Below, one piece after another: positions 1-64,000 of a stretch of DNA of 64,000 nucleotides. The translations under genes and the position numbers were made by a program. The notes under the pieces were generated by a model. It ran no database searches. It had not been told where the DNA came from and was given only the letters and a program-made list of their open reading frames with translations. The DNA comes from Aromatoleum anaerobium. GTDB lineage: Bacteria > Pseudomonadota > Gammaproteobacteria > Burkholderiales > Rhodocyclaceae. Each line of letters starts with the position of its first letter. The stretch's first letter is position 1. The stretch covers positions 124,001 through 188,000 of the forward strand of contig NZ_WTVG02000035.1 in the NCBI RefSeq assembly GCF_012910705.2. Reading direction: 5' to 3'.

Positions 1-237
1 TTCGGGTTGCTGCCGCTGGAATTCGATGGCCGCAGCGACTCGATTTATCATCCGTTCGACCGCAGCGGCAATCAGCACATGGAATACGTGCACCAGCGCG
101 GCCACTACGCCGACGTGCCGCTGTCGCTGATCGCCGACGATTTCCGCACGCATTACCCCGTTTGGCTCGAACAGGCCGAGCAGCTGAGGGCGGCGGATTT
201 CCTCGCGGATGTGGAAAGGGAAAACCAGCCCGCGTAG
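1..237 (+). CDS. 3' end of an unrecognised gene (truncated by the window edge)
   Basis: The reading frame is open from base 1 and stops with TAG at 235-237, so only the last 78 codons are visible. The peptide is acidic and soluble, with motifs such as SIYHPFDRSGNQHMEYVHQR and a helical tail rich in Glu and Ala (EQAEQLRAADFLADVEREN). I do not recognise the family. The next gene is convergent and shares no operon with it. The Met at position 7 is probably internal, because the frame continues upstream of it. Confidence 0.55.
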   Translation, partial: FGLLPLEFDGRSDSIYHPFDRSGNQHMEYVHQRGHYADVPLSLIADDFRTHYPVWLEQAEQLRAADFLADVERENQPA

Positions 238-371
238 CGCGGGAAACCGGGGACGCTATTCGCGCTGTCGAGGTAAGAAGCAGGGCAATCACACGAATCC
301 CGCCGTCGCAGACCCGCCGAAATGGTCGTTCACAATCAGGGAGTTGCGAAGGCGCTGTTCACACCGTCTCC

Positions 372-1379
372 CTATCCGTGCGCCCTTGCTCGAGCCACCA
401 TGTTTCGTACGCCTTCGGACATATTGATCGGGGTCATTTCAAGGCTCGGATGCGAGGCCTGAAAGACGCGGAAAATCTCGTCCGCAAAGGCCTGCCCGAT
501 CTCTTCGACACCGGCAAAATCGAGCACAACCGTCTGAAAGCGCTCGAAACGCATCGTCACCCGCTTGGCTTGCGAGCGCGACACGAGCTTCTCGCCCTCG
601 TGCTGCGCAAGCCTCACCGGCACGATCGTCTTCGCAAAGGTATATTCCGCAGGCGCGGCAAATTCATCGAAGACGCCCCTGGTTGTGCGCGCGCTGTCAT
701 TGTCGAGGGTCATCACCACCGTCGTTCCGGTCACCTCTCCTTCCCCGTCGATCAGCCAGTCGTCGCTTGCAGCCTCGTGCGAAAAGTACAGGTCCCGGGA
801 GATGATCGAAAAGCTGTCGAACATCCGTGACGTGAAGAACACCCCTTCGCCGCTGTGCCGCGCAGGGTCTGTCGTCAGTTTGCCCTTGGCAAGCTCAAGG
901 ATCGCTTCGCGCGGGTCGTACAGGCCCATCAGGCGCTGAATGCGGTGGAAGATACCTTCTTCTCCGTCATCGATGACGCGGGCAGTGGTTCGCAGCGCGT
1001 TGCGCTCGATGAAAACGGCTACTCGCTCCCCTTCGGAGTGATCGATCGCGTTATTGACCATCTCGGTGATCCCATAGCGCCAAATGTCGATCACGTTGGG
1101 CTGTAGATCCGAGACAAGCGGCGCGACATCGGCCAGCCACACCCGGTGTTCGTCGAGCCCTGTGATTGCGTAGGCCTTTCGCACCGACAGAAGCGGAAGC
1201 AGCGCGTACCGCCGACCGCGCCCCGCTCCTTCTGCCTTGATGACGTGCTCGCTCGCCATGCGTCTCAGCCGGGCAGCAATGGTTTGCCGAGAGACCCCGA
1301 GCTCCTTTGCTGCCGTGGTGGTCGGGTGCGCTTCACCTCTATCGATAATGCGCAAAATCAGCTTGTCGACGATGTCCAT
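372..1379 (-). CDS. HTH - GHKL ATPase - STAS-like (DUF4325) regulatory protein
   Basis: This is a 335-residue soluble protein with three parts. Residues 1-60 form a winged helix-turn-helix (GVSRQTIAARLRRM). Residues about 95-225 form a GHKL-type ATPase fold with an N-box (EMVNNAIDHS), a G1-like box (DDGEEG) and a G2-like box (HSGEGVFF). Residues about 255-325 look like the STAS-like DUF4325 domain (VVLDFAGVEEIGQAFADEIF). GHKL plus STAS-like pairs resemble anti-sigma switch modules, and the HTH suggests direct DNA binding. No membrane segment or histidine-phosphorylation motif is visible, so a classical sensor kinase is unlikely. The ATG at 1379 is the first start in the frame. The signal it senses and its target are unknown. 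Confidence 0.8.
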   Translation of the reverse strand: MDIVDKLILRIIDRGEAHPTTTAAKELGVSRQTIAARLRRMASEHVIKAEGAGRGRRYALLPLLSVRKAYAITGLDEHRVWLADVAPLVSDLQPNVIDIWRYGITEMVNNAIDHSEGERVAVFIERNALRTTARVIDDGEEGIFHRIQRLMGLYDPREAILELAKGKLTTDPARHSGEGVFFTSRMFDSFSIISRDLYFSHEAASDDWLIDGEGEVTGTTVVMTLDNDSARTTRGVFDEFAAPAEYTFAKTIVPVRLAQHEGEKLVSRSQAKRVTMRFERFQTVVLDFAGVEEIGQAFADEIFRVFQASHPSLEMTPINMSEGVRNMVARARAHG

Positions 1380-1645
1380 GGCGCCCGGATAAGTAAAGTA
1401 TCTACCGGTTCAATGTAAAGTCACGCCAGAGAAATGTAAAGTGCTCGCCCACATACCCTCCGCCACAGTAATTGTTGATCCCGGTCGTGAAGCCGGCCGC
1501 CTCAACGCTGGTCCGCATTGATGCGGCGGAAGGCGCTGCGCTTTTCCGCCCTACGTGCAGGTCGCGCAAATCGTATTCGCAGGCGCTGATGAGCCGGGTA
1601 TCCGCGCCGTCGGCACGAGCTGAGCTTCGTCGCCTGCCAGGGCCG

Positions 1646-4600
1646 CTACCACAGCGGCCGGGCGATGATCATCGCCTCGGCCGCTGCCGCGTCGAGTGGC
1701 CTGGCGAAGTGGTAGCCTTGGCCGTATTCCACCTGCAGCGCCCGCAGCTGCGCCAGCTGCCCGGCATTCTCGACCCCTTCGGCAATGAGGTCCATGTTCA
1801 GGGTGTGAGCCAGGATGACGATGGTCTGGATGATACTGGCATTCTCCCGGTCGACGTCCATGCGGCGCACGAACGAGGCGTCGATCTTCAGCGTATCGAT
1901 CGGGAAACGATGCAGGTAGGACAGCGATGAGTAGCCGGTGCCGAAATCGTCCATCAGCAGCTTGATTCCCAGGGCGCGCAACTTCTCCAGCACCACCGTC
2001 GCCGCCTCGGCGTGCTCCATGATCACCGTCTCGGTCACTTCGAGCTTGAGACTCCCGGTGTCGAGACCGGTCTCCGCCAGCACCGCCTCGATCTGCTGCG
2101 CCAGGGCGGGCTCGGCGAACTGCCGTCCGGCGAGGTTCACGCTCATCTGCATCGGCGGGTGATCCGGGTAGCGCTGTTGCCAGACGCGCATCTGGCGGCA
2201 GGCCTCGGCCAGCACCCAGCGACCGATCGAAACGATCAGGCCGGTCTCCTCGGTGAGCGGAATGAATTCACTCGGCGGCACCACGCTGCCGTCGCGGCGA
2301 CGCATGCGCACGAGGGCTTCGAAACCGGCGAGCCGGCCCGTCTGCAGCGAGACGACGGGCTGGTAATAGACGCAGAACTCCTCGCCCCCCAGCACCGCCT
2401 GGCGCAGTTCGGTTTCCATTTTGAACCGCGCGACGACGCGCTCGCGCATGTCGGCGGCGAATACCTCGTGGCACGCTCCGCCGCGCCGCATCGCGTCGTG
2501 GGCAGCAGTCTCGGCATCGCGCAGCAGGTCGCGGGGGTCGGCGTAGCCGGGGTGGCCGAGGACGATGCCGACGCTGGCGGTGGTGAACAGCTGATGCCCA
2601 TCGACATTGTGCCCGGCCGCCAGCTCGCTCTGCAGCTTGTCGGCGAAACGCGTCGCTTCGCCAACGTCGTTCGCTTCGTCGAGGAGGATCGCGAAGCTCT
2701 CGCTGCCGACGCGGGCGAGCGTGTCGCTGGCGCGCAGGCCGGCGCCGAGGCGTTGCGCGACGGCGATCAGCAGTTGATCGCCGGCGGAAGCGCCGAGGCT
2801 GTCGGTGATCAGTCGGAAGCGGTCGAGGGTGAGGAACAGCAGCGCAAACCCACGCCCGGATTCGAGCCGGCGCCGGTCGAGGGCATCGTCGAGCCGGGAC
2901 AGCAGCAGCGCGCGGTTGGGCAGGGCGGTCAGGCTGTCGCGCAGCAGCTCTTCCTCGACCACCGAGGCGAGCATGACCCGCGCCGAGGCGGCGCCGATGA
3001 CGCCGGCCAGCTGTGCTTCGCAGTAGCGGGCGAGTTCGGCGTCGATCTCCTGCGGCCACTCCTGCCCGCGCTGCCGGGCATACGCGGCAAACGCCTGCTG
3101 GGCATTGTCGGCGCCGAGAAAGCGCGTCATCAGCGCCTGAAGATCCGGCAGCGAGCCGCTCGCCCGCCAGGCATGCCCGGCGCCGCGATCATGCCTGAAG
3201 ACATCGACGAACAGCGTCGCCTGCGTCTGCTCGATGGCGCTCTGCTCGCTGATATTCGACACCGCCAGGTAGGCGCCGACGTTCGCGAGCATGCTCCACA
3301 GCATGGCATGGGTAATCTCGTCCAGCCCCTCCAGGCCGAACAGGGCGAGCGGCCGCAGGAGCGCGACGGCAAACGGCCCTTGCTCGAGGATCGCCATCGG
3401 CAGCCAGCCGGAACGGGCGAAGGCTGGCACCATCAGGGTATAGGCCCAGACCAGGAAACCGGCGCCGAGCCCGGCCAGCGCGCCACTTCGCGTGCCACCC
3501 TTCCAGTAGATGCCGCCGAGCAGCGCCGGCCCGAACTGGGCGACGGCGGCGAAGGAGATGAGGCCGATCGAGACCAGCGCGTAAGCCTCGCCCGCCAGCC
3601 GGTAATAGGCGTAGCCGAGCAGCAGGCCGAGCACGATGGTGATCCGGCGGATCGCCAGCAGCAGGCCGGAAAGGTCGGCGCGCTCGGCCAAGCGCAGCGC
3701 GCCGATGCGCAGCAGCACGGGCATCACCAGGTCGTTGCAGACCATCGTCGACAGCGCGATGGTCTCGACGATGACCATGCCCGTGGCGGCCGAAAAGCCG
3801 CCGAGAAAGACCAGCAGCGCCAGCGCCTCCTGCTGCGCGGACATCGGCAGGGTGAGGACGAAGGTATCGGGATTCACGCCGCCGGCACCAAAATGCAGCA
3901 GGCCGCCGAAGGCGATCGGCAGCACGAACAGGTTGAACAGGAAGAGGTACAGCGGGAACAGCCAGATCGCCTTGTTCAGGTGCGCCTCGTCGACGTTCTC
4001 GACCACCGCCACCTGGAACTGGCGCGGCAGGAACATGATCGCCAGCATGCTGATGAAGGCCAGCGAGAACAGCGAGGCCCAGCTCTGATAAATGTCGGAC
4101 GAGCTGCTACCGCCGATGGTGAATACCTCGGCGATCTGTGGCTGCGCCGCGGCCCGCGCGAAGATATCGGTGATGCCGTCGTACATGCCCCAGGTGACGA
4201 AGGCGCCGACGGCGAGAAAAGCGAGCAGCTTGACCAGCGATTCGAACGCGATCGCCGCGACCATGCCCTCGTGACGTTCGGCCGTGTCGAGCTTGCGGGT
4301 GCCGAATGCGACGGTGAACGCCGCCAGCGCCAGCGCGACGTAAAACGCCGTGTCGTGCCAGACACTTTCCGGCTCCGGCGCGACCGGCAGGATCTCGGGG
4401 TAGCCGCGCAGGACCGTGAAGCTGGTGGAGATCGCCTTCAGCTGCAGGGAGATGTAGGGCGTGACGCCGACCACCGCGATCACCGTCACCAGCCCGGCCA
4501 GCGCCGCGCTCTTGCCGTAGCGCGAGGAAATGAAATCGGCCAGCGAGGTGATGCGATTGTCCTTGGCGATGCGGATGATCTTGCGCAGCACCACCCACCA

Positions 4601-4843
4601 CAGCGCGATCATCACCGTCGGCCCGAGATAGATGGGCAGGAAGCCGATCCCGCTGGCGGCGGCACGCCCGACACTGCCGTAGAAAGTCCACGCGGTCGCA
4701 TAGACGCCGAGCGACAGGGCATAGACGTAGGGGTTGGCGATCAGGCTGCGCCCGGCATCGGCCGCCTTGTCGCCGCGGTAGGCGATGACGAAAAGCAGCC
4801 CCAGGTAGGCCGCGGCAGCGAGCGCGATGATCCAGGCCGGCAA
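1646..4843 (-). CDS. Sodium/solute symporter-like membrane domain fused to degenerate GGDEF and intact EAL domains
   Basis: This is a 1,065-residue membrane protein that probably senses a solute and degrades c-di-GMP. Residues 1 to about 490 carry many hydrophobic segments of the SSS symporter type found at the N-terminus of CbrA-like kinases (YATAWTFYGSVGRAAASGIG, SLADFISSRYGKS). A linker leads to a GGDEF domain (about 640-790) whose active-site motif reads GSESF, so cyclase activity is probably lost. The EAL domain (about 800-1060) keeps FEALVRM, KLEVTET, DDFGTGYSSL and AEGVEN and should be an active phosphodiesterase. The TTG start at 4843 is two codons after an in-frame stop and has GAGGA eight bases upstream. 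The small membrane gene at 4897-5091 lies just upstream on the same strand. Confidence 0.88.
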   Translation of the reverse strand: MPAWIIALAAAAYLGLLFVIAYRGDKAADAGRSLIANPYVYALSLGVYATAWTFYGSVGRAAASGIGFLPIYLGPTVMIALWWVVLRKIIRIAKDNRITSLADFISSRYGKSAALAGLVTVIAVVGVTPYISLQLKAISTSFTVLRGYPEILPVAPEPESVWHDTAFYVALALAAFTVAFGTRKLDTAERHEGMVAAIAFESLVKLLAFLAVGAFVTWGMYDGITDIFARAAAQPQIAEVFTIGGSSSSDIYQSWASLFSLAFISMLAIMFLPRQFQVAVVENVDEAHLNKAIWLFPLYLFLFNLFVLPIAFGGLLHFGAGGVNPDTFVLTLPMSAQQEALALLVFLGGFSAATGMVIVETIALSTMVCNDLVMPVLLRIGALRLAERADLSGLLLAIRRITIVLGLLLGYAYYRLAGEAYALVSIGLISFAAVAQFGPALLGGIYWKGGTRSGALAGLGAGFLVWAYTLMVPAFARSGWLPMAILEQGPFAVALLRPLALFGLEGLDEITHAMLWSMLANVGAYLAVSNISEQSAIEQTQATLFVDVFRHDRGAGHAWRASGSLPDLQALMTRFLGADNAQQAFAAYARQRGQEWPQEIDAELARYCEAQLAGVIGAASARVMLASVVEEELLRDSLTALPNRALLLSRLDDALDRRRLESGRGFALLFLTLDRFRLITDSLGASAGDQLLIAVAQRLGAGLRASDTLARVGSESFAILLDEANDVGEATRFADKLQSELAAGHNVDGHQLFTTASVGIVLGHPGYADPRDLLRDAETAAHDAMRRGGACHEVFAADMRERVVARFKMETELRQAVLGGEEFCVYYQPVVSLQTGRLAGFEALVRMRRRDGSVVPPSEFIPLTEETGLIVSIGRWVLAEACRQMRVWQQRYPDHPPMQMSVNLAGRQFAEPALAQQIEAVLAETGLDTGSLKLEVTETVIMEHAEAATVVLEKLRALGIKLLMDDFGTGYSSLSYLHRFPIDTLKIDASFVRRMDVDRENASIIQTIVILAHTLNMDLIAEGVENAGQLAQLRALQVEYGQGYHFARPLDAAAAEAMIIARPLW

Positions 4844-4896
4844 GATTCAGTCCTCGGGCCAGATCGGGTGGGACGAGCGCTCGGGCCGCATGGCCG

Positions 4897-5091
4897 CTAC
4901 TTCCGCTCGATAACCAGCGCCAGCAGCCCGATCAGCAGTGCCCAGGCGGCGTACACATAGACGTACAGCAAAGGAACGCCCGCGACCATTCCGGTGCGGT
5001 TGAACAGGGCCAGCAGCGGGTAGTTGAACAGCAGGCCACCCAGCACAAACAATGCCGCGAGGCGCTGCGCCTTGATATTGGGCTTGTTCAT
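4897..5091 (-). CDS. Small two-helix membrane protein upstream of the symporter-EAL gene
   Basis: The 64-residue product has a basic N-terminus (MNKPNIKAQRLA) and two hydrophobic helices (about residues 13-31 and 38-60), and ends in a charged tail (VIERK). It ends about 50 bases before the symporter-GGDEF-EAL start, on the same strand. Small membrane proteins often precede SSS-type sensor genes, for example the short gene upstream of cbrA. A role as accessory subunit is therefore a reasonable inference but is not shown. I recognise no catalytic motif. Confidence 0.65.
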   Translation of the reverse strand: MNKPNIKAQRLAALFVLGGLLFNYPLLALFNRTGMVAGVPLLYVYVYAAWALLIGLLALVIERK

Positions 5092-5362
5092 GGCTCCCTC
5101 GCCGCGAAAGACTGCAAGGAGTTCCCTTGTCTTTATTCAACGTAGACAGCTTGCCTCTGCGCCGCAACACCGGCCAGGGCAGGCGGCGATCGATCCCGCC
5201 GCCCGGAATCGGTGCCACCCTCCCGCTTACCCGGCCGAGGCGCTGGCCGGATCTCGATCGGGCGTCGCGAATTTCGCAGCATCACCCCTTCCCGGATTGT
5301 TCGTTAGGGTCGCCGTGTCGGCGAGGCCGCCGGGCGCGGCTCGACGATTTCCTCACAACCGC

Positions 5363-7294
5363 TCAATCGGCCTGCAGCGCTTCGAGCTGCTCGGAGATTT
5401 CGAGCCAGCGCAGTTCGGCGTCGTCGACCCAGCCGGCGAGTTCCGCCTGGCGCTTCAGCAGTGTCTGCAGCTGGCCGGCTTCGGCGCCGGTGTAGAGCGC
5501 CGGGTCGGCGAGGCGCGCGTCGAGGAGTTTCTTCTCGCCGTGCCAGCCGGCGAGCTTCTTTTCGAGCTGCTCCAGTTCCTTGACCAGCGGACGGCGCGCG
5601 GCGAGGCGCGCCTGGCGCTCGGCGGCGGACTGTTCCCGGTCGGCCTTGCGCGCCGCCTTGTCAGCGCTGCGGTCGGGGCATTTCGCCGCCTCGCTCGCCT
5701 GTGCGCGACGCTCGGCGAGCCAGTCGCGGTAGTCGTCGAGGTCGCCGTCGAACGGCTGGATGCGGCCGGCGTCGACGAGCAGGAAGCGGTCGCAGGTCGC
5801 ACGCAAGAGCGCCCGGTCGTGCGACACCAGCACCATCCCGCCGTCGTAGTCCTGCAGCGCGAGCGTCAGCGCGTGGCGCATCTCGAGGTCGAGGTGGTTC
5901 GTCGGCTCGTCGAGCAGCATCAGGTTCGGCCGCTGCCAGATCATCAGCGCCAGCGCGAGGCGCGACTTCTCGCCGCCCGAGAAGCTGCCGCACGGCGTCG
6001 TCGCCGGCGTCGAAGTGCCACCGACGCCGTCACCGCGGAAGTCGAAGCCGCCGAGGTAGTCGCGCAGTTCCTGTTCGCGGGCACGCGGGTCGAGGCGCGT
6101 CAGATGTTGCAGCGGCGACTCGTCCGGGCGCAGCGTTTCGAGCTGGTGCTGCGCGAAATAGCCGATCGCGAGGCCTTTGCCTTCGCTGCGGCTGCCGGCG
6201 GCGAGCGGCAGCTGGCCGGCGAGCAGCTTGATCAGCGTCGACTTGCCGGCGCCGTTACGCCCCAGCAGGCCGATGCGCTCGCCCGGGCGCAGCGTCAGGC
6301 GGATGCCGCCGAGCACGGTGCGCTCGGCGTAGCGCACGACGCCATCCTCGACCTGGAGTAGCGGATCGGGCGCCGGCGGGCCGTCGCGGAAACTGAAACT
6401 GAACGGCGTGTCGATATGCGCCGCGGCGATGCGCTCCATGCGTTCGAGCGCCTTGATGCGGCTCTGCGCCTGGCGCGCCTTCGTCGCTTTCGCGCGGAAG
6501 CGACGGATGTAGTCCTCGATGTGCGCGATCTCGCGCTGCTGCTTGTCGAACAGCGACTGCTGCTGCGACAGGCGCTCGGCGCGCTGGCGCTCGAAGTCGG
6601 AGTAGCCGCCGGAATACAGCGTCAGGCGCTGCGACTCAATGTGCGCGATGTGCGTGACGCAGGCGTCGAGGAACTCGCGGTCGTGCGAGATCAGCACCAG
6701 CGTGCCGCGGTAGTCGCGCAGCCACTGTTCGAGCCACAGCACCGCGTCGAGGTCGAGGTGGTTCGTCGGCTCGTCGAGCAGCAACAGGTCGGAGCGGCAC
6801 ATCAGCGCCTGCGCGAGGTTCAGCCGCATGCGCCAGCCGCCGGAGAAATCCGACACCGGACGCTCGGCCTCGCCCGGCAGGAAGCCGAGGCCGTCGAGCA
6901 ACGCCGCGGCGCGGGCGCGCGCCGCGTAGCCGCCGATCTCGTGCAGGCGCGCATGCAGCTCACCGATATGCGCGCCGTCGTGCGCGGCTTCTGCCGCCGC
7001 GAGCTGCGCCTCGATGGTGCGCAGCTCGACGTCGCCGTCGAGCACGTACTCGATCGCGGCTTTCGCCAGCGCCGGGGTTTCCTGCGCGACGTGCGCGATC
7101 TGCCAGCCGATGGGGATGTCGAGATCCCCCTGGTCCTGGTGCAGTTCGCCGCGCAACAGCGCGAACAGGCTCGATTTGCCGGTGCCGTTGGCCCCGGTCA
7201 GACCGACCCGCCAACCGGGGTGGATCTGCAGGGAGGCGGCATCGACGAGGATTTTGGCGCCTCGGGCGAGGCGGAGGTTGCGGAACTGGATCAC
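5363..7294 (-). CDS. yheS: ABC-F ATPase, YheS type
   Basis: This is a 643-residue soluble ATPase with two ABC domains and no membrane segments, the ABC-F layout of ribosome-associated translation factors. Domain 1 has Walker A GANGTGKSS, signature SDFSGGWRMRLNLAQAL and Walker B LLLLDEPTNHLD. Domain 2 has GRNGAGKST, SFSGGEKSRLALAL and LMLLDEPTNHLD. The linker (about residues 240-290) contains the arm-rich segment RFRAKATKARQAQSRIKALE typical of this family. The C-terminal 90 residues form a charged coiled coil. Length and sequence closely follow E. coli YheS (637 aa). The gene is divergent from the periplasmic protein gene that starts at 7355. Confidence 0.93.
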   Translation of the reverse strand: MIQFRNLRLARGAKILVDAASLQIHPGWRVGLTGANGTGKSSLFALLRGELHQDQGDLDIPIGWQIAHVAQETPALAKAAIEYVLDGDVELRTIEAQLAAAEAAHDGAHIGELHARLHEIGGYAARARAAALLDGLGFLPGEAERPVSDFSGGWRMRLNLAQALMCRSDLLLLDEPTNHLDLDAVLWLEQWLRDYRGTLVLISHDREFLDACVTHIAHIESQRLTLYSGGYSDFERQRAERLSQQQSLFDKQQREIAHIEDYIRRFRAKATKARQAQSRIKALERMERIAAAHIDTPFSFSFRDGPPAPDPLLQVEDGVVRYAERTVLGGIRLTLRPGERIGLLGRNGAGKSTLIKLLAGQLPLAAGSRSEGKGLAIGYFAQHQLETLRPDESPLQHLTRLDPRAREQELRDYLGGFDFRGDGVGGTSTPATTPCGSFSGGEKSRLALALMIWQRPNLMLLDEPTNHLDLEMRHALTLALQDYDGGMVLVSHDRALLRATCDRFLLVDAGRIQPFDGDLDDYRDWLAERRAQASEAAKCPDRSADKAARKADREQSAAERQARLAARRPLVKELEQLEKKLAGWHGEKKLLDARLADPALYTGAEAGQLQTLLKRQAELAGWVDDAELRWLEISEQLEALQAD

Positions 7295-7354
7295 GTCAGC
7301 GCATCTTCGGGCAAAGGCGTTATTCTACGCATCCCCCCAATCGACCGCTGCCGA

Positions 7355-7975
7355 ATGCCGATGATCCCTCGCCTGCTGCCGCTGCTGTTCGCCTTCGCCG
7401 CCGCGACCGCCGGCGCCGCCGAAGCCGATCTCGCGCACGCCGAGCGCCTGCGCGACGAAGCCCGAGCGCTGCGCGCAGCGGCCGACGACGCGCTGCGTCG
7501 CGCCGAACCGGCGTGTTATGAGCGTTTCCTCGTCAATCGCTGCATCGCGCAGGCGAAGGAAGCGCGCCTCGACAGGATCCGCAAGGCGCGCGCGATCGAA
7601 GCCGAGGCGAGCCGCCTCGAACTCGCCGAAAAACAGCGCCAGGCCGCGCTGCGCGGCACCATGCCGCCCGCGCCGCCGCCGGGAGCACCGGCTCCGCTGC
7701 CGGTCGCGCCGCCCCCTGCCGCACCATCCGCCGACACGCAGATCGCGCCCGATCCTGCCGCCGAGGCCACGCGCCGGGAACGCGACGCGCAGGCTGCCCG
7801 CGATGCCGCCTCCTCCCGTGACCGGCAGCGCGAGCAGGACGCGGAAAAAGCGCGCGAACGTTCGAGAGCCGAAGCCGACGCTGCGAAACGGGCCGAAGAC
7901 GCCGCGCGCGACCGCGCGCGCTACGACGAACGGATCCGCAAGCGCGAGCAGGAAAAGGCCCGCGGCGGCAACTGA
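7355..7975 (+). CDS. Secreted, Pro- and Arg/Glu-rich coiled-coil protein
   Basis: The product is about 206 residues and starts with a signal peptide (MPMIPRLLPLLFAFAAATAGAAEA). The mature part is two charged helical stretches separated by a proline-rich linker (PPAPPPGAPAPLPVAPPPA, about residues 105-125). Two cysteines sit in CYERFLVNRCIAQAKEARLDRIRKARAIE, an arrangement seen in many small betaproteobacterial periplasmic proteins of unknown function. The frame stays open far upstream, but there it is only the shadow of the ABC-F gene. The ATG at 7355 (or 7361) directly precedes the signal peptide. The function is unknown; a periplasmic or envelope-bound location is likely. Confidence 0.7.
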   Translation: MPMIPRLLPLLFAFAAATAGAAEADLAHAERLRDEARALRAAADDALRRAEPACYERFLVNRCIAQAKEARLDRIRKARAIEAEASRLELAEKQRQAALRGTMPPAPPPGAPAPLPVAPPPAAPSADTQIAPDPAAEATRRERDAQAARDAASSRDRQREQDAEKARERSRAEADAAKRAEDAARDRARYDERIRKREQEKARGGN

Positions 7976-7991
7976 ACCGTCGCGCGCGACC

Positions 7992-8595
7992 TCAGGCGGT
8001 CGTGCGCTGCGCCCACGCGAGCGCGTCCTCCAGGCGGTCGTTGCCCCAGAACATCTCATCGCCGATACGAAAGCTGGGCGCGCCGAACAGCCCCAGTTCG
8101 GCCGCGCGCTCGGTCTGGCGGCGCAGCGCAAGCTTGTTGTCGTCCGCCACCGCGGCGGCGAGCAGCTCCCGCGCCGGCAGACCGAGATCGGAGAGAATCC
8201 CGCTGATCACCTCCGCCTCGCCGATCTCGCGGTCCTCGGCAAAATTCGCGAGCATCACCTTGCGCGAAAACGGGGCCACCACCCGGCCCCGACCCCAGCA
8301 GCGCGACGCGCGCGGCGAGCACGCCGCTGCGCGGGAAACGGGTGGGCAGGCGGAAGGGCAGGTCGTACTTGTCCGCCAGCCGTGCCAGATCGCGCCACAT
8401 GTAGCGTCCCTTGGGGGGATAGATGTTGAACGGCGAATCGTTCCAGCCCATCGCGAGGAACACCGGCCCGAGCAGGAAGGGCCGCCACTGCACGTCGACG
8501 CCGGCATCGGTCGCGAGCCCCTCGATGCGCATCACCGACAGGTAGGAATACGAGCTGGCGAACTCGTACCAGAACTCCATCTTCGGACTCGACAT
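7992..8595 (-). pseudogene. 2-hydroxychromene-2-carboxylate isomerase/DsbA-like protein, frameshifted
   Basis: Two overlapping minus-strand frames each hold half of one thioredoxin-fold (GST kappa/HCCA isomerase) protein. The N-terminal half starts at 8595 (MSSPKMEFWYEFASSYSYLS, with the family Ser after EFAS) and is good as far as ARVALLG, near 8290. The C-terminal half continues in another frame with FSRKVMLANFAEDREI and FGAPSFRIGDEMFWGNDRLE, and stops at 7992. Joining them requires skipping one base in the G/C-rich runs at about 8270-8300. This is either a real inactivating indel or a homopolymer sequencing error. If repaired, the protein would be about 200 residues, the normal family length. 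The likely role is a glutathione-dependent isomerase or oxidoreductase in aromatic metabolism. Confidence 0.82.
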
Positions 8596-8668
8596 GGGGG
8601 TCGCACTCCAGTTCGTTGAACGGTTGATAAGTCAATGTAGCCGATCCGGAGCGCGGATGTCCCGGATC

Positions 8669-9026
8669 AGGCCACGCGGTGCATGCGGACGCGCCCCTCG
8701 AGCGCGGCGCACACGCGGCTGCCCGCGCGCGGATCGAGCCAGCCCGCGAGCCGCCGCAGCCAGCCCGCTCGCGCTGCTGCCGCGCTCCCCGGCTGCGCCG
8801 CGCGCAGGATCAGTTCCGCACCGCGCGACGTCGTCATGACGACGCCCGCGGCGCTTTCCAGCGTGAAGGACTGGCCCTGCTCGAGCACGATGTCGCGGCT
8901 GTCGCCATGCTGGGTCAGCCATACGCAGCCCTGGCGCGCGATCACTTCCACGCCCTGCGCGTGGTCGAGAACCATCGTTTCGCGCGGCCCGAGGGCCAGC
9001 CTGGTGATTTGCGTAGGCCTGCTCAT
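8669..9026 (-). CDS. DUF2917 family protein
   Basis: This small protein of about 118 residues has a conserved beta-rich core (LDHAQGVEVIARQGCVWLTQHGDSRDIVLEQGQSF), typical of the DUF2917 family. The function of the family is not established. I chose the ATG at 9026 because AGGAG lies just upstream of it; the frame is open further upstream. It is divergent from a LysR-type regulator starting at 9155, an arrangement that suggests the regulator controls it. The C-terminal third is Arg/Ala-rich and less conserved. The stop is at the end of the TGA-bounded frame near 8669. Confidence 0.72.
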
Positions 9027-9154
9027 GAGGAACTCCTGTGACGGCGATTTCGGATGCACGTCGTGCATCTATCCGTAACGCCGTGACTGCAGTATCGTCA
9101 GCACATCATGGCCCTGCAAACGGAAAAGGCGCATCGCTCGGATGCGCAAAACTC

Positions 9155-10054
9155 ATGCATACCCCACTCCGCCGACTCCCGCCGCTCGATCCGCTGCGCG
9201 GCTTCGTCGCCGCCGCGCGGCACCTGAGCTTCACGCGCGCCGCAGAGGAACTGTTCCTGACCCAGTCGGCAATCAGCCGGCAGGTGCAGGCGCTGGAGGA
9301 CGCCCTCGGAGTGCGGCTGTTCGTGCGCGGCGTGCGCACTCTGGCGCTGACCGCCGAAGGCGCCCGGCTCGCGCGTGCTGCGCAAGGCTGGCTGGACGAC
9401 TATGCCGCACTCGCCGACGCGCTGCGCGCGCACGGCCCGCGGCCGGTGACGGTGACGGCCACCATCGGCATTTCGGCGCTGTGGCTGGTACCGCGGCTGT
9501 CGCGTTTCCAGGCGCGCTACCCCGACATCGACGTACGCGTCGCGGCCAGCAACCGGGTGTTCGACCTGGAGCGCGAAGGTGTCGATCTGGCAGTGCGCTA
9601 TTGCGCCGACCGCGACGCGCCGGCCGGCGCCGAGCACCTGTTCGGCGAGTCGGTCGTGCCGGTCGCAAGCCCGGTGCTGGCCACGCGCCCGCTCGACGCC
9701 GCGACGCTCCCCGACACCGTGCTGCTCGACTTCGACGACCCGCGCTATCCGTGGCTGCGCTGGAGCGACTGGCTCGCGGCGATGGGACTGGAGCACGTGC
9801 GGCCACGCGCGGTGCTGGTATTCAACCACTACGACCAGCTCATCCAGGCAGCGGTCGCCGGCCAGGGCATCGCGATCGGCCGCGCCCAGCTGCTCGATCA
9901 GTTGCTCGCCGACGGCCGTCTGCAATGCGTCGGCGGCAGCCCGCGCGAGATTGCGCACCGCGGTTTCTGGCTCGTCACCGCAGCGGGGACGCCGCGCCCG
10001 GAGGTCGCGCGCTTTGCCGAGTGGCTGCGCGCAGAGGGCGCAGCCACGGCCTGA
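9155..10054 (+). CDS. LysR-type transcriptional regulator (GcvA-like)
   Basis: The product is about 299 residues. Residues 12-70 are the LysR winged HTH (LRGFVAAARHLSFTRAAEEL, TQSAISRQVQALEDALGVRL). Residues about 95-295 are the periplasmic-binding-like effector domain. The GcvA subgroup is suggested by PPLDPLRGF at the start and by VDLAVRYCAD. The ATG at 9155 fits the family N-terminus better than the in-frame start further upstream. It is divergent from the DUF2917 gene, with a 128-bp shared intergenic region that probably carries its operator. Its effector is unknown. Confidence 0.88.
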   Translation: MHTPLRRLPPLDPLRGFVAAARHLSFTRAAEELFLTQSAISRQVQALEDALGVRLFVRGVRTLALTAEGARLARAAQGWLDDYAALADALRAHGPRPVTVTATIGISALWLVPRLSRFQARYPDIDVRVAASNRVFDLEREGVDLAVRYCADRDAPAGAEHLFGESVVPVASPVLATRPLDAATLPDTVLLDFDDPRYPWLRWSDWLAAMGLEHVRPRAVLVFNHYDQLIQAAVAGQGIAIGRAQLLDQLLADGRLQCVGGSPREIAHRGFWLVTAAGTPRPEVARFAEWLRAEGAATA

Positions 10055-10074
10055 GGCCGCTGCAGGCGGGGCGC

Positions 10075-10971
10075 TCAGCGCGCCGGCGACGGGCGATTCG
10101 CGATCCAGATGCCGGCGCCGACGAGCGCGAGCGCGGCGAACACCGCCGGCGTCAGCGCCTCGCCGAGCAGGATGCCGCCGGCGAGCACGCCCATCACCGG
10201 CGTCAGGAACGAGAACGACGACAGCCGCGTCGCCGGATACTGGCTGATCAGCCAGAACCATGCGACGTAGCTCGCGGCGGCGACGACAACGGTCTGGAAT
10301 GCGAGGCTCGCCCACACCATCGCCGTCGGCGCGAACACGCCGGGCTCGCCGAACGCGAGCGACAGCAGCGGCAGCACCAGCGCCGAGACGCCCAATTGAT
10401 ACAGCAGCGTCTTTTCGGCCGGCACGCGGATCAGCGGACTGACCTTGACGGTCAGCGTGGTCGCGGCCCACATGCTCGCGGCGAGCAGCATCATCAGGTC
10501 GCCGATCCAGGCGCGGCCGGACCCGAGCAGCAGGCTCTCGCCAAACAGCGTCAGCACACCGAGGAACGCCAGCGCCATGCCTGCCCACTGCGCGCGACGC
10601 ATGCGCTCGTGCGGCAGCAGCCACACTGCGCCGAGCGCGACGAAGAACGGCGCGGTGTACAGGAAGATCACGCCGCGCGACGCAGTCGTGAATTCGAGCG
10701 CCCAGAAGATCAGCGCGAACTCGCCGGCGAACAGCAGACCGGCGACGAGGCCCGGCGCGAGCGTTCCGTCCGACGACCACAGCTTCACGCCGCGCGCGCT
10801 CGCCCACGCCCACACCAGCGCCGTCGCGCCGAGCGAGCGCAGACCGGCCTGCCATACCGGCGAAATGCCCGCATTGGCAAGCTTGATCGCGACCTGCTGC
10901 AATCCCCACACGGTGCACAGCAGCACCATCAGTCCCATGGCGAAGCGATCGAGATGCGGGCGAGGGGGCAT
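10075..10971 (-). CDS. EamA/DMT-family membrane transporter
   Basis: The 298-residue protein has ten predicted hydrophobic helices arranged as two EamA repeats. The first repeat begins with GLMVLLCTVWGLQQVAIKLA and the second with LLLGSGRAWIGDLMMLLAAS; the last is FLTPVMGVLAGGILLGEALT. DMT transporters export small metabolites such as amino acids. The substrate cannot be read from the sequence. I chose the ATG at 10971 because it lies just before the first helix; the longer frame is a shadow of the neighbouring apbE gene. It follows apbE on the same strand with a gap of only 7 bp, so it may belong to the gshA-gshB-apbE transcript. Confidence 0.9.
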   Translation of the reverse strand: MPPRPHLDRFAMGLMVLLCTVWGLQQVAIKLANAGISPVWQAGLRSLGATALVWAWASARGVKLWSSDGTLAPGLVAGLLFAGEFALIFWALEFTTASRGVIFLYTAPFFVALGAVWLLPHERMRRAQWAGMALAFLGVLTLFGESLLLGSGRAWIGDLMMLLAASMWAATTLTVKVSPLIRVPAEKTLLYQLGVSALVLPLLSLAFGEPGVFAPTAMVWASLAFQTVVVAAASYVAWFWLISQYPATRLSSFSFLTPVMGVLAGGILLGEALTPAVFAALALVGAGIWIANRPSPAR

Positions 10972-10978
10972 GATCAAC

Positions 10979-12034
10979 CTATTCGACGACAGTGACTCCG
11001 GGCGTGCCGGAGGGGAACTGGAGGCGGGCGCGCAGCGCGCGGGTGACTTCGATGCGGCCGTCGGCGGTGACGCGCAGCGCATGATCGATATCGTAGCGGC
11101 GGGTGTATTCGCGCCAGTCGTCGCCGGCGATGAAGGCGGGCTTGCTCGCCGCGTCCGACAGCGTGCCGGCGTCCTCGCGCGGCGTGACCAGCACCGTCAG
11201 CGACTGGCTGCCGGTCGCGGGCATGCCGGTGCGCGGATCGAGCAGATGCGAATAACGTCGCCCCTCGAGTTCGAAATAGCGCTGATAGTCGCCCGACGTC
11301 CCGATCGCCTCGCCGTCGTACAGTGGCAGTGTCGCGAGCGGTTGCGGCTCGCGCGGATGCTGCAGTCCGAGGCGCCACGGCGCATCGCCTTTCTTGCCGA
11401 GCGCCATGACATTGCCGCCGATATTGACGAGCGCGTTGTCGATGCCCTTGTCGCGCAGGATCGCGACTGCGCGGTCGAGTGCGTAGCCTTTCGCGTAACC
11501 GCCCAGATCGAGCTGCACGACCGGATTGCGGCTCTCGACGCGATTGCCGGTGATGACGAGGTCCGACATGCGCGGCCGCGCTTCGAGCACCGTGCCCAGC
11601 GCGGCCGCATCGGGCAGGCGCGGCGCGAATTCGTCGGCGTGGAAGCCCCACAGGCCGATCAGCGCGCCCATCGCCGGGTTGAACAGTCCGTCGCCGGCAG
11701 CGGACAGGCGTTGCGCGTCGGTCAGCATCGCGGCGAGCTCGTCGGACACCGTAGCGGCCTCGCTGCGCGCGATGGCCTCGTTCAGCGCCGTCAGTTCGGA
11801 AGGCTGCCACGCGTGGTAGGCGCGGTGCAGGCGGTCGAACTCCTGCAGCACCGCGCCCATCGCCTCCGCCGCGGCCTCGTGCGGTTCGCCGTATACGGTG
11901 AGATCGACGCGCGTGCCGAACACATAGGCTTCCTGGTGGAAGAGCTGCGGCTGCGTGCACGCGCCGAGGAGCACGACGCACCACAGGGCGACCCAAGCCG
12001 CGCCGAGGCGACCAAGCGCGTGCCACCGGCGCAT
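10979..12034 (-). CDS. apbE: FAD:protein FMN transferase (ApbE family lipoprotein)
   Basis: The 351-residue protein begins with a lipoprotein signal (WVALWCVVLLGACTQ, lipobox LGAC), so it is anchored in the membrane facing the periplasm. ApbE enzymes attach FMN covalently to Thr or Ser of target flavoproteins. Family motifs are visible: FNPAMGALIGLWGFH, DLGGYAKGYALDRA, NIGGNVMALG, and RYSHLLDPRTGMPA with the metal-binding region around LSDAASKPAF. The ATG at 12034 shares one base with the gshB stop (TGATG), so translation is coupled. No RnfC/NqrC substrate is encoded in the window, so its client is unknown. Confidence 0.9.
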   Translation of the reverse strand: MRRWHALGRLGAAWVALWCVVLLGACTQPQLFHQEAYVFGTRVDLTVYGEPHEAAAEAMGAVLQEFDRLHRAYHAWQPSELTALNEAIARSEAATVSDELAAMLTDAQRLSAAGDGLFNPAMGALIGLWGFHADEFAPRLPDAAALGTVLEARPRMSDLVITGNRVESRNPVVQLDLGGYAKGYALDRAVAILRDKGIDNALVNIGGNVMALGKKGDAPWRLGLQHPREPQPLATLPLYDGEAIGTSGDYQRYFELEGRRYSHLLDPRTGMPATGSQSLTVLVTPREDAGTLSDAASKPAFIAGDDWREYTRRYDIDHALRVTADGRIEVTRALRARLQFPSGTPGVTVVE

Positions 12035-13044
12035 CAGGCGCAGGCCTGTTCGAGCTTGTCGACGAACAGCCCGGCGACCGGAAAACCGGTCTGCGCGGCG
12101 ATCTCGACGAAGCACGTCGGGCTCGTGACGTTGATCTCGGTCAGGTGGCCGCCGATGACGTCGAGGCCGACGACCATCAGGCCGCGCTGCCACAGGACCG
12201 GTGCAAGGAATTCGGCGATCTCGCGCTCGCGGCCGGTCAGCGGCATCGCCACGCCGCGCCCGCCGGCGGCGAGGTTGCCGCGCGTCTCGCCGGGTTTCGG
12301 GATGCGCGCGAGTGCGTACGGCACGACGTCGCCGCCGATGATCAGCACGCGCTTGTCGCCGTCGGCGATCGCCGGCAGATAGCGCTGCGCCATGATGGTG
12401 CGCGCGCCTTCGTGCGTCAGCGTCTCGACGATGACGTTGCGGTTCGGATCGTCGGCACGCACGCGGAAGATCTGGCTGCCGCCCATGCCGTCGAGCGGCT
12501 TGAGGATCACGTCGCCGAGCTCGTCGATGAACGCGTCGATATCGGCGGCGTCGCGCGCGACCAGCGTCGTCGCGGTGAACTGCGGGAATTCGGTGATCGC
12601 GATCTTTTCCGAATGGTCGCGGATCGCGCGCGGATCGTTGAACACGCGCGCCCCGCCGGCGACCGCGCGTTCGAGCAGCCACGATGCGGCGATGTATTCG
12701 AAGTCGAACGGCGGGTCCTGGCGCATCACGACGGCGTCGAACGCGGTGAGCGGCAGCGACGCCTCGTCGCCCGCTTCGTACCAGCCGCGCTCGTCGGCAC
12801 GGGTGTGGATCGCGTGGCTGCGCGCGGCGACCACGCCCTCGCGCCACGTCAGCGCCTCGCGCTGGATCGCCGATACGCGGTGACCGCGCGCCGCGGCCTC
12901 GCGCATCATCGCGATGCTCGAATCCTTGTAGGCCTTGAGGCCGTGCAGCGGGTCGAGGATGAAGGCAAGGTTCAGCGGGCGCGACGGCCGCACTTTGGGC
13001 TCAGGCACCGGGCGCTCGCCGGGAATCCGATCGGGGCAGCTCAT
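12034..13044 (-). CDS. gshB: Glutathione synthase
   Basis: The 336-residue ATP-grasp enzyme joins gamma-glutamylcysteine and glycine in the cytoplasm. It tracks E. coli GshB along its length, with motifs DSSIAMMREAAARGH, MRQDPPFDFEYI, ILKPLDGMGGSQIFRV, YLPAIADGDKRVL, RIPKPGETRGNLAAGGRG and LTEINVTSPTC. The N-terminus has about 20 extra Pro/Arg-rich residues before the conserved LAFILDPLHGL, so a later start is possible, but the ATG at 13044 abuts the gshA stop directly. It forms a tight operon with gshA and apbE. Confidence 0.95.
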   Translation of the reverse strand: MSCPDRIPGERPVPEPKVRPSRPLNLAFILDPLHGLKAYKDSSIAMMREAAARGHRVSAIQREALTWREGVVAARSHAIHTRADERGWYEAGDEASLPLTAFDAVVMRQDPPFDFEYIAASWLLERAVAGGARVFNDPRAIRDHSEKIAITEFPQFTATTLVARDAADIDAFIDELGDVILKPLDGMGGSQIFRVRADDPNRNVIVETLTHEGARTIMAQRYLPAIADGDKRVLIIGGDVVPYALARIPKPGETRGNLAAGGRGVAMPLTGREREIAEFLAPVLWQRGLMVVGLDVIGGHLTEINVTSPTCFVEIAAQTGFPVAGLFVDKLEQACA

Positions 13045-14340
13045 TCACGCCGCCAGTTCGGCTTCGGCCGGCATCGTTTCCTCGATCTCGATCGAGGCCG
13101 CGAGCAGCGCGAGCCGGGCGACGACGCCGTACGCGTAGAACCGGTTCGGCGCCGCGTCCGGGCCCTGGCGGCAGTCGGGCAGCGAGCAGCAGGTCTCGAA
13201 CGCCAGCGGCTTGAAGTGCATGCCCGGCGCGTTGAGGTTCTCGTCGCGCGCGCGCTCGGTGTGCACGCGGTAGAAGCCGCCCACGACGTAGTGGTCCATC
13301 ATGTAGACGACCGGCTCGGCGACCGCGTCGTCGACGGTCTCGAAGGTATGCACGCCTTCCTGGATGATGACCTCGTGCACTTCGAGGCCTTCCTTGACGA
13401 CGCTCATCTTGTTGCGCTGGCGGCGGTTCAGGCCGCGCACTTCGGACGCGTCCCGCACCGTCATGACGCCCATGCCGTAAGTGCCGGCATCGGCTTTGAC
13501 GACGACGAACGGCGTCTCGGTGACTTCGTATTCGCGGTATTTCTCGCGGATGCGCGCGAGCAGCGCGTCGACCTCGTCGGCAAGGCGTTCCTCGCCGGTG
13601 CGTTCGTGGAAGTCGATCTGGCTGCACACGCCGAATTCGGGGTTGATGCGCCACGGGTCGATGCCGATGACTGCGGCGAAATCGCGCGCGACACGGTCAT
13701 AGACGGCAGCGTGGATCGACTTGCGGCGCACATGCCAGCCCGCATGCAGCGGCGGGATCAGCCACTGGTCGTCGAGTCCCTTGAGAATCGGCGGCACGCC
13801 GCCCGACAGGTCATTGTTCAGCAGCACCGCGCACGGCTCGAAATCGGCGAGGCCGATGCGCGCGCCACGTCGTTCCAGCGGCTCGAGCGTCAGCGTGCTG
13901 CCGTTCGCCAGCTCCAGCGTCGTCGGGGCAGTGATCTCGGGCAGCAGCGAGCCGAGGCGCACGTCGAGCCCGGTGAGCTGCAGCACCGACACCAGCTTGG
14001 CGACGTTCTGCAGGTAGAACTGGTTGCGCGTGTGGTTTTCCGGGATCAGCAGCAGTTGCCGCGCATCGGGGCAGATGCGCTCGATCGCCGCCTGCGCCGC
14101 CTGCACGCACAGCGGCATGAAGGCGTCGTTGAGGTTGTTGAAGCCGCCCGGGAACAGGTTCAGGTCCACCGGCGCGAGCTTGAAACCGGAGTTGCGCAGA
14201 TCCGTCGAGCCGTAGAACGGCGGCAGGTGGTCCTGCCACTGCACGCGCATCCAGCGCTCGATTTCCGTCGCGTGGTCGAGGAATCGCTTTTCCAGTTCCA
14301 AAAGCGGGCCGGTCAACGCGGTAGTCAGATGAGGAACCAT
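13045..14340 (-). CDS. gshA: Glutamate-cysteine ligase (proteobacterial GshA type)
   Basis: The 431-residue protein belongs to the glutamate-cysteine ligase family of beta- and gammaproteobacteria that is distinct from E. coli GshA. Characteristic stretches are PPFYGSTDLRNSGFKLAPVD, NLFPGGFNNLND, LLIPENHTRNQFYLQNV, KADAGTYGMGVM and VIIQEGVHTFETVDD. It catalyses the first and controlling step of glutathione synthesis. I chose the ATG at 14340 (MVPHLTTAL) over an upstream in-frame start because it has GAGG-like bases before it and fits the family. Its stop touches the gshB start (TGAATG). Confidence 0.92.
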   Translation of the reverse strand: MVPHLTTALTGPLLELEKRFLDHATEIERWMRVQWQDHLPPFYGSTDLRNSGFKLAPVDLNLFPGGFNNLNDAFMPLCVQAAQAAIERICPDARQLLLIPENHTRNQFYLQNVAKLVSVLQLTGLDVRLGSLLPEITAPTTLELANGSTLTLEPLERRGARIGLADFEPCAVLLNNDLSGGVPPILKGLDDQWLIPPLHAGWHVRRKSIHAAVYDRVARDFAAVIGIDPWRINPEFGVCSQIDFHERTGEERLADEVDALLARIREKYREYEVTETPFVVVKADAGTYGMGVMTVRDASEVRGLNRRQRNKMSVVKEGLEVHEVIIQEGVHTFETVDDAVAEPVVYMMDHYVVGGFYRVHTERARDENLNAPGMHFKPLAFETCCSLPDCRQGPDAAPNRFYAYGVVARLALLAASIEIEETMPAEAELAA

Positions 14341-14434
14341 GAGCTTTTCTCGGGAAAGTCCGCGGGCGGACGTGCCGCGGCAAGTGAATTGCAAACAATA
14401 TTACACCAGCCGGTGTAGCGTGCTCCCACGCCAC

Positions 14435-15664
14435 TCAGACCGCGGCGAAGGCCCGGAAGTGCTCCGGCAGCGGCGCGTTCTCGAGGCTGCGCTGCGAAAA
14501 GAGGAAGCGGCCATCGCAGACGAAGCCCAGATCGGCCCAGTCGACGTCGTTCAGCGCATCGCGGAAAGCCGCGATATCGATGTCCGCGCGGCGCGGGAAA
14601 ACCGCCAGCACCGCGCCGTCGTAATGGCGGCATTCGTGCAGGAAGAACGGCCGTGGCGTGCGCGTGCGGCCATTGACGTACACGCGCGGCTGCTCCGACT
14701 GATGGTAGCCGCGCCCCCAGTGCCACCAGTTCGACTCGTCGAAAGGCTGGACGCGGCGCGCGATCAGCCGCGTCTTGTGCGCGAGCAGCGCCGGCGGGGG
14801 CGGTTCACCCGGCGCGATCCACAGCATGCGGCGCGTCTCGCCGGTCCTGACCGTCGCCGAGCAGACGAAATCGCGGTTCGCACCCGCCGCGCCGGCGTAC
14901 AGGTCGTCCGCGCCCGACACTGCGCCGACCTTGACGAACGCGACGTTCGAGAGCCGCAATGGATAGTCGCCGCGCGCGAACATCAGGTGCCCGGCGCATT
15001 CGATGAGGTGGCGGACCTCCCAGCGCGGCGCGGCGAGGGCCGCGGCAAGGCGGTCGGCGACGCCGATCTGCGCGTAGCGCATGCCGCGCGCGAAGCAGTC
15101 CTTCTCGAAGCGCCAGACCAGGCAGTTCGGCACCGCGTCGTCGAACACCCGCGCGTCGCCCAGTTCGATCGCCTCGGTGATCGTGCCGGCGGCGAACAGC
15201 AGCCGGTTGAGCTTCACGGCGGAGGTTCCCTTGAGGAAGTCGCGCGGCGTGATGAAGATCAGCTCGCCGCCCGGCGCAAGATGGCGCACGCACTTCTCGA
15301 TGAAGAACAGGTACAGGTTCGAGCGCCCGTCGAAATGTTCCGCGTGCAGCAGCTGTCGCGTCGCCGGCGGAATGTCCTGGAAGCGCACGTAGGGCGGATT
15401 GCCGATGATGGTGTCGAAGCGCTCGGCGACCGGATAGGCGAAGAAATCCTCGTTCAGCGCGCCCGGCGGACAGTGTGCGCGATCGAACTCGATGCCCACC
15501 GCGCCGGGCAGGTGGCGCAGGAACGCGCCGTCGCCGCACGCCGGCTCGAGCACGCGGCCGCGATTGCGCCGCAGCGCGAGCATCGCCTGCACGACCGGCT
15601 CCGGCGTGAACACCTGGCCGAGCGCGGCGACGTCACGCAGGCCGAGTTCGAGCTGCACGCTCAT
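14435..15664 (-). CDS. N6-adenine DNA methyltransferase, orphan, with TaqI-like C-terminus
   Basis: The 409-residue protein has the AdoMet-binding motif I (VLEPACGDGAFL, about residues 37-48) and the catalytic motif IV (IGNPPYVRF, about 85-93) of gamma-class N6-adenine methyltransferases. It also has the downstream PRDFLKGTSAVKLN segment. The C-terminal half resembles a TaqI/Eco57I-like target-recognition region (ESNWWHWGRGYHQSEQPRVY). No restriction endonuclease gene is next to it. I chose the ATG at 15664 (MSVQLELGLRDVAALGQVFT) because it lies immediately before the conserved GQVFTP. It may modify host DNA without restriction, or be a remnant of an R-M system. Confidence 0.87.
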   Translation of the reverse strand: MSVQLELGLRDVAALGQVFTPEPVVQAMLALRRNRGRVLEPACGDGAFLRHLPGAVGIEFDRAHCPPGALNEDFFAYPVAERFDTIIGNPPYVRFQDIPPATRQLLHAEHFDGRSNLYLFFIEKCVRHLAPGGELIFITPRDFLKGTSAVKLNRLLFAAGTITEAIELGDARVFDDAVPNCLVWRFEKDCFARGMRYAQIGVADRLAAALAAPRWEVRHLIECAGHLMFARGDYPLRLSNVAFVKVGAVSGADDLYAGAAGANRDFVCSATVRTGETRRMLWIAPGEPPPPALLAHKTRLIARRVQPFDESNWWHWGRGYHQSEQPRVYVNGRTRTPRPFFLHECRHYDGAVLAVFPRRADIDIAAFRDALNDVDWADLGFVCDGRFLFSQRSLENAPLPEHFRAFAAV

Positions 15665-15874
15665 GCGCGGCAGTCCGCAGCGCCGGCGCGGACGCTTCCG
15701 CGGCGGGGTGGTTGCACGGGTTTCATCGGCATCCTCGGGCTCGTATCGGGAAACAGCAAAGCCTGCGAAGATAAACCGCCGCGCAGACCGACGCAACGCG
15801 CGGCGCCCGCGCGGAGGTCCGGGAGGGAACCGTCTTCCCCGCCGCACCTCTGACGTTCGATACCGGAGCCACGC

Positions 15875-16654
15875 ATGGGACTGACCGCTGCAGACATCGA
15901 AGACCTGCGCCGCGCGCGCGCGCTGCTCGAGAACCCCGGGCTGGCCGCGCGCATCAGCGACGTCGTCGGGTCACCGATCGAGCGCGGCTTCGGAATGCTG
16001 CCGAAGAGCTGGAACGCGGCGGTGATGAACGCCACGCGCAAGGCGATCGAGGCCGCGCTCGACGTCGCATTGCGCACACTGGACCCCGAACGGGCCGAGA
16101 CGACGTCGAACCGCTGGCACAAGCTCGCGGTGGGGACGACCGGCGCGGCGGGCGGCGCATTCGGCCTCGCGGCGCTGGCGATCGAGCTGCCGCTGTCGAC
16201 GACGATCATGCTGCGCTCGATCGCCGAGATCGCGCGCAGCGAGGGCGAAGACCTCGGCTCGGCCGAAGCGCGCCTGCAGTGCGTCCAGGTGCTGGCGCTG
16301 GGCGGGAAATCCGGTCATGACGACGCCGCGGAGACGGGATACTTCGCGGCGCGCGCGGCGATGGCGAAAGCCGTGTCGGAGGCCGCACGATACGCCGCGC
16401 AGCAGGGCGCGATCGCCCGTGGCGCGCCGGCGATCGTGCAGCTCATCACCCAGGTCGCGTCGCGTTTTTCGATCACCGTGTCGCAGAAAGTCGCGGCACA
16501 GGCGGTGCCGGTCGTCGGCGCGCTCGGCGGGGCGCTGATCAACACCTTGTTCATCGACCACTTCCAGGACATGGCCCGCGGCCACTTCATCGTGCGTCGC
16601 CTCGAACGGGTGCATGGTGCCGACCAAGTCAGGCTCGTCTATAAGGAACTGTGA
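15875..16654 (+). CDS. EcsC family protein
   Basis: The 259-residue protein matches the EcsC family: a helical N-terminus, a hydrophobic Gly/Ala-rich segment (GTTGAAGGAFGLAALAIELPL, about residues 87-107), then the family motif TTIMLRSIAEIARSEGEDL. A second hydrophobic stretch near the C-terminus (AQAVPVVGALGGALINTLFI) is also typical. The family is named after a Bacillus transporter-associated protein, and its molecular role is unclear. It probably associates with membranes. The DUF488 gene begins 60 bases downstream on the same strand. Confidence 0.88.
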   Translation: MGLTAADIEDLRRARALLENPGLAARISDVVGSPIERGFGMLPKSWNAAVMNATRKAIEAALDVALRTLDPERAETTSNRWHKLAVGTTGAAGGAFGLAALAIELPLSTTIMLRSIAEIARSEGEDLGSAEARLQCVQVLALGGKSGHDDAAETGYFAARAAMAKAVSEAARYAAQQGAIARGAPAIVQLITQVASRFSITVSQKVAAQAVPVVGALGGALINTLFIDHFQDMARGHFIVRRLERVHGADQVRLVYKEL

Positions 16655-16713
16655 AGCTCGCCACAGGCCGCGCCACCGGCGACAGTCCCGCGGCAACATA
16701 CGAGGAGGCAGCG

Positions 16714-17112
16714 ATGGTCGTTCGTATCGTGCGGCTCGGTACGCCGCGCGCCGCAGACGAAGGGTTGCGCATCGGGACTGTGCGCCGGCCTCCGCGCGGC
16801 GTACCGAAAGCCGAGTTCGCATCGCGCGACTGGTACGACGTCTGGTATCCGAACCTCGCGCCGAGCGTGGCGACGATGAAGATGGCGCAACACGCCAGCA
16901 CGCCCGCCGACTGGCAGGCTTTTGCCAGGCACTACCGCGCCGAGATGGTGACACCCGAGAACAGCCGTTCGCTCGACGTGCTCGCCGCGCTGTCGCACCA
17001 CGCGAACTTTTCCGTCGGCTGCTATTGCGCCGACGAGTCGCACTGCCATCGCTCGATTCTTCGCGCGCTGCTGGCCGAAAAAGGCGCGCGGGTGGATCCC
17101 CCCAGCTCCTGA
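16714..17112 (+). CDS. DUF488 family protein
   Basis: This is a soluble protein of about 132 residues with the DUF488 signatures DWYDVWYPNLAPS, a run of charged helices, and the C-terminal VGCYCADESHCHRSILRALL motif. The paired Cys/His residues suggest a metal or redox site, but the family has no proven reaction. The start at 16714 follows a strong Shine-Dalgarno sequence (GAGGAGG); the 21 codons upstream in the same frame are less family-like. It sits downstream of the EcsC gene and ends 184 bp before napE. Confidence 0.82.
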   Translation: MVVRIVRLGTPRAADEGLRIGTVRRPPRGVPKAEFASRDWYDVWYPNLAPSVATMKMAQHASTPADWQAFARHYRAEMVTPENSRSLDVLAALSHHANFSVGCYCADESHCHRSILRALLAEKGARVDPPSS

Positions 17113-17296
17113 ATCCTGCGCCTGCCCGGCTGAAAAACTTACCGGTTTCTTGCAGTCTTTTTGCAGTTTCTACCGCTCCGGGGCGATCACCGACGGCAGC
17201 GGCCGCGGGAACCGGCAGGCGGCCCCGGGTCCGCCGATTGCTGAAGCAAGATTCGCCGTCGTAGACGAATCCCGTTACCGGCTACCGGAGACCGTC

Positions 17297-17485
17297 ATGC
17301 CTGTGTCGCCTGTGTCGCAACCCCCTGCGTCGGCTCCTCCGCCTTCGACGCGGCAGGAAGAGCTGCGCAGCTTCCTGTTCCTCGCCGTCGTGACCGCGCC
17401 GGTGCTCGCCGTCATCGTCGTCGGCGGCTACGGTTTCCTCGTCTGGATGTACCAGCTGCTGTCCGGCCGGCTGCCGACGGCCTAG
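17297..17485 (+). CDS. napE: NapE, small membrane subunit of the periplasmic nitrate reductase operon
   Basis: The 62-residue protein has one long hydrophobic helix (FLFLAVVTAPVLAVIVVGGYGFLVW) after a short, proline-rich, charged N-terminus with the family segment RQEELRSFLFLAVV. NapE is a conserved membrane protein of nap operons with an undefined function. It is the first gene of the nap cluster, followed by napD after about 40 bp. The upstream 184 bp hold no obvious FNR or NarL box. I chose the ATG at 17297 because the longer frame upstream is not protein-like. Confidence 0.88.
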   Translation: MPVSPVSQPPASAPPPSTRQEELRSFLFLAVVTAPVLAVIVVGGYGFLVWMYQLLSGRLPTA

Positions 17486-17525
17486 TGTCGTGCCCCCGCA
17501 AGCTGCGATACCCGAAGTCCCCGCG

Positions 17526-17816
17526 ATGCCTGAAGTGCACATCGCCGGAATTCTCGTGCAGGCGCGCGCCGAGCGCGTCGCGAGCGTCACCGAGGCGATC
17601 CGCGCGCTGCCGGGGCTCGACGTTCCGGCCGTCGCGGCGGGCCGGCTGGTCGTCGTCAGCGAATGCGCGAGCGCCGCCGGGACGCTCGCGCTGATCGACT
17701 GCATCCGTGCCCTGCCCGGCGTGCTGAACGTCGCGCTGGTCTATCAGCACGCCGAAAGTGCCGGCGCGATGGAAGAGGAGGTGTCCGATGAAACTGACCC
17801 GCCGGGAGTTCATTAA
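17526..17816 (+). CDS. napD: NapD, chaperone for NapA
   Basis: NapD binds the twin-arginine signal of NapA and holds it in the cytoplasm until the cofactor is inserted. The product of about 96 residues has the ferredoxin-like NapD fold signature: [20 protein letters not shown] followed by [17 protein letters not shown] and [24 protein letters not shown] at 17490 would add 12 residues. I prefer the ATG at 17526 because known NapD proteins begin a few residues before the first strand. The end overlaps napA by 29 bp, indicating translational coupling. Confidence 0.9.
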
Positions 17817-20280
17817 GCACTCGGCCGCTGCCGCGACCGCCGTCGCGGCGGGAATCCCGCCCGACGCGTTCGGCCAGAACGTCGTCACCGACCGGCTGCT
17901 GACGCAGCTGAAGTGGGACAAGGCGCCGTGCCGTTTCTGCGGCGTCGGCTGCGGCGTCAATGTCGCAGTCAAGGACGGCCAGGTGGTCGCGACGCACGGC
18001 GACATCAACGCCGAGGTGAACCGTGGCATCAACTGCGTGAAAGGCTATTTCCTGTCGAAGATCATGTACGGCGCGGACCGCCTCACCGAGCCGCTGCTGC
18101 GCCAGACGAACGGGCAGTACGACAAGAACGGCGAGCTGCAGCCGGTGTCGTGGGAGCGCGCCTTCGACGTCATGGCCGAGCAGTTCAAGAAGACGCTGCG
18201 CGACAAAGGGCCGAGCGCGGTCGGGATGTTCGGCTCGGGGCAATGGACGATCTGGGAAGGCTACGCCGCGCTGAAGCTGATGAAAGCCGGATTCCGCACC
18301 AACAACCTCGACCCGAACGCGCGCCACTGCATGGCGTCCGCCGTGGCCGGCTTCATGCGCACCTTCGGCATGGACGAGCCGATGGGCTGCTACGACGACA
18401 TCGAGCAGGCCGACGCCTTCGTGCTGTGGGGTTCGAACATGGCCGAGATGCACCCGATCCTGTGGACCCGCGTCACCGACCGCCGGCTGTCGGCGCCGCA
18501 CGTGAAAGTCGCAGTGCTGTCGGTGTTCGAGCATCGCTGCTACGACCTCGCCGATGTCGCCCTGACTTTCCGGCCGCAGACGGACCTGGCGATCCTCAAT
18601 TACATCGCGCACCACATCATCCGCAGCGGCCACGTGAATCGCGACTTCGTGAACCGGCACACGCGCTTCATGCTCGGCAACACCGACATCGGCTACGGGC
18701 TGCGGCCCGAACACCCGCTGCAGAAGGGGAAGAATATCGGCGACCCCGGTGGCGGCAAGCCGATCACGTTCGACGAGTACGCGGCCTTCGTCAGCCGCTA
18801 CGACCTCGACACGGTCGCCGAGCTGTCGCACGTGCCGCGCGAGCGCCTCGAACGGCTCGCGCAGCTGTACGCCGACCCGGCAGTGAAGCTCGTGTCGTTC
18901 TTCACGATGGGTTTCAACCAGCACACGCGCGGCACCTGGTGCAGCAACCTGCTCTACAACCTGCATCTGCTGACCGGCAAGATCTCGGCGCCGGGCAACG
19001 GCCCGTTCTCGCTCACCGGCCAGCCGTCGGCCTGCGGCACGGCGCGCGAGGTCGGCACGTTCTCGCACCGCCTGCCGGCCGACATGCTCGTGACGAACCC
19101 CGAGCACCGCAAGAGCGCCGAGCGCATCTGGAAGCTGCCGCCGGGCACGATTCCGGACAAGCCGGGCTACCACGCGGTGCTGCAGAACCGCATGCTCAAG
19201 GACGGCAAGCTCAACGCGTACTGGGTGATGTGCAACAACAACATGCAGGCAACGCCGAACATCATGGAGGAGGGGTATCCCGGTTATCGCAACCCGGCGA
19301 ATTTCATCGTCGTCTCGGACGCCTACCCGACCGTGACGACGCTCGCCGCCGACCTCGTGCTGCCGACCGCGATGTGGGTCGAAAAGGAAGGCGCGTACGG
19401 CAACGCCGAACGACGCACGCAGTTCTGGCACCAGCTCGTCAAGGCGCCGGGGCAGGCGCGCTCGGATCTGTGGCAGCTGGCCGAATTCTCGAAGCGCTTC
19501 CGCGTCAGCGAAGTGTGGCCGAAGGAACTGCTCGACCAGGCCCCGGCCTGGCGCGACAAGACGCTGTTCGACCTGCTCTTTCGCAACGGCAGCGTCGACC
19601 GTTTTCCGAACTCGCAGATCGAGCCCGGCTACCTGAACGACGAAGCCGAGGCTTTCGGCTTCTACATCCAGAAAGGCCTGTTCGAGGAATACGCCGAATT
19701 CGGCCGCGGCCACGGCCACGACCTTGCGCCGTTCGATATGTATCACGAGGCGCGCGGGCTGCGCTGGCCGGTCGTCAACGGCCGCGAGACGCGCTGGCGC
19801 TACCGCGAAGGCTACGATCCGTACGTCAAGGCGGGCGAAGGGGTGCGCTTCTACGGCCACGCGGACGGCAAGGCGGTCCTCTACGCGCTGCCGTACGAAC
19901 CCGCCGCCGAGGAGCCCGACAGCGACTATCCGTTCTGGCTATGCACCGGCCGCGTGCTGGAACACTGGCATTCCGGTTCGATGACGCGGCGCGTGCCCGA
20001 GCTGCATCGTGCGGTACCGAACGCGGTGTGCTTCATGCACCCGGAGGACGCGCGCCGGCTCGGGCTGCGGCGCGGCGACGCGGTCGAACTGGTGTCGCGG
20101 CGCGGCGCGATGAAGACCCGCGTCGAGACGCGCGGGCGTGACAAGCCCCCGCCCGGCCTCGTGTTCGTGCCGTGGTTCGACGCCAGCCAGCTGATCAACA
20201 AGGTGACGCTCGACGCGACCTGCCCGATCTCGCTGCAAACCGACTTCAAGAAATGCGCGATCAACATCCGCAAGGCGTAG
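17788..20280 (+). CDS. napA: NapA, periplasmic nitrate reductase catalytic subunit
   Basis: The 830-residue molybdoenzyme reduces nitrate to nitrite in the periplasm. The N-terminus has a twin-arginine signal ([20 protein letters not shown]). The [4Fe-4S] ligands are in [12 protein letters not shown] and NCVKG. The cysteine that binds the Mo-bis-MGD cofactor is in [18 protein letters not shown]. Further family stretches are [24 protein letters not shown] and [13 protein letters not shown] near the C-terminal MGD-binding domain. The ATG at 17788 follows GAGGAGG. Electrons arrive from NapC through NapB, both encoded downstream. Confidence 0.97.
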
Positions 20281-20289
20281 GAGAACGCA

Positions 20290-20844
20290 ATGCGCGCCCT
20301 TCCTGTGATGCGTCCTGTCAGCCTCGTCGTCCTGTGCGCCGCCCTCGGCTTCGCGCCGGCCGCCACGCTCGCGCAGCGGCCGGTGCCTTCCGACCTGCCC
20401 GGCCATTACGACCGCATGCGCGGCAACGTGCCGATCCCCGAGGAGGCCACCCCGCCGCCGCTCACCAACCCGGACAACAGCGACGTGCGCCGCTCGCGCG
20501 CGTACGCGATGCAGCCGCCGGTGGTGCCGCACAAGATCGAAGGCTACCAGCTCGACCGCAACGCGAACCGCTGCATGTTCTGCCATGCCCGCACGCGCAC
20601 CGAGCAAAGCCAGGCGCCGATGATCAGCGTCACGCACTTCCAGGACCGTGACGGCAACTTCCTCGCCGAGCTGTCGCCGCGACGCTACTTCTGCCTGCAG
20701 TGCCACGTCCCGCAGGCGCCGGTGAATCCGCTCGTCGACAGCCGCTTCGTCGACGTCGAAACGATGCTGCGCCGCAGCGGTTCACCGTCGGTCCCGCCGG
20801 GCGGGCCGGCGCCTGCGTCGCCGCGCGAGCCGGGGCAGCGATGA
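20290..20844 (+). CDS. napB: NapB, diheme cytochrome c subunit
   Basis: The 184-residue periplasmic protein starts with a signal peptide ([20 protein letters not shown]). It has exactly two haem c attachment sites, CMFCH and CLQCH, as expected for NapB, which passes electrons from NapC to NapA. The axial-ligand region [18 protein letters not shown] is also typical. It has an unusually Pro/Gly-rich tail ([20 protein letters not shown]). It follows napA by 9 bp, and its TGA overlaps the napC ATG. Confidence 0.94.
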
Positions 20845-21512
20845 TCGGCCTGCTGCGCCGTTACTGGCAGGTGATCCGGCGCCCTGCGGTCCATTACAGC
20901 CTCGGCTTCCTGACGATCGGCGGCTTCATCGGCGGCGTCATGTTCTGGGGCGCGTTCAACACGGCCCTCGAAGCGACGAACACCGAAGCGTTCTGCATCA
21001 GCTGCCACGAGATGCACGACAACGTCTACCAGGAGCTGCAGGGCACGATCCACTTCACGAACCGCAGCGGCGTGCGCGCGACCTGCCCGGACTGCCACGT
21101 GCCGCATCGCTGGACGTCGAAGATCGCGCGCAAGATGCAGGCCTCGAAAGAAGTCTGGGGCAAGCTCTTCGGCACGATCGACACGGCGGAAAAGTTCGAG
21201 GCGCTGCGCCTGCAGCTCGCGTCGAACGAATGGAAGCGGCTGAAGGCGAACGACTCGCTCGAATGCCGCAACTGCCACAAGTTCGAGTACATGGACTTCA
21301 CGCGCCAGAGCCCGCGCGCAACCCGCGCGCATTCGACTTCGCTTGCGAGCGGCACGCGCACCTGCATCGACTGCCATGTCGGCATCGCGCACCGCCTGCC
21401 GGACCTCGCCGGCATTGCGAAGCTCCCCGAGGAGCGCCGCAGTCCCGATGCCTTGCCGGGGGTCGTGCGCAGCGGTGGCGTGGAACCGCCTGCCGAAGAA
21501 ACGGCGGATTGA
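20841..21512 (+). CDS. napC: NapC, membrane-anchored tetraheme quinol dehydrogenase
   Basis: The 223-residue protein has one N-terminal membrane anchor ([20 protein letters not shown]) and four haem c motifs in the periplasmic domain: CISCH, CPDCH, CRNCH and CIDCH. NapC/NirT proteins oxidise quinol in the membrane and donate electrons to NapB-NapA. The ATG at 20841 overlaps the napB stop (ATGA). No napF, napG or napH is present, so the operon is the minimal napEDABC form. Confidence 0.95.
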
Positions 21513-21878
21513 GGAATCCTGCGGACGCGCGCCGATCAAAGGTGCAAAAGGGCAGGCATGCTCCTATCGCCGTGCAGCTCCGGCGAAAGGGGGAGAAGCG
21601 TTTTTTGAACCCGCCCGCAGCGTGATTGCAGCCGCGGGATCTGCCCCGATGCACCCTCCACGGCATTCCGTCACCGGATGAATCTACTTGTTGTTGACAT
21701 AGAGAACACCCATTACGCAGTATTCCTCACACGGCTTCCCGCGGGACGCCGTACTGGCCCACGGTAAACCCGCGAATGCACAGGGAGCGTTGAAAACTGG
21801 CGCGCCGGCCAACCCGAGGCATGCAATGAGCATCGCCGCCACCTTCCGTTTCTGCACAGCAGGCCCTGTCCTGGAGCG
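21513..21878. other. 366-bp gap after napC
   Basis: I see no convincing gene here. There is a TTGACA box at 21694-21699 without a good -10 at the right distance, and a G-rich stretch near 21585-21600. A promoter for the second NapD-like gene may lie here, but I cannot define it. Confidence 0.4.
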
Positions 21879-22379
21879 ATGGCAATGGATGCACGATCGA
21901 GTTCCCAATGGAAGAGGCAGCATCAGCTCCCGCGCCTGATTCTTCTCGCGCTGGCGGGCGCTTTTCTCGGCATCGTCGTCGACCCGGCGCTCGCGCTGCT
22001 GCCGGTCGCGCTCCACTTCCTTTTCAGGAGCTTCGGCGCACGGCACGTCTCCGCGGCGGAGGGTTCTTCACCCCTGGTTGCCGAGGATTCCCCGGCCCAT
22101 GTCCCGGGAATCCTCGTCGAGACGCAGCCCGAACGGACCGCGGAGGTTGCCCGGACAATCGCAGCGGTGCCCGAGCTCGACATCTGCACGATCAACCCGG
22201 CGGCAGGCAGACTCGCCGTGATCAGCGACTGCACGCGCTTCTCCGACACTCTGGAACTGGTCGGCTGGATACGGGAAATCCCCGGCGTGGTGAGCGCGAC
22301 ACCGGTGTATCACCGCCCACATGTCGACGCGGCGAACGGCCCGCCGCGCCGTCGCCCCGAAAAACGCCACGCTCCTTAG
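21879..22379 (+). CDS. Membrane-anchored NapD-like protein
   Basis: The 166-residue product has a basic N-terminus and a hydrophobic region (LILLALAGAFLGIVVDPALA and LLPVALHFLF, about residues 20-52). A domain at about residues 74-150 follows that aligns with NapD: HVPGILVETQPERTAEVART, AAGRLAVISDC, WIREIPGVVSATPVYHR. NapD proteins are normally soluble cytoplasmic chaperones, so a membrane-tethered version next to a complete nap operon is unusual. It could escort NapA or another Tat substrate at the membrane. The start at 21879 has GGAG before it. The C-terminus is Arg/Pro-rich. The fold assignment is from motif resemblance only. Confidence 0.7.
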   Translation: MAMDARSSSQWKRQHQLPRLILLALAGAFLGIVVDPALALLPVALHFLFRSFGARHVSAAEGSSPLVAEDSPAHVPGILVETQPERTAEVARTIAAVPELDICTINPAAGRLAVISDCTRFSDTLELVGWIREIPGVVSATPVYHRPHVDAANGPPRRRPEKRHAP

Positions 22380-22425
22380 GCCGCTCGCCCGGGCCCGGCA
22401 TGGCCGGCGTGCATCCGCCGCTGCG

Positions 22426-23478
22426 TTACGCGACACACGCCTCAAAAAAACGCCAGCAGAGCTTCAGCGCGTCAGGCCCCTGCGGATCGGAGAAAGCCTG
22501 CTTCGATGCCCCGCCGCTCCACGCATGGCCGAGCCCCGCGACGCGGATCATCCGCACATATGCGCGGCGGCCGCGCTTCCAGTCAGTCACCGCATACGGA
22601 TGCCGCGCCCCGCGCCGTGCCGTGCGGGATATCCCCGCCGAGGCGACGACCGGCGCCATCAGCCCGAGCCAAAGCGCAACCGATTCCTCGGCGTTCGCCC
22701 ATGCAACGCTGCGATCGGCGTCGCCGTGGATGACGACCAGTGGCGGCAGGCGGCGCCCCGCGAGCCGCTGGCGCAGCCCCGCCAGTTCGGGCGAACGCCG
22801 GCCCCGCATCGCGTGCCCGGCCTGCAGCGCCGACGACGCGCTGTGCGGCACGGCGCCGGAGTGGGTGCCGACGGCGGCGAAAAGCGCCGGATAGCGCAGC
22901 GCGAGCGTCAGCGCCATCGCACCCCCCGCCGACAGGCCGAGCGCGAACACCCGGTCGGACCGCAACGGATGGGCGTCGCAGACGTGATCGACGATGGCTT
23001 TCAGGATCGCAGCCTCCGTCGCCACGACCGGCTCGCGCCCGAACCAGTTCCAGCAGCGGTTCGGGTTCGCCTCGGAGGCCTGCTCGGGCAACAGCACCGC
23101 GTAGCCCCCGGCGCGGGCGTTCGCCGCGGCGCGTGTCGTCGCCGCGAAACTCGCCGAATCCTGACCGCAGCCGTGCAACAGCACGACGAGCGGCAGCGGC
23201 CGGCGGATGCCCGGCGGCAGGTACAGGCGGTAGCGACGCATCGCCATCGGCCCGAGCCCCCAGCGGCCGACCTCCCAACGTCCGCCGCCGCGCGTCGCGG
23301 GAGGCGGGGTCGGCGTCGCGACGCCGGTCAATAGCTGCGTCGCGGCCTTGCGCAGCGCCGGTGCGGCGCGCTTTGCCGCCGCCTTGCCGGCCGCCCGGCT
23401 GATCTTTCCCGACGCGCGGGCGCTCGTCCGGGCAAAATCGAACCACACGCCGACCCAGCCGGATTTTCGTGCTCTCAT
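22426..23478 (-). CDS. PHB depolymerase-family esterase
   Basis: The 350-residue protein belongs to the alpha/beta-hydrolase family of extracellular PHB depolymerases and feruloyl-esterase-like enzymes. The oxyanion region reads PLVVLLHGCGQDSASFA, the nucleophile elbow is GLSAGGAMAL, and the His region is VAGLGHAWSGG. The N-terminal 70 residues are basic and helical (RASGKISRAAGKAAAKRAAP) without a clear cleavable signal peptide, so the enzyme may be intracellular or bind a granule or nucleic acid. I chose the ATG at 23478 because GGGAG lies upstream. It is convergent with the nap cluster. Confidence 0.85.
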   Translation of the reverse strand: MRARKSGWVGVWFDFARTSARASGKISRAAGKAAAKRAAPALRKAATQLLTGVATPTPPPATRGGGRWEVGRWGLGPMAMRRYRLYLPPGIRRPLPLVVLLHGCGQDSASFAATTRAAANARAGGYAVLLPEQASEANPNRCWNWFGREPVVATEAAILKAIVDHVCDAHPLRSDRVFALGLSAGGAMALTLALRYPALFAAVGTHSGAVPHSASSALQAGHAMRGRRSPELAGLRQRLAGRRLPPLVVIHGDADRSVAWANAEESVALWLGLMAPVVASAGISRTARRGARHPYAVTDWKRGRRAYVRMIRVAGLGHAWSGGASKQAFSDPQGPDALKLCWRFFEACVA

Positions 23479-23756
23479 CGGCGATTTCTCCCTGTGATGG
23501 CGATGCCGGCGAATTGCTCGCACGTTGCCGGGACGCCCGACGATAACCGCGATCGCCGCGGTTGCCCGCAAGCCTTTGTTTCATCCCTGTTGCGCCCGGA
23601 ACGCACGATCCGGCGACCTCCGCCCCGTTCGCGCTTGCGCCGCCCCGACGGGCCGGATGCCGGACGGTGGTCTAAGCTTCGGAAAGGTTTTCCGGCGTTG
23701 ACGGCGCCTGATCGGGTGGAATCGTGCTGCCGACCGCCCCTCACGGAGGGAAAAGA

Positions 23757-24773
23757 ATGAAAACGACAGCTTTCGCGCTCGCAATCGCAGCAATCGCAGC
23801 AATCGCAGCAATCGCAGCAATCGCAGCAATCGCGGCGGCCGCCCCGGCCACTGCGGCCACGCCTGCTGCGACTGACGCAACCGTCAGGATCACTCCGCTC
23901 GGAAGCCACGACGGCGAATTCTGCGCGTTCGACCGCGCGATGGTGTTCGAGGACCCTGACGGCACCCGCGTCCTCTACGACCCCGGGCGCACCGTGCGCG
24001 GCGCGGACGACCCGCGGCTCGGGCAGATCGACGCGGTGCTGCTGACGCACGTGCATGGCGACCATCTCGGCGACGCCCACACGCCGGCGGCGAACGCGGG
24101 GGAATGCGGCAAACCGGATGCCTCGGTGAAGGTGACGCCGAATTCCAACACGGTGAACATCGCCGTCGGCAAGAAAGCGAAACTGATCGTCGGCGGCGAG
24201 ATGCACGGCTTTCTCGCGGCCCGTGTCAAGGCCGCGGGCGGCGACCCGAAGCAGGTCCAGCTGCTGCGCTTCGGCGGCAGCGCAAAAGTCGGCGGAGTCG
24301 CCATTGCCAGCGTGCCGGCGGTGCACAGCAACGGCCTCGACCCGGCGTTTCTCGACGACGGCCATGCCGAAGCGCTGAAAGCCGCCGGACTGACCGCTTA
24401 CGTCGGCCCGCCCGGCGGCTACGTGCTGAAGTTCTCGAACGGCCTCGTCGCGTACCTGTCCGGCGATACCGGCGTGACGGCCGAGCAGGATCTCGTCGTG
24501 CGGCGCTTCTACAACGCCAAGCTTGCGGTGATCAACATCGGCGGCACCTTCACGACAGGCCCGGCCGAAGCGGCTTATGTCATCAACGAAATGGTCAAGC
24601 CGAACGCGGTGATCGCGTCGCACGCGAACGAGGCGGCGACGCGCGACGGCCAGTTGCTGCCGGAGACGCGCACCGCGCAGTTCGGCAAGGCCCTGACAGC
24701 ACCGATGCACCTGCCGCTGAGCGGCCGGACGATGACGTTCGACGCCGACGCAAAGTGCCTCTCCGGCTGCTGA
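23757..24773 (+). CDS. Secreted metallo-beta-lactamase-fold hydrolase
   Basis: The 338-residue protein begins with a signal peptide whose hydrophobic core is a run of Ala-Ala-Ile repeats encoded by a 9-bp tandem repeat. The catalytic zinc motif THVHGDHLGD is intact, and downstream ligands appear in PAVHSNG, YLSGDTG and IASHANE. The general class is an MBL-fold hydrolase of the UlaG-like group, acting in the periplasm. Its substrate is not readable. The ATG at 23757 follows AGGGAAAAGA. It is convergent with the DUF1499 gene. Confidence 0.85.
   Translation: MKTTAFALAIAAIAAIAAIAAIAAIAAAAPATAATPAATDATVRITPLGSHDGEFCAFDRAMVFEDPDGTRVLYDPGRTVRGADDPRLGQIDAVLLTHVHGDHLGDAHTPAANAGECGKPDASVKVTPNSNTVNIAVGKKAKLIVGGEMHGFLAARVKAAGGDPKQVQLLRFGGSAKVGGVAIASVPAVHSNGLDPAFLDDGHAEALKAAGLTAYVGPPGGYVLKFSNGLVAYLSGDTGVTAEQDLVVRRFYNAKLAVINIGGTFTTGPAEAAYVINEMVKPNAVIASHANEAATRDGQLLPETRTAQFGKALTAPMHLPLSGRTMTFDADAKCLSGC
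23781..23834 (+). repeat. 9-bp tandem repeat inside a signal peptide
   Basis: The unit GCAATCGCA occurs five times in perfect tandem (23781-23825), followed by a sixth copy with one change (23826-23834). Each unit adds exactly three codons (Ala-Ile-Ala) to the hydrophobic core of the signal peptide of the MBL-fold hydrolase. Slipped-strand mispairing could change the length of the core without breaking the frame. Confidence 0.95.
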
Positions 24774-24776
24774 ACA

Positions 24777-25496
24777 TCAAGCGGCGGAGTCCGCGAGCTT
24801 CGCCAGATAGGCACGGATCCGCTTCGCGTTGGCACCGACGTCACTGACGCCGACGCGTGACGCCGAGCGGACGTCGACGCGGCTGCCGCCGTCCGCCGGC
24901 GCGACGCGCACGACGACATCGTCCCTGAAGCCGAACCACAGCGTCGTTGCCGTCGCTTCGATCCGCCCCGCCGCGGCATCCTGCGCGACGATCTCCCAAC
25001 CCATCGCGCGTGCCGTCCGCAGCGCCGACGCGAACGCTTCCTCGGGCGGCAGCGGCAGCACCAGCGGCCGGATATCCGGATAGGCGCGGCGCTGCGCCTC
25101 GGCAACCGCCGGGCCGCCATGCTCGGGCGGATTCGACGCGTCGCCCCGCTGCGCCAACACCGCGGCGAAAGCCGGCGGATTGTCGAGGTCCGTGCTGAGG
25201 TCGTGAATCGGCGGCACCTTGCCGGCCGCCTGCAACCAGTAGGCCGGCACGGCCGCGACGGCGAGGCCGAGCATGAGCGCAGCGGCGAACCAGCGTCCCT
25301 GCCCGGCGCGCAGCTTCGGCGCGAGCAGGCCGACGAGCGCAACCGCGGCCGCCGCGAGCCCGAAATACGCGGCCCATTTCAGCAGCAGGAAGCCGGTCGG
25401 AAACGGCCACAGCCCGAAGCGCGTGCCCGAACCGGACATGAACAGCACCAGGGCGGCGAGGATCGCGACGCCGAGCGTGAGGCGGGACAGCATCAT
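24777..25496 (-). CDS. DUF1499 membrane protein
   Basis: The protein of about 239 residues has three N-terminal hydrophobic helices (LGVAILAALVLFMSG, LLKWAAYFGLAAAAVALVGL, WFAAALMLGLAVAAVPAYWL). A soluble DUF1499 domain follows, with PPIHDLSTDLDNPPAF, YPDIRPLVLPLPPEEAFA and RVDVRSASRVGVSDVGANAKRI split across it. The family has no proven biochemical activity. I chose the first of two adjacent ATGs at 25496, preceded by GGGAG. It lies tail to tail with the MBL hydrolase. Confidence 0.86.
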   Translation of the reverse strand: MMLSRLTLGVAILAALVLFMSGSGTRFGLWPFPTGFLLLKWAAYFGLAAAAVALVGLLAPKLRAGQGRWFAAALMLGLAVAAVPAYWLQAAGKVPPIHDLSTDLDNPPAFAAVLAQRGDASNPPEHGGPAVAEAQRRAYPDIRPLVLPLPPEEAFASALRTARAMGWEIVAQDAAAGRIEATATTLWFGFRDDVVVRVAPADGGSRVDVRSASRVGVSDVGANAKRIRAYLAKLADSAA

Positions 25497-25653
25497 GTCG
25501 AAGTCTCCCGGGTTCGATTCCCGCCCGTGCGGCGCCACGCGATGCATATTGGCCGGTGCCGCGAGGTGGTGGCAATCTCGGCGTCTTGTGCGCCGTCGGC
25601 GCGGGCCTGCTGTATGTTTAGCATACTGGTCTCAGCGACACGATGCTTGTTCC

Positions 25654-25702
25654 ACCCTCAAGGGACACGAGCGCTCATGCCTGCCAAGGGTTGATGACCG
25701 CC
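25654..25702. repeat. 49-bp direct repeat, left copy (flanks mazEF)
   Basis: This copy differs from the copy at 26477-26525 at only two of 49 positions. On the minus strand it includes the codons for AVINPWQA-stop, which is the C-terminal end of the PIN toxin at 26498-26917. It is therefore a duplicated 3' end of the toxin gene lying on the far side of the mazEF module. Confidence 0.9.
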
Positions 25703-25747
25703 TTCCGCCGCATGCCTGTCTCGACGCCATTTACCCGAGGCGTGTTG

Positions 25748-25790
25748 CATGTAACGATGGCAGCGACTATATTGTCGTATGTAACAGATA
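25748..25790 (+). promoter_or_regulatory. Candidate mazEF promoter/operator
   Basis: Two direct copies of ATGTAAC (ending 25755 and 25785) flank an imperfect palindrome, CGACTATATTGTCG, at 25764-25777 that contains a TATATT -10-like box. The antitoxin ATG follows at 25804 with AAAGGA before it. Operators of this type commonly bind the antitoxin-toxin complex. The assignment is inferred from position and symmetry. Confidence 0.5.
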
Positions 25791-25803
25791 AAGGACGCTT
25801 CAC

Positions 25804-26028
25804 ATGGCAAACACGCCCGTAAATGCCCGCGTTCAAAAACACCGCGACGCGTTGCGCAGGGCCGGGCTTCGTCCGGTGCAGATCTGGGTGCCGGATACGC
25901 GACGGCCAGACTTCGCAGAGGAATGCCGCCGCCAGAGCCGTCTTGCTGCCGAAGTGGACATGGCCGACCTGGACCTGCAGCACTTCATGGATGAAGTCTT
26001 GGCTGACGTTGACGGCTGGACGGAATGA
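25804..26028 (+). CDS. mazE: MazE-like antitoxin (DUF3018 type)
   Basis: The 74-residue protein has the DUF3018/MazE-like antitoxin pattern: a basic N-terminal DNA-binding part (RVQKHRDALRRAGLRPVQIW, PDTRRPDFAEECRRQ), then an acidic tail rich in Asp and Glu (DMADLDLQHFMDEVLADVDG) that should wrap the toxin. Its stop TGA lies inside the overlapping start of the toxin gene (ATGATG). It lies between two 49-bp direct repeats. Confidence 0.85.
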   Translation: MANTPVNARVQKHRDALRRAGLRPVQIWVPDTRRPDFAEECRRQSRLAAEVDMADLDLQHFMDEVLADVDGWTE

Positions 26029-26351
26029 TGCGGGGCGACCTCGTGACTGTCGCCATGCAAGGCGACTTTGGCAAGCCAAGACCCGCCCTGGTGATTCAAG
26101 CCGACTCGTTTAGCGAGCACGCCACCGTCACGGTGCTGCCGGTAACAAGCACGCTGGTCGCTGCGCCGCTGTTTCGCATCACTGTCCAACCGAGCCCGGA
26201 GAACGGCCTGCAGAAGCCTTCGCAGGTGATGGCGGACAAGGCGATGACCGTGAAACGCGCCAAGCTAGGGCAAGCCTTCGGCCGCATTGATGCGGATGCG
26301 ATGGTGGAGGTCGAGCGTTGCCTGGCCGTGTTCCTGGGGATCGCCAAGTGA
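26025..26351 (+). CDS. mazF: MazF/PemK-type endoribonuclease toxin
   Basis: The 108-residue protein is a PemK/MazF-fold mRNA interferase: RGDLVTVAMQGDFGKPRPAL at the start, VLPVTSTLV in the second strand, and SQVMADKAMTVKRAKLGQAF near the active groove. The start overlaps the antitoxin stop by 4 bp, the usual arrangement for co-regulated TA pairs. It appears complete and intact. Confidence 0.88.
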   Translation: MMRGDLVTVAMQGDFGKPRPALVIQADSFSEHATVTVLPVTSTLVAAPLFRITVQPSPENGLQKPSQVMADKAMTVKRAKLGQAFGRIDADAMVEVERCLAVFLGIAK

Positions 26352-26476
26352 AGCGGTCGCCTTGAAGAGCAAAAATCTACGCGGAAACCCTGTCGGATAG
26401 GCTCGATGGCTGGAAACCTTGCCGCTGATGTTTTCCGTCTGCGAAGTGGCGGCTGATGTCAAGCGACGTTTGCTCT

Positions 26477-26525
26477 ACCCCCAAGGGACACGAGCTCTCA
26501 TGCCTGCCAAGGGTTGATGACCGCC
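26477..26525. repeat. 49-bp direct repeat, right copy (3' end of the PIN toxin gene)
   Basis: This copy is continuous with the intact PIN toxin gene and includes its stop and last eight codons (AVINPWQA). The partner copy at 25654-25702 is 823 bp away on the other side of mazEF. Confidence 0.9.
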
Positions 26526-26917
26526 GCGCCGGCGGCCTCGAAGGGGCTGGTGTTCCGTGTGGCGACCGCGAAACCGTTGGCGGCAGCGATCGCCGCGATG
26601 TAGCCGTCGGCGGTGGCAATGGCGAGCCCGGCTGTTCGTGCCTTGGCCATCAGCTCCGCATAGGCTCGCGTGCAGGCCAGGTCAAAGGGCAGCACGCGGC
26701 CGGCGAACAGCGGCAGCACGCGCTTTTCCAGGTTTTCCTGCAAGCCCGAGCGCCGCTTGCCAGCAGGCAGCAGCGCCACCCCCGCGCGCAATTCCGCGAC
26801 GGTGATGGCGGACAAAAACAGCGTTTCCAGCGGCTGGACGTCGATCCACTCGATCACGCGGACTTCGGGCGCGTGGCGCAGCGGCTCCGACACCACATTG
26901 GTGTCCAGCAGGATCAT
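26498..26917 (-). CDS. FitB/VapC-like PIN-domain ribonuclease toxin
   Basis: The 139-residue PIN protein has the expected acidic residues: MILLDTNVVSEPL (Asp5), a central Glu in AITVAELRAG, and Asp residues in LAIATADGYIAAIA near the C-terminus. This sub-type (FitB) pairs with ribbon-helix-helix antitoxins. Its start overlaps the antitoxin stop by 4 bp. The last eight codons are part of the 49-bp repeat shared with the far side of mazEF. Confidence 0.9.
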   Translation of the reverse strand: MILLDTNVVSEPLRHAPEVRVIEWIDVQPLETLFLSAITVAELRAGVALLPAGKRRSGLQENLEKRVLPLFAGRVLPFDLACTRAYAELMAKARTAGLAIATADGYIAAIAAANGFAVATRNTSPFEAAGAAVINPWQA

Positions 26918-27168
26918 TCGAAGCTCACCGGACGAGAAGGGATCTTGTCGCGCACCTGCTCGAAGACGGCGAACTCCTCATCGCTCAGCCTGGCTTGGCG
27001 GCCCATGTCGGCCAGCAGCGAGCCCAGCTTCACGCGGCCTTGCGGGCTGACGGCGGACTCCAGAATCTCACGCACCTCAGCCTCCATGCTGTGACCATGC
27101 CGGGCGGCACGCATGCGCAGGGCCCGGTGCACCGCCTCCGGAATGTTGCGAACGGTCAACATCGCCAT
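26914..27168 (-). CDS. FitA-like ribbon-helix-helix antitoxin
   Basis: The 84-residue protein starts with the RHH DNA-binding motif (MAMLTVRNIPEAVHRALRMR), followed by AARHGHSMEAEVREIL, typical of FitA/VapB antitoxins. Its C-terminal half should neutralise the PIN toxin. I chose the ATG at 27168 because the conserved RHH strand begins two residues later; the frame is open further upstream as a shadow. A decayed second copy of its 3' end lies at 28412-28455. Confidence 0.88.
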   Translation of the reverse strand: MAMLTVRNIPEAVHRALRMRAARHGHSMEAEVREILESAVSPQGRVKLGSLLADMGRQARLSDEEFAVFEQVRDKIPSRPVSFE

Positions 27169-27184
27169 CTTCACTACCTCGCTT

Positions 27185-27220
27185 TGCATTCGATGCATGC
27201 ATTCTATTGATTTGAATGCA
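27185..27220. promoter_or_regulatory. Operator-like inverted repeat upstream of the fitAB-like operon
   Basis: TGCATTC occurs at 27185-27191 and again at 27198-27204, and its reverse complement GAATGCA lies at 27214-27220. The second and third copies form an inverted repeat with a 9-bp centre. It lies 16-52 bp before the antitoxin start, where RHH antitoxins normally bind to repress their own operon. Confidence 0.6.
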
Positions 27221-27347
27221 CTCGGGCAAATGGCCTCACCCAGCCCGTGACTGACTTTCCCCTTGAGTACGGCCAGCGAGCGGGCGGAAAAGCGCAGCGC
27301 GACGGCGGGCGGCGCGAGTGCTGATCGCTCCGCTGCGGGGGCCGCAC

Positions 27348-27764
27348 TCAGGCGAACCAGCGCAGAAAGGCCGCCGCCGACAGCGCGGCCGCGGCGAGGG
27401 CGAACAGCGCGCGCCATGCGTCCCGGCGACGCCGCTCCTGCCAGCGGTGGGCGAAGCGCAGATAGGCGGCGGCGAGCAGGAAGCCGCTCGCCGCGCAGAC
27501 CATCTTCACGACGAGTGCCGCGACCGCGATGCCGTGCAGTTCCGGAAAGCGACCGTACCAGGCATAACTCACGGCGCCGAAGCCGGCGCCGCTCGCCGCC
27601 TGCAGCGCCCAGCCGGCGAGCGCGAGCCACGCAAGGCCGCGCGGCGCAGGCGGCCGCCCGTCTGCCCACCATGCCGCCGCCGCGCTGCCGGTGACGGCGA
27701 CCGCCCCGAAGTTATGCACCAGCTGCACCAACGCATAAGCGAGGTTCTGCAGATCGACCGCCAC
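27348..27764 (-). CDS. Four-helix membrane protein of unknown function
   Basis: This protein of about 138 residues has four hydrophobic stretches (LAYALVQLVHNFGAVAVTG, GLAWLALAGWALQAASGAG, GIAVAALVVKMVCAASGFLL and ALFALAAAALSAAAFLRWF). A His in the first helix (LVHNFG) and one near the third (ELHGIAV) recall small cytochrome-like or CopD-like membrane proteins, but I cannot name the family. The GTG at 27764 lies 12 bp after the stop of the upstream secreted-protein gene, so the two are probably co-transcribed. Confidence 0.6.
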   Translation of the reverse strand: MAVDLQNLAYALVQLVHNFGAVAVTGSAAAAWWADGRPPAPRGLAWLALAGWALQAASGAGFGAVSYAWYGRFPELHGIAVAALVVKMVCAASGFLLAAAYLRFAHRWQERRRRDAWRALFALAAAALSAAAFLRWFA

Positions 27765-27775
27765 CCCGGCGGCTC

Positions 27776-28126
27776 TCACTGCACGTCGACCTTGACGCAC
27801 TTGTCGACACCGATCGGCGTGTGGTTCTTGTTCACCACCTTGATGCACAGCTCGTGCATGCCGCTGGCGAGCGGCTCCAGCTTGTGGCTGCCCTTCAGCT
27901 GACGCAGCACCGCCGCCTCGTCCCCGTCCACATAGAGGTGGGTGTGGTCGCCGCGCGGCCCCGGCGTCGCGTCATAGACGATCTCGATCGGCGCCGTCGC
28001 GGCGAGCTTGGCGCCGTCGGCCGGCGAACTGATCGTCACTGTCGCGTCCTGCGCGAAGGCGGCGGCAGCCAGGCCGAGGCTGGTGAAAAAACTGGCGCAA
28101 AGGGCGTGGCGGATCAGGGTCTTCAT
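27776..28126 (-). CDS. Periplasmic Ig-like small protein (DUF4399-like)
   Basis: The 116-residue product has a signal peptide (MKTLIRHALCASFFTSLGLAAAA...AQD) and a mature all-beta domain, with VTISSPADGAKLAATAPIEI, HTHLYVDGDEAAVL and SGMHELCIKVVNKNHTPIG. This pattern resembles the DUF4399 group of secreted proteins. Two cysteines late in the domain (ELCIKV, DKCVKV) could pair. The ATG at 28126 follows GAGGAGGAAGAG. It probably forms a two-gene unit with the downstream membrane protein. Confidence 0.72.
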   Translation of the reverse strand: MKTLIRHALCASFFTSLGLAAAAFAQDATVTISSPADGAKLAATAPIEIVYDATPGPRGDHTHLYVDGDEAAVLRQLKGSHKLEPLASGMHELCIKVVNKNHTPIGVDKCVKVDVQ

Positions 28127-28257
28127 GTCTCTTCCTCCTCGTGAGTATCGAAAGCCCCCGCTTTCCAATGTAGCAGCCACGCCGGCCCTGGCCAGGCGCA
28201 TTCCATTACACGCAACATGAAGGTCATCCCGTAACATCGTGATTTTTCGATCGGATC

Positions 28258-28401
28258 ACGCCCACGCGCTGGGCTGCCGAAGAGTTCGAGATCCTCGACC
28301 TGGGCGACCAGCGGCTGAGCCGACGGGCGGTGCTGCAGGCCGAGCGCCTCGCCGCCCAGCCCACGGCGAGCATTCCGGTAGCCTGCGGTGGCTGGGCCGA
28401 G
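28258..28401 (+). pseudogene. 5' fragment of an IS4/Tn5-type transposase
   Basis: The frame through 28270 encodes RWAAEEFEILDLGDQRLSRR, VLQAERLAAQPTASIPVA and CGGWAET. This is the N-terminal DNA-binding segment of Tn5-like IS4-family transposases. The similarity ends at about 28401 and the rest of the transposase is absent. It joins directly to a fragment of a FitA-type antitoxin gene in the opposite orientation. Confidence 0.7.
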
Positions 28402-28411
28402 ACCCAAAAAT

Positions 28412-28455
28412 CTGCTCGAAGACGACGAACTCCTCATCGCTCAGCCTGGCCTGGC
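28412..28455 (-). pseudogene. 3' fragment of a FitA-like antitoxin gene
   Basis: This 44-bp segment is identical to 26956-26999 of the intact antitoxin gene at 42 positions. It encodes the same stretch on the minus strand (QARLSDEEFVVFEQ here, QARLSDEEFAVFEQ in the intact gene). No start or toxin gene remains. It marks a past rearrangement involving the antitoxin gene and a transposase fragment. Confidence 0.75.
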
Positions 28456-28658
28456 CGCAGGCGCCTTCCGCCGCAGGGTACTTCCGCTGCATGACCGATG
28501 CCAATCCCCTTGCCATCCGGCGGATAACGCCGCTGCGCGGCCCATCCGCCGTTCTGTCGACGGACTCGTGATACCGCCGCCCGGGTACCGCAGGATGAAT
28601 TCGAGCGTTCGATCGCACCCGTTGCACAGCGCATCGAGGGCGTCGAGATTGTCCAGGC
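28456..28658. other. Non-coding gap
   Basis: I see no gene in this interval. Together with the two fragments before it, it forms a 530-bp stretch (28127-28658) without an intact gene. Confidence 0.5.
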
Positions 28659-29096
28659 TCACTCCGAGGGCCGGTTGTCGCGTTCCAGCAGCAGTTGGTC
28701 AACCAGCTCAACGATCAACCGCCGCTGGTGCGCGCTGAGCCTGCGCAGGCCGGCCAGCAGCCGGGTTTCGACGACGTCGGCTGCGACCGACGCGTACTTG
28801 CCGTCGACCGGTTCGCGTGCCGGGGGGAAGGGCAGGACGACCGGATCGCCCGGCGTGCCATGGGTCAGCCAACGGGCGGAAACGCCCAGCCATGCCGCCA
28901 GCGTCTCGACCTTGTCCGGCGTGGGACGGGCCCTGCCGGTCAGCCATTTATGGACGGCTTGCTGCGTGACCGGGTCGCCACGGTGGCGCAGGTTGAACTC
29001 GACGGCGAGCTCGGCCGACGAGTGGATGGCCTTCGGGCTGCGCGTCAGCGCAAGCTTCAGTCGCTCGGCAAAGGCTCGCTTCTCACCGCTGGGCAT
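28659..29096 (-). CDS. XRE-like helix-turn-helix regulator
   Basis: The 145-residue protein has a Cro/CI-type HTH in residues 10-80 (ERLKLALTRSPKAIHSSAEL, DPVTQQAVHKWLTGRARPTP), followed by LAAWLGVSARWLTHG. It ends in a short helical region, LRRLSAHQRRLIVELVDQLL. I chose the ATG at 29096 because residues upstream are not conserved-looking. It is divergent from the GGDEF-EAL gene, and the intergenic region has several short palindromes, so self-regulation is plausible. Confidence 0.8.
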   Translation of the reverse strand: MPSGEKRAFAERLKLALTRSPKAIHSSAELAVEFNLRHRGDPVTQQAVHKWLTGRARPTPDKVETLAAWLGVSARWLTHGTPGDPVVLPFPPAREPVDGKYASVAADVVETRLLAGLRRLSAHQRRLIVELVDQLLLERDNRPSE

Positions 29097-29140
29097 CCGC
29101 GGAGTTTGAAGCACGGCCGTAATACTGAGAAAACCATCCA

Positions 29141-29217
29141 GTTGATCGCAACAACCAACGTGTATATACTCCGCCGGCTGTATGCGAATGCAATAGTCCG
29201 CAACATTACTCCCGGAC
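29141..29217. promoter_or_regulatory. Palindrome-rich region between divergent XRE and GGDEF-EAL genes
   Basis: Three symmetric elements are visible: GTTGATCGCAAC (29141-29152), GTATATAC (29162-29169) and the inverted repeat GTCCG-N12-CGGAC (29196-29217). They could be operators for the XRE regulator and the divergent promoters. The assignment is inferred from position. Confidence 0.4.
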
Positions 29218-29221
29218 AGCC

Positions 29222-29308
29222 ATGACGATTCCCCTCCACGGCCGCGCCCTCCCTGCTGAAGACGATACCGCCGAAGCGCGCGGCGTCGCGACCGATGCAA
29301 AACGCTGA
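29222..29308 (+). CDS. Possible 28-codon leader ORF coupled to the GGDEF-EAL gene
   Basis: An ATG at 29222 opens a 28-codon frame (MTIPLHGRALPAEDDTAEAR...) that ends in TGA overlapping the next ATG (TGATG at 29306-29310). The downstream gene has no clear Shine-Dalgarno sequence of its own, so termination-reinitiation could drive it. The ribosome-binding site of the leader is itself weak. It may be only an untranslated leader. Confidence 0.35.
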   Translation: MTIPLHGRALPAEDDTAEARGVATDAKR

Positions 29309-30681
29309 TGGACCAGAAGCTCCGTACACGCGGCAGCCGTCGGCGGACCCGGTTGCACCGGCTCGCCTACTACGATGCCCTCACCGGCCTGCCCAACCGG
29401 CATCTCTTCGACGACCGCATCGATCACGCCGTTGCTCGCGCACGCCGCACCGGCACGTCATTCTCCCTGCTGTTCATCGACCTCGACCGCTTCAAGCAGG
29501 TGAACGACAGCCTGGGGCACAGCGCCGGGGACCGCCTCCTGATCGAGGTGGCCCGTCGCCTGCGCGAGACGACCCGTGAGTCCGATACCATCGCCCGGCT
29601 GGGCGGCGACGAGTTCACGGTGATTCTGGAAACCGCGCCCGACGCCGGCGCTGCCGCCGCGGCGGCGAGGAAAATCCTCGCGGCCCTTTCGGCGCCCGTG
29701 CCGATCGGCGACTGCAGGCTCCAGGTTTCGGCCAGCATCGGCATCGCATGCTTCCCGGACGACGGACGATCCGCCGAGGAGCTGATCCGAAACGCGGATA
29801 CGGCGATGTACAGTGCCAAGGAAACAGATCGCGGACTGCTTCGTTTCTATACCCCGAAACTGCATGCCGGGGTATCGGAACGCTTGGAGCTCGAATCCAG
29901 TCTGCGTGAGTGCCTTGCCTCGCCCCCCGACGGCCTCCCCCTGATCTGGCAACCGCGGGTACGGCTGGCCGATGGCGTGCTCGTCGGAATCGCGGCGTCG
30001 GTGCAATGGAAGCACGCCGGCGGAGATACGGCTGGCCCCTCCCGTCGGATTCCGCTCGCCGAGCAATGCGGGATGAGCGTGGACATCGACCGCAGGGTGC
30101 TGGAGGAAGCGGCAAGTGCGGCGTCGCCGTGGCTGCAGTCGCACAACGCCCGGGCGCTGCGTATTACCCTCGACGTATCGCCCGCCCGCCTGCGCCACCG
30201 CGACGCAAGCGCGGAGACCCTCGCCACACTGCGGCAGCATGGCCTGCAGCCGGACCAGCTCGAGCTCCGGCTCCCCGAGAACGCGTTTGCATACCGCGAT
30301 GCGGCGGCAGCGCATTTCGTCCGGCAACTCGGCGCATTCGGCGTCCGGTTCGCCGCGGAAGAAATCGGCACCGGCCATTCCGGCCTTGGCCACCTCGGGC
30401 AATCCGCGATCGACCGAATGAAGATCGCCCCACGCTTCATCCAAGACCTCACCACGAGCGAAACCGACCGCAAGATCGTCGCGGCGCTGATCGCGCTCGG
30501 TCACGCGCTGGGGCTCGCCGCCGTGGCGCTGGGCGTCGAAACCGAGGCGCAGCGTCGACTGCTCGAGCGCTTGGGGTGCGACGAAGCGCAGGGCGGCCTG
30601 TTCGGATCGCCGGCCGACCTCGACACCCTGTGGCGACACTGGGCCCCATTGGCCGTGCCGGGAGATGGACAACAATCGTAA
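29308..30681 (+). CDS. Diguanylate cyclase with a degenerate EAL domain
   Basis: The 457-residue soluble protein has an intact GGDEF domain (residues about 18-180) with LTGLPNRHLFDDRI, FIDLDRFKQVNDSLGHSAGD and the active-site ARLGGDEFTVIL. No RxxD inhibitory site is evident just before it. The C-terminal EAL-like domain (about 195-445) has lost its catalytic motifs: the EAL position reads GIAASVQW, and DDFGTGYS is replaced by AEEIGTGHS. It should therefore make c-di-GMP and perhaps use the EAL-like part for binding. There is no membrane segment or PAS domain. Confidence 0.88.
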   Translation: MDQKLRTRGSRRRTRLHRLAYYDALTGLPNRHLFDDRIDHAVARARRTGTSFSLLFIDLDRFKQVNDSLGHSAGDRLLIEVARRLRETTRESDTIARLGGDEFTVILETAPDAGAAAAAARKILAALSAPVPIGDCRLQVSASIGIACFPDDGRSAEELIRNADTAMYSAKETDRGLLRFYTPKLHAGVSERLELESSLRECLASPPDGLPLIWQPRVRLADGVLVGIAASVQWKHAGGDTAGPSRRIPLAEQCGMSVDIDRRVLEEAASAASPWLQSHNARALRITLDVSPARLRHRDASAETLATLRQHGLQPDQLELRLPENAFAYRDAAAAHFVRQLGAFGVRFAAEEIGTGHSGLGHLGQSAIDRMKIAPRFIQDLTTSETDRKIVAALIALGHALGLAAVALGVETEAQRRLLERLGCDEAQGGLFGSPADLDTLWRHWAPLAVPGDGQQS

Positions 30682-30804
30682 CCCGTTGCGCGCAGCCGGC
30701 CCTCGGTGGCCCCTGCCCCGCGCCCCCCGTACCTTCGCCCGCTGGCAGGGTTCACACGGCGTGCATGGGCTCGGGTAAGACAACTCCCCTTACGGCCTTC
30801 GGGT

Positions 30805-31587
30805 TCAGTCCTCCAGCGGCCGCTCCGGATGCAGCCGCCGCCACAGTTCCGGCATCGCCTCGGCCGCGCGCAGGCGCAGGCGGTGGGTGACGATCTCGCT
30901 GACTCCGGTTTCGCCGGGGTTGATCTCGACGCTCGGCACGCCGACCTGGTCGGCCCACCAGATCGGCCCCGAGATGTACGGGAAGACGCTGGTGGTACCG
31001 ATCGACACGACGAGGTCGACGCCGTCGTCGAGCAGCGCCTCCAGCCGGCGCAGGCCGGTTTCCGGCAGCATTTCGCCGAACAGCACGACGTCCGGCCGCA
31101 ACACCCCGCCGCACACCGGGCAGCCGGGCGGAATCCGCAGCCCGGAATAGTCGGGCACCGAGCGCGCGTGCTTGCATTCGGTGCAGCGCAGGCGATGCAC
31201 GCTGCCGTGGATCTCGATGAGGTTGCGCGATCCGGCCGCGCGGTGCAGGCCGTCGACGTTCTGCGTCAGCACCCATACGCCGGGGTGCTCGTGCTCCAGC
31301 GCGGCGATGATGCGGTGCGCGATGTTCGGCGCGGCGCCGCGGCAGTTGGCCTCGATCTCGGCGATGTATTTCCACGCGACTTCAGGGCGCGCCTCCATCA
31401 TCTCGCCCGACAGCGCTTCTTCGATCGTCAGCCCGTCGTCGGTCAGGCGCTCGTGGTAGAGCCCGCCGATGCCGCGGTAGGTCGGCAGGCCCGAATCGGC
31501 CGAGATGCCGGCGCCGGTGATGAACAGGATGCGCCGGGCCTCGGCAACCAGCCGCGCGACGGCATCGAGAACCTGCGCGTCAGTCAT
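30805..31587 (-). CDS. SIR2-family NAD-dependent protein deacylase
   Basis: The 260-residue sirtuin has the NAD-binding motif FITGAGISADSGLPTYRG, the catalytic QNVDGLHRAAG and HGS, and a zinc site with two Cys pairs (CTECKHARSV...CPVCGGVLRPDV). The segment ISGPIWWADQ and the GTTSVFP loop are also typical. The start at 31587 overlaps the end of the molybdopterin oxidoreductase gene by 8 bp, so the two are translationally coupled. The functional reason for this pairing is not evident. Confidence 0.92.
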   Translation of the reverse strand: MTDAQVLDAVARLVAEARRILFITGAGISADSGLPTYRGIGGLYHERLTDDGLTIEEALSGEMMEARPEVAWKYIAEIEANCRGAAPNIAHRIIAALEHEHPGVWVLTQNVDGLHRAAGSRNLIEIHGSVHRLRCTECKHARSVPDYSGLRIPPGCPVCGGVLRPDVVLFGEMLPETGLRRLEALLDDGVDLVVSIGTTSVFPYISGPIWWADQVGVPSVEINPGETGVSEIVTHRLRLRAAEAMPELWRRLHPERPLED

Positions 31588-33664
31588 CGTGCGCCGCCTT
31601 CGCGACTTCGACGAGACAGTCATAGAACGTCGGGCCGCCGCCCATGTCGGTCAGCGCCTTTGATGTCACCGCGTTCGCGTTCTCGCCGTCGCCGGACAGC
31701 TTGCGCCACCACACCGAGGGCGCGACGACGACGCCGGGGCGCACGCGATCGGTGGGCACTGCGCGTGCGTGGAATGCGCCGCGCTCGTTGAAGATGCGCA
31801 GCCGGTCACCTTCGACGATGCCGCGCGCCGCCGCGTCGGCGGGGTGGATCTCGAGCGACGGGCCGCGTTCCTCGCCGAGAAAGCGCGGCAGGTTCGCGAA
31901 GCTGGTGTTGAGGAAGTTGCGCGCCGGCGGCGAAATCATCGCCAGCGGAAAGCGCGCCGCGAGCGCTGGGTTGCTGACCGGCGACTCGTGTGGCGGCACC
32001 CACGCCGGCAGCGGGTCGTGCCCTTGCCGGGCGAGGCTGGCGGAGAAAAATTCGCACTTGCCCGACGGCGTGAGGAAACCTCCTTTCGCGAACGGCGCGA
32101 ACGGCCGCGGCAGGTTCAGGCGCGCCCAGCCCTGCGCGGCAAGGCAACGTTCCAGCCCATACATACGGTTGTCGCGGCGCTTGAACGCCGCCGCGGCGAT
32201 CGCGTCGTCGGATTCGAACAGCGCCGGGTCGGTGAAGCCGAGCCGCGCGGCGAGCAGGCGGAACACTTCGGTGTTCGGCTTCGCCTCGCCGAGCGGCGCG
32301 ATCGCCGGCTGGTTGTCGACCGCGTACAGGTGGCCGTAGGACTTGTGCAGGTCGCGGTGCTCGAGCTGGCTCGTTGCCGGCAGCAGGATGTCGGCGTAGT
32401 CGGCGGTGTCGGTCTGGAAGAGTTCGTGCACGACGCAGAACAGGTCCTCGCGCGCGAAGCCTTCGCGCACCCTGCGGTTGTCCGGCGCGACCGCGAGCGG
32501 ATTCGAGTTGTAGACGTAGATCGCGCGGATCGGCGGGTCGTCCGCGGTGAGCAGCGCATCGCCGATCGTCGCCATGTTGATCGTGCGCGGCGGGCGACCG
32601 GGCGCGTGCGGGTACAGGTCGGGCCGCTCCAGCGCGTGCTGGTCGACGGGAAAATTGCCGGACGTCGACAGCACCGCGCCGCCGGCGGGATGGCGCCACG
32701 CGCCGGTCAGCGCCGGCAGGCACGCGATGTTGCGGATCGCCATGCCGCCGCCGGCGCAGCGGTTGAGCCCGTAATTGAGGCGGATCGCCGCGGGCTTTGC
32801 GCTGCCGTACTCGCGCGCGAGGCTGCGGATCGCCTCCGCCGACAGGCCGGTCAGCGGCGCCGCCCATTCCGGCGTGCAAGGTTTGACGCGTTCGGCGAGC
32901 GCGTCGAAGCCGAGCGTATGCGCTGCGATGTAGTCGCGGTCGAGCAGGTCGTCCTCGATCAGCACCTGCATCATCGCCAGCGCCAGCGCGCCGTCGCTGC
33001 CGGGCCATGGCGCGAGATGCTCGTCGCATTTTTCCGCAGTCTGCGTGCGCCGCGGGTCGATGCACACGAGCTTCGCGCCGCGCCGCTTCGCCTCCTGGAG
33101 GTAGCGCCAGCCGTGCAGGTTCGACACCACCGGGTTCGCGCCCCAGATCAGGATCAGCTTCGCGTCGACAAGCGCTTCCGGGTCCGTGCCGACCATTGCG
33201 CCGATCGTCGCTTTCCAGCCTGCGACGCCCGCCGACGAGCAGATCGTGCGATCGAGCAGCGACGCGCCGAGGCGATGGAAGAAGCGGAAATCCATGCTGC
33301 CGCCCTGCACGAAGCCGAGCGTGCCGCCATAGCTGTACGGCAGGATGCCGCGCGCATCGTCAGCGGCAATCGCACCGAACTTTGCGGCGATCGTGTCGAG
33401 CGCCTCGTCCCAGCCGATGCGCTCGAAGCGGCCTTCGCCTTTGCGGCCGACGCGCTTCATCGGGTGCAGCAGGCGCTGGTCCGAATACACCCGTTCAAGG
33501 TAGCGCGCGACTTTCGGGCACAGCGCGCCGTTCGTGAACGGCAGGTCGGCGGCGCCGCGGATGTTCACCGCGCGGCCGTCGACGACCGTCACTTCCATCG
33601 CGCAGGTATCGGGACAATCGTGCGGGCAGGCCGCGCGGACCACCTTTTCAACGGGCTGGCTCAT
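31580..33664 (-). CDS. Molybdopterin oxidoreductase of the formate dehydrogenase/BisC superfamily
   Basis: The 694-residue protein has an N-terminal [4Fe-4S] motif (CPHDCPDTCAM, with a fourth Cys in NGALCPKVARYL) and the Mo/W-bis-MGD domains. The metal ligand is probably the Cys in LDRTICSSAGVAGWKA. Other landmarks are LIWGANPVVSNLHGWRYLQE, LNYGLNRCAGGGMAIRNIAC and the C-terminal molydopterin-binding SNPALAARFPLAMISP. There is no Tat signal, so it should be cytoplasmic. The substrate cannot be assigned. Members of this group act on formate or small organic compounds. It is co-transcribed with a sirtuin gene. Confidence 0.9.
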   Translation of the reverse strand: MSQPVEKVVRAACPHDCPDTCAMEVTVVDGRAVNIRGAADLPFTNGALCPKVARYLERVYSDQRLLHPMKRVGRKGEGRFERIGWDEALDTIAAKFGAIAADDARGILPYSYGGTLGFVQGGSMDFRFFHRLGASLLDRTICSSAGVAGWKATIGAMVGTDPEALVDAKLILIWGANPVVSNLHGWRYLQEAKRRGAKLVCIDPRRTQTAEKCDEHLAPWPGSDGALALAMMQVLIEDDLLDRDYIAAHTLGFDALAERVKPCTPEWAAPLTGLSAEAIRSLAREYGSAKPAAIRLNYGLNRCAGGGMAIRNIACLPALTGAWRHPAGGAVLSTSGNFPVDQHALERPDLYPHAPGRPPRTINMATIGDALLTADDPPIRAIYVYNSNPLAVAPDNRRVREGFAREDLFCVVHELFQTDTADYADILLPATSQLEHRDLHKSYGHLYAVDNQPAIAPLGEAKPNTEVFRLLAARLGFTDPALFESDDAIAAAAFKRRDNRMYGLERCLAAQGWARLNLPRPFAPFAKGGFLTPSGKCEFFSASLARQGHDPLPAWVPPHESPVSNPALAARFPLAMISPPARNFLNTSFANLPRFLGEERGPSLEIHPADAAARGIVEGDRLRIFNERGAFHARAVPTDRVRPGVVVAPSVWWRKLSGDGENANAVTSKALTDMGGGPTFYDCLVEVAKAAHDD

Positions 33665-33768
33665 GAGTTTTCCTCAAAACCGTCACAGGGCATCGCGTCC
33701 GCCAAAGGGCCGCCGTGCAGCGAACGCAGCGTCGTCGCCCCTTCGCGAAGAACGCTCAGCGCCGCCCC

Positions 33769-34404
33769 TCAGCGGCGCCCTTCTCCGGCCGCGATCAGCT
33801 CGGCGTAGCGGCGCCGGTCGGCGGCGAAACGCGCCTGCACGGCCTCGGTTTCGCGGATTTTCGCATCGATGATGCTTTTCTGCGCCGCGAGTTCGCCGTC
33901 GACGCTCTGCTGTGCGACCGCGATATTGCGCGGCAGCTCCTTGCCGCGGTAAGCCGCCGCCTCTTCGGCAAGGCGCCTGCGCTCGGCCAGCAGCTCGGTT
34001 TCGCGGGCACGCGCCGTTTCGATCTCGCCGCGGATATCGGCGATCGCGCGGTCCTGGCGGTTGTCGATGTCTTCGAGGCTCGTGTATGTATCGAGCAGCG
34101 CCTGGTCGAGCCGCCGCTGCTTGAGCAGGCGGGCTTCTTCATCCTTGCGCCGCTGCATCTCGGCGTCGCGCTGCGCGATCTCGCGACTCGTCAGCGGCGC
34201 CGCGACGTGGCGGCGCACCGTGCCCTGCGGACTGATTTCCCGATAGGCGCGGCCGTAGCAGACGGTCGGCAGCACATCGCCGCACACCGGCCTGCCGTTC
34301 GCGTCCTCGCAGCAATAGATCGTGCGCTCACTCTGCGCAGCGACTGCGGGCGGCAACGCCAAAAGCACTGCGCACAGCAGCTCAGCGCGGCGAACAAATG
34401 CCAT
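33769..34404 (-). CDS. Periplasmic coiled-coil protein of unknown function
   Basis: The 211-residue product has a signal peptide (LLCAVLLALPPAVAA) and a short Cys-rich region (TIYCCEDANGRPVCGDVLPTVC). A long charged coiled coil follows, from residue 70 to the end (RDAEMQRRKDEEARLLKQRR and RARETELLAERRRLAEEAAA). The Cys-rich part resembles DUF4124-type domains of betaproteobacterial periplasmic proteins. Its start overlaps the pyrE end by 23 bp. I cannot assign a function. Confidence 0.75.
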   Translation of the reverse strand: MAFVRRAELLCAVLLALPPAVAAQSERTIYCCEDANGRPVCGDVLPTVCYGRAYREISPQGTVRRHVAAPLTSREIAQRDAEMQRRKDEEARLLKQRRLDQALLDTYTSLEDIDNRQDRAIADIRGEIETARARETELLAERRRLAEEAAAYRGKELPRNIAVAQQSVDGELAAQKSIIDAKIRETEAVQARFAADRRRYAELIAAGEGRR

Positions 34405-35029
34405 ACGTGTCGCGATAGGCCTGCACCGCGTCGAGATTCGCGGCGAGTTCCGGGCTATCGCCGAGGTAAGCGATAAGGTCGTCGAGCGTCGCCACGGCGA
34501 TCACCGGAATATCGAAGCTTGCGCGCACTTCTTCGACCGCCGACTGGGCGCCCTTGCCACGCTCCATGCGGTCCAGCGCGATCACCACGCCGGCCGGGAC
34601 AGCGCCACCGGCGCGGATCAGTTCGACCGACTCGCGCACCGACGTGCCCGCGGAGATCACGTCGTCGAGAATCAGCACTCGGCCATCGAGCGGCGCGCCG
34701 ACCAGCGTGCCGCCTTCGCCGTGATCCTTCGCTTCCTTGCGGTTGAACGCGAAAGGCAGATTCACGCCGTCTTCGGCCAACCGGATCGCGACCCCGGCGA
34801 CGAGCGGAATGCCTTTGTACGCCGGCCCGAACAGCATGTCGCACGGCACGTCCGCCGCACGCAGCGCGCGCGCGTAGAAGCCGCACAGCTCGCGGAACGA
34901 CGCGCCGTCGTCGAACAGGCCGGCGTTGAAGAAATACGGCGAATTGCGCCCAGCCTTGGTCACGAACGAACCGAAGCGCAGCACCCCTTTGGCGCAGGCC
35001 AATGCAATGAAATCCCGGCTAAAATCCAC
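34382..35029 (-). CDS. pyrE: Orotate phosphoribosyltransferase
   Basis: The 215-residue enzyme makes orotidine monophosphate from orotate and PRPP in pyrimidine synthesis. It has the family start (DFIALACAKGVLRFGSFVTK, SPYFFNAGLFDDG), the GPAYKGIPL segment, NRKEAKDHGEGG and the PRPP-binding motif VLILDDVISAGTS. It is divergent from the exonuclease III gene, with 32 bp between the start codons, so the promoters overlap. Confidence 0.96.
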   Translation of the reverse strand: MDFSRDFIALACAKGVLRFGSFVTKAGRNSPYFFNAGLFDDGASFRELCGFYARALRAADVPCDMLFGPAYKGIPLVAGVAIRLAEDGVNLPFAFNRKEAKDHGEGGTLVGAPLDGRVLILDDVISAGTSVRESVELIRAGGAVPAGVVIALDRMERGKGAQSAVEEVRASFDIPVIAVATLDDLIAYLGDSPELAANLDAVQAYRDTYGICSPR

Positions 35030-35061
35030 GTTTTGCTTCCACTTTGAGCTTATCCGGCAGA

Positions 35062-35844
35062 ATGTTACGCGTCATCACCCTCAACCTCAACGGCGTCCGC
35101 TCGGCGGTCAGCAAGGGCTTTCTCGACTGGCTCGCCGCGCAGCACGCCGATGTCGTCTGCGTGCAGGAGCTCAAGGCGCAGGCCGGCGATCTCACCGACG
35201 CGGTGCGCATGCCGAACGGCCACACCGGCTATTTCCATCACGCTGAAAAGAAAGGCTACAGCGGTGTCGGGCTCTACACGCGGCGCCCGCCCGACCGCAT
35301 CGTCGAAGGACTCGGCATCGCCGACATCGACGCCGAAGGCCGCTTCCTGCAACTCGATTTCGGCCCGCTGTCAGTGGTGTCGCTGTATCTGCCGTCCGGC
35401 TCCAGTTCCGAGGAGCGGCAGCAGATCAAGTTCAGCTTCATGGAGCGCTTCCTGCCGCATCTCGCGACGCTGCGCGCCTGCGGCCGCGAGATCATCGTCT
35501 GCGGCGACTGGAACATCGCGCACCAGGAAATCGACCTGAAGAACTGGAAATCGAACCAGAAGAATTCCGGCTTCCTCCCCGAAGAGCGCGCCTGGTTCAG
35601 CCGCGTGCTCGAGGAGCAGGCGTGGGTCGACGTCTATCGCCGGCTGTATCCCGATGCCGGCAGCGAAGGCTACACCTGGTGGTCGAACCGCGGCCAGGCG
35701 TGGGCGAAAAATGTCGGCTGGCGCCTCGACTACCAGATCGCGACGCCCGGTATCGCCGCAACTGCGAGGTCTGCCTCTGTGTACAAAGCGGAGCGCTTCA
35801 GCGACCACGCGCCACTGGCGGTTGATTACGATTTCGGCTTCTGA
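35062..35844 (+). CDS. xth: Exodeoxyribonuclease III
   Basis: The 260-residue AP-endonuclease/3'-exonuclease has all family landmarks: ITLNLNGVRSA, VCVQELKAQ, YLPSGSSSEERQ, VCGDWNIAHQEIDLKNWKSN, LDYQIATP and the final SDHAPLAVDY with the catalytic Asp-His. It repairs abasic sites. I chose the ATG at 35062 over an in-frame TTG at 35044 because exonuclease III proteins begin M-x-x-I-T-x-N-x-N-G. A decayed copy of this gene's 3' end lies at 36688-36777. Confidence 0.94.
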   Translation: MLRVITLNLNGVRSAVSKGFLDWLAAQHADVVCVQELKAQAGDLTDAVRMPNGHTGYFHHAEKKGYSGVGLYTRRPPDRIVEGLGIADIDAEGRFLQLDFGPLSVVSLYLPSGSSSEERQQIKFSFMERFLPHLATLRACGREIIVCGDWNIAHQEIDLKNWKSNQKNSGFLPEERAWFSRVLEEQAWVDVYRRLYPDAGSEGYTWWSNRGQAWAKNVGWRLDYQIATPGIAATARSASVYKAERFSDHAPLAVDYDFGF

Positions 35845-35955
35845 CCGTTCGCGAGGGAGTTCGATGCTACTGACCGGAGACGGGCCGGAAGCGGCCACTG
35901 AAAGCGGGCGTAAGCGGAGAGCTATTACTGGCTCGTGGAATGCCGGGCGGTGGCG

Positions 35956-36288
35956 TCAGGCGAAGGCTTCCGGGTCTTGCATCCAGGCGGGAATGTCGCG
36001 CTGGCCATGCAGCACACGCCAAACATCAATGTGATCTGGCCGTTCGATATAGAAGACGAGGTAGGGGTAGCGAGACAGCGCCCAAGAGCGCAGACCAGGA
36101 AGGTGCAATTGATGCCCATAGCGAGGCGAACCCGTGCCGGGATGGCGACTAATGTGGGTATAGGCCTGTTCCAATGCGTCGATGAAATCGAGTGCCACCG
36201 ACGCGGCACCCTCTTCCAAGTAGTAGGCGACCGCGTCGTCAACGTCTTGGTTGGCCTGCTCGCGCGGAACCACCGGTTTGATCTTCAC
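35956..36288 (-). CDS. parE: ParE/RelE-superfamily toxin
   Basis: The 110-residue protein has the ParE fold signature: QANQDVDDAVAYYLEEGA, FIDALEQAYTHISRHPGTGS, and the C-terminal strand LVFYIERPDHIDVWRVLHGQRDIP. ParE toxins inhibit gyrase. Its start overlaps the stop of the ParD antitoxin gene by 4 bp. The gene appears intact. It lies between the exonuclease III gene and a fragment resembling that gene's 3' end. Confidence 0.9.
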   Translation of the reverse strand: MKIKPVVPREQANQDVDDAVAYYLEEGAASVALDFIDALEQAYTHISRHPGTGSPRYGHQLHLPGLRSWALSRYPYLVFYIERPDHIDVWRVLHGQRDIPAWMQDPEAFA

Positions 36289-36536
36289 CCGCGAGAAACA
36301 GGCTTGGCAGCTTTGCGTACCCGGTCACGCAGCCCTTCGAAGTAAGCGACATCGGCTGGCGATGCCGGTGCAGAGGCTGCACCCGCCAGCAGCAAGCCAC
36401 GCAACTTCTGGCGATCCTGATCCTTGCGGATCAACTCGCGCACGTACTCGCTGCTGGTGCCGTAGCCGCGCTCGCTGACCTGCGAGTCCACGAAGGCCTT
36501 CAGGCTGTCGGGCAAGGAAATGTTCATCGTGCTCAT
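36285..36536 (-). CDS. parD: ParD-like ribbon-helix-helix antitoxin
   Basis: The 83-residue protein begins with a ribbon-helix-helix domain (MNISLPDSLKAFVDSQVSER, GTSSEYVRELIRKDQDRQKL). It continues with an Ala-rich hinge and a charged C-terminal helix (FEGLRDRVRKAAK) that should bind the toxin. The ATG at 36536 is used here; an internal ATG at 36527 is equally plausible. Confidence 0.9.
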   Translation of the reverse strand: MSTMNISLPDSLKAFVDSQVSERGYGTSSEYVRELIRKDQDRQKLRGLLLAGAASAPASPADVAYFEGLRDRVRKAAKPVSRG

Positions 36537-36968
36537 GGCTTCAGCCTAGGTGACTTGGCAAAATTTGGCAAGAATCGGGTTTCCGGGCCTCGATGCGCCT
36601 TGGGGTGCCGCTTCGCAGCGATGCCGATGACTACATTGGGTCGTTTGCCGAGACTGCCGACAGGCGCTTTCCGATATTTCATCCGGTGACTACCAAACCG
36701 CGACGCCGGGCATCGCCAGCTGCGGGGACAATGCGACCGCGTCCAAGGCGCTGCGTTTTTTGATTGCGCACCACTGATAATCGACCGCAAACGCAGCCTG
36801 TGACGACTCCCGCCAAGGACATGCGGTTTGCGGCGACCCCTCGCCCCTGTTCGTGCACTCCCCGCATGCATCGTTTCACTCACGATTTGCCTTCATTTGG
36901 GAATGGCGCTAGCGTGTACTCAGCTCGCGCGTCCGCGCGGATGTCATGACCTGAAAGGGGATCACAAC
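36537..36968. other. 432-bp gap with one gene remnant
   Basis: No intact gene is seen. The interval contains the exonuclease-like fragment at 36688-36777 and, just before 36969, the promoter region of the DUF883 gene with a good ribosome-binding site (AAAGGGG). Confidence 0.5.
36688..36777 (+). pseudogene. Decayed 3' end of an exonuclease III gene
   Basis: The frame encodes DYQTATPGIAS, then KALRFLIAHH and a stop. It aligns with DYQIATPGIAA...KAERFSDHAPL of the intact gene at 35062-35844. The first 30 bases differ at four positions, mostly third codon positions, so this is an older or xenologous copy rather than a fresh duplication. Confidence 0.6.
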
Positions 36969-37283
36969 ATGCTGAATACAACCGATACGGTGTCCCGCGA
37001 CAAGCTCGTCGCCGACTTCAAGGTGGTGGTCGCGGATGCCGAGGAACTGCTGAAACTGACCGCCGGCCAGGCAGGCGAGAAGCTCACCGATGTGCGCACG
37101 CGGCTGGGCGACCGCCTGGTCACGGCCAAGGACCGCATCGCGGATGCCGAATCCGCGGTGCGCGAACAGACGAAGAAAGTCGCCCATGCGACCGACGACT
37201 ACGTTCACAAGAATCCTTGGCAATCGGTAGGCGTCGCCGCCGGCATCGCGTTCCTGCTCGGCCTGCTGGCCGGGCGTCGCTAA
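36969..37283 (+). CDS. DUF883 (ElaB/YqjD-like) inner-membrane/ribosome-associated protein
   Basis: The 104-residue protein has a long charged helix (DFKVVVADAEELLKLTAGQA, RDRIADAESAVREQTKKVA) and ends in a C-terminal membrane anchor (PWQSVGVAAGIAFLLGLLAGRR). This matches ElaB/YqjD proteins, tail-anchored stress-related proteins that can bind ribosomes. It is followed within 12 bp by a YqjE-like gene and then a YqjK-like gene, reproducing the E. coli yqjDEK cluster. Confidence 0.9.
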   Translation: MLNTTDTVSRDKLVADFKVVVADAEELLKLTAGQAGEKLTDVRTRLGDRLVTAKDRIADAESAVREQTKKVAHATDDYVHKNPWQSVGVAAGIAFLLGLLAGRR

Positions 37284-37294
37284 TCCAATACCCG

Positions 37295-37678
37295 ATGCCG
37301 GAGGATTCGAGGCCGCGTCTGGCCGCCAGCCTGCGCGGCCTCCTGGATTCGGGGCTGGGGATCGTCCAGTCGCGGCTCGAACTGCTCGTCGTCGAGGTGC
37401 AGGAAGAAAAGCTGCGCCTCGCCGGCCTGCTGCTGAACATCGTGCTCACCGCGGTGCTGGTCGGATTCGGCGTCGTGTTCCTGGCGATTTTCCTCACCGT
37501 GCTGTTCTGGGAAGAGCATCGCCTCCTCGCCCTCGGGCTCGGCACCGTGGCCCTGTTCGGCGCGGGCTTGTTCACCGCCTCCAACGCCGCCGCCGATCTG
37601 CGCCGCGGCACCCGGCTGTTCGCGGCGAGCCTCGCTGAACTCACACGCGATCGCGAAGCGGTGCGGCACAAGGAATGA
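37295..37678 (+). CDS. YqjE-like phage-holin superfamily membrane protein
   Basis: The 127-residue protein has a helical N-terminus (ASLRGLLDSGLGIVQSRLEL), then two membrane helices (LLNIVLTAVLVGFGVVFLAI, LALGLGTVALFGAGLFTASN). This is the PF07332/YqjE pattern. It is embedded in the DUF883-YqjE-YqjK cluster. Its stop overlaps the next start by 4 bp. The function is unknown, probably envelope stress related. Confidence 0.87.
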   Translation: MPEDSRPRLAASLRGLLDSGLGIVQSRLELLVVEVQEEKLRLAGLLLNIVLTAVLVGFGVVFLAIFLTVLFWEEHRLLALGLGTVALFGAGLFTASNAAADLRRGTRLFAASLAELTRDREAVRHKE

Positions 37679-38001
37679 ACCCGAGGCTCGTCGAACTGGC
37701 GCTGAAGAAGCAGGCGCTGCAGATCCGCGCGGACCAGCAGCGCACGGAAATGCTCCGGCACCTGCGCGGCATCGAGTCCGCGCTCGATCTCGTCGACCGG
37801 GCGCGCGACCAGGTGCGCTGGGCGCGCGAGCACGTCCCGCTGCTGTCTTCCGTGGTGCTGATCGCGGCGCTCGTCAGGCCGCGCGCGACGTTACGTGTGG
37901 CGCGCCGGGCATGGCTCGGCTGGATCGTTTTCCGCAAGCTCGGTCAGCGCTTCGCCCCCGCGCTTGGGGCGTTCGAGCGCTGGCGCGCCGCCCGTTTGTA
38001 G
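37675..38001 (+). CDS. YqjK-like protein
   Basis: The 108-residue basic protein has a helical first half (ELALKKQALQIRADQQRTEM, GIESALDLVDRARDQVRWAR) and a weakly hydrophobic middle (VPLLSSVVLIAALVRP). It is the third gene of the yqjDEK-type cluster, overlapping the YqjE gene by 4 bp. No catalytic motif is visible. Confidence 0.78.
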   Translation: MNPRLVELALKKQALQIRADQQRTEMLRHLRGIESALDLVDRARDQVRWAREHVPLLSSVVLIAALVRPRATLRVARRAWLGWIVFRKLGQRFAPALGAFERWRAARL

Positions 38002-38170
38002 CGATTCCGGCCCCTGCCGGCGAAACTTCCAGGGCCGGCGGCAGCCTCACGTAGCGGATCGGTTCGTCCGGCAAGTCGCCCGCCGCCCCGTACTGACCCC
38101 GGAAGCCGGGGCCATCGCCCGGTAGAATGGCCGGCCCGACGTTTTCGCAATGTTTCAGGAGGCTGCTGCA

Positions 38171-38728
38171 ATGCCGGTCGATATGGACGAAATCATCCGC
38201 GCCCGCGAGGAGGCCGATTGCCTCGCCGACGCCACTGCGGTCGATGCTGCGCTCGCGCGCATGGCGGCGGAAATCACTGCGCAGATGGCCGGCAGCAATC
38301 CGATGGTGTACACGGTGATGAACGGGGGGCTGATCCTTGCCGGCCGCATCCTGCCGCGGCTGCCGTTCCCGCTCGAAGTCGGCTACCTGCATGCGACGCG
38401 CTACGGCCATGCGCTGAAAGGCACGCAGCTCGACTGGCGCGTTCGCCCGACGTCCGACCTGCGCGGGCGCACCGTGCTGGTGCTCGACGACATCCTCGAC
38501 GAAGGCCACACGCTGCACGCGATCCTGCAGTACCTGCGCGCCGAAGGGGCGAAGGAAGTGCTGGCCGCGGTGCTCGCGCACAAGGTGCACGACCGCAAGG
38601 CCTACCCCGGGATGCGGGCGGATTTCACCGGAATCGACGTCGCCGACCGCTTCCTGTTCGGCTGCGGCATGGACTACAAGGGCTACTGGCGCAACGCGCC
38701 GGGGATATACGCAGTGAAGGGACTTTGA
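38171..38728 (+). CDS. hpt: Hypoxanthine-guanine phosphoribosyltransferase
   Basis: The 185-residue purine-salvage enzyme has the PRPP-binding motif VLVLDDILDEGHTL and the loops YTVMNGGLILAGRIL and LHATRYGHA. The C-terminal purine-binding region is FGCGMDYKGYWRNAPGIYAV. I chose the ATG at 38171 because AGGAGG lies about ten bases upstream; a start seven codons earlier is possible. The DUF1840 gene follows 11 bp downstream. Confidence 0.92.
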   Translation: MPVDMDEIIRAREEADCLADATAVDAALARMAAEITAQMAGSNPMVYTVMNGGLILAGRILPRLPFPLEVGYLHATRYGHALKGTQLDWRVRPTSDLRGRTVLVLDDILDEGHTLHAILQYLRAEGAKEVLAAVLAHKVHDRKAYPGMRADFTGIDVADRFLFGCGMDYKGYWRNAPGIYAVKGL

Positions 38729-38739
38729 GGAGATCTGCG

Positions 38740-39084
38740 ATGCTGTACACATTCAAATCGGACGCCGCCGCCGACGTCATCATGTTCGCCGACGTCGCGA
38801 AGAAGCTGGTCGCGATCCTCGGCAAGGATCCGGAAGACGTGAAAGGCATCGTCACCGTCGAACAACTGCCCGACGCGATCGAGCGGCTGCGCACTGCGAT
38901 CGACGAGGACAAGGCGCGGCAGGCCGCGCGTGACGAGGAGACCGAGGAGGAAAAGGAGGCCGCCGCCGCCGCGGGCAAGACCGGCATGGGCGCGCCGGTC
39001 GGTCTCGCCCAGCGCGCGTGGCCGCTGCTCGACATGCTGCAATCGTCGCTGAAGGACGGCGTACCGGTCGTGTGGGGCGTCTGA
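38740..39084 (+). CDS. DUF1840 family protein
   Basis: The 114-residue soluble protein matches the DUF1840 pattern: MLYTFKSDAAADVIMFADVA at the start, a charged Glu/Lys helix in the middle (DEETEEEKEAAAAAGK), and the conserved tail GLAQRAWPLLDMLQSSLKDG. The ATG follows GAGGAG. It probably shares a transcript with hpt. No biochemical role is known for the family. Confidence 0.88.
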   Translation: MLYTFKSDAAADVIMFADVAKKLVAILGKDPEDVKGIVTVEQLPDAIERLRTAIDEDKARQAARDEETEEEKEAAAAAGKTGMGAPVGLAQRAWPLLDMLQSSLKDGVPVVWGV

Positions 39085-39087
39085 CCG

Positions 39088-40116
39088 TCAGCGCTCGAGC
39101 GGTACCACCGTCTGCTCGATCGCGCCGAACACGTCTTCGCCGCGCGCGGTCAGCATCTCGATCCGGATGCGATCGCCGAAACGCATGAACGGCGTCTTTG
39201 GCGTGCCGGTTTCGATCGTCTCGTAAGTCCGCACTTCGGCGAGGCAGCAGTAGCCGACGCCGCCATTTTCGATGCTCGAACCGTGCAGCCCGCCCTGCCT
39301 GTTCGACACGGTGCCCGAACCGATGATCGAGCCGGCTTCGAGCTCGCGCGTCTTCGCGACATGGGCGATCAGCTGCGGAAAGCTGAAGGTCATGTCGACG
39401 CCGGCGTTCGGGCAGCCGAAAAGCTGGCCGTTGTGGGTCACGCGCAGCGGCAGATGCACGCGCCCGTCGTGCCACGCCATGTCGAGCTCGTCCGGCGTGA
39501 CCGCGACCGGCGAGAACGCCGAGGCCGGCTTCGACTGGAAGAAACCGAAGCCTTTCGCGAGCTCGGCCGGAATCAGGTTGCGCAGCGAAACGTCATTGAC
39601 GAGCATCAGCAGGCGGATCTTCAGCGCGCATTCGTCGGCGGAGGCGCCGAGGGGCACGTCGCCGGTGACAACCGCCACTTCAGCCTCGAAGTCGATCCCC
39701 CAGTCCTCGCTCGCCGCGACGATGTCATCGCGCGGGCCGATGAAACTGTCCGAGCCGCCCTGGTACATCAGCGGATCGGTGTGGAACGACGGCGGCAGCT
39801 CGGCGCCGCGGGCGCGACGCACGAGTTCGACGTGGTTGACGTACGCCGAACCGTCCGCCCACTGGTACGCGCGCGGCAGCGGCGAATGGCACTGCGCCGG
39901 GTCGAACGGGATCACATGCCGGCCGAATTTTCCGGCCCGCCCGTGGTTGAGCATGTCGTAGACCAGCTCGAGGTCGTCGACGACGGCGTCCCAGTCGTCG
40001 AGCGCCGCCTGCAGCGTCTTCGCGATCGCCGCGACCGGCTGGCAGCGCGTGAGGTCGCGGCTGACGACGACCAGCGTGCCGTCACGGCCGCCGCGCTTGA
40101 GCGTCGCGAGCTTCAT
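39088..40116 (-). CDS. Fumarylacetoacetate hydrolase-family enzyme
   Basis: The 342-residue protein is an FAH-type C-C hydrolase. The acidic metal-binding residues are in WGIDFEAEVAVVTGDVPLGA, and SIIGSGTVSNRQGG is the conserved loop before the C-terminus. The N-terminal MKLATLKRGGRDGTLVVVSR is typical of the bacterial fumarylacetoacetase group. In this cluster it would hydrolyse the product of ring cleavage. The ATG at 40116 overlaps the end of the VOC gene by 4 bp, so the genes are coupled. Confidence 0.9.
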   Translation of the reverse strand: MKLATLKRGGRDGTLVVVSRDLTRCQPVAAIAKTLQAALDDWDAVVDDLELVYDMLNHGRAGKFGRHVIPFDPAQCHSPLPRAYQWADGSAYVNHVELVRRARGAELPPSFHTDPLMYQGGSDSFIGPRDDIVAASEDWGIDFEAEVAVVTGDVPLGASADECALKIRLLMLVNDVSLRNLIPAELAKGFGFFQSKPASAFSPVAVTPDELDMAWHDGRVHLPLRVTHNGQLFGCPNAGVDMTFSFPQLIAHVAKTRELEAGSIIGSGTVSNRQGGLHGSSIENGGVGYCCLAEVRTYETIETGTPKTPFMRFGDRIRIEMLTARGEDVFGAIEQTVVPLER

Positions 40117-40664
40117 TGTGCGCCCCCTTCCCGGCTCATGCTGCCGTCGTGCATCCAGCGCGCGTGCTGCGGCGCCCGCTTCGTCCGCGACCATTCCTCG
40201 ATCATGTCCCGCTTGACCGCGTCGAGCTTCTCGAGCATTTCCGGCGTGCCGGTGTTCGCCGCGAGTTCGAGCCGGTGGCCGCTCGGGTCGAAGAAGTAGA
40301 TCGACTTGAAGATCGTGTGATCAGTCGGGCCGACGACCTCGATGCCGGCGGCTTCGAGGCGCGCCTTCGTCGCGAGCAGCACGTCCACCGACTCGACTTC
40401 CATCGCCAGATGCTGCACCCAGTCCGGCGTATTGCGGTCGCGGTCCATCGGCGGCTTGGTCGGCAGCTCGAAGAACGCCAGCACGTTGCCCTGGCCGGCG
40501 TCGAGGAAGATGTGCATGTACGGGTCGGGCGCTTTCGTCGACGGCACTTCGTCCTCGGCGATCGCGAGCACGAGCTTCATGCCGAGGTGCTTTTCGTACC
40601 ACTCGACGGTTTCCTTCGCATCGCGGCAGCGGTACGCGACGTGGTGAATCTTCTTGATCAGCAT
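40113..40664 (-). CDS. VOC-superfamily (glyoxalase/extradiol dioxygenase-like) protein
   Basis: The 183-residue protein has one clear VOC module: IKKIHHVAYRCRDAKETVEW, YMHIFLDAGQGNVLAFFEL, WVQHLAMEVESV, and IFKSIYFFDPSGHRLEL. His and Glu residues at the expected strand ends could bind a metal. It is too short for a two-domain extradiol dioxygenase, so an isomerase- or glyoxalase-like step, or a single-domain dioxygenase, is more likely. I chose the ATG at 40664 just before the conserved IKKIHHVAY. Confidence 0.85.
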   Translation of the reverse strand: MLIKKIHHVAYRCRDAKETVEWYEKHLGMKLVLAIAEDEVPSTKAPDPYMHIFLDAGQGNVLAFFELPTKPPMDRDRNTPDWVQHLAMEVESVDVLLATKARLEAAGIEVVGPTDHTIFKSIYFFDPSGHRLELAANTGTPEMLEKLDAVKRDMIEEWSRTKRAPQHARWMHDGSMSREGGAQ

Positions 40665-40689
40665 CGGGCTCTCCTGGGCGGAATGCACG

Positions 40690-40914
40690 TCACGCGCCGT
40701 CGCGGGCGATTTTCATCGCTTCGCGCAGCACCGAGATGTCGCCGATATGGTTCGCGAGCAGCAGGATCAGGCGCGCATTGACCATCGCGCTCTGCTCGGC
40801 GGTGAGGTCGCGGTGCGTCTCGATCAGCACCTCGTAGAAGTCGTCACCGGGGCTGAACGCGCGGAAATAGCGTTTGCCGGGCGTGAAGAAGTTCGAATCG
40901 GTATTGAGGCTCAT
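40690..40914 (-). CDS. DUF2783 small protein, probable monooxygenase partner
   Basis: The 74-residue protein (TPGKRYFRAFSPGDDFYEVL, NHIGDISVLREAMKIA) belongs to the DUF2783 group that is usually encoded beside FAD-dependent aromatic hydroxylases. It directly follows the FAD monooxygenase gene. By analogy with small coupling proteins such as MhaB of 3-hydroxyphenylacetate hydroxylase, it may couple NADH oxidation to hydroxylation. The analogy rests on gene order and size, not on sequence identity. Confidence 0.75.
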   Translation of the reverse strand: MSLNTDSNFFTPGKRYFRAFSPGDDFYEVLIETHRDLTAEQSAMVNARLILLLANHIGDISVLREAMKIARDGA

Positions 40915-40926
40915 GTTTTCGCTCCT

Positions 40927-42606
40927 TCAGGCGTTGCAGGTGGCGCGGGCGAGCGCGGCGCGGACGAGGCCGGCATCGAACGTGCGCCAGCGTGCCGCGA
41001 CGTGCTGGTCGGGCCGCACGAGGTAGGTCGTGGCCGGTTGCAGATCGTAGCGCTCGCGGATGCGCTCGCGGCTGTCGATCAGCGTTTTCAACCCACCCGG
41101 AGCGGTGCCGCGCTCGGCGACGACGAGGACTTCGACCGCGACCGGCGCATCGGCCAGCGCGGCCAAGGCGGCGGCGTCGACCGGGGCGATGGCCGCTGCG
41201 TCCGGGGCATAGTAGAGCAGCTGGAAGCGGTTGCCGGTGGCCTGCAGCAGCCACTGCTCGCCGCCCGGCGTCTCGCACGGCGCGTCGTCGAGCGGCGCGC
41301 CCGGCACCATGACGCCGGCGAAGACATCGGCGTCCGGCGTGTTGAGCCGCGATTCGGTGAGAAAGCTCGGCACCGACAGGCGGCCGGAATTGACCAGCGC
41401 GCGGGCGAACGGGTAGTCCTTCGCCAGACCCAGCACGGCGTTGCGGAACATCTTGCTGACGGCGCTTTTGGGCGTGATGAAATCGGTCGAGCGCGTCGAA
41501 TTGACCAGGTTCTCGTCGGCCGCGAACATCCGTTCTTCCGAATACGTGTCGAGCAGCGCGGGCGGCGCCTTGCCGTCGAGGACGAGCTTCAACTTCCACA
41601 CCAGGTTGTCGCTGTCCTGGATGCCCGAGTTCGCGCCGCGCGCGCCGAACGGCGACACCTGATGCGCGGCGTCGCCGGTGAACAGCAGCCGGCCGTGGCG
41701 GAACTCGTGCATGCGCCGGCACTGGAACGTATACACGCTGACCCATTCGAGTTCGAACTCGCGCTCCTCATTTCCCTTAGCTGCCAGCATCGCCTTGATG
41801 CGCGGAATCACGTTCTCGGGCTTTTTCTCCTCTTCCGGGTCGGCGCGCCAGCCGAGCTGGAAGTCGATGCGCCACACGTTGTCGGCCTGGCGGTGCAGCA
41901 GCACGGACTGGTTCGGGTGGAACGGCGGGTCAAACCAGAACCAGCGTTCCGCCGGGTAATCCGCCTTCATGACGACGTCAGCGATCAGGAAGCGGTCCAT
42001 GAAGATCTTGCCTTCGACTTCCAGCCCCATCATGTGGCGGATCGGGCTGCGTGCGCCGTCGGCGACGACGAGCCAGTCGGCATCGAGCGAATACGCGCCA
42101 TCGGGTGTTTCGACGCGCAGCGCGACGCGCTCGCCTTCGTCGGCCACGCCGATGACATTGTTCTTCCAGCGCAGATCGATGTTCGGCAGGCTCTGCGCCC
42201 GGCGCACGAGGTGTTCCTCGAGGTAGTACTGCTGCAGGTTGATCATGCCCGGACGATGGTGGTCGGGCTGCGGGCACAGGTTGAAGTTGAACACTTCCTC
42301 CTCGCGGAAAAAAGTGCGCCCGACGTTCCACGACACGCCTTTCTGCACCATCTCTTCGGCGCAGCCGAGCCGGTCCATGATCTCGAGCGCACGCTTCGCG
42401 TAGCACACGCCGCGCGAGCCGATGCTCACCGTGTCGTCATTGTCGAGCAGCACGACCGGCGTGCCCTGGATCGCCAGGTCGATCGCCGCGGCCAGGCCCA
42501 CCGGGCCGGCGCCGACGACGACGACCGGATAATGCCCGTCGCGCTGCCCGGCAAGTTCCGGCGGCCTGCGGTATTCGAACTTCGGATAGTTGTACGTGCT
42601 GAGCAC
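40927..42606 (-). CDS. FAD-dependent aromatic monooxygenase (MhpA/PheA-like)
   Basis: The 559-residue flavoprotein has the GxGxxG dinucleotide motif (PVVVVGAGPVGLAAAIDLAI), the DG motif (LVVADGARSPIRHMMGL) and the second FAD motif GRLLFTGDAAHQVSPFGARG. This is the class A phenol hydroxylase/3-hydroxyphenylpropionate hydroxylase family. The start is a GTG at 42606 preceded by AGGAG. With the small DUF2783 gene, a VOC protein and an FAH-type hydrolase it outlines a short aromatic pathway: ring hydroxylation, ring cleavage and hydrolysis. The substrate is not readable from the sequence. Confidence 0.9.
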   Translation of the reverse strand: MLSTYNYPKFEYRRPPELAGQRDGHYPVVVVGAGPVGLAAAIDLAIQGTPVVLLDNDDTVSIGSRGVCYAKRALEIMDRLGCAEEMVQKGVSWNVGRTFFREEEVFNFNLCPQPDHHRPGMINLQQYYLEEHLVRRAQSLPNIDLRWKNNVIGVADEGERVALRVETPDGAYSLDADWLVVADGARSPIRHMMGLEVEGKIFMDRFLIADVVMKADYPAERWFWFDPPFHPNQSVLLHRQADNVWRIDFQLGWRADPEEEKKPENVIPRIKAMLAAKGNEEREFELEWVSVYTFQCRRMHEFRHGRLLFTGDAAHQVSPFGARGANSGIQDSDNLVWKLKLVLDGKAPPALLDTYSEERMFAADENLVNSTRSTDFITPKSAVSKMFRNAVLGLAKDYPFARALVNSGRLSVPSFLTESRLNTPDADVFAGVMVPGAPLDDAPCETPGGEQWLLQATGNRFQLLYYAPDAAAIAPVDAAALAALADAPVAVEVLVVAERGTAPGGLKTLIDSRERIRERYDLQPATTYLVRPDQHVAARWRTFDAGLVRAALARATCNA

Positions 42607-42703
42607 GGGTTCTCCTCCTCTCTGCTTTTGATCGGCCGACGCCGCCTTCTGCGGGCGGTCACCGGCCTGTCGTCTGTCTCGTCTGTCGGGGCGGGGGTGC
42701 GGA

Positions 42704-43666
42704 CTATTGCTGCAGCGCGTGCCACATCTGCTGGTCGCGCTCGGCGGTCCAGATACGCGGATCACGGATGCCCGACGCCTCGTCGAACGCACGTGTCACG
42801 TCGAACGGCAGGCAGTGCTCGTAGATGAACACCTCGCCGAAATGCGGATCCATGTGCTTGCGCGTGAGTTCCATCGTCGCCTTGAGGTCCATGCCCTGCG
42901 CGACCGCCTCCTGCGCGCTGCGGTACAAGGCGATGACGAAAGCCTTCGTGTAGGCGAGCCCCTGCTCCACCCGCTCGGGCGTCGTCAACGCCGGGCCGCG
43001 ACCGGGCACGAGCTTTGCCGCACCGAACTGGGCCAGCCGGTCGAGCGTCGCCGGCCAGTCGGCGAGGTAGGCATCGCCGGTGTAGCAGGCCGCGTCGTAC
43101 TCGACGAGATCGCCCGAAAACAGTACGCCGTCCTGCGGCAGCCACACCACCGTGTCGCCCTTCGTGTGGCCGCGGCCGACCTGCATGATCTTCACTTCGA
43201 GCTTGCCGAGCCACAGGCTCATCTCACCCTGGAACGTGAGCGTCGGCCAGGTCAGCCCGGGCACGCTCTCAACCGCGTCGAACAGGCGCGGGAAGCGGCC
43301 GATCTCGGAATCCATGTCCTGCTGGCCGCGCTCGACGATCAGGTCATACGTATCGCGGCTGGCGATGATCTGCTCGAGCCCTTCGCTCTTGTAGCCGGAC
43401 GCGCCAAGCACGCGCACGGCGTGGTAATGCGTCAGCACGACGTACTTGATCGGCTTGTCGGTGATCTCGCGCACCTTGGCGATGACGCCCTGCGCCATCA
43501 CCGGCGTCGCGGTGGCGTCGATGATCATCACGCCGTCGTCGCCGACGATGATGCCGGTGTTCGGATCGCCCTCGGCGGTGTAGGCCCAGGCGTGGTCGGA
43601 AAGCTGCTCGAAGCTGATCTGCTTCTCTTCGAGGTCGGCTTGCGAAGCGAAAACCTTGGTGTTCAT
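42704..43666 (-). CDS. MBL-fold protein with an altered metal-binding motif
   Basis: The 320-residue protein has the MBL fold, but the zinc motif normally written HxHxDH reads VLTHYHAVRVLGASGY, so the Asp and third His are replaced. Other motifs remain partly: VGRGHTKGDTVVW and FSGDLVEYDAACY, while the later VPGRGPAL lacks the His of the GHG motif. It may bind one metal or none. It is the first gene after the divergent IclR regulator and leads the aromatic cluster, so an accessory hydrolase, thioesterase-like or binding role is possible. Confidence 0.85.
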   Translation of the reverse strand: MNTKVFASQADLEEKQISFEQLSDHAWAYTAEGDPNTGIIVGDDGVMIIDATATPVMAQGVIAKVREITDKPIKYVVLTHYHAVRVLGASGYKSEGLEQIIASRDTYDLIVERGQQDMDSEIGRFPRLFDAVESVPGLTWPTLTFQGEMSLWLGKLEVKIMQVGRGHTKGDTVVWLPQDGVLFSGDLVEYDAACYTGDAYLADWPATLDRLAQFGAAKLVPGRGPALTTPERVEQGLAYTKAFVIALYRSAQEAVAQGMDLKATMELTRKHMDPHFGEVFIYEHCLPFDVTRAFDEASGIRDPRIWTAERDQQMWHALQQ

Positions 43667-43816
43667 GAACGGACTCCTTGAAAGGCGGGGGATGGACAAA
43701 GCGTAGACGACGATTTGTTATTAGTCAATCGATTCGCTATTGTTAAATTCACCCACCCCCGGAAAGTATGTTTTTGCCGCCCCGCTGCTAAGATTCGCGC
43801 CGCACAGGAGACCACC
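43667..43816. promoter_or_regulatory. Divergent promoter region of the aromatic cluster, candidate IclR operator
   Basis: The 150-bp gap between divergent starts contains an unusually AT-rich stretch near 43712-43750 with two related half-sites, ATTTGTTATTAGT and ATTCGCTATTGTT. Short AT-rich repeats of this kind are typical IclR-family operators. No footprint can be inferred further. Confidence 0.45.
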
Positions 43817-44647
43817 GTGAAAGACGAGCAAGTGACCGGGCTAATCGCCACACGCCCCGCCGAACGTAACGGCGACCGCCGCGGCATCCAGTCGATCGAA
43901 GTCGGCGGCGCGCTGCTGCAGGCCCTCGTGCGCCACGGCGCACCGATGATCCTCAAGGACCTCGCCCGCGAAGCCGGCATGCCGCCGGCCAAGGCCCACC
44001 CCTACCTCGTCAGTTTCGGCAAGCTCGGCCTGATCGAACAGGACCCGCTGACCGGCCGTTACGGGCTCGGCGCGTTCTCGCTGCAGCTGGGCCTGTCGGC
44101 GCTGCACGGACTCAACCCGCTGCGCGTCGCGACGCCGGAAGCCGCGAAGCTCTCCGACGAGATCGGCCAGAACGTCGCGATCGCGGTGTGGGGCAACCAG
44201 GGCGCGACGGTCGTCAGCATCGAGGAATGCAGCCGCCAGGTGCACGTGAACATGCGCGTCGGCACGGTGATGAACCTCGTCACCTCCGCAACCGGCCGCG
44301 TCTTCGCCGCGTTCCTGCCGGCGCGCCTGACCGAAACGCTGATCACCGAAGAGCTCGCCCATCTCGCCCGCGCCAGCGACCCGTCGCTGCACCTGACGAG
44401 AAGACAGCTCGACGACGAGCTGGAAGAAATCCGCCGCCAGCGCCTCGCCCGCGCCGTCGGCCAGCCGATCCCCGGCATCAACGCGTTCTGCGCCCCGGTC
44501 TTCGACCACAACAGCCACATCGCGCTGACGATCACCGCAATGGGCGCCGCCGACAACTTCGATGCAGACTGGCACGGCCCGCTGGCAGAGAAACTGCGAG
44601 GCTGCGCGGAGTCGATCTCGGCGCGGCTGGGGAAGACGGAAGGCTGA
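43817..44647 (+). CDS. IclR-family transcriptional regulator
   Basis: The 276-residue regulator has an N-terminal HTH (LKDLAREAGMPPAKAHPYLV) and a C-terminal effector domain (VAIAVWGNQGATVVSIEECS, NLVTSATGRVFAAFLP, NAFCAPVFDHNSHIALTITA). It is divergent from the MBL/monooxygenase cluster and is its likely regulator. The GTG at 43817 is preceded by AGGAG; the frame is open further upstream without a better start. Confidence 0.9.
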   Translation: MKDEQVTGLIATRPAERNGDRRGIQSIEVGGALLQALVRHGAPMILKDLAREAGMPPAKAHPYLVSFGKLGLIEQDPLTGRYGLGAFSLQLGLSALHGLNPLRVATPEAAKLSDEIGQNVAIAVWGNQGATVVSIEECSRQVHVNMRVGTVMNLVTSATGRVFAAFLPARLTETLITEELAHLARASDPSLHLTRRQLDDELEEIRRQRLARAVGQPIPGINAFCAPVFDHNSHIALTITAMGAADNFDADWHGPLAEKLRGCAESISARLGKTEG

Positions 44648-44737
44648 TCTGGAAAATATGCAAAGAGCAATGACGTAATTCCTCGTCAAATGCCATAAGG
44701 ATTGTCAGGATCACGCAACCCCACCCGCGAGGTTGCC

Positions 44738-45721
44738 GTGAGCCAGACCGATCGCATCGTCCGCATCCGCGCGCTGCTCGACCAGCGGCGCGCCGTCAGC
44801 CGCCGGACGCTGCTCGACACGCTCGAAATCTCCGCCGCGACGCTCAAGCGTGACATCGCCTTCCTGCGCGACGCGATGAATACCCCGATCGTGTGGGACC
44901 GCGAACTCGGCGGCTACCGCCTCGATCTCGCCCAGACCCGCGGCGCGCAATACGAACTGCCCGGCCTGTGGTTCTCCGACAAGGAAATCCACGCACTGCT
45001 GACGATGCAGCATCTCCTCGCCAACCTCGACCCCGGCGGCCTCCTCGCCCCGCACGTGCAGCCGCTCGTCGCCCGCCTCGACAAACTGCTCGGCGCCGCC
45101 GAACACGCCGCCGACGAAGTCCGGCGCCGCGTGCTGATCGTCGGCATCGGCAAGCGCAGCATGAAACTCGCCCACTTCGAAAACATCGGCTCCGCGCTGC
45201 TGCGGCGCAAACGCCTCGCGATCCGCTACTACGCCCGCGGCCAGGACGAAGAGTCGACACGCGAGATCTCCCCGCAGCGCCTCGTCCACTACCGCGAAAA
45301 CTGGTACCTCGACGCCTGGTGCCACCTGCGCGGCGCCCTGCGCAACTTCGCCGTCGACAGCATCCGCAAGGTGGAACTGCTCGAACGAACGGCGAAAGAC
45401 GTGGCGAACTGCACCCTCGACACGGTCCTCGGCCCGGGCTACGGCATCTTCGCCGGCGAACAGTTGCAATGGGCGAAGCTGCGCTTCTCTGCCGAACGCG
45501 CCCGCTGGGTCGCCACGGAACACTGGCATCCGCAGCAAAAAGGGGCGTTCGAGGAGGATGGCAGCTACGTGCTGGAAGTGCCGTATGCGGACCACCGGGA
45601 ATTGGTGATGGATGTGCTGAAGCACGGGACGCATTGCGAGGTGCTGGGGCCGGAGGAGTTGCGGGGGGTTGTGGCGGCGGAAGTGGTGGCCATGTCGGCC
45701 AAATATCCAGTCAGAAAATGA
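44738..45721 (+). CDS. WYL-domain transcriptional regulator upstream of cas3
   Basis: The 327-residue protein has an N-terminal HTH (RALLDQRRAVSRRTLLDTLE, SAATLKRDIAFLRDAM) and a central WYL domain (ISPQRLVHYRENWYLDAWCH), plus the C-terminal extension FEEDGSYVLEVPYADHRELV. WYL regulators often sit next to CRISPR-Cas loci and can repress or activate cas genes in response to nucleic-acid ligands. It reads towards cas3, with 66 bp between the genes. The start is the GTG at 44738, preceded by GAGG. Its role in this locus is inferred from position. Confidence 0.88.
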   Translation: MSQTDRIVRIRALLDQRRAVSRRTLLDTLEISAATLKRDIAFLRDAMNTPIVWDRELGGYRLDLAQTRGAQYELPGLWFSDKEIHALLTMQHLLANLDPGGLLAPHVQPLVARLDKLLGAAEHAADEVRRRVLIVGIGKRSMKLAHFENIGSALLRRKRLAIRYYARGQDEESTREISPQRLVHYRENWYLDAWCHLRGALRNFAVDSIRKVELLERTAKDVANCTLDTVLGPGYGIFAGEQLQWAKLRFSAERARWVATEHWHPQQKGAFEEDGSYVLEVPYADHRELVMDVLKHGTHCEVLGPEELRGVVAAEVVAMSAKYPVRK

Positions 45722-45787
45722 AGGGAGGGGTCATCCTGTGAGCCCGTCCACCTGCATCATGGCTGCGACGTTCCAGGTGAGAAACCG

Positions 45788-48442
45788 ATGATTCAATTCT
45801 CGAGACTGTCGGCCGCGTGCCGCTATGTATGGGCCAAGAGCGGCGAAGGACACGGCCATGGGGTGCTCGCCCATATGCTAGACGTGGCCGCGGTCGCGAC
45901 CGCGATCCTCGAGCGCGAGGCGCCCAGCACCCGAAGTTGGATAGCCCGCAACTTCGCACTGCCGTTTGATTCGGCGGTGCGATGGTTAGCGACAATCGTC
46001 GGCCTCCATGACTTTGGCAAGGGGATCACGGGCTTTCAGGCGAAATGGCCGGAAGGGCGACAAGTTGATGAGTCCGCCGGTTTGCCGTTCGCGCCACGCA
46101 ACCTCGAACCCCACGACCATGCGGCCGCGACATGGGCTCTGCTGCGAGCACTGCTGAGCGAAAAGATCGAACATCGGGGCTGGATCAGCGGCGTCCTGCA
46201 GGGGATCAGCGCACACCACGGTTTCAACTACCTGCGACCAGAAATTGAACGCGCACGACCGGCATATGAAGCGACCGCTTGGACCGACACGCGGCAGGAG
46301 CTCTTCGATGCCTACTGGCAAACGATGGCACCTATTGGCCAGCCCACGTGCGAAGCGCTGTCGCTTACTGCCGTCGAGTGGCTGGCGGGGCTCACAAGTG
46401 TTGCCGACTGGATCGGTTCCAATGCTGAGTGGTTCCCGCTTGGTGAACGGGCCGATGACCTGACCAAACACTTCGACGCAGCCAGGCAACTAGCCGAACG
46501 CGCACTCGATCGCATCGGCTGGCCGCATTTCCGCCCGCTTCTGGCCGGAGTGGAAGACATCGACCGCCTGATCCGACGCATTATTGGCACTGACGACGAA
46601 GTCCGGGCTCGCCCCCTTCAGGCCACCGCCGACACGCTGCTTGCGAGTGCCGACGGACCGACGTTACTGATCGTCGAAGCCCCCATGGGCGAAGGCAAGA
46701 CTGAACTGGCTATGCTGGCCCACCTGCGCTTGCAAGCGGCAAACCATCACCGGGGCCTCTACGTCGCCCTGCCGACGCAGGCGACCGGCAACGCGATGTT
46801 CGACCGCACCTTGAGTTTTCTGCGCGCTTTCACCGATGGCATGCCGCTCGATATCCAGCTCGCCCATGGCGGCGCCGTGCTGGATGAGCGCGTCGCACAT
46901 CTGCGCGGCATTCACGGAGAACCGGGCGACAATGTGAGTTCTTCGGCCTGGTTCTCCCAACGTCGTCGTGCGCTGATCTCGCCCTATGGCGTCGGCACCA
47001 TTGATCAGGCGCTGTTCGCGACGCTCAACGTCAAGCATCACTTCGTACGCCTGTGGGGCTTGGCCAACCGGGTCGTCGTCCTCGACGAAGTGCACGCCTA
47101 CGACACTTACACCAGCGGCCTGATCGCCGCGCTGCTGCGCTGGTTGAAGGCGCTCAACTGCTCGGTTGTACTGATGAGTGCGACGCTTCCACGGAAACGC
47201 CAGACGGAACTGCTGGCTGCGTGGGGCATTGCGAAATCCGACGTGCCGACACTCGCCTACCCACGCCTGCTTGCAGCACATCAAGGGGGAATCATCGGAG
47301 ATACCGTCGCAGCCCGCCCGTTACCCCCAATTAACGTGCACGGCATCGCGGAGGCGCCGGAAGCACTCGCCGCTCACGCGATGGCACAGCTCGCATCGGG
47401 CGGTTGCGGCGCCATCGTCGTCAATACCGTGGACCGCGCCCAACAACTATATCGGCTGTTGCATGATCAGCTTTCCGCCGACTGCACATTGATGCTGTTT
47501 CATGCCCGCTATCCCGCCGACGAGCGCAGCCAGCGCGAACGGGCAGTCCTGGGCTCCTTCGGCCGGAACGGAAAACGCCCGGCCCGTGCCCTGCTGATCG
47601 CCACTCAAGTGGCGGAACAGAGCCTGGATATCGACTTCGATTTCATGATCTCCGACCTTGCTCCGATCGACCTCCTGCTCCAGCGCGCCGGACGTCTGCA
47701 CCGGCACGAGCGTACGCGCCCCGACGCACACAGCGAGGCGCAACTCGCGGTCGCCGGCCTGATCGCGGGGCGCTTTCCAGAGCTCAAGGAAACGGCGTGG
47801 CAGTACGTGTACGACGCCTATATCCTCGGTCGTACCTGGGCGCTGACCGCAAGCGAGACCGTATGGCAGTTGCCGCACGATATCGACCGGCTGGTCCAGC
47901 GTGTCTACGACGACGACGTCGAACTACCGGATGACCTTTCAGCGGAAGATCGCAAACGCATCGACGAAAGTACCTACGGCGAGCACCGCGCCAAGGAACA
48001 GCAAGAGTTTCTCTATGCCATGCATGCAGCCATCGACGCCGATGCCGAACCCCAGCATGCCTACGCGGACAAACCCCGCGGCAATGAGGAAGGCGAGGGG
48101 TTGGGCATCCGCAATCGCACTCGTCTGGGCGATGACGGCATCACAGTCGTTCCCGTCTGGGTGTCGGACACAGGTTGGCGCGTACATCCGGACGAGCCCC
48201 CATTCAACCCTGAGGAACCGGCATCCGACGCCTTGGCACACCGCCTGTTTGCCCGTCAGCTCAAATTGAGCCACAAGGCCGTAGTCGCCGAGCTCGGCGC
48301 TGTCGAGCCCCCCCGCTGCTTCACCGAGCACCCCCTGCTACGAAACCTGAAACCCCTGCGTTTCGCCGACGGCCACGCCACAGCAGGCGACCTGACACTA
48401 CGGCTCGATCCGGAGTTGGGGCTGGTTTATGACAAGGGCTGA
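45788..48442 (+). CDS. cas3: Cas3, type I-E helicase-nuclease
   Basis: The 884-residue protein has an N-terminal HD nuclease domain (HMLDVAA at about 29; the HD pair in GLHDFGKG at about 74; HHGF further on) and a superfamily-2 helicase. Walker A is APMGEGKTELAM (about 298-305), Walker B is VVLDEVHAYD (about 435) and the SAT motif is LMSATLP. The last helicase motif is ATQVAEQSLDIDFD, followed by QRAGRLHRH. It degrades DNA recruited by Cascade. All catalytic motifs are present. It is separated from cse1 by 303 bp, an unusually long gap inside a cas operon. Confidence 0.96.
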   Translation: MIQFSRLSAACRYVWAKSGEGHGHGVLAHMLDVAAVATAILEREAPSTRSWIARNFALPFDSAVRWLATIVGLHDFGKGITGFQAKWPEGRQVDESAGLPFAPRNLEPHDHAAATWALLRALLSEKIEHRGWISGVLQGISAHHGFNYLRPEIERARPAYEATAWTDTRQELFDAYWQTMAPIGQPTCEALSLTAVEWLAGLTSVADWIGSNAEWFPLGERADDLTKHFDAARQLAERALDRIGWPHFRPLLAGVEDIDRLIRRIIGTDDEVRARPLQATADTLLASADGPTLLIVEAPMGEGKTELAMLAHLRLQAANHHRGLYVALPTQATGNAMFDRTLSFLRAFTDGMPLDIQLAHGGAVLDERVAHLRGIHGEPGDNVSSSAWFSQRRRALISPYGVGTIDQALFATLNVKHHFVRLWGLANRVVVLDEVHAYDTYTSGLIAALLRWLKALNCSVVLMSATLPRKRQTELLAAWGIAKSDVPTLAYPRLLAAHQGGIIGDTVAARPLPPINVHGIAEAPEALAAHAMAQLASGGCGAIVVNTVDRAQQLYRLLHDQLSADCTLMLFHARYPADERSQRERAVLGSFGRNGKRPARALLIATQVAEQSLDIDFDFMISDLAPIDLLLQRAGRLHRHERTRPDAHSEAQLAVAGLIAGRFPELKETAWQYVYDAYILGRTWALTASETVWQLPHDIDRLVQRVYDDDVELPDDLSAEDRKRIDESTYGEHRAKEQQEFLYAMHAAIDADAEPQHAYADKPRGNEEGEGLGIRNRTRLGDDGITVVPVWVSDTGWRVHPDEPPFNPEEPASDALAHRLFARQLKLSHKAVVAELGAVEPPRCFTEHPLLRNLKPLRFADGHATAGDLTLRLDPELGLVYDKG

Positions 48443-48477
48443 AAAGCGAAATGACGGCAACAGCTGTAGGCGTAAGT

Positions 48478-48512
48478 ATGCGGGACGACGGGAAGTCCCC
48501 GCCGCCCCGCAT
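48478..48512 (-). terminator. Long hairpin ending the candidate guide RNA
   Basis: Bases 48478-48492 and 48498-48512 form a 15-bp stem around a short loop. In minus-strand RNA the two non-Watson-Crick positions become G-U wobbles, while on the plus strand they are A-C mismatches. This supports a minus-strand transcript. There is no strong U-tract after it, so it may protect the 3' end or terminate weakly. Confidence 0.6.
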
Positions 48513-48597
48513 ACAGCCCCGCGAGGCGGGGAATACCTTGCGTAACCGACAGCAGCAACACTGAACAAGGTCCATCCCCGTGCAGACGGGGAAACAG
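48508..48597 (-). ncRNA. Candidate CreR-like guide RNA: degenerate repeat - spacer - degenerate repeat
   Basis: On the minus strand a 30-nt repeat-like element (48597-48568) is followed by a 31-nt spacer (48567-48537) and a second 29-nt element (48536-48508). The first element has the stem CCCCGT-CTGC-ACGGGG, the same 6-bp stem and 4-nt loop as the genomic repeat, and ends in the handle-like ATGGACCT (genomic handle ATGAACCG). The second has the stem CCCCGC-CTC-GCGGGG after GTATT. Cas6e cleavage at the stem base would release an 8-nt handle and a spacer starting TGTTCAGTGTTG. The first 11 nt of this spacer match a site at the cse1 promoter except at position 6. No protein gene fits this gap. 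The role as a self-repressing guide is inferred from sequence. Confidence 0.8.
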
Positions 48598-48604
48598 CCC
48601 TGCG

Positions 48605-48610
48605 ATTGTA
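48605..48610 (-). promoter_or_regulatory. -10 box of the candidate guide RNA
   Basis: TACAAT on the minus strand (48610-48605) matches the -10 consensus at five of six bases. It would start transcription close to 48598, the first base of the repeat-like element. A weak -35 (CTGCGT, 48633-48628) lies 17 bp upstream. Confidence 0.55.
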
Positions 48611-48633
48611 TCGAGAGCAACGCCAGGACGCAG

Positions 48634-48668
48634 TGCCATGAATGCGTTTCGTATAACACGGAACACTT
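48634..48668 (-). promoter_or_regulatory. Predicted Cascade target site (protospacer plus AAG PAM) at the cse1 promoter
   Basis: Minus strand 48668-48666 reads AAG, the main type I-E interference PAM. The next 12 bases read TGTTCCGTGTTA, against TGTTCAGTGTTG in the mini-array spacer. Positions 1-5 and 7-11 match. Positions 6 and 12 differ, and these are the bases flipped out and ignored in Cascade. From position 12 onwards the match is lost, which favours binding without DNA destruction. The PAM abuts the putative -35 box at 48668. Confidence 0.78.
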
Positions 48669-48696
48669 TGCATAGTTTAATTACATATGCTAATTT
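48668..48696 (+). promoter_or_regulatory. Putative cse1 (Cascade operon) promoter
   Basis: TTGCAT (48668-48673) and TAATTT (48691-48696) are separated by 17 bp. TG at 48688-48689 provides an extended -10 element. The region is strikingly AT-rich for this genome. It lies about 50 bp before the cse1 start. Confidence 0.6.
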
Positions 48697-48745
48697 GATT
48701 CTACGAAACACCACCTCCGCACTTTCTTGAGCGAGGACACATGCG

Positions 48746-50335
48746 ATGACACGCAGCTTCAACCTGTTGGACGAACCGTGGATTCCGGTGCACTTCGGCA
48801 CAGGCGAACGCCGGGAGATCGGACTGATCGAGCTCTTCAAGCGCGCCAATGACATCACTGCGCTGACCGAAACGTCGCCCCCCAACCTGATCGCGCTGCA
48901 TCGCCTGCTGCTGGCGATCACCCATCGGGCGCTGATTCAAACGAAGGGCAACTGGAAGGATAGGGACCGGGCGGAGTGGTACCGCAAGGGCTTACCGCCT
49001 GATGCCCTGCGCGGCTATCTCGAACAATGGCGGGATCGCTTCTGGCTATTCCACCCGGAACATCCGTTCATGCAGGTCGCCGCACTGGCCGAGGCAGCGG
49101 AAACGCGAGACAAGACAAAACCCTGGACTCAGATCACGCTGGACAGCGCCAACGGCAATGCACCAGTGGTATTCGATCATTCGGTCGACACAATCCCGTC
49201 CGCAATTTTGCCTGCGCAGGCCCTTCGCAACCTCTTGGGTTTCCTGCAATTCACGCCGGGTGGCCTCGTCAAGGTGATTCGCGGTTCGGACAAAGCGGGG
49301 GCACTGGCGAACACGGCGGCAGTGTTGCCGCTTGGCCAAAGCCTGAATCAGACCTTGTGTCTGGCGCTTCATCCGTCGAGTCGCGCCAGCGAATACGATC
49401 TTCCCGCGTGGGAATCCACACCGCCGATGCTTGCCGCGCTGAGCGCCGATTCTCGCCTTGCCACCGGACCGTGCGACCGCTACACCCGCCTGTCGCGCGC
49501 TGTGTTGTTCATCCGGGACGACGACACGTCCGGCATTCGTCACATTCGGTTTGCCGCCGGACTGGCGCTGGCCGACGATGCAAACGCACCGGACCCGATG
49601 GCAAGCTACCGGATCGGCACAAACGGCCCGGTTCGCGTTTCCTTCACCGAAGGACGTGCGGTATGGCGGGATCTTTCATCGCTGATGCCGGATAGCAGCG
49701 GCAAGCTTGCCATTCCCGCCAGCGTCCTCGCATGGGCCGCGGCGCTCCACGAAGCAACGGATACGTGGGATGCAGAAGTGCCAGTACTTGTTGCCGGACT
49801 GGCCAGCGACCAGGCCAAGCTGCTGCGCTGGCGCTCGGAACGCTTCACCCTCCCGGCGCCCCTCCTGCTCAACCCCGATGCGGGAATGCTACTGCGGCAA
49901 CAACTCAAAGCGGCCGACGACACCTGGTTCCGCTTGCGTGGCATCGCCGCCGACATGATCGCGGAGACGATGCCCGATCCGGCCAGCAAGGACACACGCA
50001 CACGGGCTCGGGCAGTGCTCGACAACGGCCCGTGCGCGGCAGCCTACTTTGCCAATGCCGAACGTTCCCTGCCCCGCCTGTTGCAGCGCATCGCCAACGG
50101 GGAGATCGACGAGGCTGACAGCCACTGGCGCAACACTCTCGCCGTCTCAGCACAGAACGCATGGGAAGCGGTTTGCCGAAGTCTCGGACAATCGACAGAA
50201 GCCATTCGCGCCGAAGCGCGGACCCATTTCAGGTTGCGCCTCTTGCTGCGCGAATTGCGCGGCGAAGTTGCCGGCACCGCCAGACCAACCCCAAAGACCG
50301 AACCCAGCATTGAAGCCGAGGAGGTATATCCGTGA
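48746..50335 (+). CDS. cse1: Cse1 (Cas8e/CasA), large subunit of Cascade
   Basis: The 529-residue protein is the PAM-reading large subunit of type I-E Cascade. The N-terminus (FNLLDEPWIPVHFGTGERRE, IGLIELFKRANDITAL) and the segments WRDRFWLFHPEHPFMQVAAL and KAGALANTAAVLPLGQSLNQ are typical of Cse1. The ATG at 48746 follows GAGCGAGG. Its stop overlaps the cse2 GTG by 3 bp. It is the first gene of the effector operon, downstream of the candidate guide RNA and promoter region. Confidence 0.95.
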   Translation: MTRSFNLLDEPWIPVHFGTGERREIGLIELFKRANDITALTETSPPNLIALHRLLLAITHRALIQTKGNWKDRDRAEWYRKGLPPDALRGYLEQWRDRFWLFHPEHPFMQVAALAEAAETRDKTKPWTQITLDSANGNAPVVFDHSVDTIPSAILPAQALRNLLGFLQFTPGGLVKVIRGSDKAGALANTAAVLPLGQSLNQTLCLALHPSSRASEYDLPAWESTPPMLAALSADSRLATGPCDRYTRLSRAVLFIRDDDTSGIRHIRFAAGLALADDANAPDPMASYRIGTNGPVRVSFTEGRAVWRDLSSLMPDSSGKLAIPASVLAWAAALHEATDTWDAEVPVLVAGLASDQAKLLRWRSERFTLPAPLLLNPDAGMLLRQQLKAADDTWFRLRGIAADMIAETMPDPASKDTRTRARAVLDNGPCAAAYFANAERSLPRLLQRIANGEIDEADSHWRNTLAVSAQNAWEAVCRSLGQSTEAIRAEARTHFRLRLLLRELRGEVAGTARPTPKTEPSIEAEEVYP

Positions 50336-50910
50336 CCGCAGCAAGCTCACCCAAGCAGCCCAGCCTGGCGCAGGACTTCGTGCGGCACCTCATGCATCTT
50401 GCCGAACGAGACCGGGGCGCGTTGGCGGCGTTGCGGCGTAGCCTAGCCTTCGACCCAGGCAGTTATCCGCCCGCCTTCCCTTTCGTAGAACGCTTTGTCG
50501 GATCCCAGCGCCATACGGCGGATCCGTTCCGCAAAGCGCTCTACGTGGCGGCTGGCCTCTTTGCCCTGCACCCGGCGCAGCGCGCCGACTACAGCCTTGC
50601 AATGGCCTTCGGGCACCTGAAACTCAAACGCGACAGCAACAGTATCGAACAGCGCTTCATCACGCTACTCGCCGCGGATCCCGAGAACCTGTCGAACTAC
50701 CTGCGGCAAGCCGTTTCGCTGCTGGCCGCCGATGGCATTGCCTTCGATTACACCATGCTGCTCGACGATCTCACCCGATGGCTCAACCCCTACGCACACG
50801 AGCAGCGCGACGCACTGCGCCAGCGATGGGCAAGAGATTTCTACCGGGCGCTCGCCCCGCGCGAGGCCGGAGAAGATGCAGTTCCCGATTCCAGCACGAT
50901 CACCGAATAA
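50332..50910 (+). CDS. cse2: Cse2 (CasB), small subunit of Cascade
   Basis: The 192-residue helical protein matches CasB: RDRGALAALRRSLAFDPGSY, ALYVAAGLFALHPAQRADYS, SIEQRFITLLAADPENLSNY and the C-terminal WARDFYRAL. It stabilises the R-loop along the displaced strand. The start is GTG, overlapping the cse1 stop (GTGA). It is followed by cas7 after 12 bp. Confidence 0.93.
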   Translation: MTAASSPKQPSLAQDFVRHLMHLAERDRGALAALRRSLAFDPGSYPPAFPFVERFVGSQRHTADPFRKALYVAAGLFALHPAQRADYSLAMAFGHLKLKRDSNSIEQRFITLLAADPENLSNYLRQAVSLLAADGIAFDYTMLLDDLTRWLNPYAHEQRDALRQRWARDFYRALAPREAGEDAVPDSSTITE

Positions 50911-50922
50911 AGCGAGGACGTC

Positions 50923-52068
50923 ATGGCCCTGTTTGTCGAGTTCCACCTGATCCAGAACTTTGCCCCTTCCAATCTCAATCGTGACGATACCGGCGCACCG
51001 AAAGATGCACTCTTCGGCGGCCACCGCCGAGCGCGGGTGAGCAGCCAGTGCTTCAAGCGAGCAATCCGGCTTGCGGCCAAGGATCACGCCACCATTCCCC
51101 CCGAGTTTCAGGGCGTGCGCACCAAGAAGTTGGTACAGATGATCGAGGAGCGTCTCGCCGCAATGGGCCGCAACGAAGCACAGCCACGCATCGAAGCGGC
51201 CCTCAATGCAGCCGGTCTCAAGCTCAAGGACGACGGCAAAACCGAGTACCTGCTGTTCCTCGGCATGAACGAGATCGACGGCTTTGCCCGGTTGGTGAAC
51301 GAACACTGGGACGAACTGGTAACCGCGACGGGAGGGAACGGCGAGAAGAAGAGCAAGAAGGAAGCGAAAGCCAGTGCTCCGGAGGGCGTAGCGAAGAAGG
51401 CCAAAGCCTTGCTCGACGGGGGCAAGGCAGTGGACGTGGCGCTGTTTGGCCGCATGCTCGCCGATCTACCCGAAGTCAATCAGGACGCCGCATGCCAGGT
51501 CGCGCATGCCATCAGCACCCATCGCGTAGAGCGTGAGTTCGACTACTTTACTGCCGTCGACGACGAGGGTGCAGCCGACGAAACCGGTGCCGGCATGATC
51601 GGCCAGGTGGAGTTCAACTCCGCCACCTTCTATCGTTACGCTGTCGTCGACGCAAACAAGCTGGCAAACAACCTTCAACAGGACTCGGCACTGGCGCTCA
51701 CCGGCCTGGAAGCCTTCACCAAGGCGATGGCACGCGCTATCCCGACGGGCAAGCAGAACACCTTTGCCGCGCACAACCTGCCGAGCTTCGTCGGCGTCGT
51801 GCTGCGCCGGACAAGCCCGATCAACCTCGCCAACGCTTTCGAGAAGCCCGTCTGGCCGAAACAGGACTTCCCGCTGAGTGCACTCTCGGTCGCGGCATTG
51901 GCCGAGCACGACACCAAGGTCAGCGCCGTCTACAGCGACGGCCAGGATGCGTGGGCCTATCTCGACCTCTCGGGCATGTGGCCGGACGGCAAGGGCAAGG
52001 GACAACCCAATCTTGATGCACTGGCCGCCTGGGTGAAGGAGCAGGTCGCAGCCCGATTGGGAGTCTGA
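50923..52068 (+). CDS. cas7e: Cas7e (Cse4/CasC), backbone subunit of Cascade
   Basis: The 381-residue protein forms the crRNA-binding filament. It begins with LFVEFHLIQNFAPSNLNRDD and has GGHRRARVSSQCFKRAIRLA (the RAMP-like loop), DVALFGRMLADLPEVNQDAA and NSATFYRYAVVDANKLANNL. A Lys/Glu-rich insertion lies near residues 140-160 (GEKKSKKEAKASAPEGVAKK). The length is slightly above E. coli CasC (363). It is preceded by cse2 and followed 3 bp later by cas5. Confidence 0.95.
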   Translation: MALFVEFHLIQNFAPSNLNRDDTGAPKDALFGGHRRARVSSQCFKRAIRLAAKDHATIPPEFQGVRTKKLVQMIEERLAAMGRNEAQPRIEAALNAAGLKLKDDGKTEYLLFLGMNEIDGFARLVNEHWDELVTATGGNGEKKSKKEAKASAPEGVAKKAKALLDGGKAVDVALFGRMLADLPEVNQDAACQVAHAISTHRVEREFDYFTAVDDEGAADETGAGMIGQVEFNSATFYRYAVVDANKLANNLQQDSALALTGLEAFTKAMARAIPTGKQNTFAAHNLPSFVGVVLRRTSPINLANAFEKPVWPKQDFPLSALSVAALAEHDTKVSAVYSDGQDAWAYLDLSGMWPDGKGKGQPNLDALAAWVKEQVAARLGV

Positions 52069-52071
52069 ACC

Positions 52072-52734
52072 ATGCCGACTCTGCTCTTGCGACTGGCCGG
52101 CCCGATGCAGTCATGGGGTACCACCAGCCGCTTCGATGAACGCGACACCCAACTCGAGCCCTCCAAATCCGGCGTCCTCGGCCTCGTTTGCGCTGCGCTA
52201 GGACGCGACCGGGCCGAGGCAATCGACGATCTTGCCGCTTTGCGCATGGGCGTTCGGGTGGACCAGGAAGGCATCCTGATGCGTGACTACCAGACCGCCA
52301 CCGGCGTCATGATTGCCACAGGCAAGGCCGACCTTAAGCGCACGGTCGTCAGCCCGCGCTACTACCTGGCCGATGCCGCGTTTCTCGTCGGACTGGAAGG
52401 CTCAGACCGCAGACTGCTCGAATCCATACAACAAGCATTGCGAGCACCGGTTTGGCCGCTTTCACTCGGCCGCAAGAGTTTTCCGCCAAGCCAACCGGTC
52501 TGGCTGCCGGACGGCCTGCGGGAGTCAGACCTGGAAACCGCGCTGCGCCAGGAGCCGGCCATCGCGGAGCCGCAGAGGGAGCACACGGGTCATGGCGTTC
52601 GGCTGATGACGGAGCATGCATCGGAAGGCGCCGTCCGGCTGGACCAGCCCCTCGCCCCATTCGCCACGCGCCGCTTCGGGCCGCGCTTTGTTCGTTCAGG
52701 AGTGGTCGATGTACTTATCCAAGCTCATCCTTGA
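52072..52734 (+). CDS. cas5e: Cas5e (CasD) of Cascade
   Basis: The 220-residue RAMP protein binds the crRNA 5' handle. It shows the CasD start (LLLRLAGPMQSWGTTSRFDE), RDTQLEPSKSGVLGLVCAAL and a Gly/Pro-rich thumb (SLGRKSFPPSQPVWLPDGLR). It overlaps the cas6e start by 26 bp, which couples their translation. Confidence 0.93.
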   Translation: MPTLLLRLAGPMQSWGTTSRFDERDTQLEPSKSGVLGLVCAALGRDRAEAIDDLAALRMGVRVDQEGILMRDYQTATGVMIATGKADLKRTVVSPRYYLADAAFLVGLEGSDRRLLESIQQALRAPVWPLSLGRKSFPPSQPVWLPDGLRESDLETALRQEPAIAEPQREHTGHGVRLMTEHASEGAVRLDQPLAPFATRRFGPRFVRSGVVDVLIQAHP

Positions 52735-53341
52735 CCACGGCCATCCGCAGGCGCGACGCGATCTTGCCGACGCGTACGAGATGCACCGGACCTTGTGCCG
52801 TGCATTTTCTCCACTTGCCGATGCCCCACCCAAGCGCTTCTTGTGGCGCGCCGAGTACAACAACGGTCACACTGACACCGATGGCGCCGTTGTTCTGGTG
52901 CAATCGACTGAGCCGGGCGACTGGCAAACGCTGCTCGCCCAGCATGACTATGCTCGACAACTCCATGCCAACAAGAATGTGGATCTTGGCGCGCTCCTGC
53001 GACAAGGCCGACGCTACCATTTCCGCATTGTGGCCAATCCTACCGTCACGCGCGCCGGGAAACGCTATGGGCTGTCACAGGAGGACGAACAGCAAGCGTG
53101 GCTCGCACGCCAGGGAGAACGTTATGGCTTCCGGCTCCTCGAGGCCGTCCGTGGCAGCAGCGAACGCCTGACGGTCAGGCAGCACAACAAGGGGAACAGG
53201 ATTACGGTTCAGACCGTACGGTTTGACGGGATCCTGGAAGCCGCCAATGTAGAAGCGCTCGGAAAGGGCCTGCTCTGCGGCATCGGGCACGGCAAGGCGC
53301 TCGGACTGGGAATGCTGTCCCTTGCCCCAGCGCGCGGCTGA
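52709..53341 (+). CDS. cas6e: Cas6e (CasE), crRNA-processing endoribonuclease
   Basis: The 210-residue enzyme cuts the pre-crRNA at the base of each repeat hairpin. The catalytic His is in ADAYEMHRTLCRAF (about residue 26), the middle has RRYHFRIVANPTVTRAGKR, and the C-terminal glycine-rich loop GKGLLCGIGHGKALGLGML is intact. The ATG at 52709 is chosen because MYLSKLILD is the family start. It is the last Cascade gene. A toxin-antitoxin pair, not cas1, follows immediately. Confidence 0.94.
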   Translation: MYLSKLILDHGHPQARRDLADAYEMHRTLCRAFSPLADAPPKRFLWRAEYNNGHTDTDGAVVLVQSTEPGDWQTLLAQHDYARQLHANKNVDLGALLRQGRRYHFRIVANPTVTRAGKRYGLSQEDEQQAWLARQGERYGFRLLEAVRGSSERLTVRQHNKGNRITVQTVRFDGILEAANVEALGKGLLCGIGHGKALGLGMLSLAPARG

Positions 53342-53342
53342 G

Positions 53343-53368
53343 ATTGTTCTATCATTTGATAGCACAAT
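53343..53368. promoter_or_regulatory. 26-bp palindromic operator of the inserted toxin-antitoxin pair
   Basis: ATTGTTCTATC (53343-53353) and GATAGCACAAT (53358-53368) form an inverted repeat, 10 of 11 positions matching, around ATTT. It starts two bases after the cas6e stop and directly precedes the antitoxin starts. It is a likely binding site for the antitoxin and could set expression of the downstream cas1-cas2. Confidence 0.7.
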
Positions 53369-53387
53369 CATGAGATCGGGGCCGTCC

Positions 53388-53729
53388 ATGGAAACCTTCA
53401 CCGTCCGCGACCTGCGCGAGCGCACCGGGGAACTGATCCGGGGCGCCGAGGCGGGCAAACTGTCCGTCATCACCAAGCACGGCAACCCGGTCTTCGTGGC
53501 GGTCCCCTTCGATGACGCCCTGCTGGAAAGCGGGGTACGGACCTCGCTGGCGATCAAGCTGTTCGACGAGGGCACGGTCACGCTGGCCCAGGCTGCGAAG
53601 CTGGCCGGGCTCGGGATCGAGGAGATGATCGAGCGCACCGGCGCGGCAGGCGTGGCCGTGGTGCAGCAAACACCGGCCGAGCTGGACGAGGAGCTCGATG
53701 TGATCGCGCGTCATGGTCGTCGCCGATAG
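53388..53729 (+). CDS. Phd/YefM-like antitoxin fused to a UPF0175-like C-terminal domain
   Basis: The product is about 113 residues. The N-terminal half (ETFTVRDLRERTGELIRGAE, KLSVITKHGNPVFVAVPFDD) is a Phd/YefM antitoxin-type DNA-binding domain. The C-terminal half (LAIKLFDEGTVTLAQAAKLA, GIEEMIERTGAAGVAV) is the UPF0175/HTH-like segment found beside DUF3368 PIN toxins. An ATG at 53370 in the same frame is an alternative start. It lies inside the cas operon between cas6e and cas1 and overlaps the toxin gene by 17 bp. Confidence 0.82.
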   Translation: METFTVRDLRERTGELIRGAEAGKLSVITKHGNPVFVAVPFDDALLESGVRTSLAIKLFDEGTVTLAQAAKLAGLGIEEMIERTGAAGVAVVQQTPAELDEELDVIARHGRRR

Positions 53730-54195
53730 CGGACCGCTGATCGCGTTGGCACGACTGGAGCTGCTTCGGTTGCTGCCGAGCCATTTCGATGAAGTGCTGG
53801 TGCCCGATGAGGTCTTTGCCGAATGCACGATTCAGCCGCAGCGCCTCGGCGCCCGGGCGATTCTCGCCGCGCGCGAGTCCGGGTTGTTCGAGTGTGTCGC
53901 AGTGACGGGGACAGCGCAGTTTGCAGCAGACCATCTGCTCGGACGCGGCGAGGCGGCGGCGCTGATTCTGGCGCGGGACCGGGCCTGTCCTGCCCTTGTC
54001 GACGAACGCAAGGGACGCCGGGTCGCGCAGCAGCTTGGCATTCCGGTCGTGGGCACCGTCGGCATACTGCTTGCCGCACGACAAGCCGGCAACGTCGACG
54101 CGCTCTCGCCGCTTTTCGATGCGCTGGCCGCGTTCGGCTATCGAGTGCCGGCAGATCTGATGCGCGAAGCGCTTCGCCGCGCAGGAGAACTCTGA
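53713..54195 (+). CDS. DUF3368 PIN-domain toxin inside the cas operon
   Basis: The 160-residue PIN-like nuclease has the first acidic motif VVADSGPLIALARLELL, PDEVFAECTIQPQRLGARAI in the middle, GRGEAAALILARDRACPALV with the central acidic residue, and DERKGRRVAQQLGIPVVGTV. It pairs with the antitoxin encoded just upstream. Its stop lies two bases before the cas1 GTG, and the cas1 ribosome-binding site (AGGAG) lies inside its 3' end. Its expression and that of cas1 are therefore physically linked. Confidence 0.87.
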   Translation: MVVADSGPLIALARLELLRLLPSHFDEVLVPDEVFAECTIQPQRLGARAILAARESGLFECVAVTGTAQFAADHLLGRGEAAALILARDRACPALVDERKGRRVAQQLGIPVVGTVGILLAARQAGNVDALSPLFDALAAFGYRVPADLMREALRRAGEL

Positions 54196-54197
54196 AC

Positions 54198-55401
<1,204 letters not shown>

Positions 55402-55492
55402 CAATCCGAAAAATATCTTTTTGGCATACAATTCAGCCGGTAGCATTTGAACACTCTGAAATCCCATTAGAATTCATGGAGATGGAAGAAGT
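55402..55492 (+). promoter_or_regulatory. CRISPR leader
   Basis: This 91-bp AT-rich interval separates cas2 from the first repeat. It includes a TACAAT -10-like box (55427-55432). Repeats near it are perfect, and variant repeats occur only at the far end of the array, so new spacers are added here and the array is transcribed rightwards. Confidence 0.75.
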
Positions 55493-56253
55493 GTGTTCCC
55501 CACGCCCGTGGGGATGAACCGACGTCCCCGCCGGGACTGTTGATCGCGACCGTGTGTTCCCCACGCCCGTGGGGATGAACCGCGGGAATTTTTGGTACGG
55601 GGTGCGCCGGTTGTGTGTTCCCCACGCCCGTGGGGATGAACCGTCATGGCGTGGATTTTCGTCATTGGCCTTATCGTGTTCCCCACGCCCGTGGGGATGA
55701 ACCGCGAACTAATGTGCTGTTTCTTCTGGTTTTCTCGTGTTCCCCACGCCCGTGGGGATGAACCGCGCGACGACCTGGCCGGCTGGAAACTGGCGCAGTG
55801 TTCCCCACGCCCGTGGGGATGAACCGTCCGGGTCGCAGAACGCAGCCCCTTCGGGCACGTGTTCCCCACGCCCGTGGGGATGAACCGTAAGGCTCAGGCG
55901 AGGCGATCGAGCGGGCTGGGTGTTCCCCACGCCCGTGGGGATGAACCGGTCGCCAGCTCGGGGATTCGGCCTCTGAGTGGGTGTTCCCCACGCCCGTGGG
56001 GATGAACCGGTGAAGGAACAAGCCGAGGCGCTGGCATTCGTGTGTTCCCCACGCCCGTGGGGATGAACCGTTCATCAATCACATGAGGAAATCGAAATGG
56101 CTGTGTTCCCCACGCCCGTGGGGATGAACCGCTTGCGCTGCCAAAGCAGGTTTATTACCTGCTGTGTTCCCCACGCCCGTGGGGATGAACCGATTGCGCC
56201 GAACAGCTGCAGAAAGCCGTGCGCGTGTTCCCCACGCCCGTGGGGATGAACCG
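55493..56253 (+). CRISPR. Type I-E CRISPR array, leader-proximal part (13 repeats)
   Basis: Thirteen identical 29-bp repeats (start GTGTTCCCC, end GGGGATGAACCG) occur every 61 bp from 55493 to 56225, giving 12 complete 32-nt spacers. The stem is CCCCAC-GCCC-GTGGGG and the predicted crRNA handle is ATGAACCG. The thirteenth spacer is interrupted after ten bases by an IS630-family element. Confidence 0.98.
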
Positions 56254-56260
56254 GGGAATA

Positions 56261-56575
56261 CTAGTACCTCTGCACACAGAATTTGACAGGTTGATGGTCG
56301 GGCGAGCGCAGGAGGGGCAGGGCTTCGGGCGGGGCGAGGAGTCGGATGCTGCGTGCGACTCCAGGCTGTCGGCTGAGGAGTCCCAGGCGCTCGAGCGTGA
56401 GCACCATCTGATGCACCGAGGGTGGCGTGATGTGGAAGTAGCGTTGCAAGTCGGCTTCGGCCGGCGGCCGGCCGAGCACCTGAGTGTACGCATAGATGAA
56501 GGCGAGGTACTGCCCTTGCACCGGTGTGAAGCGCGGTGACGAAGGGGTGAGTTCCGCGTCGGAGTTCTGGCTCAT
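56261..56575 (-). CDS. LexA-like winged-helix accessory protein of the IS element
   Basis: The 104-residue protein (RFTPVQGQYLAFIYAYTQVL, EADLQRYFHITPPSVHQMVL, LERLGLLSRQPGVARSIRLL) resembles the winged-helix DNA-binding domain of LexA, without the protease part. It is divergent from the transposase, with 32 bp between the starts. A natural role is repression of the transposase. Its stop codon is TAG, formed from the CTAG target site outside the left end. So the reading frame is closed by host DNA that is always present because of the target preference. Confidence 0.75.
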   Translation of the reverse strand: MSQNSDAELTPSSPRFTPVQGQYLAFIYAYTQVLGRPPAEADLQRYFHITPPSVHQMVLTLERLGLLSRQPGVARSIRLLAPPEALPLLRSPDHQPVKFCVQRY

Positions 56576-57746
56576 TTGTTGTCTCTCCAGATTTTGGAGG
56601 GGCCGCGATGAATGTACGCTACCGGGTCGAATTGAGCCAAGCCGAACGCGACGAATTGAGGATGCTGCTGGGCGGCGGCAAGGCAGCGGTGCGCAAGGTG
56701 AAACGCGCGCAGATCCTGCTGGCGGCCGATGCCGGAGCCGGCGACGAGGAGATTGCCACGAACGTCGGAGTGGGCAGCTCGACGGTCTATCGGACCAAAC
56801 GCCGCTTCGTGCTGGGCAGCATCGAAGCGGCGCTCAGCGACGAGCCGCGCCCCGGGGCGGAGCGCAAGCTCACCGGCAAGGAAGAGGCGCTGCTGGTCGC
56901 CACGGCATGCACCAAGCCGCCAACGGGGCGGTCGCGCTGGACGCTCGAATTGCTGGCGGGGGAGATAGTCAAGCTCACCGAGCACGCGAGCCTGTCACGC
57001 GAGACGGTGCGCCGCCGCCTGGCGGAGAACGAGCTCAAGCCTTGGCGCCAGAAGATGTGGTGCATCCCGCAGGTCGACGGTCACTACGTTGCCCGGATGG
57101 AGGACGTGCTCGACCTCTACGCTGAAGTCCCCGATCCCGAGCGCCCGGTGGTCTGCTTCGATGAAAGTCCCACCCAGCTCATCGGCGAGGCGCGCCAGCC
57201 CATCCCGGCGATGCCCGGACAGCTCGAGCGCTACGACTACGAGTATCGCCGCAACGGGACCGCCAACCTGTTCGTCTTCCTCGACGCGCACCGGTCCTGG
57301 CGCCGGGTCAAGGTAACCGAGCAGCGCACCGCGCGCGACTTCGCCGAATGCATGCGCGAACTGGTCGACTGCCACTATCCGCAGGCCGAGCGTATCCGTG
57401 TCGTCCTCGACAACCTGTCGACCCATACGCCCGGCGCGCTCTATGAAGCCTTCCCGGCGCCCGAAGCTCATCGGTTGCTGCATCGTCTGGAATTCCATTA
57501 CACCCCCAAGCACGCCAGCTGGCTCAACATGGTCGAGATCGAAATCGGGGTGCTGCGCAGCCAGTGCCTCGACCGGCGCATCGGCGACCGCGACCGACTC
57601 GTCAGCGAAATTGCAGCTTGGGAGCAGCAGCGCAACGCCATCGGCGCTCGCATCCACTGGATGTTCACCACCGACCGCGCCCGGAGCAAACTGGCCCGCG
57701 CTTACCCGCACCCAGCCAAACAGTCATAACCTCTGTGCAGAGGTAC
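56264..57746 (+). mobile_element. IS630-family insertion sequence inside a CRISPR spacer (1,483 bp)
   Basis: The ends are imperfect 26-bp inverted repeats (both start GTACCTCTGCACA; 21 of 26 positions match). Each end is flanked by TA (56262-56263 and 57747-57748), and the target is CTAG, as is common in this family. Removing the element plus one TA joins ten and 22 bases into a 32-nt spacer between two repeats. The element carries a transposase gene and a divergent small regulator gene. Confidence 0.95.
56608..57729 (+). CDS. IS630-family DDE transposase
   Basis: The 373-residue transposase has an N-terminal HTH pair (ADAGAGDEEIATNVGVGSST) and the DDE catalytic core: the first Asp in VVCFDESPTQLIGE, the second in RVVLDNLSTHTPGALYEAF, and the Glu in SWLNMVEIEIGVL. 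It appears intact, so the element may still be mobile. Its stop lies inside the right inverted repeat. Confidence 0.95.
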   Translation: MNVRYRVELSQAERDELRMLLGGGKAAVRKVKRAQILLAADAGAGDEEIATNVGVGSSTVYRTKRRFVLGSIEAALSDEPRPGAERKLTGKEEALLVATACTKPPTGRSRWTLELLAGEIVKLTEHASLSRETVRRRLAENELKPWRQKMWCIPQVDGHYVARMEDVLDLYAEVPDPERPVVCFDESPTQLIGEARQPIPAMPGQLERYDYEYRRNGTANLFVFLDAHRSWRRVKVTEQRTARDFAECMRELVDCHYPQAERIRVVLDNLSTHTPGALYEAFPAPEAHRLLHRLEFHYTPKHASWLNMVEIEIGVLRSQCLDRRIGDRDRLVSEIAAWEQQRNAIGARIHWMFTTDRARSKLARAYPHPAKQS

Positions 57747-57770
57747 TAGTTACGCGGGTCGGTGGGGCAT

Positions 57771-60700
57771 GTGTTCCCCACGCCCGTGGGGATGAACCGG
57801 GGCAGGAGTCCCTGAGTACGTCGCTCAGCTTGTGTTCCCCACGCCCGTGGGGATGAACCGGTGTTCGGCCTCTACAAATCCGCGTCGCTGCAGTGTTCCC
57901 CACGCCCGTGGGGATGAACCGTATTTCCGCGAGGCCTGCGTCGCGCTGTCGATCGTGTTCCCCACGCCCGTGGGGATGAACCGAATGAACCGCGCAGCCC
58001 GCCGCCAGGCCAGCCGTGTTCCCCACGCCCGTGGGGATGAACCGTCGTCAATGCCCTCCGCGAACTGGAGGAAAACGTGTTCCCCACGCCCGTGGGGATG
58101 AACCGAAGCGGGACGAGGCGCGGGCGGCTGGGTGACGGTGTTCCCCACGCCCGTGGGGATGAACCGCCATTGAGTATGATGCGTTTCTCATTTTCAAAGT
58201 GTTCCCCACGCCCGTGGGGATGAACCGGGGGGCGATCTTCATCGTGATCGCGCCCGTCGCGTGTTCCCCACGCCCGTGGGGATGAACCGCTCGATTCGAT
58301 GGCGGTCCAGTCGCCGTAGCGGTGTTCCCCACGCCCGTGGGGATGAACCGGCGCAGAACGGCTCACGCCGCGCGCCTCGTCGGTGTTCCCCACGCCCGTG
58401 GGGATGAACCGCACACGAGATAACAATAACAAAATCCATTTGCGTGTTCCCCACGCCCGTGGGGATGAACCGGATGACGAATTGATGCTTGGATAGGAAA
58501 CTAGGTGTTCCCCACGCCCGTGGGGATGAACCGAACCTGCTCCAGAGGAGGAACCGCCGAAAGACGTGTTCCCCACGCCCGTGGGGATGAACCGTTCGCC
58601 GCTGTTCCGGTTGTGGCTGTGCTGTTGTGTTCCCCACGCCCGTGGGGATGAACCGCCGTCCATAAGCAAGCTTCGCGTGATGCAGCAGTGTTCCCCACGC
58701 CCGTGGGGATGAACCGTAGCTGGTGACCACAGCCCGGAATCGCGCCAACGGTGTTCCCCACGCCCGTGGGGATGAACCGTAGCCACAGCGCATCGAGCAG
58801 CGGGGCGGCGTGTGTTCCCCACGCCCGTGGGGATGAACCTGCAGCACGCGATCGCGAAACGGCAGCGCCGCGGTGTTCCCCACGCCCGTGGGGATGAACC
58901 GCGAATATGACCTCTACCTCGACTGGGTCTACCGTGTTCCCCACGCCCGTGGGGATGAACCGGTGGCGATGGAATCCGGCGCGGTCAGGCCGGCGTGTTC
59001 CCCACGCCCGTGGGGATGAACCGCAGATGGTCAAACTCGACGCCCCCAAGAGGCCGTGTTCCCCACGCCCGTGGGGATGAACCGTGGCTGTGGATGAGAT
59101 CAGTGTTGAGGAAGATGTGTTCCCCACGCCCGTGGGGATGAACCGCATGAGCAAGATCAAGGCGGCGAGAAAGGCCAGTGTTCCCCACGCCCGTGGGGAT
59201 GAACCGGCGCCGACGCGCTGCGGCAATGGGCGCAGGCCGTGTTCCCCACGCCCGTGGGGATGAACCGCTGGCGTTCGAGGTGTCGGACGAGCTGCGCTAG
59301 TGTTCCCCACGCCCGTGGGGATGAACCGGCATCGTCGAGACGCAGCGCTGGATGATTGCGGTGTTCCCCACGCCCGTGGGGATGAACCGCCTCGATGAGC
59401 TTGCGTACGAGCGGGCTCGCTTGTGTTCCCCACGCCCGTGGGGATGAACCGGTCGGCGACGGCGACGGCCTGGCCGTCGGGGCGTGTTCCCCACGCCCGT
59501 GGGGATGAACCGGCCGCGCAGTACTTGACCGTGTCGCCGGCGTAGTGTTCCCCACGCCCGTGGGGATGAACCGGCCACCTTGTGAATACCCTCATTCCTA
59601 TGGAGGTGTTCCCCACGCCCGTGGGGATGAACCGACCCTCGTCGCCGCGCAGAGAGTCATCGAGCAGTGTTCCCCACGCCCGTGGGGATGAACCGACGTA
59701 CTCGAAGCGATGCGGCAAGCGCTCGACGGTGTTCCCCACGCCCGTGGGGATGAACCGCGGGTGGCAGAGGTCGTTGGAATCGACCCTGCGTGTTCCCCAC
59801 GCCCGTGGGGATGAACCGCCAGTCGCGAAGACCAGCATCTCACCGAAGACGTGTTCCCCACGCCCGTGGGGATGAACCGCGAAACCCGAAGCGCCCGCGA
59901 TGCGTTGGCTGGTGTTCCCCACGCCCGTGGGGATGAACCGAAGAAGGCGCTGCCGGTCTTGTCGCGGATCTTTGTGTTCCCCACGCCCGTGGGGATGAAC
60001 CGGCGGCGCTGAACCGCTCGATCGGCTGGAACGAGTGTTCCCCACGCCCGTGGGGATGAACCGCGAACTGGCTCGGGCGAAACTGCACATCCTGACGTGT
60101 TCCCCACGCCCGTGGGGATGAACCGCCTCTCCCGCATTCAGGGGTGCACCCTGAATTGTGTTCCCCACGCCCGTGGGGATGAACCGCACGCGCGATGACT
60201 GCGCTTGGCTCGGCTCGCGTGTTCCCCACGCCCGTGGGGATGAACCGAAGCTGCGCATGACGGAAGAGGACCTGGTGATGTGTTCCCCACGCCCGTGGGG
60301 ATGAACCGTACTTGTACCAGATCGCGACAGGACGGCGTAGGTGTTCCCCACGCCCGTGGGGATGAACCGGATTCTGGCGCGACGACGCGAAAGTGAAGAT
60401 CGTGTTCCCCACGCCCGTGGGGATGAACCGCGCGGCGACTCGCGCGACAAGACCCGCGAAGCGTGTTCCCCACGCCCGTGGGGATGAACCGCGGGCGACG
60501 TCCTGAACTGGATGATTTGCCTGGTGTTCCCCACGCCCGTGGGGATGAACCCGTGAGAAGCGGCCGTCTGCTGTACGAAGCGGACGTGTTCCCCACGCCC
60601 GTGGGGATGAACCGCCGGTTGAGTGCGAGTGCATGTCGACTGCCGGCGTGTTCCCCACGCCCGTGGGGATGAACCGACGGAATCGTCGTCAATATGGCGA

Positions 60701-62394
60701 TCGGCACGGTGTTCCCCACGCCCGTGGGGATGAACCGCAGGCGCAGCGACTGCCCCTCCTGCACGATAAAGTGTTCCCCACGCCCGTGGGGATGAACCGG
60801 AATAGTAGGCGTTGATCTCGCTCGCGCGCAGGTGTTCCCCACGCCCGTGGGGATGAACCGAAGTGGCTGATCAACATCAGCGCATCCGTGTCCGTGTTCC
60901 CCACGCCCGTGGGGATGAACCGGACGCGTGGCGCGAACTGCTTGCGACGATCACGTGTTCCCCACGCCCGTGGGGATGAACCGCACGAAAGAGCGACCCA
61001 TTGGCGGTCGCATACAGTGTTCCCCACGCCCGTGGGGATGAACCGATGGGGCGCGCCATCTCACACCCCCTGCAGCAGTGTTCCCCACGCCCGTGGGGAT
61101 GAACCGGGATATGGCTGGAGGCCTGCTTTATCGCAACGGTGTTCCCCACGCCCGTGGGGATGAACCGGTTTTGCCGCAGAACACGCGCACGCCGGAGAAG
61201 TGTTCCCCACGCCCGTGGGGATGAACCGCCGATAGCCTGCTCGCGTTCTACGACGCAAACGTGTTCCCCACGCCCGTGGGGATGAACCCCACCAAGTCGC
61301 AATAGCCGCCTTTGAGCAGTTCGTGTTCCCCACGCCCGTGGGGATGAACCGGGTCGCCGGCGAGCTCGACGACCGGCGCCTCTGGTGTTCCCCACGCCCG
61401 TGGGAATGAACCGGCGACGAGCGGGCGGGGTGAGCCGCTCGGGAGGTGTTCCCCACGCCCGTGGGGATGAACCGGCGCTTCACTCACCTTCGGCGGGGCT
61501 TTTTCGGTGTTCCCCACGCCCGTGGGGATGAACCGGTCGGCCGCCAGAAGACGCTGGCCGACCAGGTGTGTTCCCCACGCCCGTGGGGATGAACCGCCTG
61601 CTCTACATCATGGGTTGCGAGCCGGCAAGTGTTCCCCACGCCCGTGGGGATGAACCGACCATCACCGGCGCGACGCAGGCCAACCCCGTCGTGTTCCCCA
61701 CGCCCGTGGGGATGAACCGTTCAACACGCCGCTTCCGGTGATATCGACAGCGGTGTTCCCCACGACCGTGGGGATGAACCGAAAAAATCGGCCTGCTGTC
61801 GGCAGCGTACGTAGTGTTCCCCACGCCCGTGGGGATGAACCGACTTTTTTGGGCAACTGCTCGAAGGTGCGCAGGTGTTCCCCACGCCCGTGGGGATGAA
61901 CCGTCGCCATCAGCGATGGCGAGGGCGGCTACGACGTGTTCCCCACGCCCGTGGGGATGAACCGTTCGACGTCACGGGCATCGCGGACGGCGCTGCGTGT
62001 TCCCCACGCCCGTGGGGATGAACCGGCGCCGGAGGGCTACATCCGGCGCTCGCTCTGGTGTTCCCCACGCCCGTGGGGATGAACCGAGCGTTTTGCCGTC
62101 GCTCATCGTCGGGCCGAGGGTGTTCCCCACGCCCGTGGGGATGAACCGGCCACGCCGTTGATGTTTTTCGAGGCGTTCGGCGTGTTCCCCACGCCCGTGG
62201 GGATGAACCGTCGCTGTGGGCCGGCAACCCGACCGGAAACGCGTGTTCCCCACGCCCGTGGGGATGAACCGCTCGTGCATCCGCACACCCTGAGGCACAG
62301 CTTCGTGTTCCCCACGCCCGTGGGGATGAACCGCATGGGCCGTGACTGACGCCCGGAGCGCGCCAGTGTTCCCCACGCCCGTGGGGATGAACCG
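57771..62394 (+). CRISPR. Type I-E CRISPR array, distal part (76 repeats)
   Basis: I count 76 repeats from 57771 to 62366. Spacers are mostly 32 or 33 nt, with single outliers of 31 and 34 nt near 58600-58750. With the first part the array has 89 repeats and 88 spacers. Variant repeats are at 58812 (last base T), 60524 and 61261 (last base C), 61385 (G to A in the stem) and 61753 (C to A in the loop). The spacing is not a multiple of three, so apparent long proteins through the array are artefacts. Confidence 0.96.
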
Positions 62395-62931
62395 ACGACA
62401 CCCGCCGCTGGCCGATCGACACCTACCTACGGAGCAAGACCTGACAAGCTCGCGCCCGACGAACACACGTGCGAAGACCTGATCGTGCAGTGCGCGATTC
62501 ACGCCTGACTGGAAGATACCGCCCGCAGCGTCGCTCAGATCCAGGCCGTCATCCACACCCTCAAATCCATCCACTTCGACACACGCGGCACCGATCTGCT
62601 TCGCGCGCGTGATTCGCTCGGCCGGCTCCGCATGGTGAACGCCGAACTGGGACAACCGCTGCCGCGTGGAGATATCGAGGGGCGTGAGGCGACGTGATGA
62701 GCATATTTCCTGAAAGCCAAGGCCTGCTTGTGCTTCCCTGTCTGCGCACGCAGAACGCCAATGCGATTTCCAGCCCCCTCACGCGCGGCTTCCCACCGCA
62801 AGCCTGCCGGCCAGCAAGGGAATTTCCGCTGCGGACGACGTTCGAATTGCGCGAGGGATGGTGCTTCTTCCGAATCGTCGGCGGGCCATCAGTCTCATCG
62901 AAGGGCAGCTTCAAGCGGCCGGGGTGACACC
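62395..62931. other. 537-bp region after the array: possible decayed coding stretch
   Basis: No intact gene is seen. In one plus-strand frame, peptide-like sequence (DEHTCEDLIVQCAIHA, a TGA at 62506-62508, then LEDTARSVAQIQAVIHTLKS and DLLRARDSLGRL) runs to a stop at 62695. It looks like a disrupted small gene. The promoter of the next regulator should lie in the last 200 bp. Confidence 0.4.
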
Positions 62932-64000
62932 GTGAGAAAAGCAATTCAGGGAAGTTCGTTGTCTCACCCGGAGAACAATCCCCAGGTCAAGGCCGCATGG
63001 GAGAAGCTCCTGAGCGGGCAATTCCGTGGCACGACCCGCGCGCTGCGCCCGGCGATCGACGATTCGTGGCGGCGCTGCCTCATCGGGCAGGTGGATCCCG
63101 GGGGCGGTGGGGCGCGGCCGGCGGTGGAGCGCGGCGAACTGGAGGCATTGCGCAACCGGAATGAACGCCTGATCTCGGCCAGCGCTCCCTTCATGATCCA
63201 GGCCCGGGAATTTCTCGCCCACACCGGCACGGTGATGATCCTCACCGACCCTGAGGGCACGATCCTCGACGTGGAAGGCGACGCGCACCTGCGGGACCCG
63301 ATCCAGCGCGCGGGGCTGGTCCCGGGCCACAACTGGCACGAGTCGAGCATGGGCACCAATGCCATCGGCACCGCGCTGGCCCTCGGGCAGCCGATCCAGG
63401 TCCATGCGTCCGAGCACTTCTGTGAAGAGGTCCAAAGGTGGACCTGCGCCGCCGCCGTGATCCGCGACCCGGTGGACGCGTCAATCCTCGGCGTGCTCGA
63501 CCTTTCCGGCCTCCGGCACGATTACAGCCAGCACAGCCTGCCGCTGATCGCCACCACCGCGAACAGCATCGAAGCCCGCCTGGCGCAGATGGAACTGGAG
63601 CGGCGCTTCCAGTTGCTGGAGGCAGCGGTGCAGCGGCTGTCCGCGGCCGACGGCGTGATCGTCTTCGATACCCGCGGCCGGCTGGTCAAGGTCAACGAGC
63701 GCGCCGCGCCGGCGCTGGCCGCATGGGGAGTCACGCTGAGTACGGACACCCGCATTCCAGTCGGCAGCGGACTGTCCGGGGTGGCCTCGCCGCAACTGCC
63801 GGACTGGGTCCTCGCCAGTCGCATCGAGCCCGTCTTCCGCGGCGTCGGACTGCTCGGATTCGTCGTCTCCATCCCGCTGCCCGCGGTCTTGCCGCAAACG
63901 CCGGACAACGTCCCGGCCGAAACCGCGCCGGTGCCGGCAAGGGAGTCGGGCGGCCGGCAAGCGATGCTGGCGACGATGATCGACCAGACGGCCTCGCTGG
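62932..64000 (+). CDS. Sigma-54-dependent regulator, AcoR-like, N-terminal part (truncated by the window edge)
   Basis: The visible 356 residues begin at a GTG at 62932. They include the AcoR-type start (RALRPAIDDSWRRCLIGQVD), a GAF-like sensor (HTGTVMILTDPEGTILDVEG, GHNWHESSMGTNAIGTALAL, HASEHFCEEVQRWTCAAAVI) and a PAS-like segment (LSAADGVIVFDTRGRLVKVN). The AAA+ sigma-54-interaction and Fis-type HTH domains expected for this family lie beyond the window. Such proteins activate catabolic operons in response to small molecules. The start is supported mainly by the family N-terminus. Confidence 0.82.
   Translation, partial: MRKAIQGSSLSHPENNPQVKAAWEKLLSGQFRGTTRALRPAIDDSWRRCLIGQVDPGGGGARPAVERGELEALRNRNERLISASAPFMIQAREFLAHTGTVMILTDPEGTILDVEGDAHLRDPIQRAGLVPGHNWHESSMGTNAIGTALALGQPIQVHASEHFCEEVQRWTCAAAVIRDPVDASILGVLDLSGLRHDYSQHSLPLIATTANSIEARLAQMELERRFQLLEAAVQRLSAADGVIVFDTRGRLVKVNERAAPALAAWGVTLSTDTRIPVGSGLSGVASPQLPDWVLASRIEPVFRGVGLLGFVVSIPLPAVLPQTPDNVPAETAPVPARESGGRQAMLATMIDQTASL

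What the first reader, a model, noticed from the sequence alone, without database searches (positions are those of the whole stretch)
48478..48668. Degenerate mini-CRISPR between cas3 and cse1 whose spacer seed matches the cse1 promoter: a candidate self-repressing Cascade guide (CreR type)
Seen: on the minus strand, two repeat-like hairpins with the geometry of the genomic repeat (6-bp stems CCCCGT/ACGGGG and CCCCGC/GCGGGG) enclose a 31-nt spacer at 48567-48537. The first hairpin is followed by the handle-like ATGGACCT. A TACAAT -10 sits so that RNA would begin at the first repeat, and a 15-bp hairpin follows the second repeat; its two non-standard pairs are wobbles only in the minus-strand RNA. 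The spacer begins TGTTCAGTGTTG. At 48665-48654, beside the putative cse1 -35 box, the minus strand reads TGTTCCGTGTTA and is preceded by AAG. All ten of positions 1-5 and 7-11 match, and the mismatches at 6 and 12 fall on bases Cascade flips out. About 600 start positions in this gap would give a chance ten-base match with probability near 0.0006, before counting the PAM. Known: cas-regulating guides of this kind (CreR) were described for type I-B and reported in other types. Inference: Cascade loaded with this guide binds its own promoter without cleavage and represses cse1 onwards, so cas expression rises when crRNA is scarce or Cascade is inhibited.
Basis: partly seen in the sequence, partly recalled or inferred. 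Interest (0 to 1): 0.96.

Follow-up and report, generated by a model that had tools for sequence, protein, structure and literature searches.

The report
CRISPR guide that silences cas genes
Beside its CRISPR genes this bacterium carries a tiny worn-down CRISPR unit whose guide RNA appears built to park the Cascade complex on the promoter of Cascade's own genes and keep them turned down; a number of related systems carry the same device with different letters that still match their own promoter, so it is very probably real, though guides of this kind are already known.

Summary
The minus strand of the cas3-cse1 gap holds a two-repeat mini-CRISPR whose guide matches, at positions 1-5 and 7-11 after an AAG PAM, one site in the held genome: the presumed cse1 promoter. 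A detector of this anatomy found it in 24 type I-E loci, window and E. coli included. Guides match their own gap with AAG in 21 of 26 cases, other gaps in 2 of 1392. Over 20 non-redundant loci pairing skips positions 6 (3 of 20 match) and 12 (4 of 20) and returns at 13 (17 of 20), as Cascade requires. The two positives nearest in Cse1 (57%, 54%) have other seeds, each matching its own target. This is a type I-E CreR, a kind already reported, so a new member. Possible extensions: spacer lengths form two classes, 20-22 and 31-33 nt; the PAM tends to lie in the cas -35 box; E. coli K-12 has one in its cas3-casA gap.

The parts
48605..48610 (-). putative -10 (TACAAT) of the guide RNA
   Evidence: sequence; weak -35 CTGCGT at 48633-48628; not a hit of the consensus scan
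48568..48596 (-). first degenerate repeat (psiR1): hairpin 48591-48576 plus 8-nt handle ATGGACCT 48575-48568
   Evidence: same 5+16+8 layout as the array repeat GTGTTCCCCACGCCCGTGGGGATGAACCG, stem changed on both sides
48537..48567 (-). 31-nt spacer; seed TGTTCaGTGTT at nts 1-11
48517..48536 (-). second degenerate repeat (psiR2), hairpin 48531-48517; its own handle is lost
   Evidence: in 20 of the 21 loci with a placed psiR2, the 8 nt after the psiR2 hairpin match ATGAACCG at 2.65 of 8 on average, against 7.15 for psiR1, which was selected for a handle score of at least 5
48517..48575 (-). predicted mature CreR RNA after Cas6e cleavage, 59 nt
   Evidence: inferred from type I-E processing and the layout; no RNA data
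48476..48514 (-). 17-bp hairpin after psiR2, terminator-like but without a T run
48654..48668 (-). target: PAM AAG (48668-48666) plus 12-nt seed protospacer (48665-48654)
   Evidence: the only AAG+seed site in the held genome
48634..48665 (-). full 32-nt protospacer span if Cascade covers its usual length; continuous seed pairing here stops at nt 11
   Evidence: pair L036
48667..48696 (+). putative cas promoter: TTTGCA-16-GCTAAT or TTGCAT-17-TAATTT, its -35 overlapping the PAM
   Evidence: first form, second from reading; inferred
48746..50335 (+). cse1 (casA), first gene of the presumed repressed operon
   Evidence: PF09481, E 3.8e-93
45788..48442 (+). cas3
   Evidence: Cas3_HD 1.1e-39, Cas3-like_C_2, Cas3_C
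52616..53341 (+). cas6e, the presumed CreR-processing nuclease
   Evidence: PF08798, 8.5e-51

Best explanation
The gap encodes a type I-E CreR. A short antisense RNA starts at the first degenerate repeat; Cas6e cuts it into a crRNA-like guide of about 59 nt (inferred). Cascade carrying it recognises the AAG PAM, which overlaps the presumed cse1 -35 box, and pairs through nts 1-5 and 7-11 (the match is shown; the binding is inferred). With pairing this short, Cas3 cleavage should not follow, and the parked complex blocks RNA polymerase on the cse1-cse2-cas7-cas5-cas6e operon. Because guide and crRNAs share one pool of Cascade, repression eases when crRNAs are abundant or when anti-CRISPR proteins disable Cascade (inferred from the published CreR model).
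For: Seed, PAM and layout at the locus. Guides found without regard to target (hairpin, handle at least 6/8): 21 of 26 match their own gap with at least 9/10 plus AAG on the same strand, against 2 of 1392 swapped guide-gap pairs; at 10/10 plus AAG 12 of 26 against 0 of 1392; without any PAM rule 23 of 26 against 27 of 1392 (9/10) and 14 of 26 against 2 of 1392 (10/10). Pairing profile over 20 non-redundant loci: 3/20 at position 6, 4/20 at 12, 17/20 at 13, 12/20 at 14, 11/20 at 15, near background from 17; positions 6 and 12 onward were not used for detection. The two positive loci nearest in Cse1, L007 (57%) and L040 (54%), share 4 of 11 seed letters with the window, yet each matches its own target at 10/10 (L040 with PAM AAT). 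Rothia aerolata and R. nasimurium differ in seed and target together at nts 5, 10 and 11. Promoter-like scores are higher where the PAM lies than elsewhere in the same gaps (mean 7.26 against 6.05 over 19 loci; 0 of 20,000 draws as high). In E. coli an AAG PAM plus as few as 5 seed nts suffices for Cascade binding in vivo, while mismatches at 19-32 left binding but no interference or priming (PMC5904413 passages).
Against: No transcript, binding or repression data. No consensus promoter or terminator was found by the scan. In the window pairing stops at nt 11, whereas 17 of 20 loci also match at 13. Of 41 loci with a measured cas3-cse1 gap of 80 nt or more, 16 showed no matching guide that I accept. 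A search of up to 900 nt upstream of cas3 found none in 40 loci without such a gap, so the device is not universal. In E. coli off-target binding sites position 6 matched in 45% (PMC5904413 passage), so the sixth base is not wholly irrelevant there.
Confidence: 0.87

Rival explanations
1. A decayed remnant of a CRISPR array whose resemblance to the cse1 promoter is chance.
For: The repeats are degenerate and only one spacer is left. The 10/10 match alone has a chance of about 0.001 in this gap (25 of 20,000).
Against: With AAG it never arose in 20,000 simulations. Own-gap matches far exceed swapped ones, and the 5+1 pairing pattern recurs with unrelated seeds.
Confidence: 0.04
2. The minus-strand RNA or its promoter regulates cse1 or cas3 simply by antisense transcription or promoter interference, without Cascade.
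For: Divergent promoters would lie close together. In 11 of 19 loci the guide's best-scoring -35 lies under the PAM+32-nt footprint; the window is not among them, its -35 starting just outside (these promoters are predictions and this count has no null).
Against: It does not explain the handle, two repeats, PAM or seed-target covariation.
Confidence: 0.05
3. A CreTA-like addiction module in which the guide represses a toxin rather than the cas genes.
For: CreA guides have the same two degenerate repeats and the same 1-5/7-11 rule (PMC8501985 sections 14-15), and a CreT reading frame can be as short as six codons (its abstract).
Against: Downstream of the target the first gene is cse1. The only other ATG frame I see between the putative -10 and the cse1 start is ATG-CGA-TGA overlapping that start (reading).
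Confidence: 0.03

Closest known systems
CreR (cas-regulating RNAs) of type I-B, I-E and V-A; Liu et al. 2023, recalled. Its title phrase was found by search in three papers and the work was seen only as cited: PMC13131331 and PMC12948488 passages, PMC12737573 passages and section 9; the original was not read
   Same: Mini-CRISPR guide with partial complementarity to the cas promoter; type I-E is named as one of the types (PMC13131331 passage)
   Different: Whether the window's genus, E. coli K-12, or the short-spacer class is in the original paper could not be checked
CreA antitoxin of CreTA modules (type I-B; PMC8501985 abstract and sections 14-15)
   Same: Two divergent repeats, 8-nt handle, seed at 1-5 and 7-11, PAM placed in a promoter element
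   Different: There it represses an RNA toxin; here the gene downstream is cse1
Cas9 autorepression by a long tracrRNA form (type II-A; recalled, with PMC11417352 seen only in the listing)
   Same: A Cas effector represses its own promoter through a natural short guide
   Different: Different effector and RNA, no mini-CRISPR

Membership tests
CreR (type I-E) | mini-CRISPR with degenerate repeats beside cas genes of the matching type | tested here: met
CreR (type I-E) | PAM plus partial (seed) complementarity to the cas promoter | tested here: met
   PAM and seed shown and covarying in other loci; the promoter itself is predicted
CreR (type I-E) | Cas6-processed crRNA-like RNA | not testable with these tools
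   anatomy and fold only
CreR (type I-E) | Cascade-dependent repression of the cas operon, relieved by crRNA competition or Acr | not testable with these tools
   needs reporter assays
CreTA / CreA | a toxin gene under the repressed promoter | tested here: not met
   cse1 follows directly; only ATG-CGA-TGA overlaps its start (reading)
ordinary CRISPR array | near-identical repeats | tested here: not met
   the two repeats differ from each other and from the array repeat
ordinary CRISPR array | spacer matching a mobile element | not tested
   the spacer was not searched against phages; the whole 303-nt gap had no match among 72,556 plasmid records

The most novel reading that the evidence does not exclude
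CreR is a default regulator of split type I-E operons, found in 25 of 41 loci with a measured cas3-cse1 gap of 80 nt or more (22 by the detector, 3 more by the looser scan), and it has properties I have not seen described (searches): guides come in two length classes, 20-22 nt (11 of 21) and 31-33 nt (10 of 21), none between, as if two of Cascade's six-base segments had been removed to rule out cleavage; the PAM tends to be borrowed from the -35 box of the cas promoter; in 11 of 19 loci the footprint would also cover the guide's own best -35, making the guide self-limiting; and the antisense transcript of the E. coli K-12 cas3-casA gap (transcript recalled, anatomy) is such a guide.
Probability: 0.5. 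Interest if true: 0.82.

Novelty: new member of a known kind. Interest (0 to 1): 0.62.

Why it matters
It would tie control of a bacterial immune system to the supply of its own guides through a guide that senses free Cascade. The covariation turns a single-locus guess into a recognisable class, gives a simple rule for finding more, and points to E. coli K-12, where an antisense promoter in the same gap is known (from memory) without a role that I know of, as the easiest place to test it.

Tried and rejected
Chance match: disfavoured by simulation and by the swap control. CreTA: no toxin gene seen. Rfam: only sub-threshold matches, best Bcj11 at 24.1 bits against a gathering score of 49. Gap against plasmids: no match. 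Mini-CRISPR upstream of cas3: 0 of 40 loci by my detector, which looked at up to 900 nt before the first cas3 match; one of the 40 gave no cas3 match. Consensus promoter/terminator scan of the gap: nothing. The original CreR paper was sought and not found.

Searches placed the cse1 start wrongly in loci cut by a contig end (L021, L030, L045, L066, L078) or with a split family match (L038); one search corrected this and one search repeated the controls. Earlier versions: 9 of 26 own against 8 of 1014 swapped, related loci not excluded and no strand rule; 20 of 25 against 2 of 1288. Of the two swapped hits one is L099 on L100, whose seeds are related. In one search the Cse1 of L030 was read from the wrong place (18 residues); one search shows an open frame of 536. 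L038 has a stop inside its Cse1 match. Gap values of L072 and L086 rest on weak cas3 matches, L039 and L094 have only part of the Cse1 profile; all four are counted among the 41 and among the 16 without a guide. The script gives the window's gap as 291; it is 303.

Rows dropped: L015-L018 (Rothia; other strand, AAC PAM) and L091 (a full array) from the counts; second members of similar-seed groups from the non-redundant sets (L038, L100, L106, L115; L030, L100, L106, L115); swapped pairs whose gaps hold guides of similar seed (8 or more of 11). The hairpin-free scan also gave matches in L026, L061, L086 and L109 that I take for chance (handle 5-6/8, or wrong PAM or strand), array repeats in L091, and a doubtful one in L116; so L104, L114 and L024, accepted for handles of 7-8/8, are less sure than the rest. 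One search was not repeated after the correction. E. coli (L098) was chosen by me, not by the family search.

Full report
WHAT IS THERE. The window carries a type I-E system: cas3 (45788-48442), a 303-nt gap, then cse1, cse2, cas7, cas5 and cas6e, recognised by Pfam, and further on a long CRISPR array with a period of mostly 61 nt and the repeat GTGTTCCCCACGCCCGTGGGGATGAACCG. Fifteen bases beside the presumed cse1 promoter read AAG + TGTTCcGTGTTa, matching the spacer start TGTTCaGTGTTg at positions 1-5 and 7-11. AAGTGTTCNGTGTT occurs once in the held genome, at this place. In 20,000 Markov copies of the gap a 10/10 match arose 25 times and never with AAG.

COMPARISON. Not every match was given as a locus, and the groups share some genomes. 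With E. coli K-12 added by choice, and the window itself included as L036, 125 loci were measured: 41 have a cas3-cse1 gap of 80 nt or more, 65 less, and in 19 no cas3 end was found. The detector asks for a hairpin, a handle at least 5/8 like ATGAACCG, and a seed match of at least 9/10 at 1-5/7-11 with a PAM of the AAG kind on the same strand. It found the device on the minus strand of 24 loci: 22 with a measured gap of 80 nt or more, plus L066 and L112 with no cas3 end found. In 22 of the 24 the PAM is AAG, and in 15 of 24 the seed match is 10/10. Dropping the hairpin added L104, L114 and, with the target on the other strand, L024. That makes 25 of the 41; 16 show nothing that I accept.

CONTROLS. 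Guides found without regard to target (hairpin, handle at least 6/8) were tested against their own gap and against others, gaps with similar-seed guides excluded. At least 9/10 and AAG on the same strand: 21 of 26 own, 2 of 1392 swapped. 10/10 and AAG: 12 of 26 own, 0 of 1392 swapped. Without the PAM rule: 23 of 26 against 27 of 1392, and 14 of 26 against 2 of 1392. Over 20 non-redundant loci the match by position is 20,20,19,20,19 of 20 at 1-5, 3 of 20 at 6, 20,19,17,19,19 at 7-11, 4 of 20 at 12, 17 at 13, 12 at 14, 11 at 15, 8 at 16, then near background. Positions 1-5 and 7-11 were selected for; 6 and 12 onward were not. Every sixth base is flipped out when Cascade pairs, although E. coli off-target sites still match there in 45% (PMC5904413 passages). 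The window itself pairs only to 11.

COVARIATION. The positives nearest to the window in Cse1, L007 (57% identity) and L040 (54%), share only 4 of 11 seed letters with it, yet each matches its own target at 10/10 (L040 with PAM AAT). In the family sampled, L106, L107 and L110 have Cse1 76-86% identical, different seeds (3 to 7 of 11 letters shared), and each matches its own target at 10/10. The Rothia loci use the other strand and an AAC PAM; between R. aerolata (10/10) and R. nasimurium (9/10) seed and target change together at nts 5, 10 and 11.

MECHANISM. Shown: repeats, handle, spacer, PAM, seed match, uniqueness, covariation. Inferred: transcription, Cas6e processing, Cascade loading, binding, repression. 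PMC8501985 (sections 14-15) reports for type I-B CreA that two degenerate repeats are processed, that nts 1-5 and 7-11 are needed, and that 6 and 12 are not. PMC5904413 (passages) reports that in E. coli an AAG PAM with as few as 5 seed nts binds Cascade in vivo and that mismatches at 19-32 leave binding without interference or priming. Hence binding without cleavage is expected here. Promoter-like scores are higher at the PAM than elsewhere in the same gaps (7.26 against 6.05 over 19 loci; 0 of 20,000 draws as high), as if the cas -35 box supplies the PAM; yet in 7 of the 19 more than half of the other positions score as well, and in E. coli K-12 41% do. In 11 of 19 the footprint would cover the guide's own best -35; in the window that -35 begins just outside. 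These promoters are predictions, and the guide-promoter count has no null.

The published model has crRNAs competing with CreR for Cas proteins, so abundant crRNA relieves repression (PMC12737573 section 9).

EXTENSIONS. (1) Where both repeats could be placed (21 of the 23 loci), spacer length is 20-22 nt in 11 loci and 31-33 in 10, with none between although 7-36 was allowed. In type I-B a spacer shortened to 24 nt represses without interference or priming (PMC10989794 abstract), so short guides may be a safety device. (2) E. coli K-12 MG1655 has the same layout in its cas3-casA gap: a hairpin with ATAAACCG, seed TTATTgGTCTT against AAG + TTATTcGTTTT, 9/10. The gap region has a match in 1126 of 5426 E. 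coli genomes, over at least 80% of it in 1104. In the five further alleles that I read, the 11-nt seed and its target do not change, while spacer position 12 does. That an antisense promoter is known in this gap is from memory; the passages I saw (PMC5675862; PMC5797941; PMC3661553) speak of the cas promoter or of the region only.

NOVELTY. CreR in type I-E is reported: PMC13131331 (passage) names types I-B, I-E and V-A, and PMC12948488 (passage) describes CreR without naming types. The original was sought and not found, so I cannot say which of the extensions it contains. The window's element is a new member of a known kind.

Noticed in passing
L098 (E. coli K-12 MG1655) cas3-casA gap, minus strand: CreR-like mini-array with handle ATAAACCG and a 9/10 seed match to an AAG site upstream of casA; seed and target unchanged in the five further alleles read.
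   Followed up: partly
21 of the 23 loci: Spacer lengths of these guides fall into two classes, 20-22 and 31-33 nt, about two six-base Cascade segments apart.
   Followed up: partly
window 53322-54195: UPF0175/Phd-like gene followed by a DUF3368 gene, a toxin-antitoxin-like pair, directly after cas6e.
   Followed up: no
window 56260-57750: A transposase-like ORF (56608-57729; IS630-like by my reading only) between 34-nt inverted repeats interrupts the CRISPR array, which continues on both sides.
   Followed up: no
window 44702-45721: WYL-domain regulator just upstream of cas3, a possible protein regulator of the same locus.
   Followed up: no
L024 and L116 gaps: Guides whose best AAG target lies on the opposite strand (10/10 and 9/10), a possible orientation variant.
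   Followed up: no
L015-L018 (Rothia), upstream of cse1: Sense-strand guides with an AAC PAM and seed-target co-changes between two species.
   Followed up: partly
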